Program-made: the position numbers and the translations under genes
Assembly: GCA_030430575.1 (NCBI GenBank)
Contig: JAUIKF010000005.1
Span: 1-64,000, forward strand
DNA from: Bacteroidia bacterium
GTDB taxonomy: Bacteria > Bacteroidota > Bacteroidia > J057
Length of the DNA: 64,000 nt
Reading direction: 5' to 3'
Shown here: positions 1 through 64,000 of the stretch, piece after piece
Position numbering within the stretch: position 1 is the first letter of the stretch
Layout of the letters: the number at the start of each line of letters is the position of its first letter
The notes under the pieces: model-generated
The model's database searches: none
What the model was told of the DNA's origin: nothing
Seen by the model: only the letters and a program-made list of their open reading frames with translations

Positions 1-86
1 TAAAAATGACCGATTTAGTGCAATGGGCCAGAAAACAATCAACTGATAATCAGGCAACTAAACGAATGCAGTTCCTTAAAAATTGA
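1..86 (+). CDS. C-terminal fragment of an unidentified protein (partial)
   Basis: An open frame enters the window from the left and stops with TGA at 84-86. It encodes about 27 residues ending in DLVQWARK...RMQFLKN. The residue mix looks like a normal charged protein tail, and a strong bidirectional hairpin follows 60 bases later, as expected between convergent genes. The visible part is too short to assign a family. It could also be chance open frame. Confidence 0.35.
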   Translation, partial: KMTDLVQWARKQSTDNQATKRMQFLKN

Positions 87-147
87 ACCAACTTTTTAAA
101 CTTTTGAACTCCCTACCTCCGAGGTCTTTCTTTTATAACAAACAAAA

Positions 148-177
148 AAACCACCCTGAAAATACACAGGATGGTTT
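148..177. terminator. Bidirectional hairpin terminator between convergent genes
   Basis: An 11-bp stem (148-158 with 167-177, one G-T wobble) encloses an 8-base loop and is flanked by A-rich sequence on the left and T/A-rich sequence on the right. It sits between the stop of the left-edge frame and the stop of the lolA-like gene, so it can end transcription from both sides. Confidence 0.75.
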
Positions 178-205
178 AAAATTTTAGGATCTATTCGACC
201 AACTC

Positions 206-874
206 CTAGCGTTCGTCGATTACTTCAATTTCTACGCCGTCACGGGTGGTTTCTGTAAAAGCGAAAGTTGTGTCAGGCATAGGACCATTGGTCTTGATGT
301 TCTTAAACTCAAAGGTCGTGCGTGTCTGCATGCGGTTGGTGGTCACGGCCTTTTCCAGCAATTCTGTTTTTGCATTGATCCACAGCTTGACTTGATTGAA
401 TTCGAGGCTTTCATCTTTGACTGCCATAAATATTTTGTGTAATTGTCCCTCGACTCCATCATAACGAGCTGTAGATTTAGCCCCATATAAGCCAAATACT
501 TCTTCCAGGCTGAATCCCTCTTCTGGGTCATATTCCAGGATATTCACTTCATAGTCCTCTGGCAAATAAATCCACATGCTTTCGAGGTCGCAGTAGATCT
601 CCTGGTCTTCCATGATGATGGCGTATTTGCCTTTGCTATAATAGATCTTGCCTGTTTTGGAGACGTTGGTGGCGGCGTTGGTGGGGTTTTCGAGGGAATA
701 GATAAAATCGGCGGTGAAGTTTTTGAGGCCTTCAAACTTCACTTTGGAGTCTTCGACGATCTTGCGTGCTTTGGGATTGTCTTGGGCAAAAGTGGTGGAG
801 GCGAATAAGACGATGAGGAGGGTTGCGGTAATCGTGTGTAAAACTTTCATGTTCATTTTCATTTTATTTTTCAT
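206..874 (-). CDS. lolA: LolA-like outer-membrane lipoprotein carrier protein
   Basis: Likely a periplasmic carrier that moves lipoproteins from the inner membrane towards the outer membrane. The protein has 222 residues at the longest start. A clear signal peptide begins at the internal Met 9 (MKVLHTITATLLIV, cleavage after FAQ), so the true start may be near 850; the extra ATGs upstream lie in repetitive AAAATG-type sequence. The mature part shows the alternating beta-strand pattern of the LolA/LppX fold, with Phe/Trp-rich stretches (FTADFIYSLE, SMWIYLP) and a C-terminal FEFKNIKTNGPMPDTTFAF segment. It lies downstream of ftsK on the same strand, an arrangement common in Bacteroidota. Family assignment rests on pattern and context; key residues cannot be checked here. 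Confidence 0.8.
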   Translation of the reverse strand: MKNKMKMNMKVLHTITATLLIVLFASTTFAQDNPKARKIVEDSKVKFEGLKNFTADFIYSLENPTNAATNVSKTGKIYYSKGKYAIIMEDQEIYCDLESMWIYLPEDYEVNILEYDPEEGFSLEEVFGLYGAKSTARYDGVEGQLHKIFMAVKDESLEFNQVKLWINAKTELLEKAVTTNRMQTRTTFEFKNIKTNGPMPDTTFAFTETTRDGVEIEVIDER

Positions 875-893
875 TTACATGGCTTTAGAGATT

Positions 894-949
894 AGGAAAA
901 GTTCAAAATCAAATTCAAGCTCAAATTCAAACTAATTACTGACTATCAG
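894..949. repeat. Copy 1 of an exact 56-bp inverted dispersed repeat (TTCAAR ladder)
   Basis: These 56 bases are identical, in reverse complement, to 62793-62848 at the other end of the window. The inner part is a ladder of five degenerate TTCAAR hexamers. The remaining outer part holds the word ACTAATTACTGACTATCAG. The copy lies between ftsK and the lolA-like gene. Nothing else is seen in this gap. Confidence 0.9.
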
Positions 950-1067
950 CAACTTTCAAAATGAAATGGCCCTATTTATTTTTGACGCTTTCCTTAATAA
1001 TTCCTATGGGAAACGACAAGACGGACGCTTTAGTTTATGTAAAAGAAACGAATATTATCAAGCGTGT

Positions 1068-3734
1068 TTATTTAAGGGTTGTGAGGAACCTTTCCAGCTC
1101 TGCCTCATCGGTGATGAGGACTTCTCGTGCCTTACTTCCCTTGTGAGGGCCGACGATCCCCGCTCGCTCCAGCTGGTCTACGATTCGCCCAGCGCGGTTG
1201 TAGCCGAGCTTCAACTTACGCTGGATCAGCGAAGCAGATCCCATCTGGAACTTCACCACGATACGCGCCGCATCGTCAAACATGCTGTCCATTTCAAATG
1301 GCTCATCAGGCTTACTCTCATCGTCTCCTTCAGAAGGGAGTTCTGGTAAGTAATACGGTTCGGGGAATCCGCGCTGCTCTGCAATGAACTCTACCAAACG
1401 TTCTACTTCTGGGGTATCGATAAACGCATTCTGGATACGGGTGATGTCACTGCCTGTCGACAAAAGCATGTCCCCTCGGCCGATCAACTGGTCGGCGCCG
1501 TTGGCGTCGAGGATGGTACGTGAGTCCACTTTGGAGATAACGCGATAAGACATCCGTGCGGGGAAGTTGGCTTTGATGATTCCTGTGATGACATTCACAG
1601 AAGGACGCTGAGTCGCTACGACCAGGTGGATGCCGATGGCCCGCGCTAGCTGTGCCAGGCGCGCAATCGGAAGTTCCACTTCTTTGCCCGCCACCATCAT
1701 CATATCCGCCAATTCATCGATGACCAGCACGATATAGGGCATGTAATGGTGCCCTTTGCGAGGATTGAGTTTACGCTGGAGGAATTTGGCGTTATACTCC
1801 TTCAGGTTCCGCACGCGCGCCATTTTCAACAATTCGTAGCGCTGATCCATCTCTATGCCTAGGCTCTTCAAGACATTGACTGCTTCGCGCACGTCCGTGA
1901 TGATGGGTTCCTTTTGGCCAGGCATCTGGGCCATGAAGTGGAATTGAAGCGACTGGTAGAGGCTCATTTCCACTTTTTTCGGATCTATCAGGACAAATTT
2001 TACTTCGGCAGGATGCTTCTTGAACAGAATTGAGGCAATGACGGTATTAAGTCCAACAGACTTACCTTGGCCTGTCGCCCCTGCGATGAGCATGTGGGGC
2101 ATCTTGTTCAGGTCAGAGATAAAGACCTGATTGGAGATGGTACGGCCCATCGCGATAGGTAAAGCACCTTTGGCGTCGCGGAATTTCTCCGTAGAGAGTA
2201 CCCCTTTGAGGGATACGACCTCAGGGTTGGAGTTGGGAACCTCGATGCCGATAGTGCCTTTGCCAGGGATTGGGGCGATGATACGAATGCCGAGGGCTGC
2301 CAAACTTAAGGCGATGTCGTCTTCCAGGTTACGAATCTTGGAGATGCGCACGCCAGGGGCGGGCACGATCTCATAAAGCGTAACCGTAGGACCTACCGTT
2401 GCCTTGATATTGGTGATGTCGATGCCATAGTTTTTGAGCGTGTCGACGATCTTATTTTTGTTGCCAATGAGTTCTTCTCGGTTGACCTCGCGCCCTTGGG
2501 CCGAGCCATGCTCGTCGAGCAAGGCAAGGGGCGGCGATTCGTAATCCGAAAGCTCTTTGGTTGGGTCATACGCCTCAAATTCCTCCAACTCAATTTCTTG
2601 ATCCTTTTTATCTACAATCTTTTCGATTTTCCCTTCACCCTTGACTACGCCCACATTGTCTTCTCCCAATTGCACAAATTCTTTGGGTGCTGTTTCGGAA
2701 GGTGTTTGTGCCTCTTTAACTGGTTCCTCAATGACCAGTTCTAGGTCTTCGTTTTCGACTTTTACTTTGAGTTTGGGTGGAGTTTTTGGGGTAGCAAGGT
2801 CAAAACTGATCTGCTCTCCAGGGGCGGGGAGGGGAGCGTCTGCGCTCCCTTCACTCACCTCGGCAGGCTGGTCGCCTTCAAGGCCACGTGCGGTCGCTGT
2901 TTGGCCGTTGGCCTCTCCGTTGGCTTTGGCGGCCATGAGCTGCTCTGCACGCTCTTTCACGGAAAGGCTCTTTTTGCGAGACTTTGCCGGTTTTTTGCGG
3001 GAAGTAGCTGTTGTTGCCGGTTTATTAGCTGCCGAGTTGGACGCTTTGAGTTGGGGTTGGAGTTGGTCTTTAGCTCCAGCGATTTTCTCCAATAATTTAG
3101 ACGCTCGTAGCTCAGTATTGAAATTGATCACCACAAATAATAAGACCGCAAATATCATCAAAAATCCTACGCCGACAGGTCCTATATAGGTGCTGAGCCA
3201 CGCGTACAGGCGATGGCCCAACCCGCCGCCAAGATCATAGTTGTCTGATCCTGAGAGGGTTACGATGAAGGCTAAAAACGTTGCCCCCCAAATCAATACA
3301 AAAAGAATATACTTGACCAGGGATTTGGCCAATTGATAAAAATCGTCTTCCAATAAGACCAGGCCGATCAAGATGCCATAGAGGGGAAGGGTAAGGGAAA
3401 AGAAGCCAAATCCGCGTGTCACGAGGAGATTGGCGATCCATGCGCCAATGAAGCCGAGCAAGTTGTTCACAGCTCCTGTACGGATACCCGACTCTGCGAC
3501 GGACTGGTCGACTTTGCCATTGAAGAAGTGAGAGACACAGGCGATAAAGGCCAAAATGCCCAAAAAGATCAGCGTCCATGCCAATGCCTTACGGCCGCGC
3601 TCGGCGGCTTCGGGGTCATTGCGCATGCTGGTGATGCTGGATAGGATACTGGAGAGGACTCCCGGAGATTTGGTTTTTCGCCGACTACGGCTGCGGCTCC
3701 TGGAAGTACTTCTGTTTTGCTTGCGCTTTGCCAA
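1068..3734 (-). CDS. ftsK: FtsK/SpoIIIE-type DNA translocase
   Basis: This is a septum-located DNA pump that clears and aligns chromosome ends during division. It has 888 residues. A Lys/Arg-rich N-terminus precedes four membrane helices (about 48-207). A poorly conserved linker runs to about 430. The RecA-like motor follows, with Walker A AGATGQGKS near residue 548, LIDPKKVEMSLY, Walker B VLVIDELADMMM near 678 and LVVATQRPSVNVITG. A C-terminal gamma winged helix (about 815-880; RKLKLGYNRAGRIVDQLE) is the KOPS-reading part that also activates XerD. A -7 box (TATCTTTG, complement of 3812-3819) lies about 80 bases upstream. The lolA-like gene follows on the same strand. The gene appears intact. 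Confidence 0.97.
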   Translation of the reverse strand: MAKRKQNRSTSRSRSRSRRKTKSPGVLSSILSSITSMRNDPEAAERGRKALAWTLIFLGILAFIACVSHFFNGKVDQSVAESGIRTGAVNNLLGFIGAWIANLLVTRGFGFFSLTLPLYGILIGLVLLEDDFYQLAKSLVKYILFVLIWGATFLAFIVTLSGSDNYDLGGGLGHRLYAWLSTYIGPVGVGFLMIFAVLLFVVINFNTELRASKLLEKIAGAKDQLQPQLKASNSAANKPATTATSRKKPAKSRKKSLSVKERAEQLMAAKANGEANGQTATARGLEGDQPAEVSEGSADAPLPAPGEQISFDLATPKTPPKLKVKVENEDLELVIEEPVKEAQTPSETAPKEFVQLGEDNVGVVKGEGKIEKIVDKKDQEIELEEFEAYDPTKELSDYESPPLALLDEHGSAQGREVNREELIGNKNKIVDTLKNYGIDITNIKATVGPTVTLYEIVPAPGVRISKIRNLEDDIALSLAALGIRIIAPIPGKGTIGIEVPNSNPEVVSLKGVLSTEKFRDAKGALPIAMGRTISNQVFISDLNKMPHMLIAGATGQGKSVGLNTVIASILFKKHPAEVKFVLIDPKKVEMSLYQSLQFHFMAQMPGQKEPIITDVREAVNVLKSLGIEMDQRYELLKMARVRNLKEYNAKFLQRKLNPRKGHHYMPYIVLVIDELADMMMVAGKEVELPIARLAQLARAIGIHLVVATQRPSVNVITGIIKANFPARMSYRVISKVDSRTILDANGADQLIGRGDMLLSTGSDITRIQNAFIDTPEVERLVEFIAEQRGFPEPYYLPELPSEGDDESKPDEPFEMDSMFDDAARIVVKFQMGSASLIQRKLKLGYNRAGRIVDQLERAGIVGPHKGSKAREVLITDEAELERFLTTLK

Positions 3735-3947
3735 ACTACTTATAGTATTACGTCAGGTAAAAGGACCAAAACCACTGATAATGAAGGTTTTTGGAGGAAA
3801 AGTCCTTTATGCAAAGATACCGCTTTTTTTTGGTTGGAGCAATGAAAAAAGGGAAGGAAAAAAAATATCCTCAAATGTTATTATCTGTTTCTATATAAAG
3901 TGTAATATCACGTCATGTTAAGGTTTTTGGGACAATCTTTCTAGCAT

Positions 3948-6149
3948 ATGTTATCCAGATTATTCAACACTTCCCCCTCCACAGAAATGAAAAAGTTTGA
4001 CACTTTTGGAGGTGTTTTTACCCCTACATTGCTTACCATTCTAGGGGTCATTATGTATCTCAGACTTGGCTGGGTAGTAGGAAATGCTGGCTTGCTGGGC
4101 ACTTGGCTGATTATCCTTTTGTCCTTTCTGATCACACTCGCTACGGCCCTTTCGATGTCTTCGATCACCACCAATATCAGCATCGGAGCTGGGGGAGCAT
4201 ATGCCATTATTTCTCAGGCCTTGGGCCTGGAAGTAGGGGGGAGCCTGGGGATTCCGCGTTTTATCTCTCAGGGCCTGGCGGTTACCATGTATATTTTTGG
4301 ATTTAGAGAAGGCTGGCTTTCTATTTTTCCCAATCATTCCGCCTTTCTAGTCGACCTCATCACCTTTGGGGTTTTATTTGCCATCGCCTACAAAAGTGCA
4401 GACCTGGCCATCAAGACCCAATACCTGATCATGGCGGTCATTTTTCTTTCTTTGGTCTCGATTGTCATCGCAGCTTTTAATGGATCGATGTTCATCCCTT
4501 CCCTGGATGCCATTAAATGGGGCGGATTTAAGGGGGTTGAGGGGCTTCAAAGCGAAAAGTTCTGGTTGGTGTTTGCCGTATTTTTTCCTGCCGCTACAGG
4601 GATAATGGCGGGTGCCAATATGTCTGGCGAACTCAAAGATCCACGAAAAAGCATTCCCGTGGGGACTATATGGGCCATTGGGGTCAGTTTTGTCATCTAT
4701 ATGGCCTTGGCCTATTGGGTGAGCCGCTCAGCCGATGAGGAAGAACTCCTGAGCAATTTTAATGTGATGATTGACAAGTCATTTTTTCCACCGCTCATCA
4801 TTGCTGGCATTCTTGGGGCTACCTTTTCATCCGCATTGGCCTCGATCATTGGCTCATCACGGATTTTATTTGCAATGGGTCAACATCGGGTACTGCCCAA
4901 AGGCGAGTGGCTCGAAGCGCAGAATGCCAATGGACAGCCCCGAAATGCGATGCTGGTTACGGGGATCATGATCTTCTCATCGATGCTCTTGAGGGACCTC
5001 AATGCGGTGGCGCCACTTGTCACCATGTTTTTCCTCATCACTTATGCCATGCTCAATATCGTGGTGATCATCGAGCAAAAGTTGGGGCTGATCAGCTTCC
5101 GCCCCAAGTTTGCGGTGCATTGGGTGGTTCCCTGGGCAGGACTGGCAGGGAGCTTATTTGCGATGTTTATCATCAATCCGACCATCAGCCTGGTTTCATG
5201 GGCGTTGGTGTTTCTGATGTATAATCTGCTGAGTAGGCGAAAATTGGAAAGCCAATTTGAAGATGTGCGTAGTGGGTTGTTCACCTCATTTGCGGAATGG
5301 GCCGCCAAGCGCACGGCCGATACGGCTCATGAGCAAGAGCGGTCCTGGAAGCCCAATATGCTAGTGCCTGTCACGGAAGCGGTGAATATCCAAGGATCAT
5401 TTTCCATTATCAAAGACATCGCCCATCCCAAAGGTTCTGCTGTCCTCATGGGCATAGGGGACAATACCTTGTCGGAGGAGCGTGAAAAACTGGATTATAT
5501 TTCGGCTTCCTTTAAGAAAGATAACGTTTACTCGTCCGTGATTTTCATGAAAACCCCCCATTTTGGCAATGGGGTCAATTTTGGCAATCAAGCCTTGAAA
5601 GGTTCCTATTTCAGACCCAATATCATTTTTCTCAATATGCTGGAGAAGAAGGAGTCTATCGCGGATTATCCTATGATTATTGAAGAAGCTCGTAGGCTCA
5701 ACCTTGGCGTGATCCTGTATATGCCGCACCCAAGAGCCATGTTTGGGCAAAAGCAAATTGTGAATGTCTGGATCAAAAACCGTGCGCCTCATTGGGACCT
5801 GAAAGATTCTACCGAAAACCCCAATCTTTCCCTATTAGTCGCCTATAAACTCAAGAAAAACTGGAATTGCACCACCAGAATCATCATGGTCATAGATGAT
5901 GAGTCACATAGAGAGAAAGCGCAGGTATTCCTGAAAGGGCTGATTGACAAATCGCGATTGCCAATAGATGAAATCCTTATTTTCCCAGGTCAATTCACGA
6001 ATCCCGAGACAAAGGTGCCGTTGGCCGACATCAATATATTTGGCATGTTCACGCTGTTTGACCACGAAGTGTATAGAAATATGTCGATCAAGACAAATAC
6101 TACTTGCCTCTTTGTGATGAACTCAGGGCATGAGAATATTTTTGCGTGA
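3948..6149 (+). CDS. SLC12-type (cation-chloride cotransporter-like) APC permease
   Basis: Inner membrane transporter of the APC superfamily, resembling bacterial relatives of the Na-K-Cl cotransporters. It has 733 residues. The N-terminal part shows the family opening FGGVFTPTLLTILGVIMYLRLGWVVG, with the unwound TM1 region, and then about 12 membrane helices up to residue 430-440. A soluble C-terminal domain of about 290 residues follows, as in SLC12 proteins (NMLVPV near 466, later FKKDNVYSSVIFMK). The substrate cannot be deduced: ions with chloride or amino acids are both possible. A start at Met 14 (3987) is an alternative. The next gene begins 20 bases after the stop and may be co-transcribed. 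Confidence 0.85.
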   Translation: MLSRLFNTSPSTEMKKFDTFGGVFTPTLLTILGVIMYLRLGWVVGNAGLLGTWLIILLSFLITLATALSMSSITTNISIGAGGAYAIISQALGLEVGGSLGIPRFISQGLAVTMYIFGFREGWLSIFPNHSAFLVDLITFGVLFAIAYKSADLAIKTQYLIMAVIFLSLVSIVIAAFNGSMFIPSLDAIKWGGFKGVEGLQSEKFWLVFAVFFPAATGIMAGANMSGELKDPRKSIPVGTIWAIGVSFVIYMALAYWVSRSADEEELLSNFNVMIDKSFFPPLIIAGILGATFSSALASIIGSSRILFAMGQHRVLPKGEWLEAQNANGQPRNAMLVTGIMIFSSMLLRDLNAVAPLVTMFFLITYAMLNIVVIIEQKLGLISFRPKFAVHWVVPWAGLAGSLFAMFIINPTISLVSWALVFLMYNLLSRRKLESQFEDVRSGLFTSFAEWAAKRTADTAHEQERSWKPNMLVPVTEAVNIQGSFSIIKDIAHPKGSAVLMGIGDNTLSEEREKLDYISASFKKDNVYSSVIFMKTPHFGNGVNFGNQALKGSYFRPNIIFLNMLEKKESIADYPMIIEEARRLNLGVILYMPHPRAMFGQKQIVNVWIKNRAPHWDLKDSTENPNLSLLVAYKLKKNWNCTTRIIMVIDDESHREKAQVFLKGLIDKSRLPIDEILIFPGQFTNPETKVPLADINIFGMFTLFDHEVYRNMSIKTNTTCLFVMNSGHENIFA

Positions 6150-6169
6150 TAATTACTAAAAATCAAAGA

Positions 6170-6808
6170 ATGGCTTCCCAACGGTGTTTTTCTAGTATTC
6201 TTCTTCTCCTTTTAGCAAGTATTTCCCTAAATGCCCAATCTCTCAACTTGGCTTACCAAACAGATACTACCCTGATATGGACTGAGAAGGTAATATGTGG
6301 TGGATTAGTCAAAGACGGTTTTCGGATAGGATGTTGGACTTGCATTAATATGGAAGGCCAAAAAATTGAAGAAGGGAGTTATATAAGGAGTTTTCGGGTA
6401 GGAAAATGGGTTACCTACTATCCTGGTGGACAAATCAGGACTGAAACTGATTATCCAATTGACACGGCTTACCTCAAAGATCAATGGCCAAGTCTTTGGC
6501 ATAATACTTCCAACGCTAGGAATGAAGTTTACCAGAAGATGTTGGAAATGGCTAGGGAATCCCGTATAAAACAAGATTCAATAAGTCACAATGATTCATC
6601 AATTGTAGAATCTTCTATTAATACATTTGAAGGAGATGACTTCGGCAATGATGGAGAGACGATTGAGTATGGTCCAGCTATTTGGGGGCTAGACGACGAC
6701 CACCGGTCGCCTCATGGGAAGTCAATTCACTATCGAGAAGATGGGACGATCAAGGAAATCAATTATTATGAGCATGGACATATCATAAAAACGGAATCCT
6801 TTGATTAA
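6170..6808 (+). CDS. Secreted MORN-like repeat protein
   Basis: The frame opens at a GTG (6146) overlapping the previous stop, but the ATG at 6170 is the better start because it gives a clean signal peptide (MASQRCFSSILLLLLASISLNAQS). The mature protein of about 190 residues has YwqK/MORN-like repeats: GLVKDGFRIGCWTCINMEGQKIEEGSY, RVGKWVTYYPGGQIRTETDY, and a C-terminal HYREDGTIKEINYYEHGHI. Such repeats form short beta hairpins, often in exported Bacteroidota proteins. Function is unknown. The position directly after the transporter gene suggests co-transcription only. Confidence 0.7.
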   Translation: MASQRCFSSILLLLLASISLNAQSLNLAYQTDTTLIWTEKVICGGLVKDGFRIGCWTCINMEGQKIEEGSYIRSFRVGKWVTYYPGGQIRTETDYPIDTAYLKDQWPSLWHNTSNARNEVYQKMLEMARESRIKQDSISHNDSSIVESSINTFEGDDFGNDGETIEYGPAIWGLDDDHRSPHGKSIHYREDGTIKEINYYEHGHIIKTESFD

Positions 6809-6878
6809 CCTCCTGCCAAGAATACATCAGCCGAATAAGCGGCTAACCCAGCAGCACGACATTGTTGGATAAATTATT

Positions 6879-7175
6879 TCATGGGAGAAATTTTTCAGAA
6901 AGATCGTCAATAAGACCTTGTTCAAAATCATCATGATCTCTTTGAATCTCTTCCTCAATGAATGCCCGTTCAGGCTTTTTTTCCCAAGCCTCTTTTAGGA
7001 ACTTATCCATACTTATCACCCAGGAGTCATTGACTTTGGCTTCTTTTTGAGACAACAAATGTTCAAAGAACGCTTCAACGAGGCTCGAAAGGGAAGTTCC
7101 ACGATCTTTGGCTAAGGATTCGATTTTCCTCACCAAATCCTGATCAATCATTAATGTCAGCTTTGTTTTCTTCAT
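6879..7175 (-). CDS. DUF6364-like ribbon-helix-helix protein, orphan antitoxin candidate
   Basis: A small protein of 98 residues opening with KKTKLTLMIDQDLVRKIESLAKDRGTSLSSLVEAFF, the strand-helix-helix pattern of MetJ/Arc-type DNA-binding antitoxins (DUF6364-like). Its ATG overlaps the panC stop by one base (TAATG), so translation is probably coupled to panC. In other genomes such genes usually pair with a PIN toxin; none is next to it here. The only PIN gene is about 4.5 kb away and has its own partner. Function as a DNA-binding regulator is inferred from fold. Confidence 0.75.
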   Translation of the reverse strand: MKKTKLTLMIDQDLVRKIESLAKDRGTSLSSLVEAFFEHLLSQKEAKVNDSWVISMDKFLKEAWEKKPERAFIEEEIQRDHDDFEQGLIDDLSEKFLP

Positions 7176-8029
7176 TATACAATCATCATATTATCAATCA
7201 GCCGAACCCCCTCATACCGAACAGCCACCAAGGCAATCGGGTGGGCCGATTCCTCCCATGTCTCAATGGGGTGTAAAGTGCGCTGATCTACGATGGCAAA
7301 GTAGTCAATAGTTTGGGTACTCTGTTTGCTGTTGAGCAATTCTTTGGCTTGGGTGATGATCTCTTGAGGGGTTTTTATGGGGTAAAAGGTCTTTGCCAGT
7401 TGTAATGATTCAGAAAGACTGACAGCGTCTTTTCGCTGTTGGGGGGTGAGGCGGGCATTTCTACTGCTCATGGCGAGGCCATCTGCTTCCCTGATGATAG
7501 GGCACATTTTTACTTCAACATCTATTTTCAAAAGTTCATCTACTAGGTAGGTGAGAATGGCACATTGCTGATAGTCTTTTTGGCCTAAATACAGCCTATT
7601 GGGGTAAGCGATTTCCAAGAGCCTGGCGACTACTTGCCCCACGCCACTGAAGTGGTTTTTTCGATAAGCGCCTTCCAGCGTTGTCTCCAAATGGCCAAAA
7701 TCATAATCGGCATTGACGTCCGTACCAGATGGATATATCTCATCGACAGTAGGGGAAAAGAGGACATCACACTGTTCCCTTTCCAACATCTGGGCGTCTT
7801 TGTCTATGGTCCGTGGGTACTTGGCCAAATCGGAGGCGTCATCAAATTGGGTGGGATTGACAAATATGCTGGCAATGCATATATCATTTTCCTTCTTGGC
7901 CATTCGGACCAGGGATAAATGGCCATTATGCAAGGCTCCCATGGTCGGGACAAATCCTACCGACTTGCCCTTGGCTCGGAGGCTTTCTATGTGTGCACGT
8001 GTTTCTGAGGCGGTTTTGATGATTTTCAT
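7175..8029 (-). CDS. panC: Pantothenate synthetase (pantoate-beta-alanine ligase)
   Basis: Cytoplasmic enzyme that joins pantoate and beta-alanine using ATP, the last step to pantothenate (vitamin B5) and thus coenzyme A. It has 284 residues, normal for the family. Visible motifs are PTMGALHNGHLSL (residues 28-40, the HxGH nucleotidyl-transferase motif), the FVNPTQF segment, LYLGQKDYQQ, and a KMSKS-like GLAMSSRNARL loop. A TTTG-N18-TATCTTTG promoter lies 52 bases upstream. An RHH gene overlaps the stop codon. No panB or panD is seen nearby. Confidence 0.97.
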   Translation of the reverse strand: MKIIKTASETRAHIESLRAKGKSVGFVPTMGALHNGHLSLVRMAKKENDICIASIFVNPTQFDDASDLAKYPRTIDKDAQMLEREQCDVLFSPTVDEIYPSGTDVNADYDFGHLETTLEGAYRKNHFSGVGQVVARLLEIAYPNRLYLGQKDYQQCAILTYLVDELLKIDVEVKMCPIIREADGLAMSSRNARLTPQQRKDAVSLSESLQLAKTFYPIKTPQEIITQAKELLNSKQSTQTIDYFAIVDQRTLHPIETWEESAHPIALVAVRYEGVRLIDNMMIV

Positions 8030-8080
8030 TTTGAGTTGATGTGATGATTGGTCTGGAATAATGGGACAAATCTATTGTTT

Positions 8081-8110
8081 CAAAGATAATTTTGCCTAAT
8101 ATTTCCCAAA
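8081..8110 (-). promoter_or_regulatory. Bacteroidota-type promoter for panC
   Basis: On the minus strand a TTTG box (complement of 8107-8110) is followed after 18 bases by TATCTTTG (complement of 8081-8088), matching the TTTG / TAnnTTTG consensus of the Bacteroidota housekeeping sigma factor. The panC ATG lies 52 bases downstream. Predicted from pattern only. Confidence 0.6.
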
Positions 8111-8167
8111 CCTACATTTTCTCCCTTCCTCTCATGGTCATCAGCGGATTTTTTATAACTTTCCCGC

Positions 8168-9082
8168 GTGACGCGGCAACTATTTGAAGCAATACGGCAA
8201 TCGGATGTTGAGTTTGTAGCTCAATATATCCGTGATGGTTGGCCCCTCAATGAGCACAATGCATTTGGGGCGATGCCCCTGCACGAAGCAGTGTATGAAG
8301 GGGAAGAGGCGATTATTGAGTTGTTATTATCAAATGGAGCTAACCCTAACGCCGTCGATGCCTACGGCAATGCTCCACTTCACATCTCTTGTATTTATGG
8401 GAACCTCGCCAACGTAAAGCTATTGCTAGCAAAGGGGGCAACGATAGATGCTACTTCAGAAAATCGTAGTTGGACGCCATTGATGCTGGCAATTAACGAG
8501 CGTCATGTAGATATTGCCCAATTTTTGATCGCCGAAGAGGCAAATGTGCATTTTGTGGAGAAGCATGAGGGGTGGACCCCGCTCCTCGTCGCCTGTGACC
8601 AGGAACTCACTGCCATTGCCCTCCAACTCCTTGATATGCAGGTCAATATCCATGCAGCGCTTATGGCGGGTGATACCAAAGGGCGGACAGCCATTGAGCT
8701 AGCCAGCTATCACGGCGATCGTACCGTCGTAGAAGCCCTGATCGACCGCGGCGTGAATGTCAATCATCAGCCAGAAGGAGGCGGCCTTACAGCCCTTCAC
8801 TGGGCGGTCTACAATGGCCATCTGGCCTTGATGGACTTGCTCGTAGAGCGAGGCGCAAGTCCGAACCTTCAAGCCGAAGGCGTCTATAAAGGCTGGACGC
8901 CGCTTCACTATGCCGTGACTACGGGCAGCGTCGAGGCTGTGCGCTACTTGGTCGCTCACGATGCAGAGCCTACCATCGCAGATGCAGAAGGCCGCACGCC
9001 GCTGCAGCTAGCCCGCGAGCATCGCGTGAATGCGCGCACGCGTGAAGCCTTTACCAGGATTATTCAGATGTTGGAAGGGTGA
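8168..9082 (+). CDS. Ankyrin-repeat protein
   Basis: A protein of 304 residues built almost wholly from ankyrin repeats of about 33 residues. Typical repeat openings are NAFGAMPLHEAVYEGEEAIIELLLSNGANP, DAYGNAPLHISCIYGNLANVKLLLAKGA, GLTALHWAVYNGHLALMDLLVERGASP and GWTPLHYAVTTGSVEAVRYLVAHDAEP. There is no signal peptide or membrane segment, so it is probably a cytoplasmic protein-binding scaffold. The start is GTG at 8168; no ATG precedes the first repeat. The partner is unknown, and neighbours on both sides are on the other strand. Confidence 0.85.
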   Translation: MTRQLFEAIRQSDVEFVAQYIRDGWPLNEHNAFGAMPLHEAVYEGEEAIIELLLSNGANPNAVDAYGNAPLHISCIYGNLANVKLLLAKGATIDATSENRSWTPLMLAINERHVDIAQFLIAEEANVHFVEKHEGWTPLLVACDQELTAIALQLLDMQVNIHAALMAGDTKGRTAIELASYHGDRTVVEALIDRGVNVNHQPEGGGLTALHWAVYNGHLALMDLLVERGASPNLQAEGVYKGWTPLHYAVTTGSVEAVRYLVAHDAEPTIADAEGRTPLQLAREHRVNARTREAFTRIIQMLEG

Positions 9083-9124
9083 TTAATGGTAAATGGTTAA
9101 TTGTCAATGGTTAATCGGGGCATG

Positions 9125-9895
9125 TCATAATTGCAATACCTTCAAATTGTACCAATGATCGAATAGGGATTTCTCGTCATCCCCTGCACAGCTGGGGCAA
9201 ATCTGCTCGGAGGCATTGTCTATTTCAAAATACTTCCAATATCCAAAGTAATAGAGAAGTACGCCTGGTTCTTGCAACTTTCTTTTGAGTAACTCCATTT
9301 TTTCCAAATAGATAGTTTGTAATGACAAATTTCTGCCCATCCCTTTTTTTGCCATTGAATCCAATTCGATGGATGATGCTATTCTGAAATGACGTTCTGC
9401 AAAATAAAACTGAAAGATTGTGTCCAATGTCTCATAATTGAGTGGTTGAGTTTGTAGGGCAATACAGCGATTTAGAAATACCTCTAGTTGCAAAAGCGAA
9501 TAGTCAACAGGTTCAATATTATGCCCACTTTCATCATTTCTGAGGATTATTAGGTTCAGACTATCTGTCAATGGGCGATTATAAGGAGTAATACCATAGC
9601 TAAAAATAATCGTATAGATTTGATCACTTTGTTCATCATGTAAAAGTATATATTCCTTGGTATCAGTAATTCCAGGAAAAACTTTGTAAAGAGTCGTTTG
9701 AAGTGATTGAATATAGATTGAATCAACTATATAATGATGACACTTCAAATCCATAATACTATCAGGCAACTGCGTATCAATGAATTCCCAAATCAGTTCA
9801 CTATTGGATGGCTGAGGCTCCTCAGCGGGTGCAGGAGCTACACAACTCCAAAGCAGCAGGAAGCTACTTAAGATAAAAAACCAAATTTTCCTCAT
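9125..9895 (-). CDS. Hypothetical lipoprotein
   Basis: A 256-residue protein opening with a lipoprotein signal (MRKIWFFILSSFLLLWSC, lipobox LLWSC, Cys 18), followed by a Pro/Glu-rich spacer. It should be anchored in the outer or inner membrane. The rest is a soluble domain without a motif I recognise; near the C-terminus a CPSC pair (EQICPSCAGDDE) could bind metal or form a disulfide. A small membrane protein gene lies upstream on the same strand. Confidence 0.65.
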   Translation of the reverse strand: MRKIWFFILSSFLLLWSCVAPAPAEEPQPSNSELIWEFIDTQLPDSIMDLKCHHYIVDSIYIQSLQTTLYKVFPGITDTKEYILLHDEQSDQIYTIIFSYGITPYNRPLTDSLNLIILRNDESGHNIEPVDYSLLQLEVFLNRCIALQTQPLNYETLDTIFQFYFAERHFRIASSIELDSMAKKGMGRNLSLQTIYLEKMELLKRKLQEPGVLLYYFGYWKYFEIDNASEQICPSCAGDDEKSLFDHWYNLKVLQL

Positions 9896-9971
9896 ACAGG
9901 TTTATTCAATACCACATCCCTTACTCCAAAAACACTCAGACGTTCAGACAATCGGACATTCAGACCTTCAA

Positions 9972-10262
9972 TCAGACCTTCTTAAAAGTCTTGGCCAATT
10001 TCTTCTTGATCTTATGATCAAAATAAAAGATCGCCCCAAAGCTCACGATTACAAGGGGAATGGCCGCCAATAGCACCCATTTCATCCAAGATTCATCCCA
10101 AAAGATGATGATCACCACGATCAAGATCAATTGGCGAATGCCCCAGCGGATTAGGCGCTTTTTCTTCTGTTCGGCGAGCTTCGCCATTAACAATTCATAC
10201 TGCTCGTTTGGGTCGGCTGATTCAGCACCTATCGCTTGCTCAAGATCTTGGGGAGTAGTCAT
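9972..10262 (-). CDS. Small two-helix membrane protein, unknown
   Basis: A 96-residue protein. Residues 1-38 are polar and charged (ESADPNEQYELLMAKLAEQKKKRLIRWG). Two membrane helices follow (about 39-54, LILIVVIIIFW, and 61-80, WVLLAAIPLVIVSFGAIFYF), then a Lys-rich tail (DHKIKKKLAKTFKKV). This suggests an inner membrane protein with a basic cytoplasmic end. No family is recognised. The purine-rich repeat at 10301-10460 lies just upstream. Confidence 0.6.
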   Translation of the reverse strand: MTTPQDLEQAIGAESADPNEQYELLMAKLAEQKKKRLIRWGIRQLILIVVIIIFWDESWMKWVLLAAIPLVIVSFGAIFYFDHKIKKKLAKTFKKV

Positions 10263-10300
10263 TTTGTAGAAAATTTAGAGGACAAATATAGGGGAAAAGC

Positions 10301-10460
10301 GTGAGGAGAGAAAAGGGAGCAGGGAGAAGGGAGCAGGGAGAAGAGAAAAGAGAGAATGGAGAAGATATGGGAAAGCTTTCTATCTCTATTCTCATTTCCC
10401 TGAGCGAAGCGGTCTCTTATCTCTGTTCTCTTAGCAAAGCGGTCCCTTTTCCCTTTTCTT
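10301..10460. repeat. Purine ladder with pyrimidine mate (inverted low-complexity element)
   Basis: The left arm is a ladder of GGGAGCAGGGAGAAG-type words, and the right arm is pyrimidine rich (TTTCTATCTCTATTCTC...). They meet at about 10375, so transcripts could fold into a long imperfect hairpin. The right arm carries GAGCGAAGCGGTCTC and AGCAAAGCGGTCCC, words shared with the ladder elements at 18426 and 63567. Confidence 0.6.
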
Positions 10461-10476
10461 CCATTCAAAATTCAAC

Positions 10477-10502
10477 CCTTCGGTAGACTCAGGACAAGCA
10501 TT
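10477..10502. repeat. Short dispersed repeat (CTTGTCCTGAG family)
   Basis: In reverse complement this segment reads GCTTGTCCTGAGTCTACCGAAGGG, related to the fuller copy at 29990-30047. It is embedded between two CATTCAAAATTC words and abuts the 3' end of the metal-receptor gene. Confidence 0.5.
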
Positions 10503-10505
10503 CAA

Positions 10506-11291
10506 TCATTCAAAATTCCCCATTAATTCCCCCAAATAATCCACCGCTTCCAGCATCCGCGACCCATACCAGGAAAACATTTCTCCATCTACCAACATCA
10601 CCTTCGCCGCAGGAAATTCAGCTTGCAAAACTTCTAAGTGCTTGTTTTTAAAAGGAAAGGGTTCTGAGGAAAGGAGGATAAGCTCGGGCGAAAGGGCCTT
10701 GAATTGGTCCAAAGAAAGTTCAGGGTAACGGCCTGTCAGGCCTAGGCAGATATTCTGAAAACCACAGCGTTCTAGCACTGCTTGAATATAAGTGTCTTGT
10801 CCCACCGCCATAAAGGGCGCTTGCCATATTAAGTAAACTGTTCGAAGCGGTTTCTGCAAGGAAGGAAGCGCGGCGAAACGCTTTTTGGCAGCCTGAGCCA
10901 TCTCATGCCCACGTACAGATTCATTTGTCAATTCCCCCAGCCCTTCTATCATGGCAAAAGCCGACGTCAAATCTTTCACATCCGCCACATACACAGGATA
11001 GTGCTTTTCTATTTCATAGACGATCTCAGGGGTATTTTCCTCCTTCTCAGCTACAATCAGATCTGGCTCCAAAGCATGCAGCCGGTCAAGTTTGACATTT
11101 TTGGTGCCGCCAATATGAGGAACTTGTTGGATAGCAGGTTGAGGATGTATGCAAAAAAGGGTGCGTCCGACTACTTTTTCCCCTAGTCCAAGGGAAAAAA
11201 GAGTTTCTGTAATGGAGGGGCAAAGGGAGATGATGCGTTTGGGAGGGTGGGGTATATTGACGACTCTATCTAGTTGGTCTATTATATTCAT
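10506..11291 (-). CDS. Helical-backbone metal receptor (BtuF/siderophore-binding-like), no signal peptide
   Basis: A 261-residue protein of the class III periplasmic-binding fold. It shows RIISLCPSITETLFSLGLGEKVVGRT near the start, LHALEPDLIVAEKEENTPE, and a C-terminal lobe with LIWQAPFMAVGQDTYI and LSPELILLSSEPFPF. In ABC importers this fold delivers cobalamin or ferric siderophores. Here no signal peptide or lipobox is visible upstream of the domain, and no permease or ATPase lies next to it. It may therefore act in the cytoplasm as a stand-alone binding protein, as some cobalamin-related members are thought to. The ligand is unknown. Confidence 0.8.
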   Translation of the reverse strand: MNIIDQLDRVVNIPHPPKRIISLCPSITETLFSLGLGEKVVGRTLFCIHPQPAIQQVPHIGGTKNVKLDRLHALEPDLIVAEKEENTPEIVYEIEKHYPVYVADVKDLTSAFAMIEGLGELTNESVRGHEMAQAAKKRFAALPSLQKPLRTVYLIWQAPFMAVGQDTYIQAVLERCGFQNICLGLTGRYPELSLDQFKALSPELILLSSEPFPFKNKHLEVLQAEFPAAKVMLVDGEMFSWYGSRMLEAVDYLGELMGNFE

Positions 11292-11369
11292 AAATGAGAT
11301 GATTTCTCAGTTTGTTGCACACAATTATTTTAAAGGCTATCTTTAAGAAAGAGCTAAAAGCCATTGATT

Positions 11370-11663
11370 ATGAATCTAGAAGCAAAGAAATTAAGTGTAG
11401 TACAAATGATATTGAATATCAATAGCGAAATTATCCTTGACGAAATAAATGCCAAGATAATTCAAATAATTCCTGATATTAATGGAAACGAAGAGGATGT
11501 CTTATTGGCAAAATATGTGGGAAGAATTGAAGAAGGGATAGTTTTAGAGAAAATAATGAAGGACCAAAATTATCAAGGAATTGATAATGAGAAAATGAAT
11601 AGGCTTGCAAAAGAAGCTAATATTGAAGAGCCAATTGAGCAATTACTAGAGATGATTGATTAA
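11370..11663 (+). CDS. Antitoxin candidate of a PIN-toxin pair
   Basis: A small acidic protein of 97 residues starting at the ATG at 11370; a TTG two codons earlier is less likely. The sequence is helical and Glu/Ile-rich (VVQMILNINSEIILDEINAKII, then IEEPIEQLLEMID). No DNA-binding motif is obvious. It ends three bases before the start of the PIN gene, so the two are surely co-transcribed. That position, rather than homology, supports the antitoxin role. Base composition is more AT-rich than in neighbouring housekeeping genes. Confidence 0.7.
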   Translation: MNLEAKKLSVVQMILNINSEIILDEINAKIIQIIPDINGNEEDVLLAKYVGRIEEGIVLEKIMKDQNYQGIDNEKMNRLAKEANIEEPIEQLLEMID

Positions 11664-11666
11664 CCT

Positions 11667-12110
11667 ATGAATTACGTTCTTGACACTAATATCATTCTGA
11701 TTTATTTAAAGGATGAAAAAACAAAACAAATTATTGAAGATAGTTATGGGCCTTTTCGGGCAGGAAATAATCCTATTATTTCAATAGTTACAATTGCTGA
11801 AATAAGAGCGTTAGCGTTAAAGAATCATTGGGGGGAAAGACGCATAAAAATTGTTGAAGAATTCATGAACGAACTGATTGTAGTAGATGTTCGGTTCAAC
11901 GATTTGATAAATGCTTATGCAGAGATTGATGCATATAGTCAGGGAAAGCTGACTCAAAAGCCCTTAAAAATGTCTCCTCGAAATATGGGTAAAAATGACT
12001 TATGGATTGCTGCAACTTCTTATGCGACAAAATCTACTCTGATTACTACTGATAAAGATTTTGAACATTTAGATGGAAACTATTTTGAAGTAGTAATTAT
12101 TGAGCGATGA
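11667..12110 (+). CDS. PIN-domain ribonuclease toxin (VapC-like)
   Basis: A 147-residue PIN domain, the usual length. The acidic residues expected for Mg-dependent RNA cleavage are present: Asp 6 in YVLDTNIILIYL, Glu in IVTIAEIRAL (about residue 45), Asp in GKNDLWIAATSYA (about 111), and Asp in TTDKDFEHLDG (about 130). With the gene just upstream it forms a type II toxin-antitoxin locus. The RNA target cannot be read from the sequence. The pair is AT-rich, a usual sign of horizontal movement. Confidence 0.9.
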   Translation: MNYVLDTNIILIYLKDEKTKQIIEDSYGPFRAGNNPIISIVTIAEIRALALKNHWGERRIKIVEEFMNELIVVDVRFNDLINAYAEIDAYSQGKLTQKPLKMSPRNMGKNDLWIAATSYATKSTLITTDKDFEHLDGNYFEVVIIER

Positions 12111-12162
12111 GATATGAATCCATCTAGGTTAACTACTTTACAAACCAATATTGCATAAAAAA

Positions 12163-12187
12163 ATCATCCCAGGAGACCTGGGATGAT
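12163..12187 (-). terminator. Rho-independent terminator for the first OmpA gene
   Basis: A perfect 11-bp stem (12163-12173 with 12177-12187) has a three-base loop. On the minus strand it is followed by a run of T residues, so it ends the OmpA transcript coming from 13584. The remaining bases up to 12297 are AT-rich with no gene. Confidence 0.9.
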
Positions 12188-12297
12188 GCACATGAGAGAT
12201 GTTGGTACACGTACTGTAGGTTAAGCTGTCTCGCTAATTCTTATCCAGAAGGAAACTCCTTCCAATTAATAATTAGTCAATCAATAATAAATAATTC

Positions 12298-13584
12298 TTA
12301 CAGTGTCTGGGCTAATTCAAACTCCACGCGGCGGTTGAGTTTACGGCCATCATCAGACGTGTTATTTGCAATAGGTTGAGCGTCGCCCATACCATTTGAG
12401 TCAATGCGGGCAAGCTTGATGCCTTTTTGGTGCACGAGGTAATACTTCACGCGGAAGGCACGCTTGATAGAGAGGACGAGGTTATTCTTAGAATCCCCTA
12501 CATTGTCTGTATGACCAGATACCTTCAGGAAGGCCGTAGGATATTTTTCGAGAATCTCGGCTACCTTATCCAAGATAGGCAGGCTTTCGTCCTTGAGCTT
12601 GTCCTCATTCGTTTCAAAATAGATATTCTGAACCGCAAAGGAGAGGTAGTCAAGGTCTTCTTGGTCGATTTCCAGGGGCTTTTGGGGAGCGGCTCTGTCT
12701 GTAAGGGTAAGCTCATTGTCCTCTGAGAGTTCAAACTCCATCGGCTCTTCCTGAAAATCAGGTGCTTCTTGCATGGATTGCATAGCCATGCTAGCGCCAT
12801 CAGCGGGTTCCGCAATTTTTTGTGGGCAGCCAGCATATTGAATCAGTCCCATCATATTAGGGCATTGGTCTTCTGCATCAGTGATGCCATCTCCATCTGC
12901 GTCGTCAGACATTCGGGGGCGCATGACAGGCTCTTTGCTGGTGAGCATGGGAGCTGGGATAGCACGGCGATCGTCTTCCATTGGGGTCGTTTGTTTTTTC
13001 TGCTGGGGCATGCTGAAGACGATGCCTGCCGTATGGGCCAAGTGCTGAAACCCGCTACCGAGCGACTGCTTATACATGCTTTCAATGTTGAAGCTGAGTC
13101 CTTTGGTGATGCGAAAACGCATGCCTAAAGCTACGGGGATATAGAGACCTACCTGGCTGCGGATGCTGTTGATACCCATGCCTGTGGAGAAGTAAGGCGC
13201 AAGGAAAGCACGCTCTCTGAGGATTCGGCCATTGTTCAGTTTGAACTGAACCAGGGCGTTGGCATCAATCAAGGAAGGAGAAGCTTCTCTTGGGCCTGTC
13301 CCAGGGTAATTTACTTTGGGGACAAAGGCAGTATTGATAGACAGGTTGAGCGGAGCATTCAGGTAGAAATGGGTGCCCAGAGAGACCCCTGGGCTGAAAT
13401 TTTCATAATTTAGATACTCGCTTGTCATAGGGCCATCATAATCCATAAAAATGGCAGATAGGCTTGACATGAGTTTTTGATCACTTGTCTGACCGAGTGC
13501 AACAGAAGGAATTACAAGGGAGCAAGCGAGAAGTACGAACAATTGTATTCTCACGGTTTTATAGTTTTGGTTAACGGAATTCAA
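12298..13584 (-). CDS. OmpA-family outer membrane protein
   Basis: An outer membrane protein that probably ties the membrane to peptidoglycan. It has 428 residues. A signal peptide (QLFVLLACSLVIPSVALGQ) is followed by a beta-barrel-like region to about 190. One thrombospondin type-3-like calcium motif follows (DDADGDGITDAEDQCPNMMGLIQYAGCP), then an acidic Met/Gln-rich linker. The C-terminal OmpA domain (about 315-425) has IYFETNEDKL, the binding Asp in GHTDNVGD and the Arg pair in LNRRVEFEL. It lies 8 bases downstream of a similar gene, suggesting an operon. A strong terminator follows. Confidence 0.92.
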   Translation of the reverse strand: MNSVNQNYKTVRIQLFVLLACSLVIPSVALGQTSDQKLMSSLSAIFMDYDGPMTSEYLNYENFSPGVSLGTHFYLNAPLNLSINTAFVPKVNYPGTGPREASPSLIDANALVQFKLNNGRILRERAFLAPYFSTGMGINSIRSQVGLYIPVALGMRFRITKGLSFNIESMYKQSLGSGFQHLAHTAGIVFSMPQQKKQTTPMEDDRRAIPAPMLTSKEPVMRPRMSDDADGDGITDAEDQCPNMMGLIQYAGCPQKIAEPADGASMAMQSMQEAPDFQEEPMEFELSEDNELTLTDRAAPQKPLEIDQEDLDYLSFAVQNIYFETNEDKLKDESLPILDKVAEILEKYPTAFLKVSGHTDNVGDSKNNLVLSIKRAFRVKYYLVHQKGIKLARIDSNGMGDAQPIANNTSDDGRKLNRRVEFELAQTL

Positions 13585-13592
13585 GCATAAGG

Positions 13593-15017
13593 TTAAAAAA
13601 CCAGCTCGAAGTCAACGCGCCGATTCTGCTGCCTACCGCTATCCGTGGTGTTGCCAGCGAGGGGAGCCTCTTCACCAAATCCATTGGAAGTGATTCTGTG
13701 TTGGCTTATGCCTCGTTCGTTTACCAAGTAATATTTGACATGGTAGGCGCGCATGATAGAAAGAACCAAATTGTACTGATCAGTACCCAGAGCGTCGGCG
13801 TGTCCTTTGACTACTAACTGGGCTTCGCTATGGGTATGCAACATTGATGCCACTTCGTCCAAAACGGCCTTAGCTTCGTCTGTTAATACATAACTATCGT
13901 GCAAAAACAAGACAGGATCGATCGCTAATTGGTTGTCTATCAGTTGGTTATGTTTTTCTTGGTTAGGAGAAGAGAAAGTACTTCCATTGCCTGCATTATT
14001 CGTCTCGCTAAAATCTATCTCCGTACTTTCCTTTATGTCTTTGGAAGCAATAGGGTCCAAAAAGGTAGGCTCATTGTAGGCTGGGGTAGACGGCGAAGTA
14101 GGTTCCTGACGCTGAGTAGTCAAGTCTAGGTCCGTAGATTGTTGACTAGGCGAGACATCCCTCTGCTCCAAAACAGAAAGATCTGATACAGTGGCAAAGG
14201 AATTCGTCTGGTTGTCGGAAGGACGTAAGCCAGCTAAAGGGTCATCACCCTCATAAGCAATAGGCGTATCCTTGATTTTTGCAAAATTTAAAGCATCTAC
14301 ATTGGGACAGCCGTGATAGGTAATGAGGCCAGCCTCATAGGGGCATTCGTCTCGCTCATCGATGATGCCATCATCATCAGCATCTTTGGGCACAAGCGAA
14401 GCCAATAATGGTTCTGGTGCTGGAGTTCTTGGAGCTGGCTTCTCTACTTCGGGCTTATCCTTGGCGAGGTTGTATACAAATGATAGCGCATGCGCTACAT
14501 GTTGATGATCTTTGTTGAGGGACCGTTTGACGGTCACTTGGGTGCGGAGAGCCACTTTAGGGCTGAGCCGAAACTGCAGTCCCCCACCTAATGGCACATA
14601 GAGGTCTGGATGTCCAGGGACATAACTTCCCCCAATCCCAAAATGCAGATATGGGGCAAAAAAGGCACTTTCTCGTGCAAATGCACCATTGTTGAATTTA
14701 AAAGTAAAGAGATAACTCATATCCACCAGATTGGGGCGAGTCACCGTCCAATCCTGGCCTGGAAACCGAATACCCTGTGCCAGGGTGATGTGGGTGCTCA
14801 TATTGAAAGCCCCTGTAAGGTAGCGGTGGAGCGACACATGTAACCCAGGGTCAAAATTGGAGCCCTGAAAAAACTTCCCCGTTTGGGGAGCCTGATAGTC
14901 AATAAAGCTGGCTCCTGTACCTAGGGCCCATTTTTTCTCCGCGGTCTGAGCATTGACCGTGTGGGAGAACACCAATCCAGTGAAAAGTAAAGCGATTACA
15001 AAAGCAAGATTACGCAT
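13593..15017 (-). CDS. OmpA-family outer membrane protein, diverged paralog
   Basis: A 474-residue paralog of the next gene. It has a signal peptide (MRNLAFVIALLFTGLVFSHTVNAQ), a barrel-like region with YRQ/HLSLHRYLTG-type strands, and a type-3 calcium motif (DADDDGIIDERDECPYEAGLITYHGCP). A long, low-complexity Ser/Thr/Gln linker (about 235-355) follows, then the OmpA domain with GHADALGTDQ and QNRRVDFEL. The canonical GHTD is GHAD here; the Asp is kept. The linker is much longer than in its paralog. The 500-base leader upstream holds a structured region. Confidence 0.9.
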   Translation of the reverse strand: MRNLAFVIALLFTGLVFSHTVNAQTAEKKWALGTGASFIDYQAPQTGKFFQGSNFDPGLHVSLHRYLTGAFNMSTHITLAQGIRFPGQDWTVTRPNLVDMSYLFTFKFNNGAFARESAFFAPYLHFGIGGSYVPGHPDLYVPLGGGLQFRLSPKVALRTQVTVKRSLNKDHQHVAHALSFVYNLAKDKPEVEKPAPRTPAPEPLLASLVPKDADDDGIIDERDECPYEAGLITYHGCPNVDALNFAKIKDTPIAYEGDDPLAGLRPSDNQTNSFATVSDLSVLEQRDVSPSQQSTDLDLTTQRQEPTSPSTPAYNEPTFLDPIASKDIKESTEIDFSETNNAGNGSTFSSPNQEKHNQLIDNQLAIDPVLFLHDSYVLTDEAKAVLDEVASMLHTHSEAQLVVKGHADALGTDQYNLVLSIMRAYHVKYYLVNERGISQHRITSNGFGEEAPLAGNTTDSGRQQNRRVDFELVF

Positions 15018-15144
15018 AGTGAAAAATCTTTAAGGGGTTTACCTAACTAATAGCGAAAATTATAGATTGATTAATTGACAAATTATTGGGTGGTAAGGGG
15101 TAATAATCCATCATTTAGTCTTAAATAATTATTTGACACAGATT

Positions 15145-15293
15145 AATCGTCATCAGCGAATGATCGCCAATGAACGATGTCAGGAATTACAACCGTCGAA
15201 TTTTTTCGCAGGTCACCTGGTCATTGTCTTGGATGACCAAGACAAATCGGAGTGGATTATTTGAGGAGTGAAGTGAACTCCTTTCAGTGACCT
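15145..15293. other. Structured intergenic region, possible leader RNA or ncRNA
   Basis: Within the 504-base gap 15018-15521, an outer stem pairs 15210-15216 (AGGTCAC) with 15287-15293. Inside it lie a hairpin at 15264-15282 and two mutually exclusive 7-bp hairpins: 15218-15224 with 15233-15239, and 15226-15232 with 15237-15243. A further weak pairing starts near 15145. A separate hairpin is at 15394-15434. All lie upstream of the minus-strand gene at 15017, so they would be in its leader. The rest of the gap is AT-rich with no gene seen. Confidence 0.45.
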
Positions 15294-15454
15294 AAACCTA
15301 CCTTTAGAAATTATTGATTGATAGATTATTGATAATTTACAGAAGTCAAGCTTAAATCAATAATAAGTCAATTTATCAATTAATAATTCTCCTACTTAGG
15401 GTGTAATAGATCCTACATCAGTACAACCCTAAGTATTATCACTGAGTAAAGCAA

Positions 15455-15480
15455 AAAGCGAGCCAAATGTGGCCCGCTTT
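15455..15480 (-). terminator. Terminator after the calcium-repeat OmpA gene
   Basis: A 10-bp stem (15455-15464 with 15471-15480) pairs best on the minus strand, where the odd pair is G-U. A TTTTT run follows on that strand. It lies 42 bases after the stop of the gene at 15522. Confidence 0.8.
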
Positions 15481-15521
15481 CTCTTACATGGGGTACGTTA
15501 GATCGAGGCGATATTTTCGCC

Positions 15522-16895
15522 TTATTTAACAAATAGTTCAAATGCTACCCTTCGGTTTTCAGCTCTTCCTGCTCGGGTGTTATTATCTGCGATCGGTTGT
15601 GTCTCGCCATAGCCAGTAGCTACCATACGATCAGGGTTTACCCCTTTTTCTTCAAGGTAATTCTTGCAGGCCGATGCACGGTCTTGAGAAAGAGTCATGT
15701 TCATATTATCCTGTCCCTGAGAATCGGTGTGGCCATCGATTTTGAGGCTATATTCTGGATATTTGGCCATGAGACTTACGATTTCGTCTAGGACAGGCTT
15801 CGAAGATTCTTTCAAAATAGCACTACCCGTCTCAAATTGAACATTCTTGGTGATATTGGCGAGTGCTTCCTTGACTTCTTCTTCAACAGCGGGACAGCCC
15901 TGCATCTCTGCTACGCCAGCTACATCAGGACAGCGGTCATCCTTGTCGCGGATGCCATCTCCATCTGTATCAGGACAGCCATTAAATGCGGCATCGCCTG
16001 CAGTATTGGGACAGTCGTCTTCTTTATCCATGATGCCATCGCCATCCGTATCTGGACAGCCATCAAATGTGACCAATCCAGCTACATTGGGGCATTTGTC
16101 CTCCTCATCAGGGATGCCATCTCCGTCAGAATCCTTCACTTCCTCAGGGCAGCCTTTGAGCGTAATCAAGCCAGCTACCTCAGGACAGTTGTCATCCTTG
16201 TCAGCTACACCGTCCCCATCCTTATCAGGACAGCCATTGAACTGGGCCAGGCCCGATTCGGTAGGGCATTCGTCGTCTTCGTCTACGATCCCATCTCCAT
16301 CCGTGTCTACAGGTTCAGGAAGGACTTCTGGCTCCTCTACCTTTCCTCCACCAAAGGCAAAGTTGATCCCTCCGCCAAAGCTCACAAAATCGGTGAAATC
16401 ACCTAATCCAATATTATAAAGTGCCCCCAGATCTACAGAAACAGGGCTGCCAGTTTGGATCTTAAGACCAAGTCCCGCTGGGAGGTAGAAGTCATTGCCA
16501 TTTTCCTGTCGCGCAAATGTCGCTTTAAATCCCGTTTGAAGGAAGGGGACGAGGGCTGCTTTGGGACCGGCATAATCGCCATTGGCGAGCTTTAACCTAA
16601 GAATAGCTCCCAGGTCGAGGAAGTCTTCATAAGGAAGTTGCTTGGCAATGGGAAAAGGCGTGAAACTGCCTTGTAAGCCCAAATCAAGGTTTTTGCCTAC
16701 ATATCGCCCTAGATTCAGGGAATAAGCACCGATCAAGTCACTGTTGCTCGCTTTGAAATCAGGAAGACCGTGAAAATCTCTCGCCACATAGCCGAAGCCC
16801 AAGCTCCAGCGGTCATTGATATTTTGGGCATCAGCCGCTAATAGGAGCGCCATAAATCCCAAAACTAAAGTGGTAGATTGGATAAGTTTTTTCAT
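15522..16895 (-). CDS. OmpA-family protein with thrombospondin type-3 repeats
   Basis: A 457-residue outer membrane protein. A signal peptide (MKKLIQSTTLVLGFMALLLAADAQ) and a barrel-like region (to about 190) are followed by about five tandem type-3 calcium-binding repeats (VDTDGDGIVDEDDECP, ...GCPDKDGDGVADKDDNCP, ...GCPDTDGDGIMDKEDDCP). The C-terminal OmpA domain has VQFETGSAIL, GHTDSQGQ and ENRRVAFEL, including the Asp and Arg that hold diaminopimelate. The Asp-rich repeats form a stiff calcium-filled rod between membrane and peptidoglycan. This is the common Bacteroidota architecture. The gene has its own terminator; the 274-base gap upstream shows no other gene. Confidence 0.95.
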   Translation of the reverse strand: MKKLIQSTTLVLGFMALLLAADAQNINDRWSLGFGYVARDFHGLPDFKASNSDLIGAYSLNLGRYVGKNLDLGLQGSFTPFPIAKQLPYEDFLDLGAILRLKLANGDYAGPKAALVPFLQTGFKATFARQENGNDFYLPAGLGLKIQTGSPVSVDLGALYNIGLGDFTDFVSFGGGINFAFGGGKVEEPEVLPEPVDTDGDGIVDEDDECPTESGLAQFNGCPDKDGDGVADKDDNCPEVAGLITLKGCPEEVKDSDGDGIPDEEDKCPNVAGLVTFDGCPDTDGDGIMDKEDDCPNTAGDAAFNGCPDTDGDGIRDKDDRCPDVAGVAEMQGCPAVEEEVKEALANITKNVQFETGSAILKESSKPVLDEIVSLMAKYPEYSLKIDGHTDSQGQDNMNMTLSQDRASACKNYLEEKGVNPDRMVATGYGETQPIADNNTRAGRAENRRVAFELFVK

Positions 16896-17169
16896 AAAAT
16901 TAGGTTGTTATTGGTGTATTTGTCCCATATAGACGGCGCAAAACTGCATGGGTCACAGTTCTGCCAGAAGACTATTTTTTCTAGGCAAAATAATTAATAA
17001 TCGAACATTAATTATTGAAACGCCTGTAATATTTTCCTCAAAAAAGAAGGAAGTTTTTTTGAGAAAAAAAATGGCAAAAATGGCCCTCCGTTTATAAAAT
17101 GGCCGATTTTTGAATACCCCTAAAATGAGTGTGGGAGAGGAAGAGGATGAAATGTGTTTGCAAAAAAAG

Positions 17170-17607
17170 CTAGTCAGCTACTCTGCTATATATATCTTTT
17201 TGTGAAATTCCATCTGTGTTCCGTTGGAGCACAAGGCTATCAGAAGACATAAAGAGAATTTCTTGTGGGACATTTCCAAAGGTGATAGTCTTTTCTTCAA
17301 AGAGAAAGGTCAATGATTCATCTTCCAGGTCAGGGTCCCCAGGGTTGGAGATGATGACATTGCCTTGGTCTGTAAATTCTAAGAATGTCCCGCCCATAGG
17401 AAATTTGTCCAAATCTACATGTGTTTCGATAAGTTCCCATTTACCCAAAACTCTTTTGAGAAGTTGTGCCTGTGGAGAGGCTGATTCAACTGCTAGGGAA
17501 TCCCCATTTTCTTCACCTGTAGTTGAAGTGGATTCATCCCCGCAACTGATGAGGAGACAGGAAAGTAATATTGATCCAATTAGCAAACGAAAAAATGACG
17601 AATTCAT
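17170..17607 (-). CDS. Small lipoprotein, possibly lipocalin-like
   Basis: A 145-residue protein with a lipoprotein signal (MNSSFFRLLIGSILLSCLLISC, lipobox LISC) and a Ser/Glu-rich spacer. The rest, from LLKRVLGKWELIETHVDL onward, is beta-rich with GKW...FLEFTDQGNVII, a pattern found in small lipocalin-like envelope domains. The ligand is unknown. It is transcribed away from the divergent SDR gene 80 bases away. Confidence 0.65.
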   Translation of the reverse strand: MNSSFFRLLIGSILLSCLLISCGDESTSTTGEENGDSLAVESASPQAQLLKRVLGKWELIETHVDLDKFPMGGTFLEFTDQGNVIISNPGDPDLEDESLTFLFEEKTITFGNVPQEILFMSSDSLVLQRNTDGISQKDIYSRVAD

Positions 17608-17687
17608 GAAAGGGATAGTTTATAGGAAAATGCCTGATTTGAGGGCTAATTTAAGGATTTTGTCTGGATTCCATTATTTTTATCGCC

Positions 17688-18425
17688 ATGAAAACAAAAA
17701 TCGCATTAGTGACAGGTGGCGGGCGTGGTCTCGGCTATGAGTTTTGTAAGCAATTGGCTGCCCAGGGGACGACCGTTATCCTGACGGCTCGGAATGAGGA
17801 GCGGGGGTTAGCAGCTGCTCAAGCACTTCAATCTGCAGGACATGACATCCACTTCCGGAGGTTGGATGTAGGGGAGGAGGCCGATATAGCGGCTTTAGCG
17901 GCTGATTTGAAGAAGGACTTTGACAATATTGATTTGTTGATCAATAATGCGGGAATCAATGCCAAAAGCAGTGGGGCAGGAGAAAGCAATTTCCTCCGAA
18001 ACTTCAAGCTCGGTGATCTAGACCCTGAGGCGGTCCTGGATATGATGCGCATCAATTCGTTGGCGCCCATCCTCATGGCGAAGCATTTGCTTCCTCTGCT
18101 CCGCAAAAGTCGGAACCCCAAGGTGGTGAATGTCTCCAGTTGGCTAGGGTCTATTTCTGAAAAAACCAATGGGGGCAACTATAGCTACTGCGGTAGCAAG
18201 GCTGCCCTCAATATGTTTAGCCGTGCCCTGGCCTTCGACCTGGTCCGCGAAGGGGTGACGACGATTGCCGTCAATCCTGGCTGGGTCAAGACGGATATGG
18301 GCGGTAGCCGCGCCAAGTTGACGGCAGAAGATTCTGTCAAGGGCCTTTTGGCTGTCATCCACAAGGTCAAGACCCCGGACGCTGGGAAATTCTTCCAATG
18401 GGACGGGACGGAGCACCCGTGGTGA
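17688..18425 (+). CDS. Short-chain dehydrogenase/reductase
   Basis: A cytoplasmic NAD(P)H-dependent oxidoreductase of the classical SDR type, 245 residues. It has the Rossmann motif TGGGRGLG (9-16), NNAG (85-88), catalytic Ser in VVNVSSW (about 149) and YxxxK as YCGSK (about 166-170), followed by NPGWVKTDMGG. Arg after the glycine motif and TARNEER suggest NADPH preference. The substrate is unknown. The ladder repeat begins directly at the stop codon. Confidence 0.92.
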   Translation: MKTKIALVTGGGRGLGYEFCKQLAAQGTTVILTARNEERGLAAAQALQSAGHDIHFRRLDVGEEADIAALAADLKKDFDNIDLLINNAGINAKSSGAGESNFLRNFKLGDLDPEAVLDMMRINSLAPILMAKHLLPLLRKSRNPKVVNVSSWLGSISEKTNGGNYSYCGSKAALNMFSRALAFDLVREGVTTIAVNPGWVKTDMGGSRAKLTAEDSVKGLLAVIHKVKTPDAGKFFQWDGTEHPW

Positions 18426-18705
18426 GACCGTTCGCTGGCGCTCACTGCGAGACCGCTCAGGCTCGAAGACTCGCCCTCACTGCGAGATCGTTCGGCTCGA
18501 GAACTCACCTCACTGCGAGACCGCTCAGGCTCGAAGACTCGCCTTCGCTGCGAGATAAGAGAAGTCTTTGTCTTTAAGTCTGGCAGCGAGTCTTCGAGCG
18601 GTCTCGCAGTGAGGAGCGAAGCGACGAACGGTCTCGGAGGGAGCCCAAAGGGCGACCGGTCTCACAGCGAGGGCTGAGTCTGCGAAGCCCGAGCGGTCTT
18701 CTTTC
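18426..18705. repeat. Core-and-ladder inverted repeat element, copy 1
   Basis: The left arm has three to four tandem units of about 33 bp built on GAGAYCG...GCTCGAAGACTCGCC..CACTGC. A core of about 30 bp (18554-18584, containing AAGAGAAGTCTTTGTCTTT) follows, and then inverted units (GCGAGTCTTCGAGCGGTCTCGCAGTGAG...). The same core with mostly C/T changes occurs in reverse orientation at 63649-63680. The element starts at the SDR stop. The remaining gap up to 18842 is AT-rich with no gene seen. Confidence 0.8.
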
Positions 18706-18842
18706 CCCTGTGACTTTTCCATTTTTACCCGTCCTATCATATATTTTTTGTTGATTTGCGACCGCAAAAAAAGCATGTTCAATCAGCTCTTAATTTAATT
18801 TTCATTTTAATCTACTCCTAATCAGTCAAACAGCATCTTTTT

Positions 18843-19778
18843 ATGAAAAAGACCTTTCTACTACTTATTACAAGCATTTGGTGTTTTGCGAATGTTGCTG
18901 CCCAAGAGCCAGCAGATACCTCCAAATGGACCACTGGCGGCGTCTTCACCGCTAATTTTACAAATACGGGCTTCGGTACCTACTGGCAAGGCGGGGGCAT
19001 CCCTTCTATTGCGATCACAGGGCTGTTGAATGTCTATGCAGACATGAATGCAGAGAAGTACAAATGGCAAAACTCCCTTGACCTCGCATACGGAGCCTTG
19101 AAGCAAGGCGAGCGTGACTTCATTAAGGCGGACGACCGCATTGATTTCAATACCAAACTGGGCTATAAACTGAGCGAAAAGTTATTGATGAGCGCGATGC
19201 TCAATTTTCGAACACAGTTCGATGTGGGATTTGAATTTCCCGAAGGACAATTTGAGCCAGACGGTACGCCCGTCCGGAATTATATATCCCAAACATTTGC
19301 GCCTGCCTATATTAACCTTGGGCTAGGGTTTGATTATCAGCCCAATAAGGACTTCAGCCTGTACTTTGCGCCTGTAAGTGGCAAAGGAACCATTGTCACG
19401 GATACCTCGCTGACTACCAGGTATTTACCTGAGGAATTTATCGGAAAAAAAGCGAGGTTTGAACTGGGCTCGTTTCTCAAACTTAAGTATCGCCGCGTAC
19501 TCACGGAGAACGTCACCCTAGAAACCAAGGCAGATTTTTTCAGCAACTATATCGACAATTTTGGAAACGTAGATGTCAACTGGGAAACCCTCATTAATTT
19601 TAAGGTGAATAAATATATCTCTGCGAGCTTTTTTACCCACCTCATCTATGATGATGACATCCGCTTCGAAGTAGAGAATCCCGCCACAGGCATGCCATTC
19701 GCGACGAAGCGTCCACGCACACAGTTCAAGCATGTACTGAGCATTGGCCTGACCTACGCCTTTGGCGCGAAGAAGTAG
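18843..19778 (+). CDS. DUF3078-family outer membrane protein
   Basis: A 311-residue protein with a signal peptide (MKKTFLLLITSIWCFANVAAQ). The rest has alternating beta strands rich in aromatic residues, ending in LSIGLTYAFGAKK, as expected for an outer membrane barrel of about 12 strands. The opening WTTGGVFTANFTNTGFGTYWQGGG and the ADDRIDFNTKLGYKL segment fit DUF3078, a Bacteroidota-specific family of unknown role. A terminator follows 48 bases after the stop. Confidence 0.85.
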   Translation: MKKTFLLLITSIWCFANVAAQEPADTSKWTTGGVFTANFTNTGFGTYWQGGGIPSIAITGLLNVYADMNAEKYKWQNSLDLAYGALKQGERDFIKADDRIDFNTKLGYKLSEKLLMSAMLNFRTQFDVGFEFPEGQFEPDGTPVRNYISQTFAPAYINLGLGFDYQPNKDFSLYFAPVSGKGTIVTDTSLTTRYLPEEFIGKKARFELGSFLKLKYRRVLTENVTLETKADFFSNYIDNFGNVDVNWETLINFKVNKYISASFFTHLIYDDDIRFEVENPATGMPFATKRPRTQFKHVLSIGLTYAFGAKK

Positions 19779-19826
19779 GCAAGTTTAGCGTTCAGGGTTC
19801 AGAGTTCGGTTCTCCAGACCAAAACG

Positions 19827-19870
19827 ATGCGAGTCAAGTGTTTCCCAAAGCACTTGGCTCGCATTTTTTT
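19827..19870 (+). terminator. Terminator after the DUF3078 gene
   Basis: A 14-bp stem with one wobble (19827-19840 with 19851-19864) is followed by a T run to 19870. Flanking words (GGTTCAGGGTTCAGAG before, AAAACCTAGAAC-type after) belong to short ladder repeats. Confidence 0.9.
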
Positions 19871-19926
19871 GATATATTGCTAAAAGACCTAAAACTCAGA
19901 ACCTAAAACCTAGAACTTTCTTCCCC

Positions 19927-20778
19927 ATGCAGCTCAGTCCTCCTCCCCGCCCGCTGTCCCTCTATTCCCGTATGGTCATTCTCTTTGGGGGATTTAACAA
20001 TACCTTTGGTTGGCTATTCTTTGGGTTTGGGATGATCTTCTTTTGGGCCTTTGTGATGAATTCGGAAGCGATCCATTGGTTGTCTTTTAGCAAATGGGAG
20101 GAGACACAAGGGACAGTGGACCATTTTCATTCCTCAGGTGCATCAGTCAATGATGTTTCTGTGTATAATTATATTGTTGAGTATCAGGTAAAAGGAAAAA
20201 CGTATCGCTCCACTTGTTACGTAACGGGGAATACCTATTCAGAAGGGGATCAAGTGACAGTGGCGTATAAGCAAAATAAGCCTGAAGTAGGGAAGATTGT
20301 AGGGAGTCGCTTGGAGATATTTGATGGGTGGGTGCTGTTTGTCGTCATTTTTCCCTTTGTTGGTTTCTGCTTTATCATTGCAGGACTGAGGCAACAGCAC
20401 AAGGCCGTTGACTTACTCATGAATGGCCATCTGGCCAAAGGCAAGCTCTCCCACAAAGAAGCCACCAACACCACCATCAATGATCGCACGGTGTACAAGT
20501 ACACCTTTGACTTCACGGCTGGCGACGGCCAGACCTACCAAGTAATTGGTAAAACCCACCAATACGATGTCTTGGAAGATGACGAAACAGAGCGAGTGCT
20601 CTACGCCGCGAAAAACCCCAAGCACGCCTTTTTGGTGGACCTCCTGCCTTACCGACCCGAAATAGACCCCGCTGGTTATTTCACCGAAGCACCTTGGTAC
20701 AAAGCGTATGTGCTCATCATTCCCGCAATTTCGCTCCTGGGTCATGGCGCGTATTATTACTTTACCTACATCGTTTAG
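19927..20778 (+). CDS. DUF3592 membrane protein
   Basis: A 283-residue inner membrane protein with four likely helices: about 30-52, 140-160, and one near the C-terminus (YVLIIPAISLLGHGAYYYF), plus a weaker first segment. Two similar soluble beta domains lie between them. Each reads like DUF3592: WEETQGTVDHFHSS...YIVEYQVKGKTYRS..GDQVTVAYKQNKPEVGKIV, and again LAKGKLSHKEATN..YKYTFDFTAGDGQTYQV...ERVLYAAKNP. Function is unknown; such proteins are often linked to membrane signalling or secretion. Confidence 0.8.
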   Translation: MQLSPPPRPLSLYSRMVILFGGFNNTFGWLFFGFGMIFFWAFVMNSEAIHWLSFSKWEETQGTVDHFHSSGASVNDVSVYNYIVEYQVKGKTYRSTCYVTGNTYSEGDQVTVAYKQNKPEVGKIVGSRLEIFDGWVLFVVIFPFVGFCFIIAGLRQQHKAVDLLMNGHLAKGKLSHKEATNTTINDRTVYKYTFDFTAGDGQTYQVIGKTHQYDVLEDDETERVLYAAKNPKHAFLVDLLPYRPEIDPAGYFTEAPWYKAYVLIIPAISLLGHGAYYYFTYIV

Positions 20779-21148
20779 GGATAAAGAGAAGTTCAAGTAT
20801 AAATTCAAACTCAAATTCAATTTTCCTTTTACGACGGACAAAAGTCACGTCGCAATAGGTAATTGCCTATCATTTTCCACTATTGGGACTGAGTTTCAAC
20901 TCGTCGAAATGGGGATAATTCCTTAAAAGGAATTATAAAAGCTCCCCCAAACCTCGAACGCTCGAACGCTCGAACTTTTCTCCCCCCCCTCCACATCAAG
21001 ATGTGGACGAAACCAGTCTGTTTCCCCTATACCTTTGTTGGAGAAGGAATTAATGAAATCATTTGAATTCAGGTAGCGCCTAGACACTCATTCTTCATTC
21101 AACATTCCTTCATTCAAAATTCAACATTACCTGCTAAAAAATTAACCA
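20779..21148. other. Repeat-filled 370-base gap without a gene
   Basis: The gap holds a TTCAAR hexamer ladder (20791-20820) related to the copy at 894-949, and a small hairpin near 20861. A 10-bp hairpin lies at 20915-20936 (ATAATTCCTT with its complement). A tandem CTCGAACG run is near 20954-20980, and CATTCAAAATTC-type words lie at 21088-21127 just before the next gene. No promoter or RNA gene is recognised. Confidence 0.6.
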
Positions 21149-21811
21149 ATGAAAAATCTAACCCCCATCCTCTCAATGCTGCTAGTCGCTGCTATTGGGT
21201 ACATTATTTACCTACATACCAGCCATCCAGCGCCCGCTCCACCACCTACGGCTAAGGATACCGTGACAGACACCAAAAAGCCGCCAGCCCCGCAAAGTGA
21301 TATGTTGCTTCAGTACGTCATTCACCTCGACGACGCAGTTTCTTCTATGGAGCGCTATTACAACCTGTTTGATGATGCCGTGCTTCAACGATTGTTTGTG
21401 GGCAATATTTCTCCTTCAAGTGATACCGCAAAAATGATCACAAAAGAGCTCGGCTTGCCGCTCCATGCGAGCAAAGACCCTTTTCCAAGGGCCAAAATTG
21501 AAGAGATCTTCAAACGCTATCCAGGCAATGAATTTGTGCATTTTGGGACGGTGCTGATGGGAAATGATTCCCTCAATTTTGGGAGTACCAAAAGCACGCC
21601 CTGTGCCTATCCTTCTGGGGAGACCGTAGGGCAAGTGATTCCGTGGTTCAAGGTGAAGGACCCCAGAGCGACCTATGACAAAGCTATTGCTGGCCTTTCT
21701 GAAGGAATCAGGTTCGATTCCTGTGGGGCTTATATCAAGACCTCGGAAAGAAATGAAGGTTACGTGATCGATCCGCAGGGATTTGTGGTGCTGTTTGATC
21801 AAGGAAAGTAG
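21149..21811 (+). CDS. Membrane-anchored hypothetical protein
   Basis: A 220-residue protein with one N-terminal membrane helix (about 7-24, ILSMLLVAAIGYIIYL) and a Pro/Thr/Lys-rich spacer (25-50), so the main domain faces the periplasm. That domain contains LDDAVSSMERYYNLFDD and a C-terminal GYVIDPQGFVVLFDQGK, faintly like the end of a glyoxalase (VOC) domain, but I cannot support that family. Two Cys residues (CAYPSG, DSCGAY) might form a disulfide. The gene ends 35 bases before the VCBS gene and may share its transcript. Confidence 0.6.
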   Translation: MKNLTPILSMLLVAAIGYIIYLHTSHPAPAPPPTAKDTVTDTKKPPAPQSDMLLQYVIHLDDAVSSMERYYNLFDDAVLQRLFVGNISPSSDTAKMITKELGLPLHASKDPFPRAKIEEIFKRYPGNEFVHFGTVLMGNDSLNFGSTKSTPCAYPSGETVGQVIPWFKVKDPRATYDKAIAGLSEGIRFDSCGAYIKTSERNEGYVIDPQGFVVLFDQGK

Positions 21812-21846
21812 TAGAAAAATTCAAGTTCAAAATAAAATCAAATAAC

Positions 21847-24393
21847 ATGAAATCTTATATACCTCTCCTCTTCCTCTTTTGGGGGCAATTCCTAAGCGCT
21901 CAAACCTTTACAAAAGTTTCACAACTCCCACATTTTGAACAACTAGCTAAGGGTTCCATCGCTTTTGCGGATGTGGATGGAGACAATGATCAGGACCTTC
22001 TCATGACAGGGGTAGATGGATTTAGCAAAATTTTAGCGAAACTGTATCTCAACGATGGGAATGGAAATTTTAATGAAAAGATTGGGACTTCTTTTGTGGG
22101 GGTTTTTTCTAGCGCTATTGCTTTTGCAGATGTAGATGGAGACAATGACCAGGATGTGCTTATTACAGGGAGGACCGCTACCTTCAATAATATTTCGAAA
22201 CTGTATCTCAATGATGGGATGGGAAACTTCACTGAAAAAACAGGGACTCCATTTGTAGGGGTAGAACAAGGTTCCATCGCTTTCGCGGATATAAATGGTG
22301 ACAATGATCAGGATGTTCTTATTACAGGAAGGGCTGTTGTTGGATCCCCTCTAACCATAAAACTCTATACGAACAATGGTATGGGGACTTTTACAGAAAA
22401 AACGGGAACTCCATTTGTAGCCGTATATCTTTCTTCCCTTGCTTTCTCGGATGTAGATGGAGATAATGACGAGGATGTTCTCATCACAGGGTGGGCGCGC
22501 AATATGGATATATCAAAACTCTACCTCAATGACGGATTCGGAAATTTTACAGAAAAGACAGGAACTCCCTTTGAGGCCGTAAGGAGGGGGGCAATTTCAT
22601 TTTCGGATGTGGACGGAGACAACGACCAGGATGTTTTCATTACAGGGCATACAGCTAATACAACTATAATTTCGAAACTGTATACCAATGATGGCATGGG
22701 AAATTTTACGGAAAAAACAGGAACCCCAATTCCAGGCATAATTTCAGGCTCAAGTGCTTTCTTGGATATTGACAGAGACAGTGATGAGGACCTTTTTATT
22801 ATAGGAAATGACGGTTCCAATTTTATTTCCAAACTTTACACCAACGATGGCATGGGAAATTTCATAGAAAAGCCAGGAACCTCTTTTGTAGGTCTGGATT
22901 TAAGTACCTGTGCCATTGCAGATGTGGATAGAGATAATTATCCAGACATTATGATTATGGGGAAGCCAGGAAGTTTCGATCCTGTTTCGAAACTCTATAC
23001 CAACGATGGCATGGGAAACTACGCCGAAAAGGCAGGAATTCCCTTTAACGGTCTAGAACTAGGATCCATCGCTTTCGCAGATATAGATGGTGACAATGAT
23101 CAGGATGTCCTCATTATAGGAAGGGTTGATGCGGTTCGATTCGCAAATCTCTACACCAATGATGGCACGGGGCATTTCACAGAAAAGACGGGAACCCCAT
23201 TTCTTCCTGTATATAATGGTTCTGTCAATTTCTCAGATGTCGATAGAGACAATGACCAGGACGTCCTCATTACAGGATGGACGGGCACTATGAGGACAAC
23301 CAAACTCTTCCTCAACGACGGAGCAGGAAATTTTACAGAAAAGATGGGAGGCCCTTTTGTGGACGCAGCTGCTGGCTCAGTTGCCTTCTCGGATGTGGAT
23401 GGGGATAACGATGAGGATGTCCTGATCACAGGATGGTCGGGGAGCCAATTCCTTGCGAAGCTTTACATCAATCATGGAATGACCAATTTTACGGAAAAGC
23501 TGGGAACCCCATTTGACGGGGTAGAATTCAGTTCCATTGCTTTTGCAGATGTCGATGGAGACAATGACCAGGATGTCCTGATTACAGGCTGGAATGGTAC
23601 AAGTCCCATTTCGAAACTCTATACCAATGACGGCATGGGAAATTATACCGAAAAATTGGGAACCCCATTTCAGGGCGTTCAGAGTAGCTCCATAGCCTTT
23701 GCAGATGTGGACGGAGACCATGATCAAGACGTCCTTATCACAGGATGGACCGGCTTCGTACAATTTACAAAACTGTATATTAACGATGGCATGGCAAACT
23801 TCACCGAAAAGGTGGGAACGCCATTTTTAGGAGTAGCTGGAGGCTCTGTTGCCTTCTCGGATGTAGATGGTGACAACGATCAGGATGTTCTGATGACAGG
23901 ATGGACAGGCAATTTCAGAATTGCGAAACTTTACCTCAATGACGGCATGGCAAATTTCGCTGAAGATACAAGAGCTCCTTTTGTTGCGGTAAACCATTCT
24001 GCCATTGCTTTCGCTGATGTAGATGGAGACAACGATGAAGATGTCCTTATTACAGGATTTACAGGGAATGTTGCAGTTGCAGATCTTTATATCAATGATG
24101 GGATGGTTTCTGCTATCGAAAACGGAGTAGAAGGCTTGGGACTAGATTTTGTCCTATTTCCCAATCCCACCAGCGCGGACAATATTCAGGTGAAGTATGC
24201 TTCAGAAAAAATGGGATCGCTGACCCTTATTATTTCTGACCTGACGGGACGACGGATAAGCCAGCAACAAGAAATGATGCAAATGGGAGCGCAGACATTT
24301 TCCATTGATATAGCTACATTGGCTAAAGGAAGTTATATCATGCAACTGGATGATGGGGAAAGAAAAGGGGTAGGTAAGTTTGTGGTGCGATAA
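21847..24393 (+). CDS. VCBS/FG-GAP repeat surface protein with T9SS sorting tail
   Basis: A secreted 848-residue protein. A signal peptide (MKSYIPLLFLFWGQFLSAQ) is followed by about 13 tandem repeats of 55-60 residues, each with a calcium-type loop (FADVDGDNDQDVLITG) and a partner strand (KLYLNDGMGNFTEKTGTPF). These repeats form a beta-propeller or rod. The last 75 residues (FVLFPNPTSADNIQVKY ... GSYIMQLDDGERKGVGKFVVR) are a type A T9SS sorting domain, so export and surface attachment through the type IX system are expected. The repeats are very alike at DNA level, which favours unequal recombination. Confidence 0.92.
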   Translation: MKSYIPLLFLFWGQFLSAQTFTKVSQLPHFEQLAKGSIAFADVDGDNDQDLLMTGVDGFSKILAKLYLNDGNGNFNEKIGTSFVGVFSSAIAFADVDGDNDQDVLITGRTATFNNISKLYLNDGMGNFTEKTGTPFVGVEQGSIAFADINGDNDQDVLITGRAVVGSPLTIKLYTNNGMGTFTEKTGTPFVAVYLSSLAFSDVDGDNDEDVLITGWARNMDISKLYLNDGFGNFTEKTGTPFEAVRRGAISFSDVDGDNDQDVFITGHTANTTIISKLYTNDGMGNFTEKTGTPIPGIISGSSAFLDIDRDSDEDLFIIGNDGSNFISKLYTNDGMGNFIEKPGTSFVGLDLSTCAIADVDRDNYPDIMIMGKPGSFDPVSKLYTNDGMGNYAEKAGIPFNGLELGSIAFADIDGDNDQDVLIIGRVDAVRFANLYTNDGTGHFTEKTGTPFLPVYNGSVNFSDVDRDNDQDVLITGWTGTMRTTKLFLNDGAGNFTEKMGGPFVDAAAGSVAFSDVDGDNDEDVLITGWSGSQFLAKLYINHGMTNFTEKLGTPFDGVEFSSIAFADVDGDNDQDVLITGWNGTSPISKLYTNDGMGNYTEKLGTPFQGVQSSSIAFADVDGDHDQDVLITGWTGFVQFTKLYINDGMANFTEKVGTPFLGVAGGSVAFSDVDGDNDQDVLMTGWTGNFRIAKLYLNDGMANFAEDTRAPFVAVNHSAIAFADVDGDNDEDVLITGFTGNVAVADLYINDGMVSAIENGVEGLGLDFVLFPNPTSADNIQVKYASEKMGSLTLIISDLTGRRISQQQEMMQMGAQTFSIDIATLAKGSYIMQLDDGERKGVGKFVVR

Positions 24394-24476
24394 CCATTTG
24401 TTGAATTTGTGTTTGAGCTTTCTCAGCGTAATCAGGTTGTGTCATAGGCACTAGATGCCTATCTTCGCAGCTTCAA

Positions 24477-24507
24477 AAATCATCTATTGATTCAATAGAT
24501 GGTTTTT
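24477..24507 (+). terminator. Terminator after the VCBS gene
   Basis: A 13-bp stem (24477-24489 with 24493-24505) with a three-base loop runs into TTTTT. A second 7-bp hairpin lies at 24444-24462. Confidence 0.85.
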
Positions 24508-24585
24508 GTGTTTCTGCTTTTATTGAGAAAACACGCGCTGACAAAAAATGCGGATGATTGATCAACAGTTTTTATTCATCATTAA

Positions 24586-25944
<1,359 letters not shown>

Positions 25945-25960
25945 ATAAGGCAAAAGAATA

Positions 25961-26028
25961 AGCCACGGATTACACGGATGGTCACGGATTTTTCTATAAA
26001 CCTGTGCGAACCTGTGTAATCCGTGGCT
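25961..26028 (+). terminator. Dispersed hairpin repeat (CCACGGATTACAC family) acting as terminator
   Basis: Arms 25961-25977 and 26011-26028 pair over about 17 bases and are followed by GTTTTT. A related hairpin lies at 45269-45335. It sits 16 bases after the enolase stop, so a terminator role fits. Confidence 0.75.
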
Positions 26029-26122
26029 GTTTTTAGGAAGGACTACTCCAAAGAGCAGGATTTTCAACTTGAAAATGAGTTCATATTTTGATTTTCATTT
26101 TCATTTCGATTTTTATTCCATC

Positions 26123-27037
26123 CTACGCTTCCTCTTCTTCCTTTTTCCGCCCCGTAATAAAGCGCCAAACTGCGCCACCTGCAACGGCCAGGCCTACAAA
26201 GATGAACTTGCCAAACTTGGCGAGGATGGCGAGGAAGCCAGCTTTTGCAAGGACTTTGCCTGCAATTAAGCCACCGATGCCTACGGCAGCGATCTCATCG
26301 ATACTGGGATCGAAATCCGCGTAGCGATTGCCTTCTTCAAAGTTGACACTGTTGAGCACGTTCTCCAATTGAGAATTGATGTCTTCGAGGTCACCCATAT
26401 CGCCGATGGCGTTGAGAACAAGCACGCCTTTACGGCCTAGAATACGGATATTGTAGTTGAGAGAATGGTCCTCGTCTTCACCAAATTTCAATTCCTTGGC
26501 CCAGTGTAGCTTCTTATTGACAGCATCATAATAGGGTTCTGCAGCCCAGCCAATCAGCGCTACGCGCTCATAGCCTTGCGCTGCGCGCGCATCACTCGCT
26601 TCACGCGTTTCTTCCTGCAATTGCTCCAGCAATTCTGTATAGTCAATCTCGCCCGCGTCATCGTCTTCCACATAACCCATCTCCTCAAAGTAGATGTCGA
26701 TGGCCCAGGTAGAGAACGCAGGTGTACTGCCTTCTGGGAAAAGCATTCCCAAGGTGGAACCTCCTGGAGGGTTTCCCCAGATTTCTGTCAATACCCGCTC
26801 ACTCTCTTCTCCATTAAGGTAAGTGAAGCCTTCGGGTACGTTGACGGTCGCGATCCCTCCATCGAGGGTGATTTCGCCTGTCATGTAATTAAAGGTGCTA
26901 TCGAGGGCGTGCATGCTGTCGATCATCGCCACTAGCTCAGTCGGAAGTTCCAGGCTATCAAGGGCAGGTTCATCTTGGGCAAAGCAAGCCCCTAGAAACA
27001 TCGCCAATGCGATGATGAGAGAAATAATGGTTTTCAT
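26123..27037 (-). CDS. DUF2167 membrane protein
   Basis: A 304-residue protein starting at the Met that gives a clean signal (MKTIISLIIALAMFLGACFAQ); the frame is open further upstream but that part lacks support. DUF2167 features include TLDGGIATVNVPEGFTYLNGEESERVL, IWGNPPGGSTLGMLFPEG, WAIDIYFEEMGYVEDDDAGEIDYTELL and VALIGWAAEPYYDAVNKKLHWAKEL. Two hydrophobic helices near the C-terminus (about 250-295) and a KKEEEEA tail suggest an inner membrane anchor. The role is unknown. Confidence 0.88.
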   Translation of the reverse strand: MKTIISLIIALAMFLGACFAQDEPALDSLELPTELVAMIDSMHALDSTFNYMTGEITLDGGIATVNVPEGFTYLNGEESERVLTEIWGNPPGGSTLGMLFPEGSTPAFSTWAIDIYFEEMGYVEDDDAGEIDYTELLEQLQEETREASDARAAQGYERVALIGWAAEPYYDAVNKKLHWAKELKFGEDEDHSLNYNIRILGRKGVLVLNAIGDMGDLEDINSQLENVLNSVNFEEGNRYADFDPSIDEIAAVGIGGLIAGKVLAKAGFLAILAKFGKFIFVGLAVAGGAVWRFITGRKKEEEEA

Positions 27038-27230
27038 TTGTTTGTGAATTTGTAGGACATGGGAAAAGAATTTTCCAAAAAAATGGACCTTTCGTAAAAA
27101 AGGGGGAGCCAAAGGTAGAGAAAAGAATGTTAAATCCAACAAAAAAGTTGAAATTAATTGAATTTTTGGTCAAAAATGTAATATTTTTTGTTGTGGTGTC
27201 CTGAATTCATCGTGAATGAATTTCCTAGCA

Positions 27231-27360
27231 TAACAGCCTTGCTGTCATTTCGACGAGTCTTCGAGGAGAAATCTAACAGTGTGGTCTAGAAGCCTGGAAA
27301 TAACCAATCGAAAGGGCGTGTTAGATTTCTCCCGTTGGTCGAAATGACAACTGCGTTGTA
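27231..27360. repeat. MITE-like inverted repeat (TGTCATTTCGAC), copy 1
   Basis: Terminal inverted arms TGTCATTTCGAC... (27243-27278) and ...GTCGAAATGACA (27319-27349) enclose GGAGAAATCTAAC/TTAGATTTCTCC inner arms. Thirty-three bases (27241-27273) are identical to copy 2 at 34370-34402. There is no transposase gene inside. Together with AT-rich flanks it makes up the gap 27038-27439. Confidence 0.8.
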
Positions 27361-27439
27361 ATGAAAAGGGGCAAAAACTTTTCACCCACGATACTGAGGA
27401 ACACGCTCCAAATGAGGAAGTATCAGTCATGAACTGCTA

Positions 27440-27583
27440 TTATTTTTTCGAATAAAAAACCAGCCCTCCAAGCGCGATTAGTTCAGAAGATAGCTCGGGC
27501 TGATAAGCTGCTGGGGTGTTTTGGGCAAAACTGTTGGCAATAAGCCAAGAAAAGGCGAGTAGAAAAATAGGGCTGATTTTCAT
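27440..27583 (-). CDS. Tiny secreted peptide, possible C-terminal sorting signal
   Basis: A 47-codon frame, shorter than usual gene-finding limits. It starts MKISPIFLLAFSWLIANSFAQ, a complete signal peptide cut after FAQ. The mature 26 residues are NTPAAYQPELSSELIALGG LVFYSKK: a PE motif, a short hydrophobic run and a basic end. This order resembles PEP-CTERM-type sorting tails, though the hydrophobic part is short. Gene context gives no exosortase. It could instead be a cut-down remnant of a larger secreted protein. Confidence 0.5.
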   Translation of the reverse strand: MKISPIFLLAFSWLIANSFAQNTPAAYQPELSSELIALGGLVFYSKK

Positions 27584-27619
27584 TTCTTTATTCAAAATTA
27601 GTCATTCATTCATTCAAAA

Positions 27620-28909
27620 TTACCTCCTAATCCATCGTTCAACAACATTCCCCACCACCATCGCTACAAAAGGCACCATCGGAAAGTGAAAGCGGCTATA
27701 GCCAAAAAAGATGCTGTATATCACCAGGAAATAGGCACAGATCGCGAAGGGAAGGAATGGATAGATAAATAGCTTACGATACGTTGGGGAAATAGATAAT
27801 AGGAGGTGGAGGAAAAATAGGCTAAATATTCCCAAATACGCAGCCTGGGCCAGGCGATTGGCCCAGATCCAGTGCGACGCATCTGGAGTCTTTACTCCCA
27901 TCCTTGTCCAGTAGACGCCCTCACTGCCCCGTTCAAAGAGGTATTTCCACTTGAGAGGAATGCGCCCGATGGCTTCTAGCGGTTGTGCTAGCAGATAGTC
28001 TTTAGCCAGTTGCATGGCTGCTTGGTCACGCTGAGCCTCATCGAGACCAGCAGGGAGAAGGGCTTCTACCTCTCCTTCAAAGTGGTAAGTGCCTGTCGCA
28101 TGTGGATTGTTACCAATGAGCAGGTTGATGCCTCCGTTATTGGAAAAAGGAATGAGCTGACCCCAAATCTGGGTATTGCGGTATGCCCAAGGCGCAATGG
28201 CTAGAGTGATCACCACGTAAATTTTTAAAATGCCAAGCATTCGCCGCTTCAACAACTTTTTTTTGTTCATCAAAAAAAAGAAAGGAATGAACAGTACTTG
28301 CGCCTTCACAAAGCAGCACATCGCAAAGAAGGCGCCTTTGAGCCGATGACTGACCAAGGCGAGGAGTAGGAGGGAGGTGAACAGCGTTTCGGATAGCAAT
28401 AGGGGACAATAGGCAATATGATTTGGATAAAGGGCCATGATCAGCATGGCGAGCCTTGCCCCTTTTTCGGAATCAAACCACCTTTTGCTCAATACATATA
28501 CGCACCAGATACTGACAACAGAAAGCCCTATTTGCGTAAGCTGAACCCACAGGATTTTGCTTCCTAAAAGCCAGAAAATGACTCCCAAAAAAGCGGGATA
28601 TCCCACAGGCCATAAGGCCGTCGGCTGGCTGTCTATGCTATACCCCTCACCAGAGGCGATGGCTAGCCCTCTTTCCATATACCATCCGGCATCACTGACG
28701 GGCTGCCAGTCGACGATGAGGAGCCACAGAAGTCGGAGAATAAGGCCGAGGAGGAGGATGAATAAAGGAATGTAGCGACCGTATTCCGTACCGTTTTCCG
28801 TAGGGTCACGATATATCGTGACCCTACGGAAAACGGTCTCGTAATGATGAGCGAAGCGACGAACAATCTCGCAGCGAGCCTGAAAGGTGAGCGGTCTAAT
28901 TCCCTTCAT
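27620..28909 (-). CDS. GT39-like integral membrane glycosyltransferase
   Basis: A polytopic inner membrane protein, 429 residues at the longest start, of the ArnT/PMT type that moves sugars from a lipid carrier. Helices begin at YIPLFILLLGLILRLLWLLIV (about 47-67). The first periplasmic loop has the catalytic acidic residue in SDAGWYMERGLAIASGEGY. PVGYPAFLGVIFWLLGS and LLLSETLFTSLLLLAL follow, and about ten helices in all. The only ATG before the first helix is at 28909, overlapping the previous stop by 14 bases. Residues 2-45 are encoded by a palindrome and ladder repeat (see findings), so the natural N-terminus is uncertain. Confidence 0.82.
   Translation of the reverse strand: MKGIRPLTFQARCEIVRRFAHHYETVFRRVTIYRDPTENGTEYGRYIPLFILLLGLILRLLWLLIVDWQPVSDAGWYMERGLAIASGEGYSIDSQPTALWPVGYPAFLGVIFWLLGSKILWVQLTQIGLSVVSIWCVYVLSKRWFDSEKGARLAMLIMALYPNHIAYCPLLLSETLFTSLLLLALVSHRLKGAFFAMCCFVKAQVLFIPFFFLMNKKKLLKRRMLGILKIYVVITLAIAPWAYRNTQIWGQLIPFSNNGGINLLIGNNPHATGTYHFEGEVEALLPAGLDEAQRDQAAMQLAKDYLLAQPLEAIGRIPLKWKYLFERGSEGVYWTRMGVKTPDASHWIWANRLAQAAYLGIFSLFFLHLLLSISPTYRKLFIYPFLPFAICAYFLVIYSIFFGYSRFHFPMVPFVAMVVGNVVERWIRR
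28790..28837. repeat. Perfect 48-bp palindrome (GTAGGG core)
   Basis: Every base from 28790 to 28813 pairs with 28814-28837. The inner part is GTAGGGTCACGAT with its complement, and the outer part is ACCGTTTTCC. It lies inside the 5' coding end of the glycosyltransferase. Three related palindromes occur at 30071, 31575 and 61036. Confidence 0.95.
28838..28893. repeat. Half copy of the GAGACCG ladder element
   Basis: Words such as GAGCGAAGCGACGAAC, AATCTCGCAGCGAG and GAGCGGTCT match the right arm of the elements at 18426 and 63567, but no core or left arm is present. It joins the palindrome at 28790-28837 and is read through by the glycosyltransferase frame. Confidence 0.65.
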
Positions 28910-29876
28910 ACCTTATCCCACATTGTGCTCGAATGGTATCCATCGTCCTAGTAAGGAGTATGCTATCCTTGTGAGACCATTCTGGGCATTCTGTCAATCC
29001 CTGTTGAAGACAGCGAGTGACCGCCCGGATTTCAGCTTCAAAGAAATGCCCTTCGGGCATTTCGATGGTTTCTAGCAATTCACTTCGGTGGTAAATGCTA
29101 ATATCGCCTGGCGTGAACCACATGCTGTGAATCAGGATGCGCGCATCGCTCCCGTAGATCTCTGCTTCTACATTGGTATCTGTGACAACCGAGCTGTGAA
29201 GGCTCGCCATTTTCTGGTCTGGATAGCGGAGCTGGATATTGCAATAGACATCAGAACCAGTAGGCGAAAGTTCAGCCATCGATTGAATTTCTATGGGAGC
29301 GCCAAAGAGGTATTGGGCTAAAAATAAGGGATAAATACCGATGTCCAGCAGCGAACCACCGCCCAGTTTCATGTCATAGAGCCGACTCGTAGGATCAAAT
29401 TCAGTAATGAAGCCAAAATCTGCTCGTAGGAAGTTCACATGGCCGATTTTTCCCTGATCGATGAGTTCCTTGGTTTTGATAATATTGGGATGAAAGCGGG
29501 TCCAAAGCCCTTCCATAAAGAAGCTGTTGGATGCTTTTGCGGCATTGATCATACGCGCTAGCTCTTCGCTATTCATCGCGACGGGCTTTTCGCATAGCAC
29601 GGCTTTGCCGTGCTCGAGACACAAGATGCTTTGCTCGCAGTGAAAGGTATGCGGCGTAGCAATGTAGACGATGTCTATATCGGGATCTGACGCTAAGGCT
29701 TCATAGCTCCTGTAGGTGCGAGGCGCACCATATTCGCTAGCAAAGGCCTTAGCGCGGTCCTCATCTCGCGAAGCTACTGCCAGCAGCTTCGCTTCTGGCA
29801 CAGCAGCAAGGCCCTTCGCAAACTTATGGGCAATACGTCCAGGGCCAATAATGCCCCAGTTGAAAGTTGATTTCAT
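28896..29876 (-). CDS. Gfo/Idh/MocA-family oxidoreductase
   Basis: A cytoplasmic NAD(P)-dependent oxidoreductase of sugars or related polyols, 326 residues from the Met in MKSTFNWGIIGPGRIAHKFA; the longer frame (to 29933) adds an unlikely repeat-like extension. The N-terminal Rossmann part has GIIGPGRIA (8-16), IDIVYIATPH and CEKPVAMNSEE (the family EKP motif, near 95). The C-terminal half has the open beta-sheet domain with GGGSLLDIGIYPLFLAQYLFG. The glycosyltransferase start overlaps its stop, so the two genes are probably coupled. The substrate is unknown. Confidence 0.93.
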   Translation of the reverse strand: MKSTFNWGIIGPGRIAHKFAKGLAAVPEAKLLAVASRDEDRAKAFASEYGAPRTYRSYEALASDPDIDIVYIATPHTFHCEQSILCLEHGKAVLCEKPVAMNSEELARMINAAKASNSFFMEGLWTRFHPNIIKTKELIDQGKIGHVNFLRADFGFITEFDPTSRLYDMKLGGGSLLDIGIYPLFLAQYLFGAPIEIQSMAELSPTGSDVYCNIQLRYPDQKMASLHSSVVTDTNVEAEIYGSDARILIHSMWFTPGDISIYHRSELLETIEMPEGHFFEAEIRAVTRCLQQGLTECPEWSHKDSILLTRTMDTIRAQCGIRYEGN

Positions 29877-29989
29877 GGGAGCTAAGATATAAAATCTAGC
29901 AGACTGGAAATGTCCCCTTCGAGGATTACGCAAAGAACCAACCCACAGGCTGGAAATCCTCGATAGCGTTAAGATTGCAGCATGCAGAA

Positions 29990-30047
29990 CAAGGCTTGTC
30001 CTGAGACTTCGGCGTGAGCTCAGTCGAACGCCAAGTCGAAGGGATTG
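29990..30047. repeat. Dispersed repeat of the CTTGTCCTGAG...TCGAAGGG family
   Basis: The segment runs from CAAGGCTTGTCCTGAG through TGAGCTCAGTCGAAC to GTCGAAGGG and contains internal complementary words (TTCGGCG with CGCCAAGTCGAA). A shorter variant is at 10477-10502. Confidence 0.6.
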
Positions 30048-30070
30048 CTGATTTATGAAGTCGTACCTAC

Positions 30071-30132
30071 CTTTTTTTATTTAGGCCGTAGGGGCAGGAC
30101 ATGTCCTGCCCCTACGGCCTAAATAAAAAAAG
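30071..30132. repeat. Perfect 62-bp palindrome (GTAGGGGCAGGACA core)
   Basis: The 31-base arms 30071-30101 and 30102-30132 are exact complements, with no loop. The outer ends are T7/A7 runs, so a transcript in either direction would have a terminator-like hairpin and U run. The central GGACATGTCC is shared with the palindrome at 61036-61085. Confidence 0.97.
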
Positions 30133-30503
30133 CGCAGAGGAAAATCTCCTTCGCGCTTTAGCCGCCTACGGCTATCAGAAAAGCTAGTTATCATACTAAG
30201 ACTGAATGTCCTGACAGGATAAATACCCTTAAGGGACAGGGGAATTGTTTAACAGACAGTTCAGCTAGTATTGAAAAGAACACAGATATGCAAGATCTTT
30301 ATAAATCATAAGGGGACATGCATAGCTGAAATTACAAGGTTTAATTACACAAGAGCCAAAGGTTACAAGAGCAGGGCTAGCGAGTGTACCTTGTGACTGG
30401 CAAAGGGTGGGCCATTTTTGTAAACGATTGATTTAGAGGCAATTACGACAAAGTCTCTAGCTGCTCTTTTCTCAAAATGAGAAAAGAGGGTTCAAAATGA
30501 CAA

Positions 30504-30536
30504 AAAAAACCTCGTGTCATCGACACGAGGTTTTTT
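30504..30536 (-). terminator. Terminator after the OmpA-like lipoprotein gene
   Basis: A 15-bp stem (30504-30518 with 30522-30536) with a three-base loop and A/T-run outer ends works in both directions. The only gene reading towards it is the minus-strand lipoprotein gene ending at 30656. Confidence 0.9.
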
Positions 30537-30655
30537 AATGGTTGACAACCAAGGGAGAGATAAGTAAAAATAATTAATAAATAACAAGAAATTTAAAAGT
30601 GAAGAGAGTCTTTTTACTTTGTACTTCCTTGTTCCTTATTCTTACTTAATTTTTC

Positions 30656-31423
30656 CTAGTTAGTGTCGCCACCAGCTTTGATTTCTTTCGCTTTATTGTA
30701 CAGCGCAGAGATGCGAGCATTAGGATAAGCGATGAATTCTGTGCGGCGGTTTTTCTCTTTGCCTTCGTCATTGTCATTGGCAGCTACAGGCTGGGTATCA
30801 CCTTTGCCACTAGCAGTCAGGCGGCCAGCTTTTACACCTGCTTCTTGAAGGGCACGAACTACGTTGGTAGCACGGGCAGCACTCAAAGACCAGTTGTCTT
30901 TGAACTTGTACTTGTGAATCTTCACAGGATCGCTGTCGGTATGACCTTCCACCATGATGTTGAGGCTAGAAGCGCTAGCAGCGTTGAAAACGCCTGCGAG
31001 TTTTTCGATGGTCTCTTGAGACTCACCTTCTAGCTTGTCACGGCCTGGACGGAAAAGGATCTTGTTGGAAACACTGATGTACAGTTTGCCTCCTTCTTCT
31101 CTGACGTTGAGTTCAGAGTTGTCATAATCTTTGAAGACGTCAGTAATAGAAGTACGAAGAGATGCAATTTTAGCATTATTCGCTTTAATCTCCTGGCTGA
31201 GCTTTTCAATTTCTGCTTTGCTCATGTTGAGATTACTCTCTAGGGTAGCAAGCTCCCCTTGGAGTTTTTCTTTGGCTGCACGCTCTTCGTCCAGCGACTT
31301 CTCAAGCGCGGCTTTCTCAGCTGCTGCTGCGGCCATGGCCTCCTCGTACTTTTTCTTGGAAACACAAGAAGTCATCAAGGAAGCAATGAGAAGGATGGTA
31401 AAAAGTGGAGCAAGTTGTTTCAT
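30656..31423 (-). CDS. OmpA-family lipoprotein with coiled coil
   Basis: A 255-residue lipoprotein from the start MKQLAPLFTILLIASLMTSC (lipobox LMTSC, Cys 20); the open frame extends 11 codons upstream without support. Residues 25-90 are an Ala/Glu/Lys-rich coiled coil (EKAALEKSLDEERAAKEKLQ). The OmpA domain has ILFRPGRDKLEGES, GHTDSDPVKIH and KNRRTEFIAYP, with the peptidoglycan-binding Asp and Arg. It resembles the stator-like or Pal-like anchors of Bacteroidota. It is a single gene with its own terminator. Confidence 0.92.
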   Translation of the reverse strand: MKQLAPLFTILLIASLMTSCVSKKKYEEAMAAAAAEKAALEKSLDEERAAKEKLQGELATLESNLNMSKAEIEKLSQEIKANNAKIASLRTSITDVFKDYDNSELNVREEGGKLYISVSNKILFRPGRDKLEGESQETIEKLAGVFNAASASSLNIMVEGHTDSDPVKIHKYKFKDNWSLSAARATNVVRALQEAGVKAGRLTASGKGDTQPVAANDNDEGKEKNRRTEFIAYPNARISALYNKAKEIKAGGDTN

Positions 31424-31574
31424 AATGGTATCAATAAGCTTAATAGTAGGATACAAAAGATTGATTTTTTAAAAAATTAGGCGTTTTACGAAAGGTAATA
31501 AAATAGGTTTTTAGAATATACTTTTCTGTCGGCTAAATAAACAAATATTGGCGCATAATAAAAATATATGCCCA

Positions 31575-31602
31575 GTAGAGACGCGATTAATCGCGTCTCT
31601 AC
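31575..31602. repeat. Perfect 28-bp palindrome at the valS stop
   Basis: Arms 31575-31588 and 31589-31602 (GTAGAGACGCGATT and its complement) are exact. The palindrome overlaps the last bases of valS, including the TAG stop. It may fold as the 3' end of that transcript. Confidence 0.95.
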
Positions 31603-34226
31603 CCCAATTGTGCGAGGCTCTCGCGTAATACAACAAGCGTCGCTTCGGCATCTGCCTTTTTCTTGCGCTCTTTAGCCACTACTTGTTCGGGGGCATTATT
31701 GACAAATCGCTCATTGGCCAGCTTTTTCTCCACTTTTACCAAAAAGCCTTCAGTATACTCGATTTCTTTTTCGATTTTCTCGCGTTCTGCTTCGACATCA
31801 ATAGCACCTTGCGGAATATAAAACTCGTGGGCCTGTACCCTAATACTCGCCGTCCCATCTACTTGGTCTGCTACAAACTCAATGCTTGAAGTATTGAGGA
31901 ACTTGGTTAATAAATCACGATAACGATCAAATAAGGACGTATTGCCTGTTTTGATGAAAAGCTCAATCGTCTCTTTAGGGGACATTTGCTTATCCATGCG
32001 GAATTTGCGGACAGCACTCACTACTTCATTGATGAGCTCCATCTCTTGCAGGATAGGTCCGTCTTGACCGGTAGGGGCAGGCATGGAAGTGATACAAATG
32101 AACTCCCCGTCTTTACGTTCTTCCATAGATTGCCAAATCTCCTCTGTCAAGAATGGCATAAACGGATGAAGCATTTTCATCAAGGTATTGAAGCACTCCA
32201 TGACGCCTTTTAAGGTTTCAGAAGCAATCGGCTGCCCGTAAGGGGGCTTCACTAATTCCAGGTACCAGGAACAGAAATCATCCCAAATGAGCTTGTACAT
32301 GCTCATGAGCGCATCTGAGATGCGGAATTTCTCAAAATGGTCTTCAATCTCTTGGCTCACGGTGGAAATCCTGGCTTCCATCCACGCTTGAGCAATCTGA
32401 TCAAGATCAGACATGTCGCCCTCTACGACTTCCCACCCTTTCACGAGGCGGAAAGCGTTCCATATTTTGTTAGCAAAATTGCGCCCTTGTTCCACAAGGC
32501 CTTCATCAAATAGCAGGTCATTACCCGCGGGCGAACTAAATAGCATCCCTACGCGAACGCCATCAGCCCCATATTGCTCGATCAAGTCTAGCGGATCTGG
32601 AGAATTACCAAGAGACTTGGACATCTTACGACGCTTTTTATCACGGACAATCCCAGTCAGGTAAACATTATTGAAGGGACGCCCATCCTTGTATTCGAAA
32701 CCAGCGATGATCATGCGCGCTACCCAGAAAAAGAGGATTTCGGGAGCCGTTACGAGGTCATTGGTGGGGTAATAGTACTGAATGTCTTTATTGTCTGGCT
32801 CCATGATGCCATCAAAGACAGAGATAGGCCATAGCCAACTAGAGGCCCAGGTGTCGAGGACATCCTCGTCTTGACGAAGATCAGCCATTGTCAGGGAATC
32901 ATCGGCAGTCTTTGCTTTCGCACGTTCCAAAGCAGCTTCCGCACTTTCTGCTACCACATAGTCATTGCCGCCCTTGATGTAGTAGGCGGGAATCTGGTGG
33001 CCCCACCATAACTGGCGTGAGAGGCACCAGTCACGGACATTCTCCATCCAGTGGCGGTAGGTATTGACAAATTTGGGGGGAATAAGCTTGACTTCCTCGC
33101 TGAGCACCGCTTCCAAAGCAGGTTTGGAGAGGTCCTCCATTTTCAAGAACCACTGAAGGGATAGGCGAGGCTCGATGACTGCATTGGTACGTTCTGAATG
33201 GCCAACGGAATGGTTATAGTCTTCGAGTTTTACGATATGGCCCTGTTCCTCCAAATCACGCATGATCAGTTTGCGTGCTTTGAAGCGATCTTCGCCGATA
33301 TATAAGCCCGCAGCTTCGCTCATCGTACCGTCTGGATTCAAGACGTCGATGGTTTCCAGGTTATGGCGCAAGCCTATTTCATAGTCATTGATGTCATGGG
33401 CAGGGGTGACTTTCAGGCAGCCTGTCCCAAACTCCATGTCGAGGTAGTCATCCTGGATGATAGGGATAGCTCGGCCGAGTAGCGGTACCAACGCTTTTTT
33501 TCCATGCAAATGCTTATACCGCTCATCATCTGGGTGTACAGCAATAGCTGTATCACCCAAAATCGTCTCAGGACGCGTAGTCGCAATCGTAATATACTGA
33601 TCACTTTCCCCTTCTATCGCATACCGCACAAAGTGCAATTTGCCCTGAATATCTTTGAAAATTACCTCTTCGTCGGAAACGGCTGTCTGCGCACTGGGGT
33701 CCCAATTTACCATGCGGATACCGCGATAGATATGGCCCTTGTCGTGCAGGTCGCAGAATACGCGGATGACCTCTTTGTAGTAGTTCTCATCCATGGTGAA
33801 GCGCGTACGCGACCAATCACAGCTCGCGCCAAGCTTTTTGAGCTGCTGGAGGATGATGCCACCATATTTCTCCTTCCATTCAAAGGCATGCTTCAAGAAA
33901 TCTTCACGCGAGAGGTCACGCTTCTGTATCCCCTGGTCAGCCAGCATTTTCACCACTTTTGCCTCGGTTGCAATAGATGCATGGTCGGTTCCAGGCACCC
34001 AGCAGGCGTTAAACCCCTGCATGCGCTTGCGGCGGATGAGGACGTCCTGAAGGGTATTGTTGAGCATGTGGCCCATGTGCAATACGCCCGTCACATTGGG
34101 GGGCGGGATGACAATCGTATAGGGCGGACGGTCATCTGGAACAGACTTGAACAGGTCATGAGCAATCCACTGCTCATACCACTTGTCTTCAATCGCAGTG
34201 GGGGTGTATTTCTTCGATAACTCCAT
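31599..34226 (-). CDS. valS: Valyl-tRNA synthetase
   Basis: Charges tRNA-Val in the cytoplasm. It has 875 residues, normal for class I ValRS. PPPNVTGVLHMGHMLNNT carries the HIGH motif (HMGH) near residue 50. The editing (CP1) domain lies about 170-400, with TTRPETILGDTAIAVHP. RKMSKSLGNSPDPLDLI holds KMSKS near residue 538. The anticodon-binding helical domain and the C-terminal coiled coil (about 810-875, KKLANERFVNNAPEQVVAKERKK) are complete. The last codons overlap a perfect palindrome. Confidence 0.98.
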   Translation of the reverse strand: MELSKKYTPTAIEDKWYEQWIAHDLFKSVPDDRPPYTIVIPPPNVTGVLHMGHMLNNTLQDVLIRRKRMQGFNACWVPGTDHASIATEAKVVKMLADQGIQKRDLSREDFLKHAFEWKEKYGGIILQQLKKLGASCDWSRTRFTMDENYYKEVIRVFCDLHDKGHIYRGIRMVNWDPSAQTAVSDEEVIFKDIQGKLHFVRYAIEGESDQYITIATTRPETILGDTAIAVHPDDERYKHLHGKKALVPLLGRAIPIIQDDYLDMEFGTGCLKVTPAHDINDYEIGLRHNLETIDVLNPDGTMSEAAGLYIGEDRFKARKLIMRDLEEQGHIVKLEDYNHSVGHSERTNAVIEPRLSLQWFLKMEDLSKPALEAVLSEEVKLIPPKFVNTYRHWMENVRDWCLSRQLWWGHQIPAYYIKGGNDYVVAESAEAALERAKAKTADDSLTMADLRQDEDVLDTWASSWLWPISVFDGIMEPDNKDIQYYYPTNDLVTAPEILFFWVARMIIAGFEYKDGRPFNNVYLTGIVRDKKRRKMSKSLGNSPDPLDLIEQYGADGVRVGMLFSSPAGNDLLFDEGLVEQGRNFANKIWNAFRLVKGWEVVEGDMSDLDQIAQAWMEARISTVSQEIEDHFEKFRISDALMSMYKLIWDDFCSWYLELVKPPYGQPIASETLKGVMECFNTLMKMLHPFMPFLTEEIWQSMEERKDGEFICITSMPAPTGQDGPILQEMELINEVVSAVRKFRMDKQMSPKETIELFIKTGNTSLFDRYRDLLTKFLNTSSIEFVADQVDGTASIRVQAHEFYIPQGAIDVEAEREKIEKEIEYTEGFLVKVEKKLANERFVNNAPEQVVAKERKKKADAEATLVVLRESLAQLG

Positions 34227-34303
34227 AAAAAACTGACTGGTCGTTTAAAATCGAGTGCAAAGGTAAGGAATTATTAAAATTAACATCCTCCAATCGAAGA
34301 AAA

Positions 34304-34334
34304 GATCAAACTCAAGTTCAAGTTCAAACTCAAT
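34304..34334. repeat. TTCAAR hexamer ladder
   Basis: Five hexamers GATCAA-ACTCAA-GTTCAA-GTTCAA-ACTCAA run in tandem upstream of valS. They are related to 894-949, 20791-20820 and 54708-54780. Confidence 0.7.
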
Positions 34335-34335
34335 A

Positions 34336-34542
34336 CAGTGTAACTTAAATTTCTAATCAAAACAGCCTAGCTGTCATTTCGACGAGTCTTCGAGGAGAAA
34401 TCCAAAACGCCGATCTAGCAGCTTATTCGAAGCGTATGGTAGCCAAGACAAAAAAGAATGTTGGATTTCTCCTCCCTCCGCAAAGCCTACGGTCGTCGAA
34501 ATGACAGCAATGCTGTTATGGCGAAAAACTTTGGTTACACTG
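34336..34542. repeat. MITE-like inverted repeat (TGTCATTTCGAC), copy 2
   Basis: Outer inverted ends CAGTGTAAC (34336-34344) and GTTACACTG (34534-34542) enclose arms AACAGC..TGTCATTTCGACGAG and CGTCGAAATGACA..GCTGTT. The interior is about 80 bases with no coding. It shares 33 identical bases with copy 1 but has longer ends. Confidence 0.85.
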
Positions 34543-34615
34543 CACTCAAGCTCAAATTCAAGTTCAACCTCAAACGTTCTTCCTTGAACTTGAACTTGAA
34601 CTTGAACTTGAATTT
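34543..34615. repeat. TTCAAR ladder with inverted mate (hairpin)
   Basis: Five YTCAAR hexamers on the left (ACTCAA-GCTCAA-ATTCAA-GTTCAA-CCTCAA) face five TTGAAY hexamers on the right (TTGAAC four times, then TTGAAT) across a spacer of about 10 bases. The repeat abuts MITE copy 2. The rest of the gap to 34742 holds one terminator-like hairpin. Confidence 0.75.
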
Positions 34616-34639
34616 TCTCTGACGTTTTGCCATTAACGG

Positions 34640-34675
34640 CAGAGACGACCCCAGGATTATTTGGGATCGTCTCTG
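34640..34675 (-). terminator. Hairpin after the small T9SS protein gene
   Basis: Arms 34640-34652 and 34663-34675 pair over 13 bases, with a G-U pair on the minus strand. It lies about 70 bases after the stop of the minus-strand gene. No long T run follows, so a terminator role is less sure. Confidence 0.55.
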
Positions 34676-34742
34676 TTATGATAAGAACGGGGTAAAAGAT
34701 TATTAATTAATGATCAGTCAATTCCTAATCTCTTAAAATTCT

Positions 34743-35177
34743 TTATTGGATCAAGATTTTCTTAGCTATTTCTAGGTTTCCACTGACCAGCTTGATGAGG
34801 TAATAACCCGCTGCAAGGTGCCCGATAGCGATCGAAAGCGTGCCCGAAGGATTGCGTTCATTGCCAACTTTGGTGGCATATAGCGACTTGCCATTGGAGT
34901 CATATAATGTGAGCTCAGAAGTAGTAGGGAGATTCTTGTAATTGACTTCAATATTCTCACCATTTGCTGGACTTGGATAAGCGACTACCTCGATCTGGTC
35001 ATCAGCCTCAATGTCATTTCCATAAGGTCCTGTGCCGTCTGGATACCATTCAATGAAGATAGGATCATCTTCATATCCAGTTTCAACTTCAGTCTGCGCT
35101 TGAAGGGCAGAAATGGCACATACTAAGACTAATGTTAATAGGGTAGTGGCGATGGAGTAAATGTTTGTGAATTTCAT
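34743..35177 (-). CDS. Small secreted protein with T9SS type A sorting domain
   Basis: A 144-residue protein. A signal peptide (about 1-28, ending ISALQAQ) and a short acidic stretch (TGYEDDPIFIEWYPDGTGPYGND) are followed by a sorting domain: VVAYPSPANGENIEVNY, LYDSNGKSLYATKV, IAIGHLAAGYYLIKLVSG and EIAKKILIQ. Almost nothing lies between signal and tail, so the cargo itself may be a short peptide. Export by the type IX system is expected. A good promoter is seen upstream. Confidence 0.85.
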   Translation of the reverse strand: MKFTNIYSIATTLLTLVLVCAISALQAQTEVETGYEDDPIFIEWYPDGTGPYGNDIEADDQIEVVAYPSPANGENIEVNYKNLPTTSELTLYDSNGKSLYATKVGNERNPSGTLSIAIGHLAAGYYLIKLVSGNLEIAKKILIQ

Positions 35178-35619
35178 AACAGAGGAGTTTTTAGAGATAA
35201 AAAGTATTTTTTAGTAAAATTATTTTTCCTTTACTTTCTGCTAACAAAACTAATATCGTTTTAGAATAAATGCAAACATTTACTATCAAAATATATGAAT
35301 ATTTTGTATATTGAAATTAAAATGGGTAATTTTTTGAAAAAGAGAATTGGGCGGTTTTTTCCTAGAATAAGCAGATTTACTGGTGGAAACTTTGGGTTAA
35401 AAGGGTAATAATTTTTTTTCTATTTTTTTTGAATAGAAGGCTGCATACCAAGAATTACCTATAATATAATCAAGAAGAATGGTTTGTTTGTTATATTGAC
35501 GGGAATGCGATAATTTGTCCCATGTAAATATTCTCGCCAAAAAAGTCTTTTTTTCGCGTCTTAGGGGCATATTATTTGCCATTTCTTGCTTAGCAATGCG
35601 AGCTTCTTTTTCCAGCTTT
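35178..35619. other. AT-rich divergent promoter region, no gene seen
   Basis: About 440 bases between divergent genes are very AT-rich, with several T and A runs. One promoter for the left gene is recognised (35245-35276). The right gene's frame is open further upstream to a TTG at 35515, but that part lacks support. No repeat or RNA gene is seen. Confidence 0.55.
35245..35276 (-). promoter_or_regulatory. Bacteroidota-type promoter for the small T9SS protein
   Basis: On the minus strand TTTG (complement of 35273-35276) is followed after 20 bases by TAGTTTTG (complement of 35245-35252), matching TTTG / TAnnTTTG at normal spacing. The ATG is 68 bases downstream. Confidence 0.6.
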
Positions 35620-37743
35620 ATGAATACTTATTTCCGTCCAGTTGTAATTTTCTGTTGTCTCTGTGCATTTTTTTCACAGGGCTTGTGGGCATTCCCTTCC
35701 AATATAGATAGCCTGAAACTGGAAGTTCCTAAGATGCGACCCGTTCAAAAAGTCCCTACAATGCTCTTCATCGCAGAGCGCAGTTTGCGGCGGTCCACTG
35801 AAGAGGCGCTCAAATATGCCAACCGTGCCTTGGAATTGGCTTATAGGGAAAATATGGATAGCTCTCTGGTCCAGGCTTATGACATTTTGGGAAAGTGCCA
35901 TTATTTCAATGGAGCTATTTACCAAGCCATTGATTGTTATGAAAAGGGATTGAACATCGCTTACGAGCGCGGGGATCAGCGTCAGATCGCTGTATTACAA
36001 AATGGCCTTGGGGTGGCTTTTAACAAAAAAGGAGAATTCGAAAAGGCGCTAGAGCATTTCTATAAATCGCTCGAAATCATGGAATCGAGTGGCAATGACA
36101 GGATGGCTGCTTCTATTCGCTCCAATATCGGGGCCCTACATAAAGAGATGAAGCAGTACGACGACGCCATCGATAATTATAGCAAAGCACTGGCCGTAAT
36201 GCAGCGATACAAGGACAGAAGGGGTATTAGCCACGTATATAACAACCTTGGTGATGTGTATTCAGAGACCAATGATTATGAAAAAGCCATTAGTTTCTAT
36301 CGAAATTCTCTTTCTCTAAAGCTCGAACTTGGATTCTCCCGATCTGCCATCAATACCCTTTCCAATATGGGCCGCCTGTTTTTGGCTGAGGTCATGTATG
36401 ATAGTGCCGAAGTCTATTTTGACAGGGCACTGGCCATGGCCCAATCAGAGAAAAACCCTTATCTGATTCAAAAAATCTATGAAGGGAAGAGTGAAATATA
36501 CCTAGCCAAAGGAGCCTATGCCCAAGCTCGGATCTCTTATGAAAAAAGCCTTGAAATAGCCCAACTCAATGGAGAGCGTCCTGAAGTGGCTGAGTTGAGT
36601 AAGAAACTAGCGGAGGTCTATGCGCTCTTGGGAAACTACGAGAAGGCGTATCAGCATGAAAAGCTTCACGCAGAATTACGAGATTCGATATATACGGAGG
36701 AAAGCCAGCGTCAGGTAGCTGATATGCAAGCGCGGAGAAAACTTCAGGAAAAAGAGGCAGAAATCAAGAATTTACAACAAGACGAAGCATTTACCCGCCT
36801 CAAACTGACTTTTTCTATTCTGATCTCCATTTTCTTTGTCCTGAGCTTCCTTGCACTCTATGTTAGATTTAAAGAAAAGAAGCGTTCCAATGTATTGCTG
36901 GAAGATAAAAATCACGCGATCAGAGATACCTATGCCCTCCTGGAACGCCGGACGCGGGAAATCTCAGATCAGAACGATTTGCTCAAACAACAAACGGAAG
37001 AGATCCACCACCAAAATGAATTGCTCAAGCAATCCAATTCAGATTTGGAACAATTTGCTTATGTAGCTTCTCATGACTTGCGTGAACCCCTTCGGACGAT
37101 TCGGAGCTATATGCAACTCTTGCAAAAGCGGTATGAGGAGAAGTTGGATGCCAGTGCCAAGGAGTTTATTGATTATGCTGTCAAAGGGGCTTTCCGAATG
37201 GATCAACTGTTGCGTGACTTGCTCGACTATTCTCGAATTGGGCGTACGCGGCTTATCGTTTCCCCTGTACCGCTAGATTCACTGGTAGAAGAGGTATTGC
37301 ATAATCTCTCCAGGCAGATTGATGACAGCAATGCTGTGATCAATGTAGGGAAATTGCCTGTCGTCAATGGACACGAAAGCCAATTGGAACAGCTGTTTCA
37401 AAACTTGCTCAGCAATGCCTTAAAATTCAGTGGCAATAAGCCGCCAGAAATTTCGATTTCGAGTGAAACGAAGGATCATGAAGCTGTGATCTCTATCACA
37501 GACAATGGAATCGGGATTGATGATAGATATCGGGATAAGATTTTCACCATTTTCCAACGCCTACATACTCAAGAAAAATACCAAGGCACAGGTATTGGGC
37601 TTGCTATCTGTAAGCGCGTAGTCCAGCAGCATGGAGGAGAATTGTGGTTTGAATCAGAAATGGGAAAAGGGACCACCTTTTATGTGAGTTTGCCGCTGAC
37701 GGAGCCGGCGCTTGAAACGCCGAAGGCTGGCGCGATCAAATAA
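35620..37743 (+). CDS. TPR-containing sensor histidine kinase
   Basis: A 707-residue membrane sensor kinase starting at the Met that gives a signal (MNTYFRPVVIFCCLCAFFSQGLWA). The periplasmic part (about 40-385) is a row of tetratricopeptide repeats (YEKGLNIAYERGDQRQIAVLQNGLGVAFNKKGEFEKALEHF and so on). One membrane helix (396-415) and a coiled coil (ELLKQSNSDLEQFAYVASHD) follow. The kinase has H box SHDLREPLRTIRSY (about 484), N box NLLSNALKF (594), DNGIGI (627) and GTGIGLAIC (655). The H box type is that of phytochrome-like kinases. No response regulator gene is adjacent. The TPR part probably senses a protein partner. Confidence 0.93.
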   Translation: MNTYFRPVVIFCCLCAFFSQGLWAFPSNIDSLKLEVPKMRPVQKVPTMLFIAERSLRRSTEEALKYANRALELAYRENMDSSLVQAYDILGKCHYFNGAIYQAIDCYEKGLNIAYERGDQRQIAVLQNGLGVAFNKKGEFEKALEHFYKSLEIMESSGNDRMAASIRSNIGALHKEMKQYDDAIDNYSKALAVMQRYKDRRGISHVYNNLGDVYSETNDYEKAISFYRNSLSLKLELGFSRSAINTLSNMGRLFLAEVMYDSAEVYFDRALAMAQSEKNPYLIQKIYEGKSEIYLAKGAYAQARISYEKSLEIAQLNGERPEVAELSKKLAEVYALLGNYEKAYQHEKLHAELRDSIYTEESQRQVADMQARRKLQEKEAEIKNLQQDEAFTRLKLTFSILISIFFVLSFLALYVRFKEKKRSNVLLEDKNHAIRDTYALLERRTREISDQNDLLKQQTEEIHHQNELLKQSNSDLEQFAYVASHDLREPLRTIRSYMQLLQKRYEEKLDASAKEFIDYAVKGAFRMDQLLRDLLDYSRIGRTRLIVSPVPLDSLVEEVLHNLSRQIDDSNAVINVGKLPVVNGHESQLEQLFQNLLSNALKFSGNKPPEISISSETKDHEAVISITDNGIGIDDRYRDKIFTIFQRLHTQEKYQGTGIGLAICKRVVQQHGGELWFESEMGKGTTFYVSLPLTEPALETPKAGAIK

Positions 37744-37754
37744 AAAAATGAAAA

Positions 37755-37783
37755 AAGGGGTGCTTCGGTTAAAAGCGCCCCTT
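37755..37783. terminator. Hairpin after the histidine kinase gene
   Basis: An 11-bp stem with one wobble (37755-37765 with 37773-37783) lies 12 bases after the kinase stop. The T run on the plus strand is short, so strength is uncertain. Confidence 0.55.
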
Positions 37784-38004
37784 CCAGTTAGGTATAAATA
37801 AGAACGGTTGTAGTTTCAGTTATTGAGATGAGCCTTGAGGGGATAAGTCACATTTTTTGAAAAAAAGGAAAATAATTGTTGAGATGAGAATGCCCATTCC
37901 GTCTCATAGGATTGAACAAATAGGAACGATCCTGCAGGTCAGCCTTTTGTATTCGGTCAACAGCCTTTTTTTCTAACAACCCTAATATCAACCCCCCACG
38001 TATC

Positions 38005-41000
38005 ATGAAATCTTTCAAGATTTTCTTATGGATGGCTTGTGCCATGGTGGTACTGCCATGCCTTGCCTCAGCTCAATCGACGCCTACAGCCTCCCAAAAT
38101 CATATTTTGGTCCGTCAGGCGCGCGTCGCTACCCCTAATCAGCAGGCTTTCGCCAGTTTATCCGACCCCGATGAGGTCGTCGAATCCGTGCAATACTTCG
38201 ATGGACTGGGACGCCCTATCCAGACCGTTGAAGTCGCGGCTTCCCCTTCCGAAGCTGACATCGTCAGCTTTCAAGTCTATGACAACCGAGGCCGTGAGTC
38301 AATGAACTACCTGCCCTTTACCCGAGCCAACAACAACGGTAAATTTCGACCCCATGCCCCAAGCGAACAAGCCTTTTTTTACAACCAAACCCAATTTCCC
38401 AACATTCCTCAAAACGACCTCATCAAGCCCTATAGCGAGACCGTCTTTGAGGCTTCTCCCCTCAGTCGCCTCCTAGAACAAGGCGCACCAGGGGAAGATT
38501 GGCAGATCCAGAAGGTAAATGGCCAAAGCATAGGGCTAGGCCATACCACCAAGGCTGCCCTCCAGCGCCCCAACACGGCCGCTGACTTGGTGCTTCATTG
38601 GCGCCCCGACGCGAATGGGACCTGGTTCGCTTCCCAGACTTTTGGTGATGCTTCACAACTGGCAATTTATCCGCCTGGAAGTCTTTTTGTCGATGAAGTG
38701 GCAGATCCTAATGGCAACATTTCCCTTACCTTTTCTGATAAACTAGGCCGGGTAATTCTCAAGCGCAAGCTGGTGGGAAACCCCGCCACCCAAAATCCGC
38801 ACGATGCTTATACCAATACCTACTTCCTCTATGATGACATGGACAATCTGCGATTTGTCCTGCAGCCAGAAGGCTGTACCACGCTTTCCTTAAACAGCCA
38901 GAATTATGTGCTGACACAGGAGCTGCTGGAGCAATATGCGTTTCAATATGTCTATGATGCGCGTCAGCGTGTGGTAGAAAAGCGGATTCCAGGTGCGGAC
39001 TGGGTCTACACTGTTTATGACCCCCTCGACCGTGTAGTTGCTACGCAAGATGGCAAACTGCGCCAGACGAATGATTGGCTATTCACCAAGTATGATGCCC
39101 TGGGCCGGCCTGTCATGACGGGGATTTTCGATAATCCCGCCAATTATGGACGCTCGGATGTGCAATTCCAGCTCAGTCAGGCGTGGAATAATGGGGCTTT
39201 TGCCCTATTTGAAGCGCGAAGCGGAAGTAATTTTGCTACGCAACATGGCTATAGCAATCAGGCGTTTCCCGCTTTGGTGGACATCGTCGAACTGCATTCG
39301 GTGACGTATTTCGACGATTACGACTTCAATCTGGATGGTGCCGCAGATGTTAACTACATTCCCGTAGCAGGCTTTTCTGCTACGCCTACGGACCGTGTGA
39401 GTGGATTGGTCACAGGCGTGAAGGTACGTGTACTGGACCCAGCCCCAGACATGCCAGACTGGCTGATGACGGTCTCATTTTTTGATGAATATGCTAGAGA
39501 ACTACAAACCCAAGCGGGCAATCATTTAAGCGACGGCGCAGGCGATTTTAACCAAGACCTCTCAACTCATGCTTACAACTTTGCAGGCGAAGTCCTCAAA
39601 ACCCAAATCACTCATAACCATAACTTGTCAGGTAGCGGAAAGACTACCGTCCTGAAGTCATTTGTCTATGACCACCGCAGCCGCCTCCTAGAGATGAAGT
39701 ACCAGCTAGACGGCGGTCAAGAGGTGATTTTGAGTGCTTTGGAGTATAATGAATTAGGGCAAATGATTGAGAAAAACCTTCATTCTAAGAATGGAGGTGC
39801 CAATTTCCTGCAATCCCTCGACTACGCCTACAACATCCAAGGCTGGCTCACAGACATCAACGATGTAGATGCGCCCATGGCCCAAGCCCCTTGCAACACA
39901 GGCGGCGGTCGCAGCGGAAGTGGGTCGGGCATTGCCCTCGATAGGGTAGGGGTGGCCCTTCAGACAAAAGGCAGCCCCAATGGCGATATGATGATTGCCA
40001 AGGTATTTGTCAATGAGGAGGTAAATATTACCCAAAACAATCAGCAAGTAACCATTTCCCTCAATCATACAGGCACGCCTTTGAAGCAGCATATTCCTAT
40101 CTCTGGCATGCCAGGGAGTCCATTTATGGATACAGTCTTGGTTGGATTTCCACATTTGCCTATAGACTCTGTCAGTATGCTTTCTGTAGAAAATGCAGTA
40201 GAAACAGCCATTATGACCAAGATGAATACGGCAGGCTTTGCCATTTCAGACCAAGAAGCGGTCAGTCAGGCTTCGACGGGTTTGCTGAAAGCAGATTGGA
40301 ACAGCATCCTCGACGAGGATGACAATCAGGACCTCTTTGCGGAGCGACTGACCTATCAGGGCGATGATGGCAATATGCACGCCGATGCTACCGCCCAATA
40401 CAATGGGAACATCCGTTCCATGCAGATTCGCACCGCAGGCGCCTGCCAAGTCCGTCGCTGGGACTACAGCTACGATGCGCTCAACCGCCTCACCAATGCC
40501 CATTACAAAGCCCGAGACGGCCAAGCAGTGAATAACCCTTGGAACCTTGAAGTAGGCCGTTATTCTACGACAGATTTCACCTACGATTTTAACGGAAATA
40601 TCAAGGGACTTACGCGTTCGGGCAAAACCGGGATGTCAGGAAATATGCCGACCTATGGACAAATCGACGACTTGACCTACACCTATCTAGGCAACCGCCT
40701 AATTGAGGTCAGCGACCTCGTGACGACGACTATTCCTGCTGATATTCAGCAGTTTATTGATGGCGCTACAGCACCCGTGATCAAGACCCTCGAGGCCAGC
40801 CACGAGTACCAATACGATGCCGACGGCAACATCACCGCCGACAAAAACAAAGGCATCGAAGCCATTGCTTACAACTATATGAATAAGCCCACGCTGGTAA
40901 GCATGGACCCCACAAAAACGGTGGCCTATATCTATGCCGCTGATGGTAGCAAGCTGCGCCAGACGGTCACAGACGGCAGCACGGTCACATCCTTTGACTA

Positions 41001-42207
41001 TGTGAATGGCTTCCACTATAAGACCGACAATGGCGGTCAGACCCTACAATTCTTCTCCACAGAAGAAGGCCGTGTGGTCGTAGAACCTACCGCCAAACAC
41101 TTTGAGTACAGCCTCAAAGACCACCTCGGCAATACCCGTGTCAGCCTGCGCGAAAACCCAACCGTCATCGGCGAGCCGATGATGATCCAGGAGAATCACT
41201 ACTATGCTTTCGGCATGTCGATCTCAGACCTCGCCTCCGTCACTGGCCTCCCCAACGACTACCTCTACAACGGCAAAGAACGCCAGGACGAGCTGGGCAT
41301 AGGATGGTACGACTATGGGGCGCGGATGTATGATCCTTCTATAGGAAGGTGGAATGGGGTGGATCCGCTGGCGGAGCAGTATGGCTCCAACAGCCCATAC
41401 AATTACACCCTGAATAATCCAATTCTGCTGGTAGATCCTGACGGGCGAAGTTCTGGTTTTTCTAATGCTGTGAAAGGCTATATCAATGATTATTATAATG
41501 CCAAGCATAAAGAAGACAATAAGGATCGCGCAAAATCATCTGCGGAGGAGCATATTGCTAGACGAAGAGCTAAGAGTGGACCTGTAAGTGGTGGAAGCTC
41601 AGCTAAAGATTCCGGTTCTGCGGGTAGTAAGCAGGACAAGATTGAGGTTAGAAAACAGAGAAAAGAGGAGCGGAGAGCGAGACGTAAGGAGAAGCGCTTG
41701 GCGAAGAGGAAGGGGATTCAGACGGAGCCGACCCAGACATTGCCTATTCATATTGAGTTGCAAAGGACGACGGAGACGGATGTGTCTACTATTGGGCAAT
41801 TTACGGCTACGGGGTCTAATGGGGAGACTGTAACTGGAGAGATATTGGAACCTAGGAAGGGAACACCAGAAGAGACAATTACAGAAAAATCTAAAGTCCG
41901 AGTAAAGGCAGGAACCTACACTTTAGTTAAACATGTTGGCAAAAAATATAAAAATCATTTTCGTCTTGTTGGAGTTCCAGGGAGAACTGGGATTGTAATA
42001 CATGTTGGGAATGATCAACATGACACCGAAGGGTGCTTACTTCCAGGGGAACCTTCCTCCACTCCTAATTTTGTAGGGTATAGTGACAGGACAATTAGAA
42101 AATTAAGAAAACTAGTTGTAGAATCTTCTGGATATAAAAACTTTAGATCAATCCCTGCTGGGACTGTAATAGGTACAATTACTATAACAGATCCGTCAGA
42201 TAATTAA
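38005..42207 (+). CDS. DUF6443/RHS-YD repeat protein with DUF5675-like C-terminal toxin domain
   Basis: A secreted 1400-residue polymorphic-toxin-type protein. A signal peptide (MKSFKIFLWMACAMVVLPCLASAQS) is followed by a DUF6443 region (NHILVRQARVATPNQQ...VQYFDGLGRPIQTVEVAAS). Many YD/RHS repeats form the hollow shell. The RHS core is at about 1060-1145 (DYLYNGKERQDELGIGWYDYGARMYDPSIGRWNGVDPLAE...LVDPDG). Beyond DPDG the tail changes: a Lys/Arg-rich segment (about 1205-1235), then a domain at about 1270-1395. This has VKAGTYTLVKHV and GRTGIVIHVGND..DTEGCLLPG, like DUF5675, with His and Cys as possible catalytic pair. The tail DNA is clearly more AT-rich. Lipoprotein genes follow. Confidence 0.9.
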   Translation: MKSFKIFLWMACAMVVLPCLASAQSTPTASQNHILVRQARVATPNQQAFASLSDPDEVVESVQYFDGLGRPIQTVEVAASPSEADIVSFQVYDNRGRESMNYLPFTRANNNGKFRPHAPSEQAFFYNQTQFPNIPQNDLIKPYSETVFEASPLSRLLEQGAPGEDWQIQKVNGQSIGLGHTTKAALQRPNTAADLVLHWRPDANGTWFASQTFGDASQLAIYPPGSLFVDEVADPNGNISLTFSDKLGRVILKRKLVGNPATQNPHDAYTNTYFLYDDMDNLRFVLQPEGCTTLSLNSQNYVLTQELLEQYAFQYVYDARQRVVEKRIPGADWVYTVYDPLDRVVATQDGKLRQTNDWLFTKYDALGRPVMTGIFDNPANYGRSDVQFQLSQAWNNGAFALFEARSGSNFATQHGYSNQAFPALVDIVELHSVTYFDDYDFNLDGAADVNYIPVAGFSATPTDRVSGLVTGVKVRVLDPAPDMPDWLMTVSFFDEYARELQTQAGNHLSDGAGDFNQDLSTHAYNFAGEVLKTQITHNHNLSGSGKTTVLKSFVYDHRSRLLEMKYQLDGGQEVILSALEYNELGQMIEKNLHSKNGGANFLQSLDYAYNIQGWLTDINDVDAPMAQAPCNTGGGRSGSGSGIALDRVGVALQTKGSPNGDMMIAKVFVNEEVNITQNNQQVTISLNHTGTPLKQHIPISGMPGSPFMDTVLVGFPHLPIDSVSMLSVENAVETAIMTKMNTAGFAISDQEAVSQASTGLLKADWNSILDEDDNQDLFAERLTYQGDDGNMHADATAQYNGNIRSMQIRTAGACQVRRWDYSYDALNRLTNAHYKARDGQAVNNPWNLEVGRYSTTDFTYDFNGNIKGLTRSGKTGMSGNMPTYGQIDDLTYTYLGNRLIEVSDLVTTTIPADIQQFIDGATAPVIKTLEASHEYQYDADGNITADKNKGIEAIAYNYMNKPTLVSMDPTKTVAYIYAADGSKLRQTVTDGSTVTSFDYVNGFHYKTDNGGQTLQFFSTEEGRVVVEPTAKHFEYSLKDHLGNTRVSLRENPTVIGEPMMIQENHYYAFGMSISDLASVTGLPNDYLYNGKERQDELGIGWYDYGARMYDPSIGRWNGVDPLAEQYGSNSPYNYTLNNPILLVDPDGRSSGFSNAVKGYINDYYNAKHKEDNKDRAKSSAEEHIARRRAKSGPVSGGSSAKDSGSAGSKQDKIEVRKQRKEERRARRKEKRLAKRKGIQTEPTQTLPIHIELQRTTETDVSTIGQFTATGSNGETVTGEILEPRKGTPEETITEKSKVRVKAGTYTLVKHVGKKYKNHFRLVGVPGRTGIVIHVGNDQHDTEGCLLPGEPSSTPNFVGYSDRTIRKLRKLVVESSGYKNFRSIPAGTVIGTITITDPSDN

Positions 42208-42215
42208 CAATTATT

Positions 42216-43013
42216 ATGAAAAACTTAAAATTCCCTCAGATGCTAATTGGCATATTCCTTCTGGTAATTACACTCGTTTTTGTGAGTTGCCAACAAAATG
42301 CCTTTTGGTATAAGCTTCAGTCTGATGAGAAAAAAATATTCTCCCAACCATATGGCATCAATGATACGCTCCGTACATTTTTAGAGGAAGGTATTATGTT
42401 TAATGGAATGGTCGACTTAGGGTTTTGTGCAAATGAATTAATCGCCTACCTAGATGAAGATACTACTTATCAAAAAGAGCTTGAAGAAAATATTTGTGCA
42501 ACGTTAAAACCAACAGATGCAAATTTTCCGAAAGAAGGGCGGTATGTTTTTAATAATGAGTATCGTTTTCTCAAAGAGAGATTGTTGAAAGTAGATCCAA
42601 GACTACAGAACCTGGATTCCTATTGCCGATTAATGGCTCAACTGGATACGATGGAAGTTATTCCGATAAAAGATGCTGCAATTATTAACCTTATGCATCA
42701 ATTTGAGCGCGCAGATGGGGTAATGCCTTGGGAGTATTCGGGGATCTATTATTCCCTTTTGGTCCAAAAAGGTAGTGCTTTTATTGATATTATCTGCCAA
42801 GATGAAAAAGCTACGGAGTTATTTACTGAGTGGATAAAGAAAATTGAGCGATATGAGTTTGTAGCCTATGGAGCAGGCAATCTCCCCCCCCAAATCATTG
42901 AGCGACGTCGAGCCTATCTCCTCGAAATTTTGGACAAAGATCTCGATGCCAATGAAGTTAATAAGTTGACTTACAACTCAATCAAGTATGCTAAATTGAG
43001 GTTAATCGAATAA
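42216..43013 (+). CDS. Lipoprotein, candidate immunity protein (paralog A)
   Basis: A 265-residue lipoprotein with signal MKNLKFPQMLIGIFLLVITLVFVSC (lipobox FVSC), starting 8 bases after the RHS stop, so co-transcription is near certain. The mature part is mostly helical: LRTFLEEGIMFNGMVDLGFCANELIAYLDEDTTYQ, MAQLDTMEVIPIKDAAIINLMHQF, YYSLLVQKGSAFIDIICQDEKATELF. It is a clear paralog of the next gene. A periplasmic lipoprotein right after a toxin that seems to act outside the cytoplasm fits an immunity role; this is inference. No family is recognised. Confidence 0.75.
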   Translation: MKNLKFPQMLIGIFLLVITLVFVSCQQNAFWYKLQSDEKKIFSQPYGINDTLRTFLEEGIMFNGMVDLGFCANELIAYLDEDTTYQKELEENICATLKPTDANFPKEGRYVFNNEYRFLKERLLKVDPRLQNLDSYCRLMAQLDTMEVIPIKDAAIINLMHQFERADGVMPWEYSGIYYSLLVQKGSAFIDIICQDEKATELFTEWIKKIERYEFVAYGAGNLPPQIIERRRAYLLEILDKDLDANEVNKLTYNSIKYAKLRLIE

Positions 43014-43018
43014 CCCTC

Positions 43019-43081
43019 GCGCATCCTTATGCGCTGGGCTGGATTTCCGGAATGTGAGTTGGCTCTTCGCGTAATCCGGCC
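43019..43081. repeat. Paired hairpins between lipoprotein paralogs
   Basis: A GCGCAT/ATGCGC hairpin (43019-43034) and a GGCTGGATT/AATCCGGCC hairpin (43037-43081) lie between the stop of paralog A and its terminator. They are far more GC-rich than the genes on either side. Confidence 0.6.
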
Positions 43082-43090
43082 CCACCTACC

Positions 43091-43123
43091 CCCCTTCCAG
43101 CACAGCCTGGAAGGGGATTTTTT
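43091..43123 (+). terminator. Strong terminator after lipoprotein paralog A
   Basis: A perfect 10-bp GC-rich stem (43091-43100 with 43107-43116), a six-base loop and ATTTTTT follow. Confidence 0.95.
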
Positions 43124-43244
43124 ACGCATACTCCACACTTCAGCCCACTTACACGGTTGCATTCATCTCTCTACTTCCAACAAGCGTAATTGCCTCCCAA
43201 TCAAACAGGAATTATCCACACACTTCAATAAACCCAAAACTAGT

Positions 43245-44042
43245 ATGAAAAAGCTCCTTAAAACCTCAGCAACGGTTATGTCATTATTGCTCCTGACGAC
43301 CATTTTTACTTCTAGTTGTCAGCATCATGTCTTTTTGGCCAGTCAGAAAATTATTGAAAAAAAGGTACCTACACCACCCTTTGAAATCACTGATACAATT
43401 CGTGGCTCATTGAAAGATATGATTGATTTTAGGCCTGCTGTAGATTTTGCGTTTTGTCCCAATGAATTGATTGCCTACTTAGCTGAAGATACTGCCCATC
43501 AAAGGATCTTTGAAGAGAACCTTCAGAGCAGGTTGAAACCTACTGGATATAGTACTTTATTCACTGCAAAATTTGTCTACCATAACAGTTTTGCATTTCT
43601 CAAAGACCAATTACAGTATGTCCGTCCAGAACTTCAGTCGGAGGCTGCCTATAAAAGGCTAATGACCCAGTTAGATACAATGATATTTATTCCTCTAAAA
43701 AATTGCGAGATCATTCGTTTGGTTCGTCAATTTGGAAAAACAGGAGGTGCAGGATTCTGGGAGTATTCAGATGTGTACTATGCATTACTGGTTCAGTATG
43801 GAACTGAATTTATTGACATAATAAAACAAGATAAGGAAGCTACTATCTTATTTATGAAATGGATGATTGAGATTGAGCGATATGAATTTACGGCATTTTA
43901 TGGGGGAGAATTTGGCGGTGAGATCATAGAACGAAAAAGGACTTGGTTAATCGAATTATTTGCCAAAGAAATTTACAAAGATGAAATAAGAACATTGACC
44001 TACAACTCAATTCGGTACGCAGAGACAAGTATAGTAGAATAA
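43245..44042 (+). CDS. Lipoprotein, candidate immunity protein (paralog B)
   Basis: A 265-residue lipoprotein, the same length as paralog A, from MKKLLKTSATVMSLLLLTTIFTSSC (lipobox TSSC); the open frame reaches back to 43029 but crosses the terminator. It matches paralog A along its full length: DFAFCPNELIAYLAEDTAHQ, RLMTQLDTMIFIPLKNCEII, WEYSDVYYALLVQYGTEFIDI and IERYEFTAFYGGEFGGEIIERKR, with the closing LTYNSIRYAE. Terminators on both sides show it is a separate unit. It is likely a duplicated or orphan immunity gene. Confidence 0.75.
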   Translation: MKKLLKTSATVMSLLLLTTIFTSSCQHHVFLASQKIIEKKVPTPPFEITDTIRGSLKDMIDFRPAVDFAFCPNELIAYLAEDTAHQRIFEENLQSRLKPTGYSTLFTAKFVYHNSFAFLKDQLQYVRPELQSEAAYKRLMTQLDTMIFIPLKNCEIIRLVRQFGKTGGAGFWEYSDVYYALLVQYGTEFIDIIKQDKEATILFMKWMIEIERYEFTAFYGGEFGGEIIERKRTWLIELFAKEIYKDEIRTLTYNSIRYAETSIVE

Positions 44043-44059
44043 GCAAATATGCTACACTC

Positions 44060-44093
44060 CCTTCCAAGACACCTCCTTTTGGAAGGTTTTTTT
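44060..44093 (+). terminator. Terminator after lipoprotein paralog B
   Basis: An 8-bp stem (44060-44067 with 44079-44086) is followed by seven T residues. Confidence 0.9.
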
Positions 44094-44123
44094 ATCCTGA
44101 ATAATCCAACAAAAATCACCACC

Positions 44124-45155
44124 ATGAAAACCCCAATCTTTCTCCTGGCCTTTCTCTCCATTTTTACAGCCTGTCAAAAACCTGATGCAATAGATCAAGT
44201 CCGAGCAGTTTTTGAAGGGTATCGTGCCAAGGAGCAAGCCTATTTAGCTGCACAGGAAAAACATATCCATCGAGTAAATCAAGGTATCCAAGTGCCTGAA
44301 GTCTCAAAATTGTGGCGGGAGGGACGAGATTATTATGAGGAAGAGGTGTGGAATATCTTTCCGTTTATCCGAACGCAAATCTGTGAAACATCTAACGATG
44401 TCATCTTCGAAGAACTGATCCAATTTTTGCTGGAAAATGAAGGCTCTGCCGATGAAGAGCTTTCCAATATTATTGGCGAAATATTTATCTGTAGGCCAGA
44501 TTTTACCTTAGCCTATATCAATGGTCATCCTAACTACAGATTTCTGATAAGAAAAGTCGACTTCGGCTTCCTAAATATGAAGCCCTATTATCAAGAAACC
44601 GCCGACATTCCGACCTTGAAGCAAAAACTAGACTCTCTGCACGCAGCGCGCCCATTTCGCGACTACACCGTACCGCCTCAGAGGCCCCTTCATGAGATAT
44701 TGGCAGGCATTCCCCTCTATCAAAAGCGCGTTTTGGGTGAAATGGATACCCCCAAAAACTCTTGGCTCATCCTCTCCGCCAAAAGCTGTCAAGACTGCGA
44801 TGAAAACGCCGTCATCTATGTCTTTCCTGTGGAAGATTATGAGGGCGCAGCTGCCCAAAGAACTCAGCGCTACAGCTACCCAGGTAAGATCTTTTTCTAC
44901 GAAAATGATTTCCTCATCTCAGAATCACGCCTGTTCTGGGGGAATTGTCTGGGAGCGCAGAAACAGGAACTTCTATGGTGGCAAAAGGAGCGTGAAGGAG
45001 ATGGCTGGGTGACTTCCTTTTACTCGCTGACTTTGACAGATGAGGGGGTAGTAGAGAAGGAATTAACGTCAGTTGATTTGGAGGATGTGGAGAAACGGCT
45101 GGCCGAGGGTCTTTGTGTGGAGGTCATGCCGAAAGACCAAACGTCTGAACCGTAA
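44124..45155 (+). CDS. Third lipoprotein of the RHS block, unknown
   Basis: A 343-residue lipoprotein from MKTPIFLLAFLSIFTAC (lipobox FTAC); the frame opens earlier but inside the previous terminator. The N-terminal half is helical (IDQVRAVFEGYRAKEQAYLAAQEK). The C-terminal half has CQDCDENAVIYVFPVEDYEG and YPGKIFFYENDFLISESRLFWGNC, a beta-rich domain with four Cys. It is not an evident paralog of the two genes before it, but has the same cell location. It could be another immunity gene or an unrelated accessory. A terminator follows. Confidence 0.65.
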   Translation: MKTPIFLLAFLSIFTACQKPDAIDQVRAVFEGYRAKEQAYLAAQEKHIHRVNQGIQVPEVSKLWREGRDYYEEEVWNIFPFIRTQICETSNDVIFEELIQFLLENEGSADEELSNIIGEIFICRPDFTLAYINGHPNYRFLIRKVDFGFLNMKPYYQETADIPTLKQKLDSLHAARPFRDYTVPPQRPLHEILAGIPLYQKRVLGEMDTPKNSWLILSAKSCQDCDENAVIYVFPVEDYEGAAAQRTQRYSYPGKIFFYENDFLISESRLFWGNCLGAQKQELLWWQKEREGDGWVTSFYSLTLTDEGVVEKELTSVDLEDVEKRLAEGLCVEVMPKDQTSEP

Positions 45156-45180
45156 GGAGAAGATTAGATGGCAAATACTT

Positions 45181-45220
45181 AATGGCAGCTTCGGTGTAAT
45201 AATCGGGGCTGCCATTTTTT
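45181..45220 (+). terminator. Terminator closing the RHS block
   Basis: A perfect 9-bp stem (45181-45189 with 45208-45216) is followed by T residues. Confidence 0.9.
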
Positions 45221-45268
45221 AGGTTTATCGAGGCATTTAGTGGAATGGTAACCTTTCTGCTAATATTC

Positions 45269-45335
45269 ACCACGGATTACACAGATTTGCACGGATTAAA
45301 AAAGAAAACCTGTGGGAATCTGAGTAATCTGTGGT
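45269..45335. repeat. Dispersed hairpin repeat (CCACGGATTACAC family), copy 2
   Basis: Arms starting ACCACGGATTAC (45269-45280) and ending GTAATCTGTGGT (45324-45335) pair with one wobble and run into TTTTT. It is related to 25961-26028. The rest of the gap 45156-45501 shows only the terminator at 45181. Confidence 0.75.
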
Positions 45336-45501
45336 TTTTCTTCTCCCCTCGATTAAAATCCTAGAACAACCTTTTTTTATCACCTAGTATCACACCAACC
45401 TCTTCCTTTTACCCCAATTCATGCCTAACTTCGGGATCGATTAGCTGCCAACATTTCATTAAAATAGCTGTTACCTTTTGTCATAAATCCACTCTGTAAG
45501 C

Positions 45502-48500
45502 ATGAAACGTATCAAGAAATTCCTCAAAATCCTTGGGATCGTCATAGGCCTGTTGCTAGTGTTATTGATCACCTTGCCTTTTCTTTTTCAAGATAAAATC
45601 AAGCAAGCTGTCTTGGACCAAGTCAATGAAAACCTGAATGCAGAAGTCTATTTGGCTGATGTGGGGCTTTCTTTTATCAAAAACTTTCCTGATGCCTCTG
45701 TATCGATCACGGATTTTGGGGTGGTGGGCAAAGGCCCCTTTGAAGGGGATACCTTGGTGCAAGGCAAGCGTTTTGAGCTGATTGCAGACTTGATGACCGT
45801 GATTTCTGGGAATTCAATCAAGATCAAAGGCGTCGCCTTGGATCAGCCCAAACTCAAGGTCCTGGTCCTCGAGGACAGCACCGCCAATTATGACATTGCC
45901 CTGCCCGATACGGCAACGGCAGCGGTGGATACTGCAGCGGAGGAAAGCCTTGAGTTCTTGATCAATCTTCAGTCTTATCGCATCACCGATGGCAGTTTGT
46001 ATTATGAGGACAAGACCATGCCGCTGCGTGCCAGTCTACACGCGCTCAATCACAGTGGCAAAGGAGACTTTACCGCCACCAATTATGACCTCAAGACCCA
46101 AACTTCTGCCAAGGACATCACGGTCGTATTTGACAATGTGGCCTACCTCAAACGAGCGAATATCGATGCCGATGTAAACATGAATATCGATGTGGCGAAG
46201 GATTTGACGATAAAATTGTTGGAGAATATTATCCGGCTAAATGAACTCTCTACAGCAGTTGATGGGGCAATCGCTATGCCTGGAGATGACATCAGCCTGG
46301 ACCTAGCATTTGACCTGAAAGAGACGAACTTCCGCGATTTGTTGTCTTTGGTACCAGGCATATACACAGCTGATTTCAAAGACATCAAGACAGAAGGGTT
46401 TTTGGCGATGAAGGGATTTGTGAAAGGGGTGTACAATGAAACGAGTATGCCTGGGTTTGGACTGGATCTGGAAGTGAGAAATGGTAAAATCCAATACCCA
46501 GATTTGCCTGAACCCATCTCTAATATCGGCATCGATCTCCATGTCAATGAGCCTGACGGCACATTTGACGCTTTTGAGATGAATCTCAAGCGCCTACATG
46601 CCGAGCTTGGCAAGAACCCGATAGACGGCAAACTCACCCTCAAGGGCCTTGGGCCCATGAACCTGGACGGCGCCCTCGTCGCCGATGTGAACCTCGAAGA
46701 ACTCAGCCGCATGGTGCCCATGGAAGGCACAGAGTTGCGGGGACGCTTTCAAGTCAATGGCACTGCCAAAGGTATCTATGACGATGCCAAAGGGACCTTC
46801 CCAACGGCGGAAGCTGTTATGAGCCTAAGCGACGGTTATGTGAAAAACAGCGAATACCCTACGGAAATCACAGATCTTAATGTGCAAGCATCCCTAAAGG
46901 ACGCTAGTGCAGACCTCGCAGCGGCTGTTTTTGAAGTGCCAGCTTTCAGCTTTAAATTAGATGGAGAACCGCTCGCAGGAAGCGCCATCGTAAAAGACTT
47001 TTCCGATCCGGCCTATGATGTCCAGGCCAACGGAACGTTGGATTTGGACAAACTGATGAAGGTCTATCCCATCGATAGCATGGAATTGAGCGGAAAGATT
47101 TTGGTGGAGAACTTTCGGACCCAAGGACGGATGTCAGACATAGAAGCGGAGCGTTATACGGCCCTTCCCACGAGTGGAAAAGTGCAAGTAGACAACCTCC
47201 GTTATCTGGATTACGAGCTTGGCAATCCCGTGACTGTAGATAAAGGTACTGCTTCCTTCACGCCTGAACGATTGGAAATCAGTGGCGCAAGTGGAATGCT
47301 TGGGACAAGTGATTATCAAGTGAGCGGTTTTATTGATAATTACCTCAAATACGCTTTGCTAGAAAATGAACCCCTCTCAGGGACTTTGCAATTCACTTCC
47401 AAAAAACTAGACCTCAACGAGTGGATGGAAGAGGAGATACCTCCTGCGGTTCAGGAACAAATGGAAGAAGTGCCGTTGGAAGCTTTTCCCATACCAAAGG
47501 GAATCGATATGGACATTGTGGGTTCCGTAGATGAAGTAATCTATGATACTTATAACCTGAAAAAGGTATCGGGAAAAGTCGAAATCGCTGATGAGGCTAT
47601 GGTGATGAAGGACGTAGGGTTCAATTTGTTGGGGTCTCAGATGAAAATGGGCGGCAGTTATGACACCAAAGTGCCTTATGAGCCAGCGTATAGCTTTTTC
47701 ATGGATTTGAGGGACCTCAATATCGGAAAAGCCGCTCAGGCGTTTTCCACCTTGCAGACCTTTGCGCCCATTACCCAATTGATCGACGGTGCCGCCAATA
47801 CCACCTTCGCCATCAGTGGTAAACTCAAGAAAAACCTAGATCCTATTCTGGAATCCATCAATAGTGAAGGCGCTTTTGAGGTGCTCAAAGGAAGTCTGCA
47901 AGAGAGCAAAAGCTTTGGGCTGCTCGCAGACCTGACCAAGATTGACAAACTCAAATCCCTGGACATTGGCGGAGCCAAGGGCTGGTTCACCATTCAGGAT
48001 GGCTATTTGGAAGTAACGCCCATTGAGCTTTCGATTGGGGATATACAGCTATCGATTGGCGGTAAGCAAAACCTCAGTGGCAATTTGGACTACGATATCC
48101 TTATGGACATTCCCGCTGGTAAGACAGGGCAAGCTGCATTTTCCGCCTTATCCAATCTCACTGGCACCTCTCTCAAAACCGATGACCGCGTAGCGATCGA
48201 CCTCAAGCTTGGTGGCACCTTCAAAGAACCCAAGCTGCAAAACGTCCGCAGCAATACTGCTGACCAAGTCAAGAATGACCTCATCACAGCAGGTGCAGAT
48301 AAGCTGAATGATGCGCTTAAGGACAAAACGGGCGTAGACGTTGACGTCCCACTCAATAAGGATAGCCTCAAGCAGACGGTAGACGTCGCCAAGCAACAGG
48401 CGCAGGACTCCCTGAAGGCTGTGGCCGACCGCGCCAAAAAGCGCGCCGAAGACTCCGTCAAGGCCGTCATCGCTGCCCAGAAGCTCGAAGCGCAAAAGAA

Positions 48501-48609
48501 ACTTGAAGCAGAGCTAGAGAAGAACCTCGGCTCAGGAGCCAAGAATGCCTTGGATAGCCTCAAGACCAAATTCAAGATTCCCAAGTTTGGGAAGAAAAAG
48601 AAGAATTAG
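45502..48609 (+). CDS. AsmA-family envelope protein
   Basis: A 1035-residue inner-membrane-anchored protein with one N-terminal helix (about 9-30, ILGIVIGLLLVLLITLPFLF). A long periplasmic beta-rich part of the AsmA/TamB-like repeating groove type follows. The opening DKIKQAVLDQVNENLNAEVYLADVGLSFIKNFPDASVSITDFGVVG is typical. The C-terminal AsmA region is about 770-920 (INSEGAFEVLKGSLQE...IELSIGDIQLSIGGKQNLSGNLDYDILMDIP). The last 110 residues are a Lys/Ala/Glu coiled coil with repeated DSLK/DSVK words. Relatives form bridges for lipid transport to the outer membrane. A single gene. Confidence 0.9.
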   Translation: MKRIKKFLKILGIVIGLLLVLLITLPFLFQDKIKQAVLDQVNENLNAEVYLADVGLSFIKNFPDASVSITDFGVVGKGPFEGDTLVQGKRFELIADLMTVISGNSIKIKGVALDQPKLKVLVLEDSTANYDIALPDTATAAVDTAAEESLEFLINLQSYRITDGSLYYEDKTMPLRASLHALNHSGKGDFTATNYDLKTQTSAKDITVVFDNVAYLKRANIDADVNMNIDVAKDLTIKLLENIIRLNELSTAVDGAIAMPGDDISLDLAFDLKETNFRDLLSLVPGIYTADFKDIKTEGFLAMKGFVKGVYNETSMPGFGLDLEVRNGKIQYPDLPEPISNIGIDLHVNEPDGTFDAFEMNLKRLHAELGKNPIDGKLTLKGLGPMNLDGALVADVNLEELSRMVPMEGTELRGRFQVNGTAKGIYDDAKGTFPTAEAVMSLSDGYVKNSEYPTEITDLNVQASLKDASADLAAAVFEVPAFSFKLDGEPLAGSAIVKDFSDPAYDVQANGTLDLDKLMKVYPIDSMELSGKILVENFRTQGRMSDIEAERYTALPTSGKVQVDNLRYLDYELGNPVTVDKGTASFTPERLEISGASGMLGTSDYQVSGFIDNYLKYALLENEPLSGTLQFTSKKLDLNEWMEEEIPPAVQEQMEEVPLEAFPIPKGIDMDIVGSVDEVIYDTYNLKKVSGKVEIADEAMVMKDVGFNLLGSQMKMGGSYDTKVPYEPAYSFFMDLRDLNIGKAAQAFSTLQTFAPITQLIDGAANTTFAISGKLKKNLDPILESINSEGAFEVLKGSLQESKSFGLLADLTKIDKLKSLDIGGAKGWFTIQDGYLEVTPIELSIGDIQLSIGGKQNLSGNLDYDILMDIPAGKTGQAAFSALSNLTGTSLKTDDRVAIDLKLGGTFKEPKLQNVRSNTADQVKNDLITAGADKLNDALKDKTGVDVDVPLNKDSLKQTVDVAKQQAQDSLKAVADRAKKRAEDSVKAVIAAQKLEAQKKLEAELEKNLGSGAKNALDSLKTKFKIPKFGKKKKN

Positions 48610-48746
48610 ATTTTTTGAGGACAAAAATCTGTGGGGGGACTGTGAAGCAGCATAGCATAAACTTGCTACTGATCCCCTTTTTAGCTTTTTTTGCGGAATC
48701 AAAGGGAAAGGCCCTTTGAAGGGACAAAACACAGAACTACAATACG

Positions 48747-49268
48747 GTGGATCCACATTTACTTCAGACGATTCTCTTTTGGTTTTTTGCGATTCTAGGC
48801 CTTGGCGGTGGCGTCGGCCTTTTGTTCAATCGCAACCCCATATATGCGGCCCTGTGCCTCGTAATCAACTTTTTCAGCATTGCTGGCCTTTACCTTTCCC
48901 TCAGCGCTGAGTTCCTCGCTGTCATACAGGTATTGGTGTATGCCGGGGCCATTATGGTCCTATTTATCTTTGTGATCATGCTCTTGAACCTCAACGAGGA
49001 GCAAGAAGTAGGGGGCTTTGATATGCGAAAAGGCATTGCCTTTATCTTGGGATTGGGCTTTGTCGCGGAAATGTTTTTTGCGTTGCGCGGATTTGTGGAG
49101 CCGAAGGAGAGCAATCGCGTGACAGATGTATTTGAGGGAGGAGCGGTAGAATCGATCGGCCAGGCCCTGATGACGGAATATATTTTTCCTTTTGAGATTA
49201 TCTCCGTGATATTGCTGTCCGCTTTGATCGGTGCGATTGTCGTGGCGAGGAAGTATAAGTATGAGTAG
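48747..49268 (+). CDS. nuoJ: NADH-quinone oxidoreductase subunit J
   Basis: Membrane subunit of respiratory complex I, 173 residues with five helices. Family marks include FWFFAILGLGGGVGLLFNRNPIYAALCLVINFFSIAGLYL and the pi-bulge helix AVIQVLVYAGAIMVLFIFVIMLL. The start is GTG at 48747; no better start is near. nuoK and nuoL follow on the same strand, but nuoI is not upstream; an AsmA gene is there instead. Confidence 0.95.
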   Translation: MDPHLLQTILFWFFAILGLGGGVGLLFNRNPIYAALCLVINFFSIAGLYLSLSAEFLAVIQVLVYAGAIMVLFIFVIMLLNLNEEQEVGGFDMRKGIAFILGLGFVAEMFFALRGFVEPKESNRVTDVFEGGAVESIGQALMTEYIFPFEIISVILLSALIGAIVVARKYKYE

Positions 49269-49277
49269 GGGGGAAAT

Positions 49278-49388
49278 GTTGAATTATGAATTTTGAATAA
49301 GGAATGTTAGTGAGTGCCTTTCCATTCAAAATTCACCATTCAATCATTCAAAATTCATTCAAAACTCACCATTCAATCATTCAAAATT
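49278..49388. repeat. CATTCAAAATTC word family, inverted
   Basis: A reverse-oriented word (49278-49305, TGAATTTTGAATAAGGAATG-like) faces a run of forward words (49321-49388: CCATTCAAAATTCACC, CAATCATTCAAAATTC and others). Similar words occur before genes at 10459, 21088 and 27590. The array ends 17 bases before nuoK. Confidence 0.65.
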
Positions 49389-49405
49389 AGTTAGTCTTAA
49401 CAATT

Positions 49406-49720
49406 ATGGAATTTTTTGAACCAAATGCCTTTACCTATTTGATGGTCAGTGTGATCATGTTCGCACTGGGCACAGTAGGGGTGATGATACGGCGAAATGC
49501 GATTGTGGTGTTTATGTGTATTGAGTTGATGCTGAATGCCGTGAACCTTGCCTTAGTGACTTTCTCCAATATGTATGATGACGATGCTGGGATGCTGTTT
49601 GTGTTTTTTGTAATGTGTGTGGCGGCGGCTGAAGCTGTGGTAGGGCTGGCGATTATCATATCTTTATTTCGAAATAAATTAGACGTTGACATCAACCAGA
49701 TGAATATCTTCAAATGGTGA
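49406..49720 (+). CDS. nuoK: NADH-quinone oxidoreductase subunit K
   Basis: Small membrane subunit of complex I, 104 residues and three helices, part of the proton-pumping arm. The conserved Glu residues lie in [15 protein letters not shown] (helix 2) and [16 protein letters not shown] (helix 3). It is separated from nuoJ by 137 bases of repeat sequence and from nuoL by another hairpin repeat, which is more than usual for this operon. Confidence 0.96.
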
Positions 49721-49762
49721 TACGGTGTTAATAAAGTCATTATTACTTTGAGCAGTTTAGAA

Positions 49763-49832
49763 AACCATATAAGACATATAAGATCATTTAAGCTTCTTTT
49801 CACTTATATGCACTTCAACGCCTTATATGGTT
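49763..49832. repeat. Nested inverted repeat between nuoK and nuoL
   Basis: Outer arms AACCATATAAG (49763-49773) and CTTATATGGTT (49822-49832), and inner arms CATATAAG (49775-49782) and CTTATATG (49803-49810), form a nested hairpin 14 bases before the nuoL ATG. Confidence 0.7.
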
Positions 49833-49846
49833 CAAAAAATAAATAG

Positions 49847-51790
49847 ATGAATTATTCTTTTGCTGAATGGGCCGGGATTCTCTGCATTTTGCTACCGCTT
49901 GCGGGTGCAGCGCTCATAGGACTTACGGGCTTGTTTAATGAAGCCTTTCGCAGAAAGGAAAAGCTGATCGGCGCGATTGCGACCGCTGCCGTAGCCATTC
50001 CTTTCCTGAGTTTGCTGGTGACTTTCTTGCAGTATGAAGGCGGCATCAAAGCGACGCTTTTCAGTTGGATGACTTCGGGTACCCTGGAAGTGAATTTCAC
50101 TTACCATTTAGATGAATTGTCTCTCCTGATGGGCATGATCGTCACAGGGGTGGGTGCATTGATCCACATCTACTCGATCGGCTATATGCACGGGGATAAA
50201 GGCTTCTACAAGTTTTTTGCCTACCTCAACCTCTTTATTTTCTCCATGAACAACCTGATTCTGGGAGATAATATGGTGGTTATGTTTTTGGGATGGGAAG
50301 GCGTAGGGGTGTGTTCCTATTTACTTATTGGCTTCTGGTATGAAGATATGGCCAAATCAGTCGCTGCGCAAAAAGCATTTGTCGCCAACCGCATCGGTGA
50401 CTTTGCGATGCTGATAGCGATGTTCTTGATTTTTACTCATGTAGGGAACTTGAATTTTGATTCTGTCACGGCAGGGGATTATTCAAGCAATACGTCTTAC
50501 TGGATCGCTTTGCTGATCTTCATTGCAGCGACAGGTAAATCTGCGCAGATTCCGCTATTTGTCTGGCTGCCAGACGCCATGGCCGGGCCTACGCCCGTCT
50601 CCGCCCTGATCCACGCTGCGACGATGGTGACCTCGGGCATCTACCTTATCGCGCGCATGGCGCCGATCTTCGAAATGGCCCCTGGCGTGCTCATGATCAT
50701 CGGCGTAGTCGCAGCCCTCACGGCTATCGTTGCTGCCCTGATCGCCATTGCCCAAAACGACATCAAAAAAGTATTAGCATACTCCACTGTCTCCCAACTG
50801 GGATTCATGTTTATGGCCCTTAGCGCGGGCGCTTATACCGCTGCTATTTTCCACGTGATGACTCACGCCTTCTTCAAGGCATGCCTCTTCCTCGGATCGG
50901 GTTCTGTCATTCACGGCATGGAACACATGCATACGGTCGAAGACCCCCAGGACATCCGCACCATGGGCGGCTTACGCAAATACATGCCTTCCACGGCAAA
51001 GACTTTCTGGATTTCCACCCTCGCCATCGCAGGGATTCCCCTATTTGCAGGCTTTTTCTCCAAGGACGAGATCCTCTCCAGTGTCTTTTTCAAAGGCAGT
51101 GAAGAAGCCATCTATTACCTCGTATGGGGCATAGGAGCCTTTACAGCCCTGCTGACGGCCTTCTATATGACCCGCCTGAGCTATCTGACCTTCGAAGGAA
51201 AAGAACGTTTTCCCGATACCAAAACGCCTCACGAAAGTCCTAGTCTGATGACGATTCCGTTGTGGATATTGGCTGCGCTGGCGGTTGTGGGCGGATTTGT
51301 GGGATTGCCTTATGTGATAAATCATGGCGAAGCTCATTTACTCAACCACTGGTTGAAAGAAGCGACCATTGAGACTGGTATTTTTGGTACGGAAGCTACT
51401 CCTGGAATGGAATGGTTCCTTATTGCTCTTTCTTCAGTAATCGCCATTTTGGGCGTCCTCTTTGCCCGAAACTTCTACCGCAAACACGCGCTTCAAGGCG
51501 ACACCCTCATCGCCAATCGCCTCGGCGGCTTCTACGAAGCCATGAAAGGCAAATTCTACTTCGACGAACTTTACCAAGTCATCCTCATCAAGCCCTTTGA
51601 ATGGCTCAGTGAGCGCTTTGTGCGTCGCTTCGACGAAGGCGTCATTGACGGTGCCGTCAATGGCAGTGCCAGCATCATGACCCTAGCTGGCGACTGGATG
51701 CGTAAGCTTCAGACAGGCATTATTAGCCACTATTCCCTGCTGGTTTCGCTGGGGGTGGTGTTGATGTTGGCGTATTTGATTTTTGGGTAA
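49847..51790 (+). CDS. nuoL: NADH-quinone oxidoreductase subunit L
   Basis: Antiporter-like proton-pumping subunit of complex I, 647 residues. Conserved stretches are FTYHLDELSLLMGMIVTGVGALIHIYSIGYMHGD, WEGVGVCSYLLIGFWYE, FVANRIGDFAMLIAMF, TGKSAQIPLFVWLPDAMAGPTPVSALIHAATMVTSGIYL and NDIKKVLAYSTVSQLGFM. These include the channel Lys and Glu residues. The long lateral helix and last helices are present, so the gene is complete. nuoM and nuoN do not follow; an ATPase gene starts 58 bases later. Confidence 0.97.
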   Translation: MNYSFAEWAGILCILLPLAGAALIGLTGLFNEAFRRKEKLIGAIATAAVAIPFLSLLVTFLQYEGGIKATLFSWMTSGTLEVNFTYHLDELSLLMGMIVTGVGALIHIYSIGYMHGDKGFYKFFAYLNLFIFSMNNLILGDNMVVMFLGWEGVGVCSYLLIGFWYEDMAKSVAAQKAFVANRIGDFAMLIAMFLIFTHVGNLNFDSVTAGDYSSNTSYWIALLIFIAATGKSAQIPLFVWLPDAMAGPTPVSALIHAATMVTSGIYLIARMAPIFEMAPGVLMIIGVVAALTAIVAALIAIAQNDIKKVLAYSTVSQLGFMFMALSAGAYTAAIFHVMTHAFFKACLFLGSGSVIHGMEHMHTVEDPQDIRTMGGLRKYMPSTAKTFWISTLAIAGIPLFAGFFSKDEILSSVFFKGSEEAIYYLVWGIGAFTALLTAFYMTRLSYLTFEGKERFPDTKTPHESPSLMTIPLWILAALAVVGGFVGLPYVINHGEAHLLNHWLKEATIETGIFGTEATPGMEWFLIALSSVIAILGVLFARNFYRKHALQGDTLIANRLGGFYEAMKGKFYFDELYQVILIKPFEWLSERFVRRFDEGVIDGAVNGSASIMTLAGDWMRKLQTGIISHYSLLVSLGVVLMLAYLIFG

Positions 51791-51848
51791 ATCTCTTCCT
51801 GAAGGCTCCATTTATTTGTGTAAATTGCTGCTAAATCATATCTGATTT

Positions 51849-53414
51849 ATGCAAAAAGAATTCAATATTACTGGTATATGCCTGCCAGATCTTCACTATA
51901 TGGTGGATACTTCTGCCAAGTTTGGTGAAGTAATGGACTTGGTCGAGAAGGGCAAATATTTCGTCATCAACCGTCCCCGCCAATATGGGAAAACGACCAT
52001 GTTGGGGAATATTCAGGCTCACCTCTCCCAATCTGAGGACTACCTGCCGATTAAGCTCAATTTTCAGGGGATCGACTCGCAATGGTATGCATCTGATGCT
52101 GCTTTTGCCCAAATGTTTGTTCAAGAGCTCATCCGTGCCTTAAAATACACGCAGAAAGATTTAACCAAACTACTCCAAGCGCATTTGCCCAATGTGAAAG
52201 ATATGAGCTCACTTTCTGATGTCGTGACAGAAATGGCACATGCCATTAATCAAAAAATAGTCCTCTTGATCGACGAAGTAGATGCCAGTAGCAATTATGA
52301 GCCCTTCCTGAGCTTTCTAGGCATGCTACGTACCAAATACCTCTCCCGCACCCAGCCCCAACATGCCACTTTCCACAGCATCGTCCTAGCGGGGGTACAC
52401 GACATCAAGTCACTAAAATACAAGCTTCGCGATCCTGAAGCTGCCCAGTACAACAGCCCTTGGAATATCGCTACAGACTTCAAGGTGCGGATGAGTTTTG
52501 ACCCTGCTGAAATCTCGACCATGCTGGAGGCATACGCCCAGGCTGAAAACGTGAGAATGGATATCCCTGTGATAGCTGAAAGGTTGTATTACCATACCTC
52601 AGGATACCCCTTTTTGGTGAGTAAACTCTGTAAGCTTATTGCAGAAGATATTCTGCCAGAAAAGGCAGAAAATACTTGGGAGCTTGCGGACGTGGAGGCC
52701 GCTGTTCAACTGTTACTCAAGGAAAATAACACCAACTTCGACAGTGTGATCAAGAACCTAGAGAATCATGAAGATTTGTACAACCTGGTTTTCCAACTGG
52801 TGATTGAAGGGATAGGGACCGCATTTAATCAATATAATCCGACTATTGCCAAGGGGGTATTGTATGGCATCTTGAAAAGAAATGGTCAGGTCAAAATTCA
52901 CAACCGCATCTATGAACAACTAATCTACAGTTACCTCACTTCTATTATTGAATTGGGCCTTCGTTACGGTCCCCACAACCTTGAGTCCCAGTTTGTTTCC
53001 GCTACAGGCGAATTGGATTTGAAACGAGTGCTGGTGAAGTTTCAGGGATTTATCAAGGAACAATACAGCGAGAAGGACCTCGACTTCCTGGAGCGTCAAT
53101 GGCGTCTCGTGTTCCTGGCATTTCTCCAGCCCATCCTCAATGGAAATGGGTACACCTTCAAAGAGGTACAAATCTCAGAAGAAAAGCGCCTAGATGTTGT
53201 TGTTACCTATAAACAGTTTCGCTACATCATCGAACTTAAACGCTGGTACGGTCCTTCCTACCATGAGCGCGGCCTCGCGCAATTGGCCGACTATCTGGAC
53301 CTTCAGGGCAAAGCGGCAGGCTTTCTGGTCATCTTTGACCATAAACGGCAGGAGGTAGATAAGCAGGAGAAGCTGGAGGTAAAGGGCAAAAAGATTTTTG
53401 CGGTGTGGGTGTAA
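51849..53414 (+). CDS. AAA-ATPase-like protein with C-terminal PD-(D/E)XK nuclease-like domain
   Basis: A 521-residue cytoplasmic protein of a family with many copies in Bacteroidota. The ATPase part opens with the family YMVDTSAKFGEVMDLVEKGKYFVINRPRQYGKTTML (Walker A RPRQYGKTT, about 41-49) and has Walker B IVLLIDEVDAS (about 136). The C-terminal part has LDVVVTYKQFRYIIELKRW (about 447-465), the D...ExK core of the PD-(D/E)XK fold, then LAQLADYLDLQGKAAGFLVIFD. The biological role is unknown; a nucleic-acid or mobile-element role is possible. It has its own terminator. Confidence 0.88.
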   Translation: MQKEFNITGICLPDLHYMVDTSAKFGEVMDLVEKGKYFVINRPRQYGKTTMLGNIQAHLSQSEDYLPIKLNFQGIDSQWYASDAAFAQMFVQELIRALKYTQKDLTKLLQAHLPNVKDMSSLSDVVTEMAHAINQKIVLLIDEVDASSNYEPFLSFLGMLRTKYLSRTQPQHATFHSIVLAGVHDIKSLKYKLRDPEAAQYNSPWNIATDFKVRMSFDPAEISTMLEAYAQAENVRMDIPVIAERLYYHTSGYPFLVSKLCKLIAEDILPEKAENTWELADVEAAVQLLLKENNTNFDSVIKNLENHEDLYNLVFQLVIEGIGTAFNQYNPTIAKGVLYGILKRNGQVKIHNRIYEQLIYSYLTSIIELGLRYGPHNLESQFVSATGELDLKRVLVKFQGFIKEQYSEKDLDFLERQWRLVFLAFLQPILNGNGYTFKEVQISEEKRLDVVVTYKQFRYIIELKRWYGPSYHERGLAQLADYLDLQGKAAGFLVIFDHKRQEVDKQEKLEVKGKKIFAVWV

Positions 53415-53448
53415 AAAAAGGCACCCCGATACCTCAGGATGCCTTTTT
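53415..53448. terminator. Bidirectional terminator between convergent genes
   Basis: A stem AAAAAGGCA (53415-53423) with TGCCTTTTT (53440-53448) lies between two stop codons and has T runs on both strands. Confidence 0.85.
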
Positions 53449-53472
53449 ACGTTTTTTTGTTCCTCAAAAAAA

Positions 53473-54576
53473 CTAGCGTTGGATCATCACCTTCCTAGTG
53501 ACAATCGCGTCATTAACCGTCAATTTGAGCAAATATAGCCCATTGCTGAGGGCTGCATCCAAGTCCATGACTTCCTGGAAGCTGCCCGTTCCAACAGCAG
53601 TATTGAGCAATTGCTGGACTTTGCGGCCGCTGAGGTCCATAAGGTCAGCGCTAACCGTAGCCGCCTGATGTACATCCAAGTTCAAGGCTAATTGATCTTG
53701 GGCAGGATTGGGGCTCACCTGAAGGCCAGAGGCCAAGTCTGTAGGAAGAGAAGCCCCTATGTCCATTTCGATGACAAAATCCAGGTGACTGAAGCCGATA
53801 GCACTGCCGTTACGGCTGCTGGTAATCTCTATCGAGACGAGGAAAAGCCCTACTGGCGCTGTAGGGGTATTCCACGTTACTTCCCCAGTATTGGCATCTA
53901 CGCCATAAGCACCACCGCCATACAGCGCAGCGGAGGGATAGTTATAGTTATTCATGTTGACATTGCCAGGTACACGAATGGCGTACGTGAGGTCATCGCC
54001 ATCTGGATCAGATACATAGTCTACAAAGTTGAAGACTTGGCCACTAGTAGCTGGGCGCAACAAGTCCAAGTCTAGCTGCGGCGAGCTGTTATTGGAACCG
54101 TCAATGATGTCAAATTCCGTTTCAGCATTAAAATTGGTGAGTTCTGGGAGCGTGAGGTTGATCAAATTGATTTCACGCGCAAAGCTCTGAAAGACAACTT
54201 TCCCTGTCCCAGTACCTGGGAACGTATAGCGCGTCTGGTAGACATTTTTGCGAATGGGGCCTTTCACCACTTCGCCAGCTTTGTAAAGGCTCGTCGCAAT
54301 GTTGCAGTTGGGATTAGACCAGGTTGGGGCGGGACCGTTCACACGTGGCACATTGTTGATGCTGGTAGGGGTACCGTTGTGAAATACGACAAGGTCAATC
54401 GCACAGCGCTTAAAGGACTGGTGATAGTCATTGGTCCAGATGGTGGCTGTGAATTCATACTCTAGTCCAGAGACTTGGCGAGCGGAGACAAATCCTGCAA
54501 GGATGTCCGCTGCCTGAAGTGGTGTCATGGAAAAGAGGGTGGCTACGAGTAACAGGGCGTAAGAGAGTTTTCGCAT
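53473..54576 (-). CDS. Secreted protein with T9SS type A sorting domain
   Basis: A 367-residue protein with signal peptide MRKLSYALLLVATLFSMTPLQAADILAG. The central part has beta-sandwich features (FTATIWTNDYHQSFKRCAIDLVVFHNG..., and a cadherin-like FVDYVSDPDGDDLTYAIRVPG...DANTGEVTWNTP). The C-terminus (LASGLQVSPNPAQDQLALNL ... GLYLLKLTVNDAIVTRKVMIQR) is a type A sorting domain. It is therefore expected on the surface or outside the cell through the type IX system. Ligand or role is unknown. Confidence 0.88.
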   Translation of the reverse strand: MRKLSYALLLVATLFSMTPLQAADILAGFVSARQVSGLEYEFTATIWTNDYHQSFKRCAIDLVVFHNGTPTSINNVPRVNGPAPTWSNPNCNIATSLYKAGEVVKGPIRKNVYQTRYTFPGTGTGKVVFQSFAREINLINLTLPELTNFNAETEFDIIDGSNNSSPQLDLDLLRPATSGQVFNFVDYVSDPDGDDLTYAIRVPGNVNMNNYNYPSAALYGGGAYGVDANTGEVTWNTPTAPVGLFLVSIEITSSRNGSAIGFSHLDFVIEMDIGASLPTDLASGLQVSPNPAQDQLALNLDVHQAATVSADLMDLSGRKVQQLLNTAVGTGSFQEVMDLDAALSNGLYLLKLTVNDAIVTRKVMIQR

Positions 54577-54707
54577 AAGAGATATGGGTTATTAAGTAAA
54601 TGTGTTGTGCTAAAGAATCCTTTAGCATGAATAAGCACCAAAGCTAATGGATTTTGGGAAATGGTGCTATGGGAGGAAAGAATTAGGGGGAGAAAGATTA
54701 AGAGAAA

Positions 54708-54780
54708 AGTTCAAATTCAAGCTCAAGTGCAAGTTCAAAAAAGAGAAAACTTGAGGTTGCGTTTGAATTTGAGCTTGTAC
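54708..54780. repeat. TTCAAR ladder with inverted mate (hairpin)
   Basis: Left hexamers GTTCAA-ATTCAA-GCTCAA-GTGCAA-GTTCAA face right-hand CTTGAG-GTTGCG-TTTGAA-TTTGAG-CTTGTA across a purine spacer. It lies just after the stop of the membrane gene at 54787. Confidence 0.7.
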
Positions 54781-54786
54781 TTCTCT

Positions 54787-55407
54787 TCAAGGCGCTTGAC
54801 CGATTTCATCGATCAATTGATCTAGGGGAGGGGAGAGGCGGCGGAGGTGCAGGTGGTAGAGGTTCAGGGCTAAAGCGATGAGAAAGAGAAGGTTGATAAA
54901 AGCAGCAATAAGAAAACCACCGAAATCAGAGAAATAATCCATTTGCTTCTCAAAAAATGTCAGCAAAATAGAGGTGACAACTAGTGGCGCTATAATCAAG
55001 ATAAGTTTTAATGCGTCGAACGGGAGTTTCGGGGACTTGTGGTAATACCTAGAAGCATAGACAAGTGCAGAGGTGATAGGAAGAATAAATAGGATAAATA
55101 CCTGTATTAAGAAGATAGATTGTGTTAGAAATGCTGCTAGGCAAAAAAAGGGGATACAGCATATGAGGGTCACAATTCCCTTGAAATGATCTTGGTAAAA
55201 TCGATTCAAGCGAAGATAAAATATGCATAGAAAACAAGACCAAATAGGCGTGAAAAAGAATAGAAAGATGGGCAAAAATATTTGGCTAAAAGTTCTTGGG
55301 AAAAGGAAGAGTTCTTTGTTCAGAGAAAAATAAATACCTTCTCCCCATCCCACCACAGACAGCAGCACTGTCACATAAAACGGCCAGGCGTATTTGAGTT
55401 TCCACAT
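54787..55407 (-). CDS. Polytopic membrane protein, paralog 1
   Basis: A 206-residue inner membrane protein with six likely helices, including PFYVTVLLSVVGWGEGIYF, ILPIFLFFFTPIWSCFLCIFYL, LILIIAPLVVTSILLTFF and FLIAAFINLLFLIALALNLYHLHL. It matches the upstream neighbour from the first residues (MWKLKYAWPFYVT) to the closing NLYHLHLR. No family is recognised. A strong AGACCTCG hairpin separates the two genes. Confidence 0.7.
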   Translation of the reverse strand: MWKLKYAWPFYVTVLLSVVGWGEGIYFSLNKELFLFPRTFSQIFLPIFLFFFTPIWSCFLCIFYLRLNRFYQDHFKGIVTLICCIPFFCLAAFLTQSIFLIQVFILFILPITSALVYASRYYHKSPKLPFDALKLILIIAPLVVTSILLTFFEKQMDYFSDFGGFLIAAFINLLFLIALALNLYHLHLRRLSPPLDQLIDEIGQAP

Positions 55408-55445
55408 AGGGTAAAGTAAAGGTTTCGCATCAAAAAAGAATGAAT

Positions 55446-55493
55446 AGACCTCGGAGGATTGATAGGCGATTCTGGCTAAATCCTCCGAGGTCT
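55446..55493. repeat. Hairpin of the AGACCTCG-AGG family
   Basis: Perfect 15-bp arms (AGACCTCGGAGGATT at 55446-55460 and its complement at 55479-55493) enclose an 18-base loop. On the minus strand T-rich sequence follows, so it may end the transcript of the gene at 55501. Confidence 0.85.
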
Positions 55494-55500
55494 CACGAGC

Positions 55501-56163
55501 TTAAGAGCGACGCTCCCGCCCGATATGCTGGATACGCATCTTCAACTCCTCCGCTTCTGCGGCTTCCGCTCGCAGATGGATGTGGTAAAGGTTGAGGGTA
55601 AGGATGATCATGAGAATGATCAAATTGATCCCTGCGAGAAGCGTCATGCCCAGTACCTCATTGTCCCAATGATTGGCAAAGAAGACACTGAAAAGGGGAA
55701 AAACAAAGATACAGAGGGCTGTGAGGATGAGTTTGAGCTTATCGTATGGCAGAAGCTTGGCTTTGGAGTTATGCCTTACAGAATAGAAGATGAGGGTGAT
55801 GAGCGGCAAAAACAACATATCCGCAAAGAAAAAAATGGCTAGAGAATCTGTGACAAAGGCAATTTCTGTCAAAATGGGAAAGGTAATTAATAATAATACC
55901 AATGGGATAAACTGGTCATCGGGGAAGCGATTGAGGCGCATATAAAAGATTCCCAAAAAACTGACCCAAGCGGGTGCCAAAAAGACGACAACATGTGTGC
56001 CGCTAAAGCCTCCTAAGGGGTCCAGCCAGCCTTGAAGAAGCGCTTCCACAAATAGTTGTTGATCTACCAACTCGGCAGGCAGGCTGATAAAAAAATAGGC
56101 CCAGGCTGTCAGGGCTATTGCGCCTGTGGCATACATGGGCCACGCATATTTAAGATTCCACAT
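55501..56163 (-). CDS. Polytopic membrane protein, paralog 2
   Basis: A 220-residue inner membrane protein, paralog of the gene at 54787 (MWNLKYAWPMYATG..., ...LTLNLYHIHLRAE). Six helices are likely, among them AIALTAWAYFFISL, VLLLITFPILTEIAFV, LILTALCIFVFPLFSVFF and LLAGINLIILMIILTL. The tail is charged (EAAEAEELKMRIQHIGRERRS). Function is unknown. The 248-base gap upstream shows nothing but AT-rich sequence. Confidence 0.7.
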   Translation of the reverse strand: MWNLKYAWPMYATGAIALTAWAYFFISLPAELVDQQLFVEALLQGWLDPLGGFSGTHVVVFLAPAWVSFLGIFYMRLNRFPDDQFIPLVLLLITFPILTEIAFVTDSLAIFFFADMLFLPLITLIFYSVRHNSKAKLLPYDKLKLILTALCIFVFPLFSVFFANHWDNEVLGMTLLAGINLIILMIILTLNLYHIHLRAEAAEAEELKMRIQHIGRERRS

Positions 56164-56411
56164 ATGAATAAAGATGTTGATGTTAGGGTAGGAATTTTAT
56201 TCGGTATTACGTAGTTTTACGGATAATGATTGGCTTTGTAGTAATTTTCCTAATGTTAATCATGGCTACAAATAGTATCCACCAACTTTTGTAGTAAAAT
56301 TATTAATTAATCATAATTAATAACCTCCTAAAGTCCCTTTCTCCCCTATGGGGCAAAAGCTTGAAAGCGCTATTTTTTTGTTTGATGAAATAACCTTTCA
56401 ACCCTTTCTCT

Positions 56412-58076
56412 ATGGCCTCATTAGCGCCACACAGTGGTAACCTAGGCACCCGACTGGCGGCCCATCTGCTTCGTAGACTCACTTTTGGATTTACACGTGC
56501 AGATGTGGACACTTATGCAGGGATGACTGCCGATCAGGCAGTAGATGCACTATTGAATACGCCTTCGGCTCTTCCTCCTCCTTTGGATCCTGCAACCAAT
56601 GCTACGTGGGTCATCAATGGCCCCACAGCAAGTAATTCGAGTAGCTCTCGGCTGTATAAATACCTTACGGGTTGGTGGGTAGACGAATGTTTCCATACGA
56701 CCTCGGCTATCCAGCGGATGGTGTTTTTTCTCCATAGCATCCTGACTTCAGATGATGGGATTCAATCTACCAATTTATACAACCAGCTATTGCTATTTCG
56801 CCACTTTGCCTATGGGAGCTATAAGGATTTGGTACAAAAAATCTGCATGGACAATGGGATGCTGGACTATCTGGATGGGCGTAAATCTAAGAAAAATAAC
56901 CCTACTGAGAATTTTCCGCGCGAACTATTAGAACTATTTACCATTGGCAAGGGAGCCCAAATTTCTCCAGGGAATTATACCACCTATACAGAATCAGACA
57001 TTCAGGAGGCGTCACGCCTGTTTACAGGTTTTCGTCAAGATCTGAGTTATTCAACGATAGACCCAGATACCAATATCCCTATGGGGAAAACCCTGTTATC
57101 CCAGCATGATGATACCAATAAAACTTTCTCCTCAGCTTTTCAAGGAACCATCATAGCAGGGAAAAATACGGCGACAGGGATGCTGGAGGAAATAGAGGAC
57201 TTTGTCGACATGGTGTTTGACCAAGGGGCTACGGCCAAAAACATCATGCGCAAGCTGTATCGCTATTTGGTCCATGCACACATTACGCCTGAGATCGAAT
57301 CGGACATTATCGCTCCCCTCGCCAATACATTTGCCAATAATAACTATGAATTCATGCCTGTCTTGAAGAAATTGCTGAAAAGCCAGCATTTCTATGATGC
57401 GGATGACACCGACGGAAGCGACGAGACCATTGGCGCGATGATCAAGTCTCCCCTACAACTGCTGATAGGGACGATGAAGTATTTTGATATACCAGTCCCA
57501 GATCCCGCTGTAGACCTGTACAAGCATTATCATAATTTCTATCGCAATGTTTTCCTCAGACACATGTGTGAACTAGGGGGGATAGACCCTTTTAACCCCG
57601 ATGACGTTTCGGGTTATGCAGCCCATTTTCAGGAGCCTGGATATGATGAGTTGTGGCTCAATGAAACCACCCTTAACTACCGCTACCTCTATGCGGATAT
57701 GTTTATTCAGGGGAAAAAATTGCCTAGCAACAACAACCTCTATACGGAGCTAGACGTGATGACTTTTGTCAATAATCAGTCGATTATCAAGCCCTTTGTA
57801 GGGGTGGACTACAATGGCTTGCCAGGGACGTTTTCGGGAGGGCGTATTGCACCGCACTTGGTAGACGAATTGCTCACCTACCTCCTTCCAGAAGCCCCTA
57901 TTAGTTCCAGACGTTCCTATTTCTTGGATGACTTATTGCTCGACACCTTTACCCCCCTCAACTGGCAGAACGAATGGGACAGCTATATTTCCACGGGAAA
58001 TGACGCTATCGTCAGACGGCAAATCGAAAAGCTGATCCGAGGCATACTACAATCTCCTGAGTACCAACTATTTTGA
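56412..58076 (+). CDS. DUF1800-family protein
   Basis: A 554-residue protein starting MASLAPHSGNLGTRLAAHLLRRLTFGFTRADVDTYAGMTADQAVDALL, the standard DUF1800 opening. Further family marks are WWVDECFHTTSAIQRMVFFLHSIL, DYLDGRKSKKNNPTENFPRELLELFTIG, DIQEASRLFTGFR and RKLYRYLVHAH. It has no signal peptide. It ends one base before a DUF1501 gene, the partner it is nearly always found with. The pair is thought to act in the envelope, but the reaction is unknown. Confidence 0.93.
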   Translation: MASLAPHSGNLGTRLAAHLLRRLTFGFTRADVDTYAGMTADQAVDALLNTPSALPPPLDPATNATWVINGPTASNSSSSRLYKYLTGWWVDECFHTTSAIQRMVFFLHSILTSDDGIQSTNLYNQLLLFRHFAYGSYKDLVQKICMDNGMLDYLDGRKSKKNNPTENFPRELLELFTIGKGAQISPGNYTTYTESDIQEASRLFTGFRQDLSYSTIDPDTNIPMGKTLLSQHDDTNKTFSSAFQGTIIAGKNTATGMLEEIEDFVDMVFDQGATAKNIMRKLYRYLVHAHITPEIESDIIAPLANTFANNNYEFMPVLKKLLKSQHFYDADDTDGSDETIGAMIKSPLQLLIGTMKYFDIPVPDPAVDLYKHYHNFYRNVFLRHMCELGGIDPFNPDDVSGYAAHFQEPGYDELWLNETTLNYRYLYADMFIQGKKLPSNNNLYTELDVMTFVNNQSIIKPFVGVDYNGLPGTFSGGRIAPHLVDELLTYLLPEAPISSRRSYFLDDLLLDTFTPLNWQNEWDSYISTGNDAIVRRQIEKLIRGILQSPEYQLF

Positions 58077-58077
58077 C

Positions 58078-60021
58078 ATGAAAAGAAGAAGTTTTATACA
58101 ACGTTCTCTCGCCCTCGCTGCTGCGCCTATGATGCTCAATGGGATTCCCATTCGGTCTATGGCAAGTAGCCTCTCTACCCAGGCATTTACCTGTGAAGAA
58201 ATCGCGGACCGCGTCTTGGTGCTGGTCCAATTGCATGGCGGCAATGATGGATTGAACACCATTGTGCCGATCGATCAGTTTAGCACCTATGCCACACTCC
58301 GCCCGAATATCGGCTTGCCCGATACAGGGAGCCGCAGAGTCATCAACCTGGATGCTACGCTTCCCCTGGCAGATCAGGTGGGCTTACACCCTGAAATGAC
58401 CGCGATCAAGTCACTCTATGACCAAGGCTTGGTGAACGTCATTCAAGGCGTCTCTTATCCCAATAATAACAAGTCCCACTTCAAGGCCAAGGACGACTGG
58501 ATGACGGGCAGTGACAATACCCTCAACCACGATTCTGGTTGGGTGGGGCGTTACCTGGATTATCGCTACCCCAATTTCCCTTCTGGATACCCCAATGCAC
58601 AACTTCCAGATCCTTTGGGCCTGGAACTGGGAAGCAACAGCATTTCGCTGGGGTTTCATCAAGACAATGGCACGGCTATGGGCTTGGCATTAAGTGGAGA
58701 CCCAGGGACCTTTTTTAATTTGGTATCAGGCGTAGGGGGGCTTCCGCCTAGCTCCTTGCCAGCCTCACATTATGGCACCCGCCTTCGGTATGTCATGGAT
58801 ATTGAGGCTAATGGCAATGCCTATGCCCAGCGCATCAATTCGGTCTATGCATTGGGGACCAATGCCTCTTCTGTGACCTACCCGACGGTGTATCCTGGTA
58901 CTACCAACAAGAATGAATTGGCACCTCAACTCCAAACAGTCGCACGCTTGATCAGTGGTGGGTCTAAGACGCGGGTGTATCTGGTGCGCCTCACAGGATT
59001 TGACACACATGTCGCTCAGACAGATACCACAGACCCGACCATTGGGACCCATGCTGTCCTGTTGCATCATTTGTCAGAAGCTGTGAAAGCCTTCCAGGAT
59101 GATTTGGTGGCTCAGGGGTTAGAAGACCGTGTGATGACGGCTACGTTTTCGGAATTTGGACGGAGAGCGGCAGAGAATGGCAGTACAGGGACAGACCATG
59201 GAACGCTAGCTCCCATGATTATTTTTGGAAAAGGGGTCAGCGGAGGTGTCACAGGTACCAATGTGGACCTCAGTAACCTCAATGGCAATAACCTGCAAGG
59301 CTTGCAGAATGACTATCGACAGGTCTTCACGACCTTGCTCCAGGACTGGCTAGGGGCCTCCAGTACAGCGCTTCAACACACCCAGTTTGGCAGTTTTGTC
59401 AATCAACAGCTTCAATTGGTGAACAGCAATTATACGGCTACTGCTACTTGCTACCAGATGCCGTTCCCGATTGGATTGAAGTACTTCACGGCTACGCCCG
59501 TGAAGGGCGGAAATGCCGTTCAACTGGACTGGGGTTCTTCTAGTGAGTATAACAACAAAGGTTTCACCATAGAACGATCTGCGGATGGAGAAGAGTTTGA
59601 CCCCATCGCTGAAGTAGAAGGGGCAGGTACAAAACACACCGCTTCGGCTTACCAGCTCCTGGATCATGAACCGATCACTGGAAAGTCTTACTACCGCTTG
59701 AAGCAGACAGACTTCAATGGGACCTTTACCTACTTCGATACGGTCGAAGTACTGATCGAGAAGAAACTCGAAACAGTGGTGGAAGTATATCCTAATCCGA
59801 CAGATGCTTCGGCAAAGATCGACTACCGGATGACTGGAAATGAGCGCCCTGAACTGCAAGTGCGAGATAACTTGGGCAGGCTGATTCACCATACGCTTCT
59901 GCCTATCAGCAAAGACCTCCAAACACATCCCCTGGATGTGTCAGAATGGGCACCAGGGCTGTACTTCATCCGCATCTCAGATGAGGAGGATGCCAAGACG
60001 GTGAAGCTGGTGGTAAGATAA
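58078..60021 (+). CDS. DUF1501-family protein with T9SS sorting tail
   Basis: A 647-residue exported protein in tight operon with the DUF1800 gene. It opens with a Tat-like signal (MKRRSFIQRSLALAAAPMML), then the DUF1501 domain (about 40-460), which is related to alkaline-phosphatase-fold sulfatases: LVLVQLHGGNDGLNTIVP, GLHPEMTAIKSLYDQGLVNVIQG, LTGFDTHVAQ, ATFSEFGRRAAENGSTGTDHG. A beta-sandwich spacer (about 465-560) and a type A sorting domain (EVYPNPTDASAKIDYRM...GLYFIRISDEEDAKTVKLVVR) follow. A Tat-like start with a T9SS tail suggests export folded, then surface attachment. Confidence 0.93.
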   Translation: MKRRSFIQRSLALAAAPMMLNGIPIRSMASSLSTQAFTCEEIADRVLVLVQLHGGNDGLNTIVPIDQFSTYATLRPNIGLPDTGSRRVINLDATLPLADQVGLHPEMTAIKSLYDQGLVNVIQGVSYPNNNKSHFKAKDDWMTGSDNTLNHDSGWVGRYLDYRYPNFPSGYPNAQLPDPLGLELGSNSISLGFHQDNGTAMGLALSGDPGTFFNLVSGVGGLPPSSLPASHYGTRLRYVMDIEANGNAYAQRINSVYALGTNASSVTYPTVYPGTTNKNELAPQLQTVARLISGGSKTRVYLVRLTGFDTHVAQTDTTDPTIGTHAVLLHHLSEAVKAFQDDLVAQGLEDRVMTATFSEFGRRAAENGSTGTDHGTLAPMIIFGKGVSGGVTGTNVDLSNLNGNNLQGLQNDYRQVFTTLLQDWLGASSTALQHTQFGSFVNQQLQLVNSNYTATATCYQMPFPIGLKYFTATPVKGGNAVQLDWGSSSEYNNKGFTIERSADGEEFDPIAEVEGAGTKHTASAYQLLDHEPITGKSYYRLKQTDFNGTFTYFDTVEVLIEKKLETVVEVYPNPTDASAKIDYRMTGNERPELQVRDNLGRLIHHTLLPISKDLQTHPLDVSEWAPGLYFIRISDEEDAKTVKLVVR

Positions 60022-60064
60022 GTTCGAACGTTCAGGGTTCAGGGTTCAAGGACTTTTGGACTGA

Positions 60065-60099
60065 AAGACCTCGTAGGTTTCAAAAACCTGCGAGGTCTT
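60065..60099. repeat. Hairpin of the AGACCTCG-AGG family, copy 2
   Basis: Arms 60065-60079 and 60085-60099 pair over 15 bases with one U-G wobble. The words match those at 55446-55493. It lies between convergent genes and can act as terminator. The words before it (GTTCAGGGTTCAGGG) are a short ladder. Confidence 0.8.
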
Positions 60100-60105
60100 A
60101 ATTAT

Positions 60106-60882
60106 TTAATTCCGCCTTCTCTGCACTTCCTGTCTAATGTTGTTGACTAAGGCTAAAACTACTTCTTGTTTAGTTTTATCATGGAACTCAGTCAAAAAGT
60201 GGTGGGAGTCAGAAGAGGGATTACCTTCCTTTAATTTCCAAAAAAGAATACCAAATTCAGGAGACCAGAATATTTTATACTTTTTAAGAATGTCGCCTCC
60301 ACTGGCACCGATGGTAACTGAAAAATCAATTTCAAAAACTTCGTACGATCTTTTGGATGCAGTATAAGTATGTATTTGGGTAATTGTAGCTTCTCCGAAG
60401 TGTTCCTTGGCCATTTGAAATTCCCATCCAAACGTTAACTCCCAGCCAAATTGCTTCTTCATTTCCTCTGTATCCTTAGCGCTAAAAGCATCGGAGTAGT
60501 CTGTATATTTAAAAAGACTTAAGCCAGAGACAATACCAGCGCGCCCTTGCTCTTTTGGAATTGAAAAAAATAATGGGGAAAAAGTGTAATCCGTTATGAG
60601 ATTCCCTCTAACAACCTCCCCCAACCTCAGGAAATTTATACAGGTTTCATTTGAACAATTGATGACTTCTCCTAAACGCAGATAAGTGGAGTCTCCCTTA
60701 GATACAATTGTAAACCCATTTGTCAAGATGCTATCTGTTGCATTTAGATGCTGAAGTAGTTGATTTTCTGCCTCAGAGAAGGGCATACAAGCATTTTGGG
60801 TGCTTATTTTTACTACGAATAAGACAAACGCAGATACACCTAAGAGGATGCCCAGAAGACGAAGGATATTGCTTTTGGTCAT
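60106..60882 (-). CDS. Membrane-anchored hypothetical protein
   Basis: A 258-residue protein from the Met in MTKSNILRLLGILLGVSAFVLFVVKIST, which gives one N-terminal membrane helix; the 36-codon extension upstream is less likely. The periplasmic part has CMPFSEAENQLLQHL, NCSNETCINFLRLG and ELTFGWEFQMAKEHFGEATITQIHTY. The end (WSPEFGILFWKLKEGN...LNNIRQEVQRRRN) is beta-rich then helical. No family is recognised. Confidence 0.65.
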   Translation of the reverse strand: MTKSNILRLLGILLGVSAFVLFVVKISTQNACMPFSEAENQLLQHLNATDSILTNGFTIVSKGDSTYLRLGEVINCSNETCINFLRLGEVVRGNLITDYTFSPLFFSIPKEQGRAGIVSGLSLFKYTDYSDAFSAKDTEEMKKQFGWELTFGWEFQMAKEHFGEATITQIHTYTASKRSYEVFEIDFSVTIGASGGDILKKYKIFWSPEFGILFWKLKEGNPSSDSHHFLTEFHDKTKQEVVLALVNNIRQEVQRRRN

Positions 60883-61035
60883 TATTCTTTGATAATATAG
60901 GGTGGGAGATTTGCTCACAAAAAAAATCAAATTACTTAAAAAATCGTAACTTCTCCCCCTCAACACCGACTCATTCCTCCCAAGCCACATAGGCGTTCAA
61001 TTAAGAGAAAATGCTTCTACGCTTCAGCGTCTTCG

Positions 61036-61085
61036 CGGAAAACCTTGTAGGGACAGGACATGTCCTGTCCCTACAAGGTTTTCCG
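61036..61085. repeat. Perfect 50-bp palindrome (GTAGGGACAGGACA core)
   Basis: Arms 61036-61060 and 61061-61085 are exact complements. The central GGACATGTCC and the GTAGGG/CCCTAC words match the palindrome at 30071-30132, but the outer arms (CGGAAAACCTT) differ. It sits 66 bases before the ABC operon. Confidence 0.97.
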
Positions 61086-61151
61086 TGATTTCCCGCCTTT
61101 TGACCTTAACCGAACGGCCTTGCCTCCAAGCTACTACAAAAATCCACCCGC

Positions 61152-62006
61152 ATGATACGCGTACAAGACCTCTCCTTTACTTACCATGGTGCGCCCGAGC
61201 GCACCTTAAAGGGCTTGAACTTCGAGATCGCCAAAGGCGAAATATTTGGCTTTCTAGGCCCTTCAGGGGCTGGAAAGACAACCGCCCAGAAGGTCCTTTA
61301 CAAAATCCTCAATGGATTTGAAGGCGAGGTCCTGATCGAAGGGCAGCCCCTGGCGCAGATGGGCAAGGAGTTTTTTGAGCGGATCGGCGTGGGGTTCGAA
61401 TTGCCCAATCACTACCTCAAATTGACGGGAAAGGAGAACTTGGCGCTTTTTGGCTCCTTTTATCCTAAGGAAAAGATGCGCAAAACCGCTGATCTCTTTG
61501 AACTGGTGGGGATGGAAGATGCGATGGACAAAAAGGTAGAAGCCTATTCCAAAGGCATGAAGATGCGCCTGAACTTCATTCGGGCCATCATGCACGATCC
61601 TGACATCCTCTTCTTCGACGAGCCTACGGCAGGGCTGGATCCTGTCAACGCCCACAAGATCAAGGCACACATTGTGAAGCTCAAAAACGACGGGAAAACC
61701 ATTTTCATCACCACCCACAATATGAACACAGCTGACGAATTGTGTGACCGCGTGGCCTTTATTGTAGATGGGGAACTGCAAGTCACAGAAGCGCCTGCGA
61801 CCTTGAAGCACACCCACGGCAAACATATCGTACGGGTAGAACTGACTGATCAGCAAACGGCAGAATTTTCCCTAGATGGGTTGGGCCATAACCCAGAATT
61901 CATGCAGTTTTTGCAAAAGGGAGACGTGCAGCGCATCAATACCTTGGAAGCGACTTTAGAGGAGGTGTTTATCCATATCACTGGCAAGGCGTTGAAAGAA
62001 TTATAG
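61152..62006 (+). CDS. ABC transporter ATP-binding protein
   Basis: Cytoplasmic ATPase of an ABC-2 type exporter, 284 residues. It has Walker A GPSGAGKTT (36-44), signature YSKGMKMRL (about 132-140), Walker B DILFFDEPTAGLDP (about 150-163) and the H-loop FITTHNM. The signature differs from the usual LSGGQ, as in many drug or antibiotic exporters. A C-terminal extension (about 225-284) is typical of this group. Two permease genes follow at once. The substrate is unknown. Confidence 0.94.
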   Translation: MIRVQDLSFTYHGAPERTLKGLNFEIAKGEIFGFLGPSGAGKTTAQKVLYKILNGFEGEVLIEGQPLAQMGKEFFERIGVGFELPNHYLKLTGKENLALFGSFYPKEKMRKTADLFELVGMEDAMDKKVEAYSKGMKMRLNFIRAIMHDPDILFFDEPTAGLDPVNAHKIKAHIVKLKNDGKTIFITTHNMNTADELCDRVAFIVDGELQVTEAPATLKHTHGKHIVRVELTDQQTAEFSLDGLGHNPEFMQFLQKGDVQRINTLEATLEEVFIHITGKALKEL

Positions 62007-62028
62007 ATGATTAATTGATTGATTATTG

Positions 62029-62730
62029 ATGAAAGAATTGATTCAACAGACCAAATGGCAGTTTGTTCTCCTTGCGAGGAACAATATCATTACGATCAGC
62101 TTGATCGTCACGGTAATGTATGCCGGGCTATTTTGGCTCCTAAAAGGCTTGCCAAATATGGATAAGTTCTTGACTTTGATGATCTTCAATGATCCTGCGA
62201 TCATTGGGCTGTTTTTTGCGGGAATCAGCCTGATTGTAGAACGTAAGCAGCAAGTGCTTTCGGCCCTATTTGTAACGCCTATTAATCATCATATTTTATT
62301 GATCGCCAGGGTGTTGGCGCTGTCAATTATCGGGTGGGCATGTGCGTTGGGAATGGGTATATCAGCTTTAGGCATTTCTTTTAATCTATTGCACTTTTCG
62401 CTCGGCGTCTTTGGAATTTGCATATTATCGTGTCTGGTGGGGATCTACCTCGTGTGTTATACAACTGAGGTGATGTCCATGGTGCTGCTTTCCATTCCCG
62501 TCCTCCTCTTCTTTTTCAATCTACCCTTTCTCAACTATTTCGAACTGACCCATATCAGTTGGTTTAATCTATTGCCTTCCCAAGGGGGGATCAGCTTACT
62601 AGATCATTCTTATGGCGTGAATCCCCAAACGATGGCCATCAGTTGGGGCTATATTTCTCTGGCCATTTGGATCCCTATTGTGTACACGTTGGTCTTTCGG
62701 ACATTTATGGCGAAATTGGTAAACGTTTAA
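62029..62730 (+). CDS. ABC-2 type permease, first subunit
   Basis: A 233-residue inner membrane protein with six helices, starting at ATG 62029 after a TTG. Helices include NIITISLIVTVMYAGLFWLL, IIGLFFAGISLIVE, LLIARVLALSIIGWACALGMGISALG and MVLLSIPVLLFFFNLPFL. It follows the ATPase gene by 22 bases and should pair with it. It resembles fluoroquinolone-export-type permeases. Confidence 0.88.
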   Translation: MKELIQQTKWQFVLLARNNIITISLIVTVMYAGLFWLLKGLPNMDKFLTLMIFNDPAIIGLFFAGISLIVERKQQVLSALFVTPINHHILLIARVLALSIIGWACALGMGISALGISFNLLHFSLGVFGICILSCLVGIYLVCYTTEVMSMVLLSIPVLLFFFNLPFLNYFELTHISWFNLLPSQGGISLLDHSYGVNPQTMAISWGYISLAIWIPIVYTLVFRTFMAKLVNV

Positions 62731-62792
62731 TTAGGGATTGATCCATTAGGAAAGCTTCAAAAATAAATGAGACCATTTCAGTTTGTAAGATC

Positions 62793-62848
62793 CTGATAGT
62801 CAGTAATTAGTTTGAATTTGAGCTTGAATTTGATTTTGAACTTTTCCT
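62793..62848. repeat. Copy 2 of the exact 56-bp inverted dispersed repeat
   Basis: All 56 bases equal the reverse complement of 894-949. This copy ends 8 bases before the second permease ATG. The open frame reading through it (from 62812) would give an artificial N-terminus. Confidence 0.9.
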
Positions 62849-62856
62849 TAGTGATT

Positions 62857-63567
62857 ATGAAACAACTCATACGTCTTTCCGTCAGTGACTTTAAACTCAT
62901 CTTTCGGGATGCTTCTTTACGGACGTTTTTGTTTTTGCCTATACTGATTTTTGTCGTGGTTATCGTCGTGTTGCCCTTAGTCAAGAATAAATTCGAAGTA
63001 GTAGCTGAATATATTCCGTTTGTCTTGATCGTGGCGACGATTGAGGTGACCCAAATGTTTGGGTTTATCTACGCAGTGATGTTGATAGAAGAAAAAGAGA
63101 TGGGTGTCTCCCATGTCTATGGCGTCTTGCCTATTTCCAAGATGGGCTTTTCCCTGATGCGACAAGTCATCCCCGTCCTGATCACCATCCTGATCACATG
63201 GGCCTTGCTCATGACTCAACCCTTTTACAACCTCCCATTCCTATCAACCTTAGGCTTTTCCATGCTCTCGGGTCTCATCGTACCTCCGTATGCGTTGGGG
63301 GTTTCGATTTTGTGTAAAAACAAAATGGAAGGCTTGATTTGGGTAAAAGTCTTTAACCTCATTGTTGTAATTCCTGTCATCGCCTTTTTTATCCCTCCAT
63401 CCTATACCTTTTTATTCACCATTTTGCCTACTCATTGGGCATTTCAAGGGCTGAATCATTTGATTCTGGGCGAGGCATTTTTACTAGAATTGGGCATTGG
63501 AACTGTTTTTCTCATCGCATTAACTGCTTTGACGGCAAGGCTATTTGTACAGCGGCATTATGCTTAG
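62857..63567 (+). CDS. ABC-2 type permease, second subunit
   Basis: A 236-residue inner membrane protein with about six helices, from MKQLIRLSVSDFKLIFRDASLRTFLFLPILIFVVVIV. The longer frame from 62812 is encoded by the hexamer ladder and is rejected. EVTQMFGFIYAVMLIEEKEMGVSHVYGVLPIS is similar in place to the VERKQQVLSALFVTPI loop of the first permease. With that permease and the ATPase it should form a heterodimeric exporter. Confidence 0.87.
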   Translation: MKQLIRLSVSDFKLIFRDASLRTFLFLPILIFVVVIVVLPLVKNKFEVVAEYIPFVLIVATIEVTQMFGFIYAVMLIEEKEMGVSHVYGVLPISKMGFSLMRQVIPVLITILITWALLMTQPFYNLPFLSTLGFSMLSGLIVPPYALGVSILCKNKMEGLIWVKVFNLIVVIPVIAFFIPPSYTFLFTILPTHWAFQGLNHLILGEAFLLELGIGTVFLIALTALTARLFVQRHYA

Positions 63568-63768
63568 AGACCGCTCGCTTCGCTCGCTGCGAGAGGCGAG
63601 ATCGTTCGCGTCTTCGACACTCACTGCGAGATCGCTCGAAGACTCGCTACAAGACTAAAAGGCAAAGGCTTCTCTTGTCTGACAGCAAGACGAGTCTTCG
63701 AGTCGAGCGGTCTCTTGTCTGACAGTGAGCGCCAGCGAACGATCTGACAGCGACCGCAGGGAGCGGTC
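63567..63768. repeat. Core-and-ladder inverted repeat element, copy 2
   Basis: The left arm is units of GAGACCGCTCG...CTGCGAG, GAGATCGTTCGCG...CACTGCGAG and GATCGCTCGAAGACTCG. The core at 63649-63680 is the reverse complement of the core in copy 1 with mostly C/T changes. The right arm has CGAGTCTTCGAG, GAGCGGTCTC and GACAGTGAGCGCCAGCGAACG. It runs from the permease stop to the stop of the right-edge gene. Confidence 0.8.
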
Positions 63769-64000
63769 TCACTCCTTCAACTCCACAAACCACGACTGCG
63801 CCGCGACCAAACTCGGCAAGGCACAGTCATAATGCCCCATACGCGTACCGAGAATCACATCCGGCTGGATCAGCGATACATCCGTGAAGCCATTGGCCTG
63901 GAACTGTGCCAAAGTGATATGGCTATTCTCCGGGGAGACTTCCATGTCTCCTTCACAGTGGAAAATGCGCATCTGCGCCTTTGGCGTCCAGTCGTACAGG
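63769..64000 (-). CDS. C-terminal part of an alpha/beta-hydrolase-like protein (partial)
   Basis: The frame enters from the right edge and ends at 63769; about 76 residues are visible. They include KAQMRIFHCEGDMEVSPENSHITLAQFQANG, where the Glu/Asp after HCEGD matches the acid of an alpha/beta-hydrolase triad. The closing MGHYDCALPSLVAAQSWF has the His expected after it. The nucleophile part lies outside the window. An esterase or lipase-like role is inferred from this order. The ATG inside the frame is not the start. Confidence 0.7.
   Translation of the reverse strand, partial: LYDWTPKAQMRIFHCEGDMEVSPENSHITLAQFQANGFTDVSLIQPDVILGTRMGHYDCALPSLVAAQSWFVELKE

Follow-up and report, generated by a model that had tools for sequence, protein, structure and literature searches.

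Copy-specific outer arms around double-foot REP palindromes of a Bacteroidia bacterium suggest backward copying of neighbouring DNA when the hairpin lands

Results

The window, i.e., the whole analysed stretch of 64,000 nucleotides from contig JAUIKF010000005.1 of a Bacteroidia bacterium, carries four loopless perfect palindromes, built on one A-type, two B-type and one C-type core and annotated without strand. The first (28790..28837, 48 bp, 24-bp arms), read from the window sequence, consists of the A-type core GTAGGGTCACGATATATCGTGACCCTAC (28800-28827) flanked by 10-bp outer arms ACCGTTTTCC/GGAAAACGGT; it lies within the predicted N-terminal part of the minus-strand ORF 27620-28909 and is not clearly intergenic. 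Its right arm continues into a dispersed mosaic repeat (28834..28900, no strand assigned; CGGTCTCGyAGTGAGGAGCGAAGCGACGAAC...), of which palindrome-free copies exist elsewhere. The second palindrome is intergenic (30071..30132, 62 bp, 31-bp arms) and holds the B-type core GTAGGGGCAGGACATGTCCTGCCCCTAC (30088-30115) between 17-bp outer arms CTTTTTTTATTTAGGCC/GGCCTAAATAAAAAAAG. The third is a bare 28-bp C-type core, GTAGAGACGCGATTAATCGCGTCTCTAC (31575..31602, 14-bp arms), which is missing from the corresponding place in the sister species G001; its GTAG (31599-31602) supplies the TAG stop codon of the minus-strand ORF 31599-34226. The fourth (61036..61085, 50 bp, 25-bp arms) is again built on a B-type core, GTAGGGACAGGACATGTCCTGTCCCTAC (61047-61074), bordered by 11-bp outer arms CGGAAAACCTT/AAGGTTTTCCG, and is embedded in a degenerate copy of a larger dispersed hairpin repeat.

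The original prediction had placed and centred these four palindromes correctly, and all are exact and far above chance: in 20 mononucleotide shuffles of the window the longest palindrome arm was 9 bp, as compared to 14-31 bp in the real ones. It had also given all four outer arms that are unrelated to one another. Such arms are present at 28790, 30071 and 61036 and absent at 31575, and the arms are not all unique, since a variant core at G000:C22 is also flanked by ACCGTTTTCC and the larger repeat includes the arms at 61036. An Rfam search of the window gave no match. Further repeats were observed in the window: a mosaic repeat of the GCGGTCTCGCAGTGAGGAGCGAAGCGACGAACGATCTCGCAGGGAGC type at 18520-18700, which has many occurrences in the stretches read and within or next to which several A-type palindromes lie, a 32-bp dispersed repeat at 27243-27274 with dozens of identical or near-identical places in G001, and a short sequence at 34583-34612 with several occurrences in G005 and G001.

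Genome-wide collection of the GTAGRG palindromes with the pattern GTAGRGNC-N12-14-GNCYCTAC returned 138 matches in the 8.16-Mb genome and none for the reversed control pattern. The pattern was also found in 24 of 60 relatives, where the centres are very different and mostly still palindromic. Core types were assigned for 107 copies read with their flanks; base-level reading covered roughly 1 Mb of the genome in stretches picked around known copies, with gene positions taken from mechanical ORFs. Type A (ACGATATATCGT, with the variant A' ACGACATGTCGT) accounts for 34 copies, type B (CAGGACATGTCCTG) for 25, type D (CGTTG...CAACG) for 28, type C (CGCGATTAATCGCG-like) for 10 and other types for the last 10. 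Pairing is perfect in 81 of the 107 cores. The seventh core base may be A, G, T or C and its partner usually co-varies; B and A' are one symmetric change apart. GTAG pairs with CTAC in the cores, so they lack the unpaired GTAG at one end only that defines classical one-footed REPs/BIMEs. Searching GTDB with the B core gave matches in two MAGs only, one of Saprospiraceae and one of Chlorobi, and no close strain was among them; on this basis the genome is probably a member or a neighbour of Saprospiraceae.

The cores lie mostly 3' of genes, as is known for REPs: 31 copies are in convergent, 43 in tandem and 6 in divergent context, and 23 are inside predicted ORFs. In 61 of 74 intergenic copies that adjoin a gene end, no more than 60 bp separate the core from the stop codon (median 16 bp), and in 12 intergenic copies GTAG provides the TAG stop codon itself (distance -4). 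Both this proximity and the orientation counts would be expected if selection for RNA hairpins 3' of genes kept the pairing. Such selection by itself would not yield copy-specific perfect DNA palindromes, however, nor does it fit the copies within predicted ORFs or the lack of correlation between arm length and distance to the stop codon, and we regard it as a very improbable explanation. Arms ending exactly at stop codons were considered as well and found unsupported (no correlation, permutation p 0.048). As a separate observation, D-type palindromes occur in frame within T9SS type A C-terminal sorting domains (L063:3049-3099, L170, L171, L189, L202, L206 and L209), where they encode VETLDSNVST-like peptides placed in a turn; the single such domain tested scored above the TIGR04183 cut-off.

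A subgroup of Y1 genes was first noticed adjoining palindromes in three genomes (G048, G055 and G037), and an alignment seeded from these palindrome-linked genes was used for searching. This genome has three members of the RAYT subgroup, each with a different core type in frame: the gene on C66 contains an A' palindrome, encoding VGSRHVVTL, and has one further A' palindrome on each side, the gene on C55 contains a D palindrome and that on C31 a C palindrome. No B core was found inside a RAYT gene; the B core may be linked to the C66 transposase, given the single symmetric base change that separates it from A'. Palindromes also interrupt the RAYT frames of G048, G009, G023 and G036 and adjoin the RAYT of G001. 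The arrangement described for tnpA_REP genes with double-foot REPs, with copies of the same REP beside the gene or in its frame, is thus present, and so is the Y1 REP-associated transposase gene that the original prediction had proposed to look for.

The three proteins carry the motifs NHMH, NHVH and DHIH, WQ, and YIVNNP, YIRNNP and YIANNP. Compared with the signature of subclass 2.4 (NH[IFV]H, WQ, YIxNNP and a variable insert between HuH and Y) they agree, the HuH motif matching exactly in one of three and loosely in two of three, as judged from the motifs. Against NF047646, the equivalog model for REP-associated tyrosine transposases, they reached 58, 59 and 45 bits and stayed below the cut-off of 80 bits. 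A gene on C73, separate from the cognate genes, reached 98 bits, and no palindrome with arms of at least 9 bp was found in the 3.2 kb examined around it. Another Y1 gene (L017:134-792, i.e., G000:C77:134-792) matches the IS200 transposase above cut-off (NF033573) and lies between perfect palindromes TATTGCGACGGGTTTAAACCCGTCGCAATA that resemble the CGTC superfamily, whose repeats apparently have no dedicated transposase of their own (PMC3733652).

Across the 60 genomes, the RAYT subgroup was present in 12 of 12 genomes with at least four palindromes and in 14 of the 48 others (Fisher 7e-6), and at a threshold of at least two copies with the three seed genomes excluded the association was 2e-5; both p-values are generous because the genomes are related. 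The possibility that the palindromes track Y1 transposases at large was rejected, as PF01797 in general had no significant association with the palindromes in the same 60 genomes and it is the RAYT subgroup that tracks them.

Discussion

With cognate RAYT genes in this genome that are flanked or interrupted by the palindromes, and with the co-occurrence of both in relatives, the REP-transposase half of the original prediction is well supported. By their sequence features the palindromes are assigned to the double-foot REPs of TnpA_REP subclass 2.4 (RAYT group 4), a known kind, since this subclass was described with double-foot REPs and with in-frame REP insertions inside the transposase gene and, in the available text of the same source, as abundant in Cyanobacteria and Bacteroidetes (PMC6006769). 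The likeness comprises the 5' GTAG and 3' CTAC, the long stem, the flanking and in-frame insertions at tnpA_REP and the occurrence in Bacteroidetes. The palindromes analyzed here differ by their copy-specific perfect outer arms, which the available text of that source does not mention. GTAG families were otherwise listed in Proteobacteria, Cyanobacteria, Chloroflexi and the PVC group and not in Bacteroidetes (PMC3733652). REPINs and BIMEs of Pseudomonas and E. coli are likewise RAYT-linked palindromic units with compensatory changes, but each consists of two one-footed REPs and a spacer (PMC3116915), whereas single loopless palindromes are present here. We infer from the family that the RAYT would mobilise these REPs.

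The core family is already known; the outer arms are the new aspect, and in the parts of the double-foot REP literature available to us no explanation for this layer was found. Outer arms that pair perfectly over at least 5 bp flank 31 of 34 A copies, all 25 B copies, 17 of 28 D copies and 1 of 10 C copies, the difference between A plus B (56 of 59 copies) and C being significant (Fisher 4e-8). In the A and B copies the arms are 5-19 bp long, often copy-specific, and end abruptly, with pairing just past the arm end at 25%, the chance level. Many arms are unique to their site and others are grouped in shared lineages. When 21 A copies whose arms are related were compared with one another, a difference affected both arms in 666 instances and a single arm in 107, and pairing held at 96.7% of arm positions as compared to 67% when right arms were re-dealt among the copies. 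The claim that both halves are kept identical did not hold, as C-type and other degenerate copies, the C type foremost, pair at only 11-13 of 14 core positions and some of their outer arms have decayed. Since older copies are imperfect, the arms seem to be born perfect and not maintained, and continuous correction seems not to be needed.

Symmetric changes in the A arms could also be explained by template switching of the host (quasi-palindrome correction), which would perfect or lengthen any palindrome independently of a transposase. This process is able to create and maintain perfect stems (PMC8794818), and the AACAGATT and AGACCTCGGAGG hairpin families of this genome also vary symmetrically. 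Like the arms described here, its products are perfect reverse-complement arms from one event; the difference is that it has no tie to a mobile core or transposase. It should lengthen C-type cores too, yet these are mostly armless here and in G004, even where the core is perfect, and host template switching therefore appears rather improbable to us as the source of the arms. Symmetric outer-stem changes were seen in more hairpin families (L043, L045, L054, L057, L059, L078 and others), of the types ...AACAGATT..., AGACCTCGGAGG... and GTTACTTTTTT....

Individual sites bear on the origin of the arms. A dispersed repeat of ~200 bp exists both with and without a core, and its empty (L054) and filled (L081) copies have flanks that are 98-100% identical; in L081 the loop TTCGCAAAGCCTC is exchanged for ATT-core-AAT while the outer stem keeps its original bulge. 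This pair shows that the core has taken the place of the loop of a small hairpin. At paralogous gene ends on C9, cores of differing types are independently placed between stop codon and terminator, and in one of them (L046:10208) the A-run of the terminator stem now reads TTTTT, the inverse of the opposite arm. The left arm GGGTCAAACC at the C66 RAYT is composed of GGGTC, common to a native 12-mer repeat, and AAACC, the inverse of GGTTT, and the right arm CGGTTTGACCC recurs core-free in the next tandem unit; post-insertion duplication of the tandem unit could be an alternative for this pattern. At 30071, G001 has an equivalent of the right A-run and of the hairpin that follows it, and none of the left T-run.

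Two sites count against simple copying of a flank at every site. At L079 the core is centred exactly within another GTAGGG palindrome. At L080 the stop codon comes from the gene-side arm and precedes that of G001 by two codons, for which reason this arm, or the whole unit, is new. G001 shares about 69% identity in aligned DNA, and in the 1.2 Mb of it that were compared flanking-gene orthologues were found and no clean empty site, i.e., no direct empty/filled allele pair, for an arm-bearing copy. Whether an arm is native or copied appears settled for a minority of copies. A hairpin at L059:13439-13486 has an 18-bp copy-specific stem and the loop GAGGCTTTGCGAA, as in empty copies of the larger repeat; because of this shared loop, REPs may not be the only elements whose arms turn over around a fixed tip.

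The site L079 and the loop replacements fit equally well with the main rival explanation, namely that each core enters a cruciform or hairpin already in place, at its tip, and that the outer arms represent the former target palindrome. GTAG and CGTC repeats were found inside palindromes in three organisms (Di Nocera et al., 2013, PMC3733652), and the GTAG-15 repeats of A. variabilis and GTAG-23 of T. roseum resemble those described here in that a REP lies inside a longer palindrome. Their outer palindrome is a shared consensus and was called a target, whereas here it is often site-specific, and unoccupied target palindromes were absent in two of the three cases reported. In this genome unoccupied loopless palindromes are rare: the stretches read, picked around known copies, contain 33 loopless palindromes with arms of at least 11 bp, of which 29 carry a GTAG core, two are truncated cores, one belongs to the CGTC family and one is of another kind. 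Moreover, the copy-specific arms are AT-rich (30% GC) and unlike terminators or the abundant hairpin families. Insertion at hairpin tips is hence unlikely to account for the arms in general, and could contribute alongside flank copying.

The best explanation, which we favour with some reservation, is that the palindromes are double-foot REPs of a single-strand-specific Y1 HUH transposase combined with self-primed copying of the target flank. According to the available text of PMC8266576, the mechanisms of REP dissemination are poorly understood, TnpA_REP cuts single-stranded REPs to yield a 5' phosphotyrosine and a free 3'-OH, and this 3'-OH can prime synthesis or attack the link. Following this, we propose that the transposase would link a single-stranded REP hairpin through its 5' GTAG end to a 3'-OH of the target, so that the 3' end of the hairpin (...CTAC), paired opposite GTAG at the foot, would face the target flank as template and could prime copying of about 5-19 nt of it. 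The extended end would then rejoin, often at short homology, and the product would be a core with an inverted copy of one flank, i.e., with perfect copy-specific outer arms. In a target that itself forms a small hairpin, the loop would be lost when the extended end rejoins at the matching stem, and after insertion the element would decay.

The outer palindrome around most copies suggests that neighbouring DNA was copied backwards when the hairpin landed, and the fold-back copying of the original prediction, whose interpretation is partly supported overall, is a plausible and leading reading of the outer arms. That this insertion, by self-primed extension of the hairpin 3' end, leaves an inverted flank copy in place of a target-site duplication, and so represents a new transposition scar, is put forward tentatively. 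If the outer arms are insertion scars, every copy would record the joining and copying of its hairpin, the A and B as opposed to the C copies of one genome would offer a natural comparison of transposases, and the earlier REPs found in palindromes without an empty counterpart would be accounted for.
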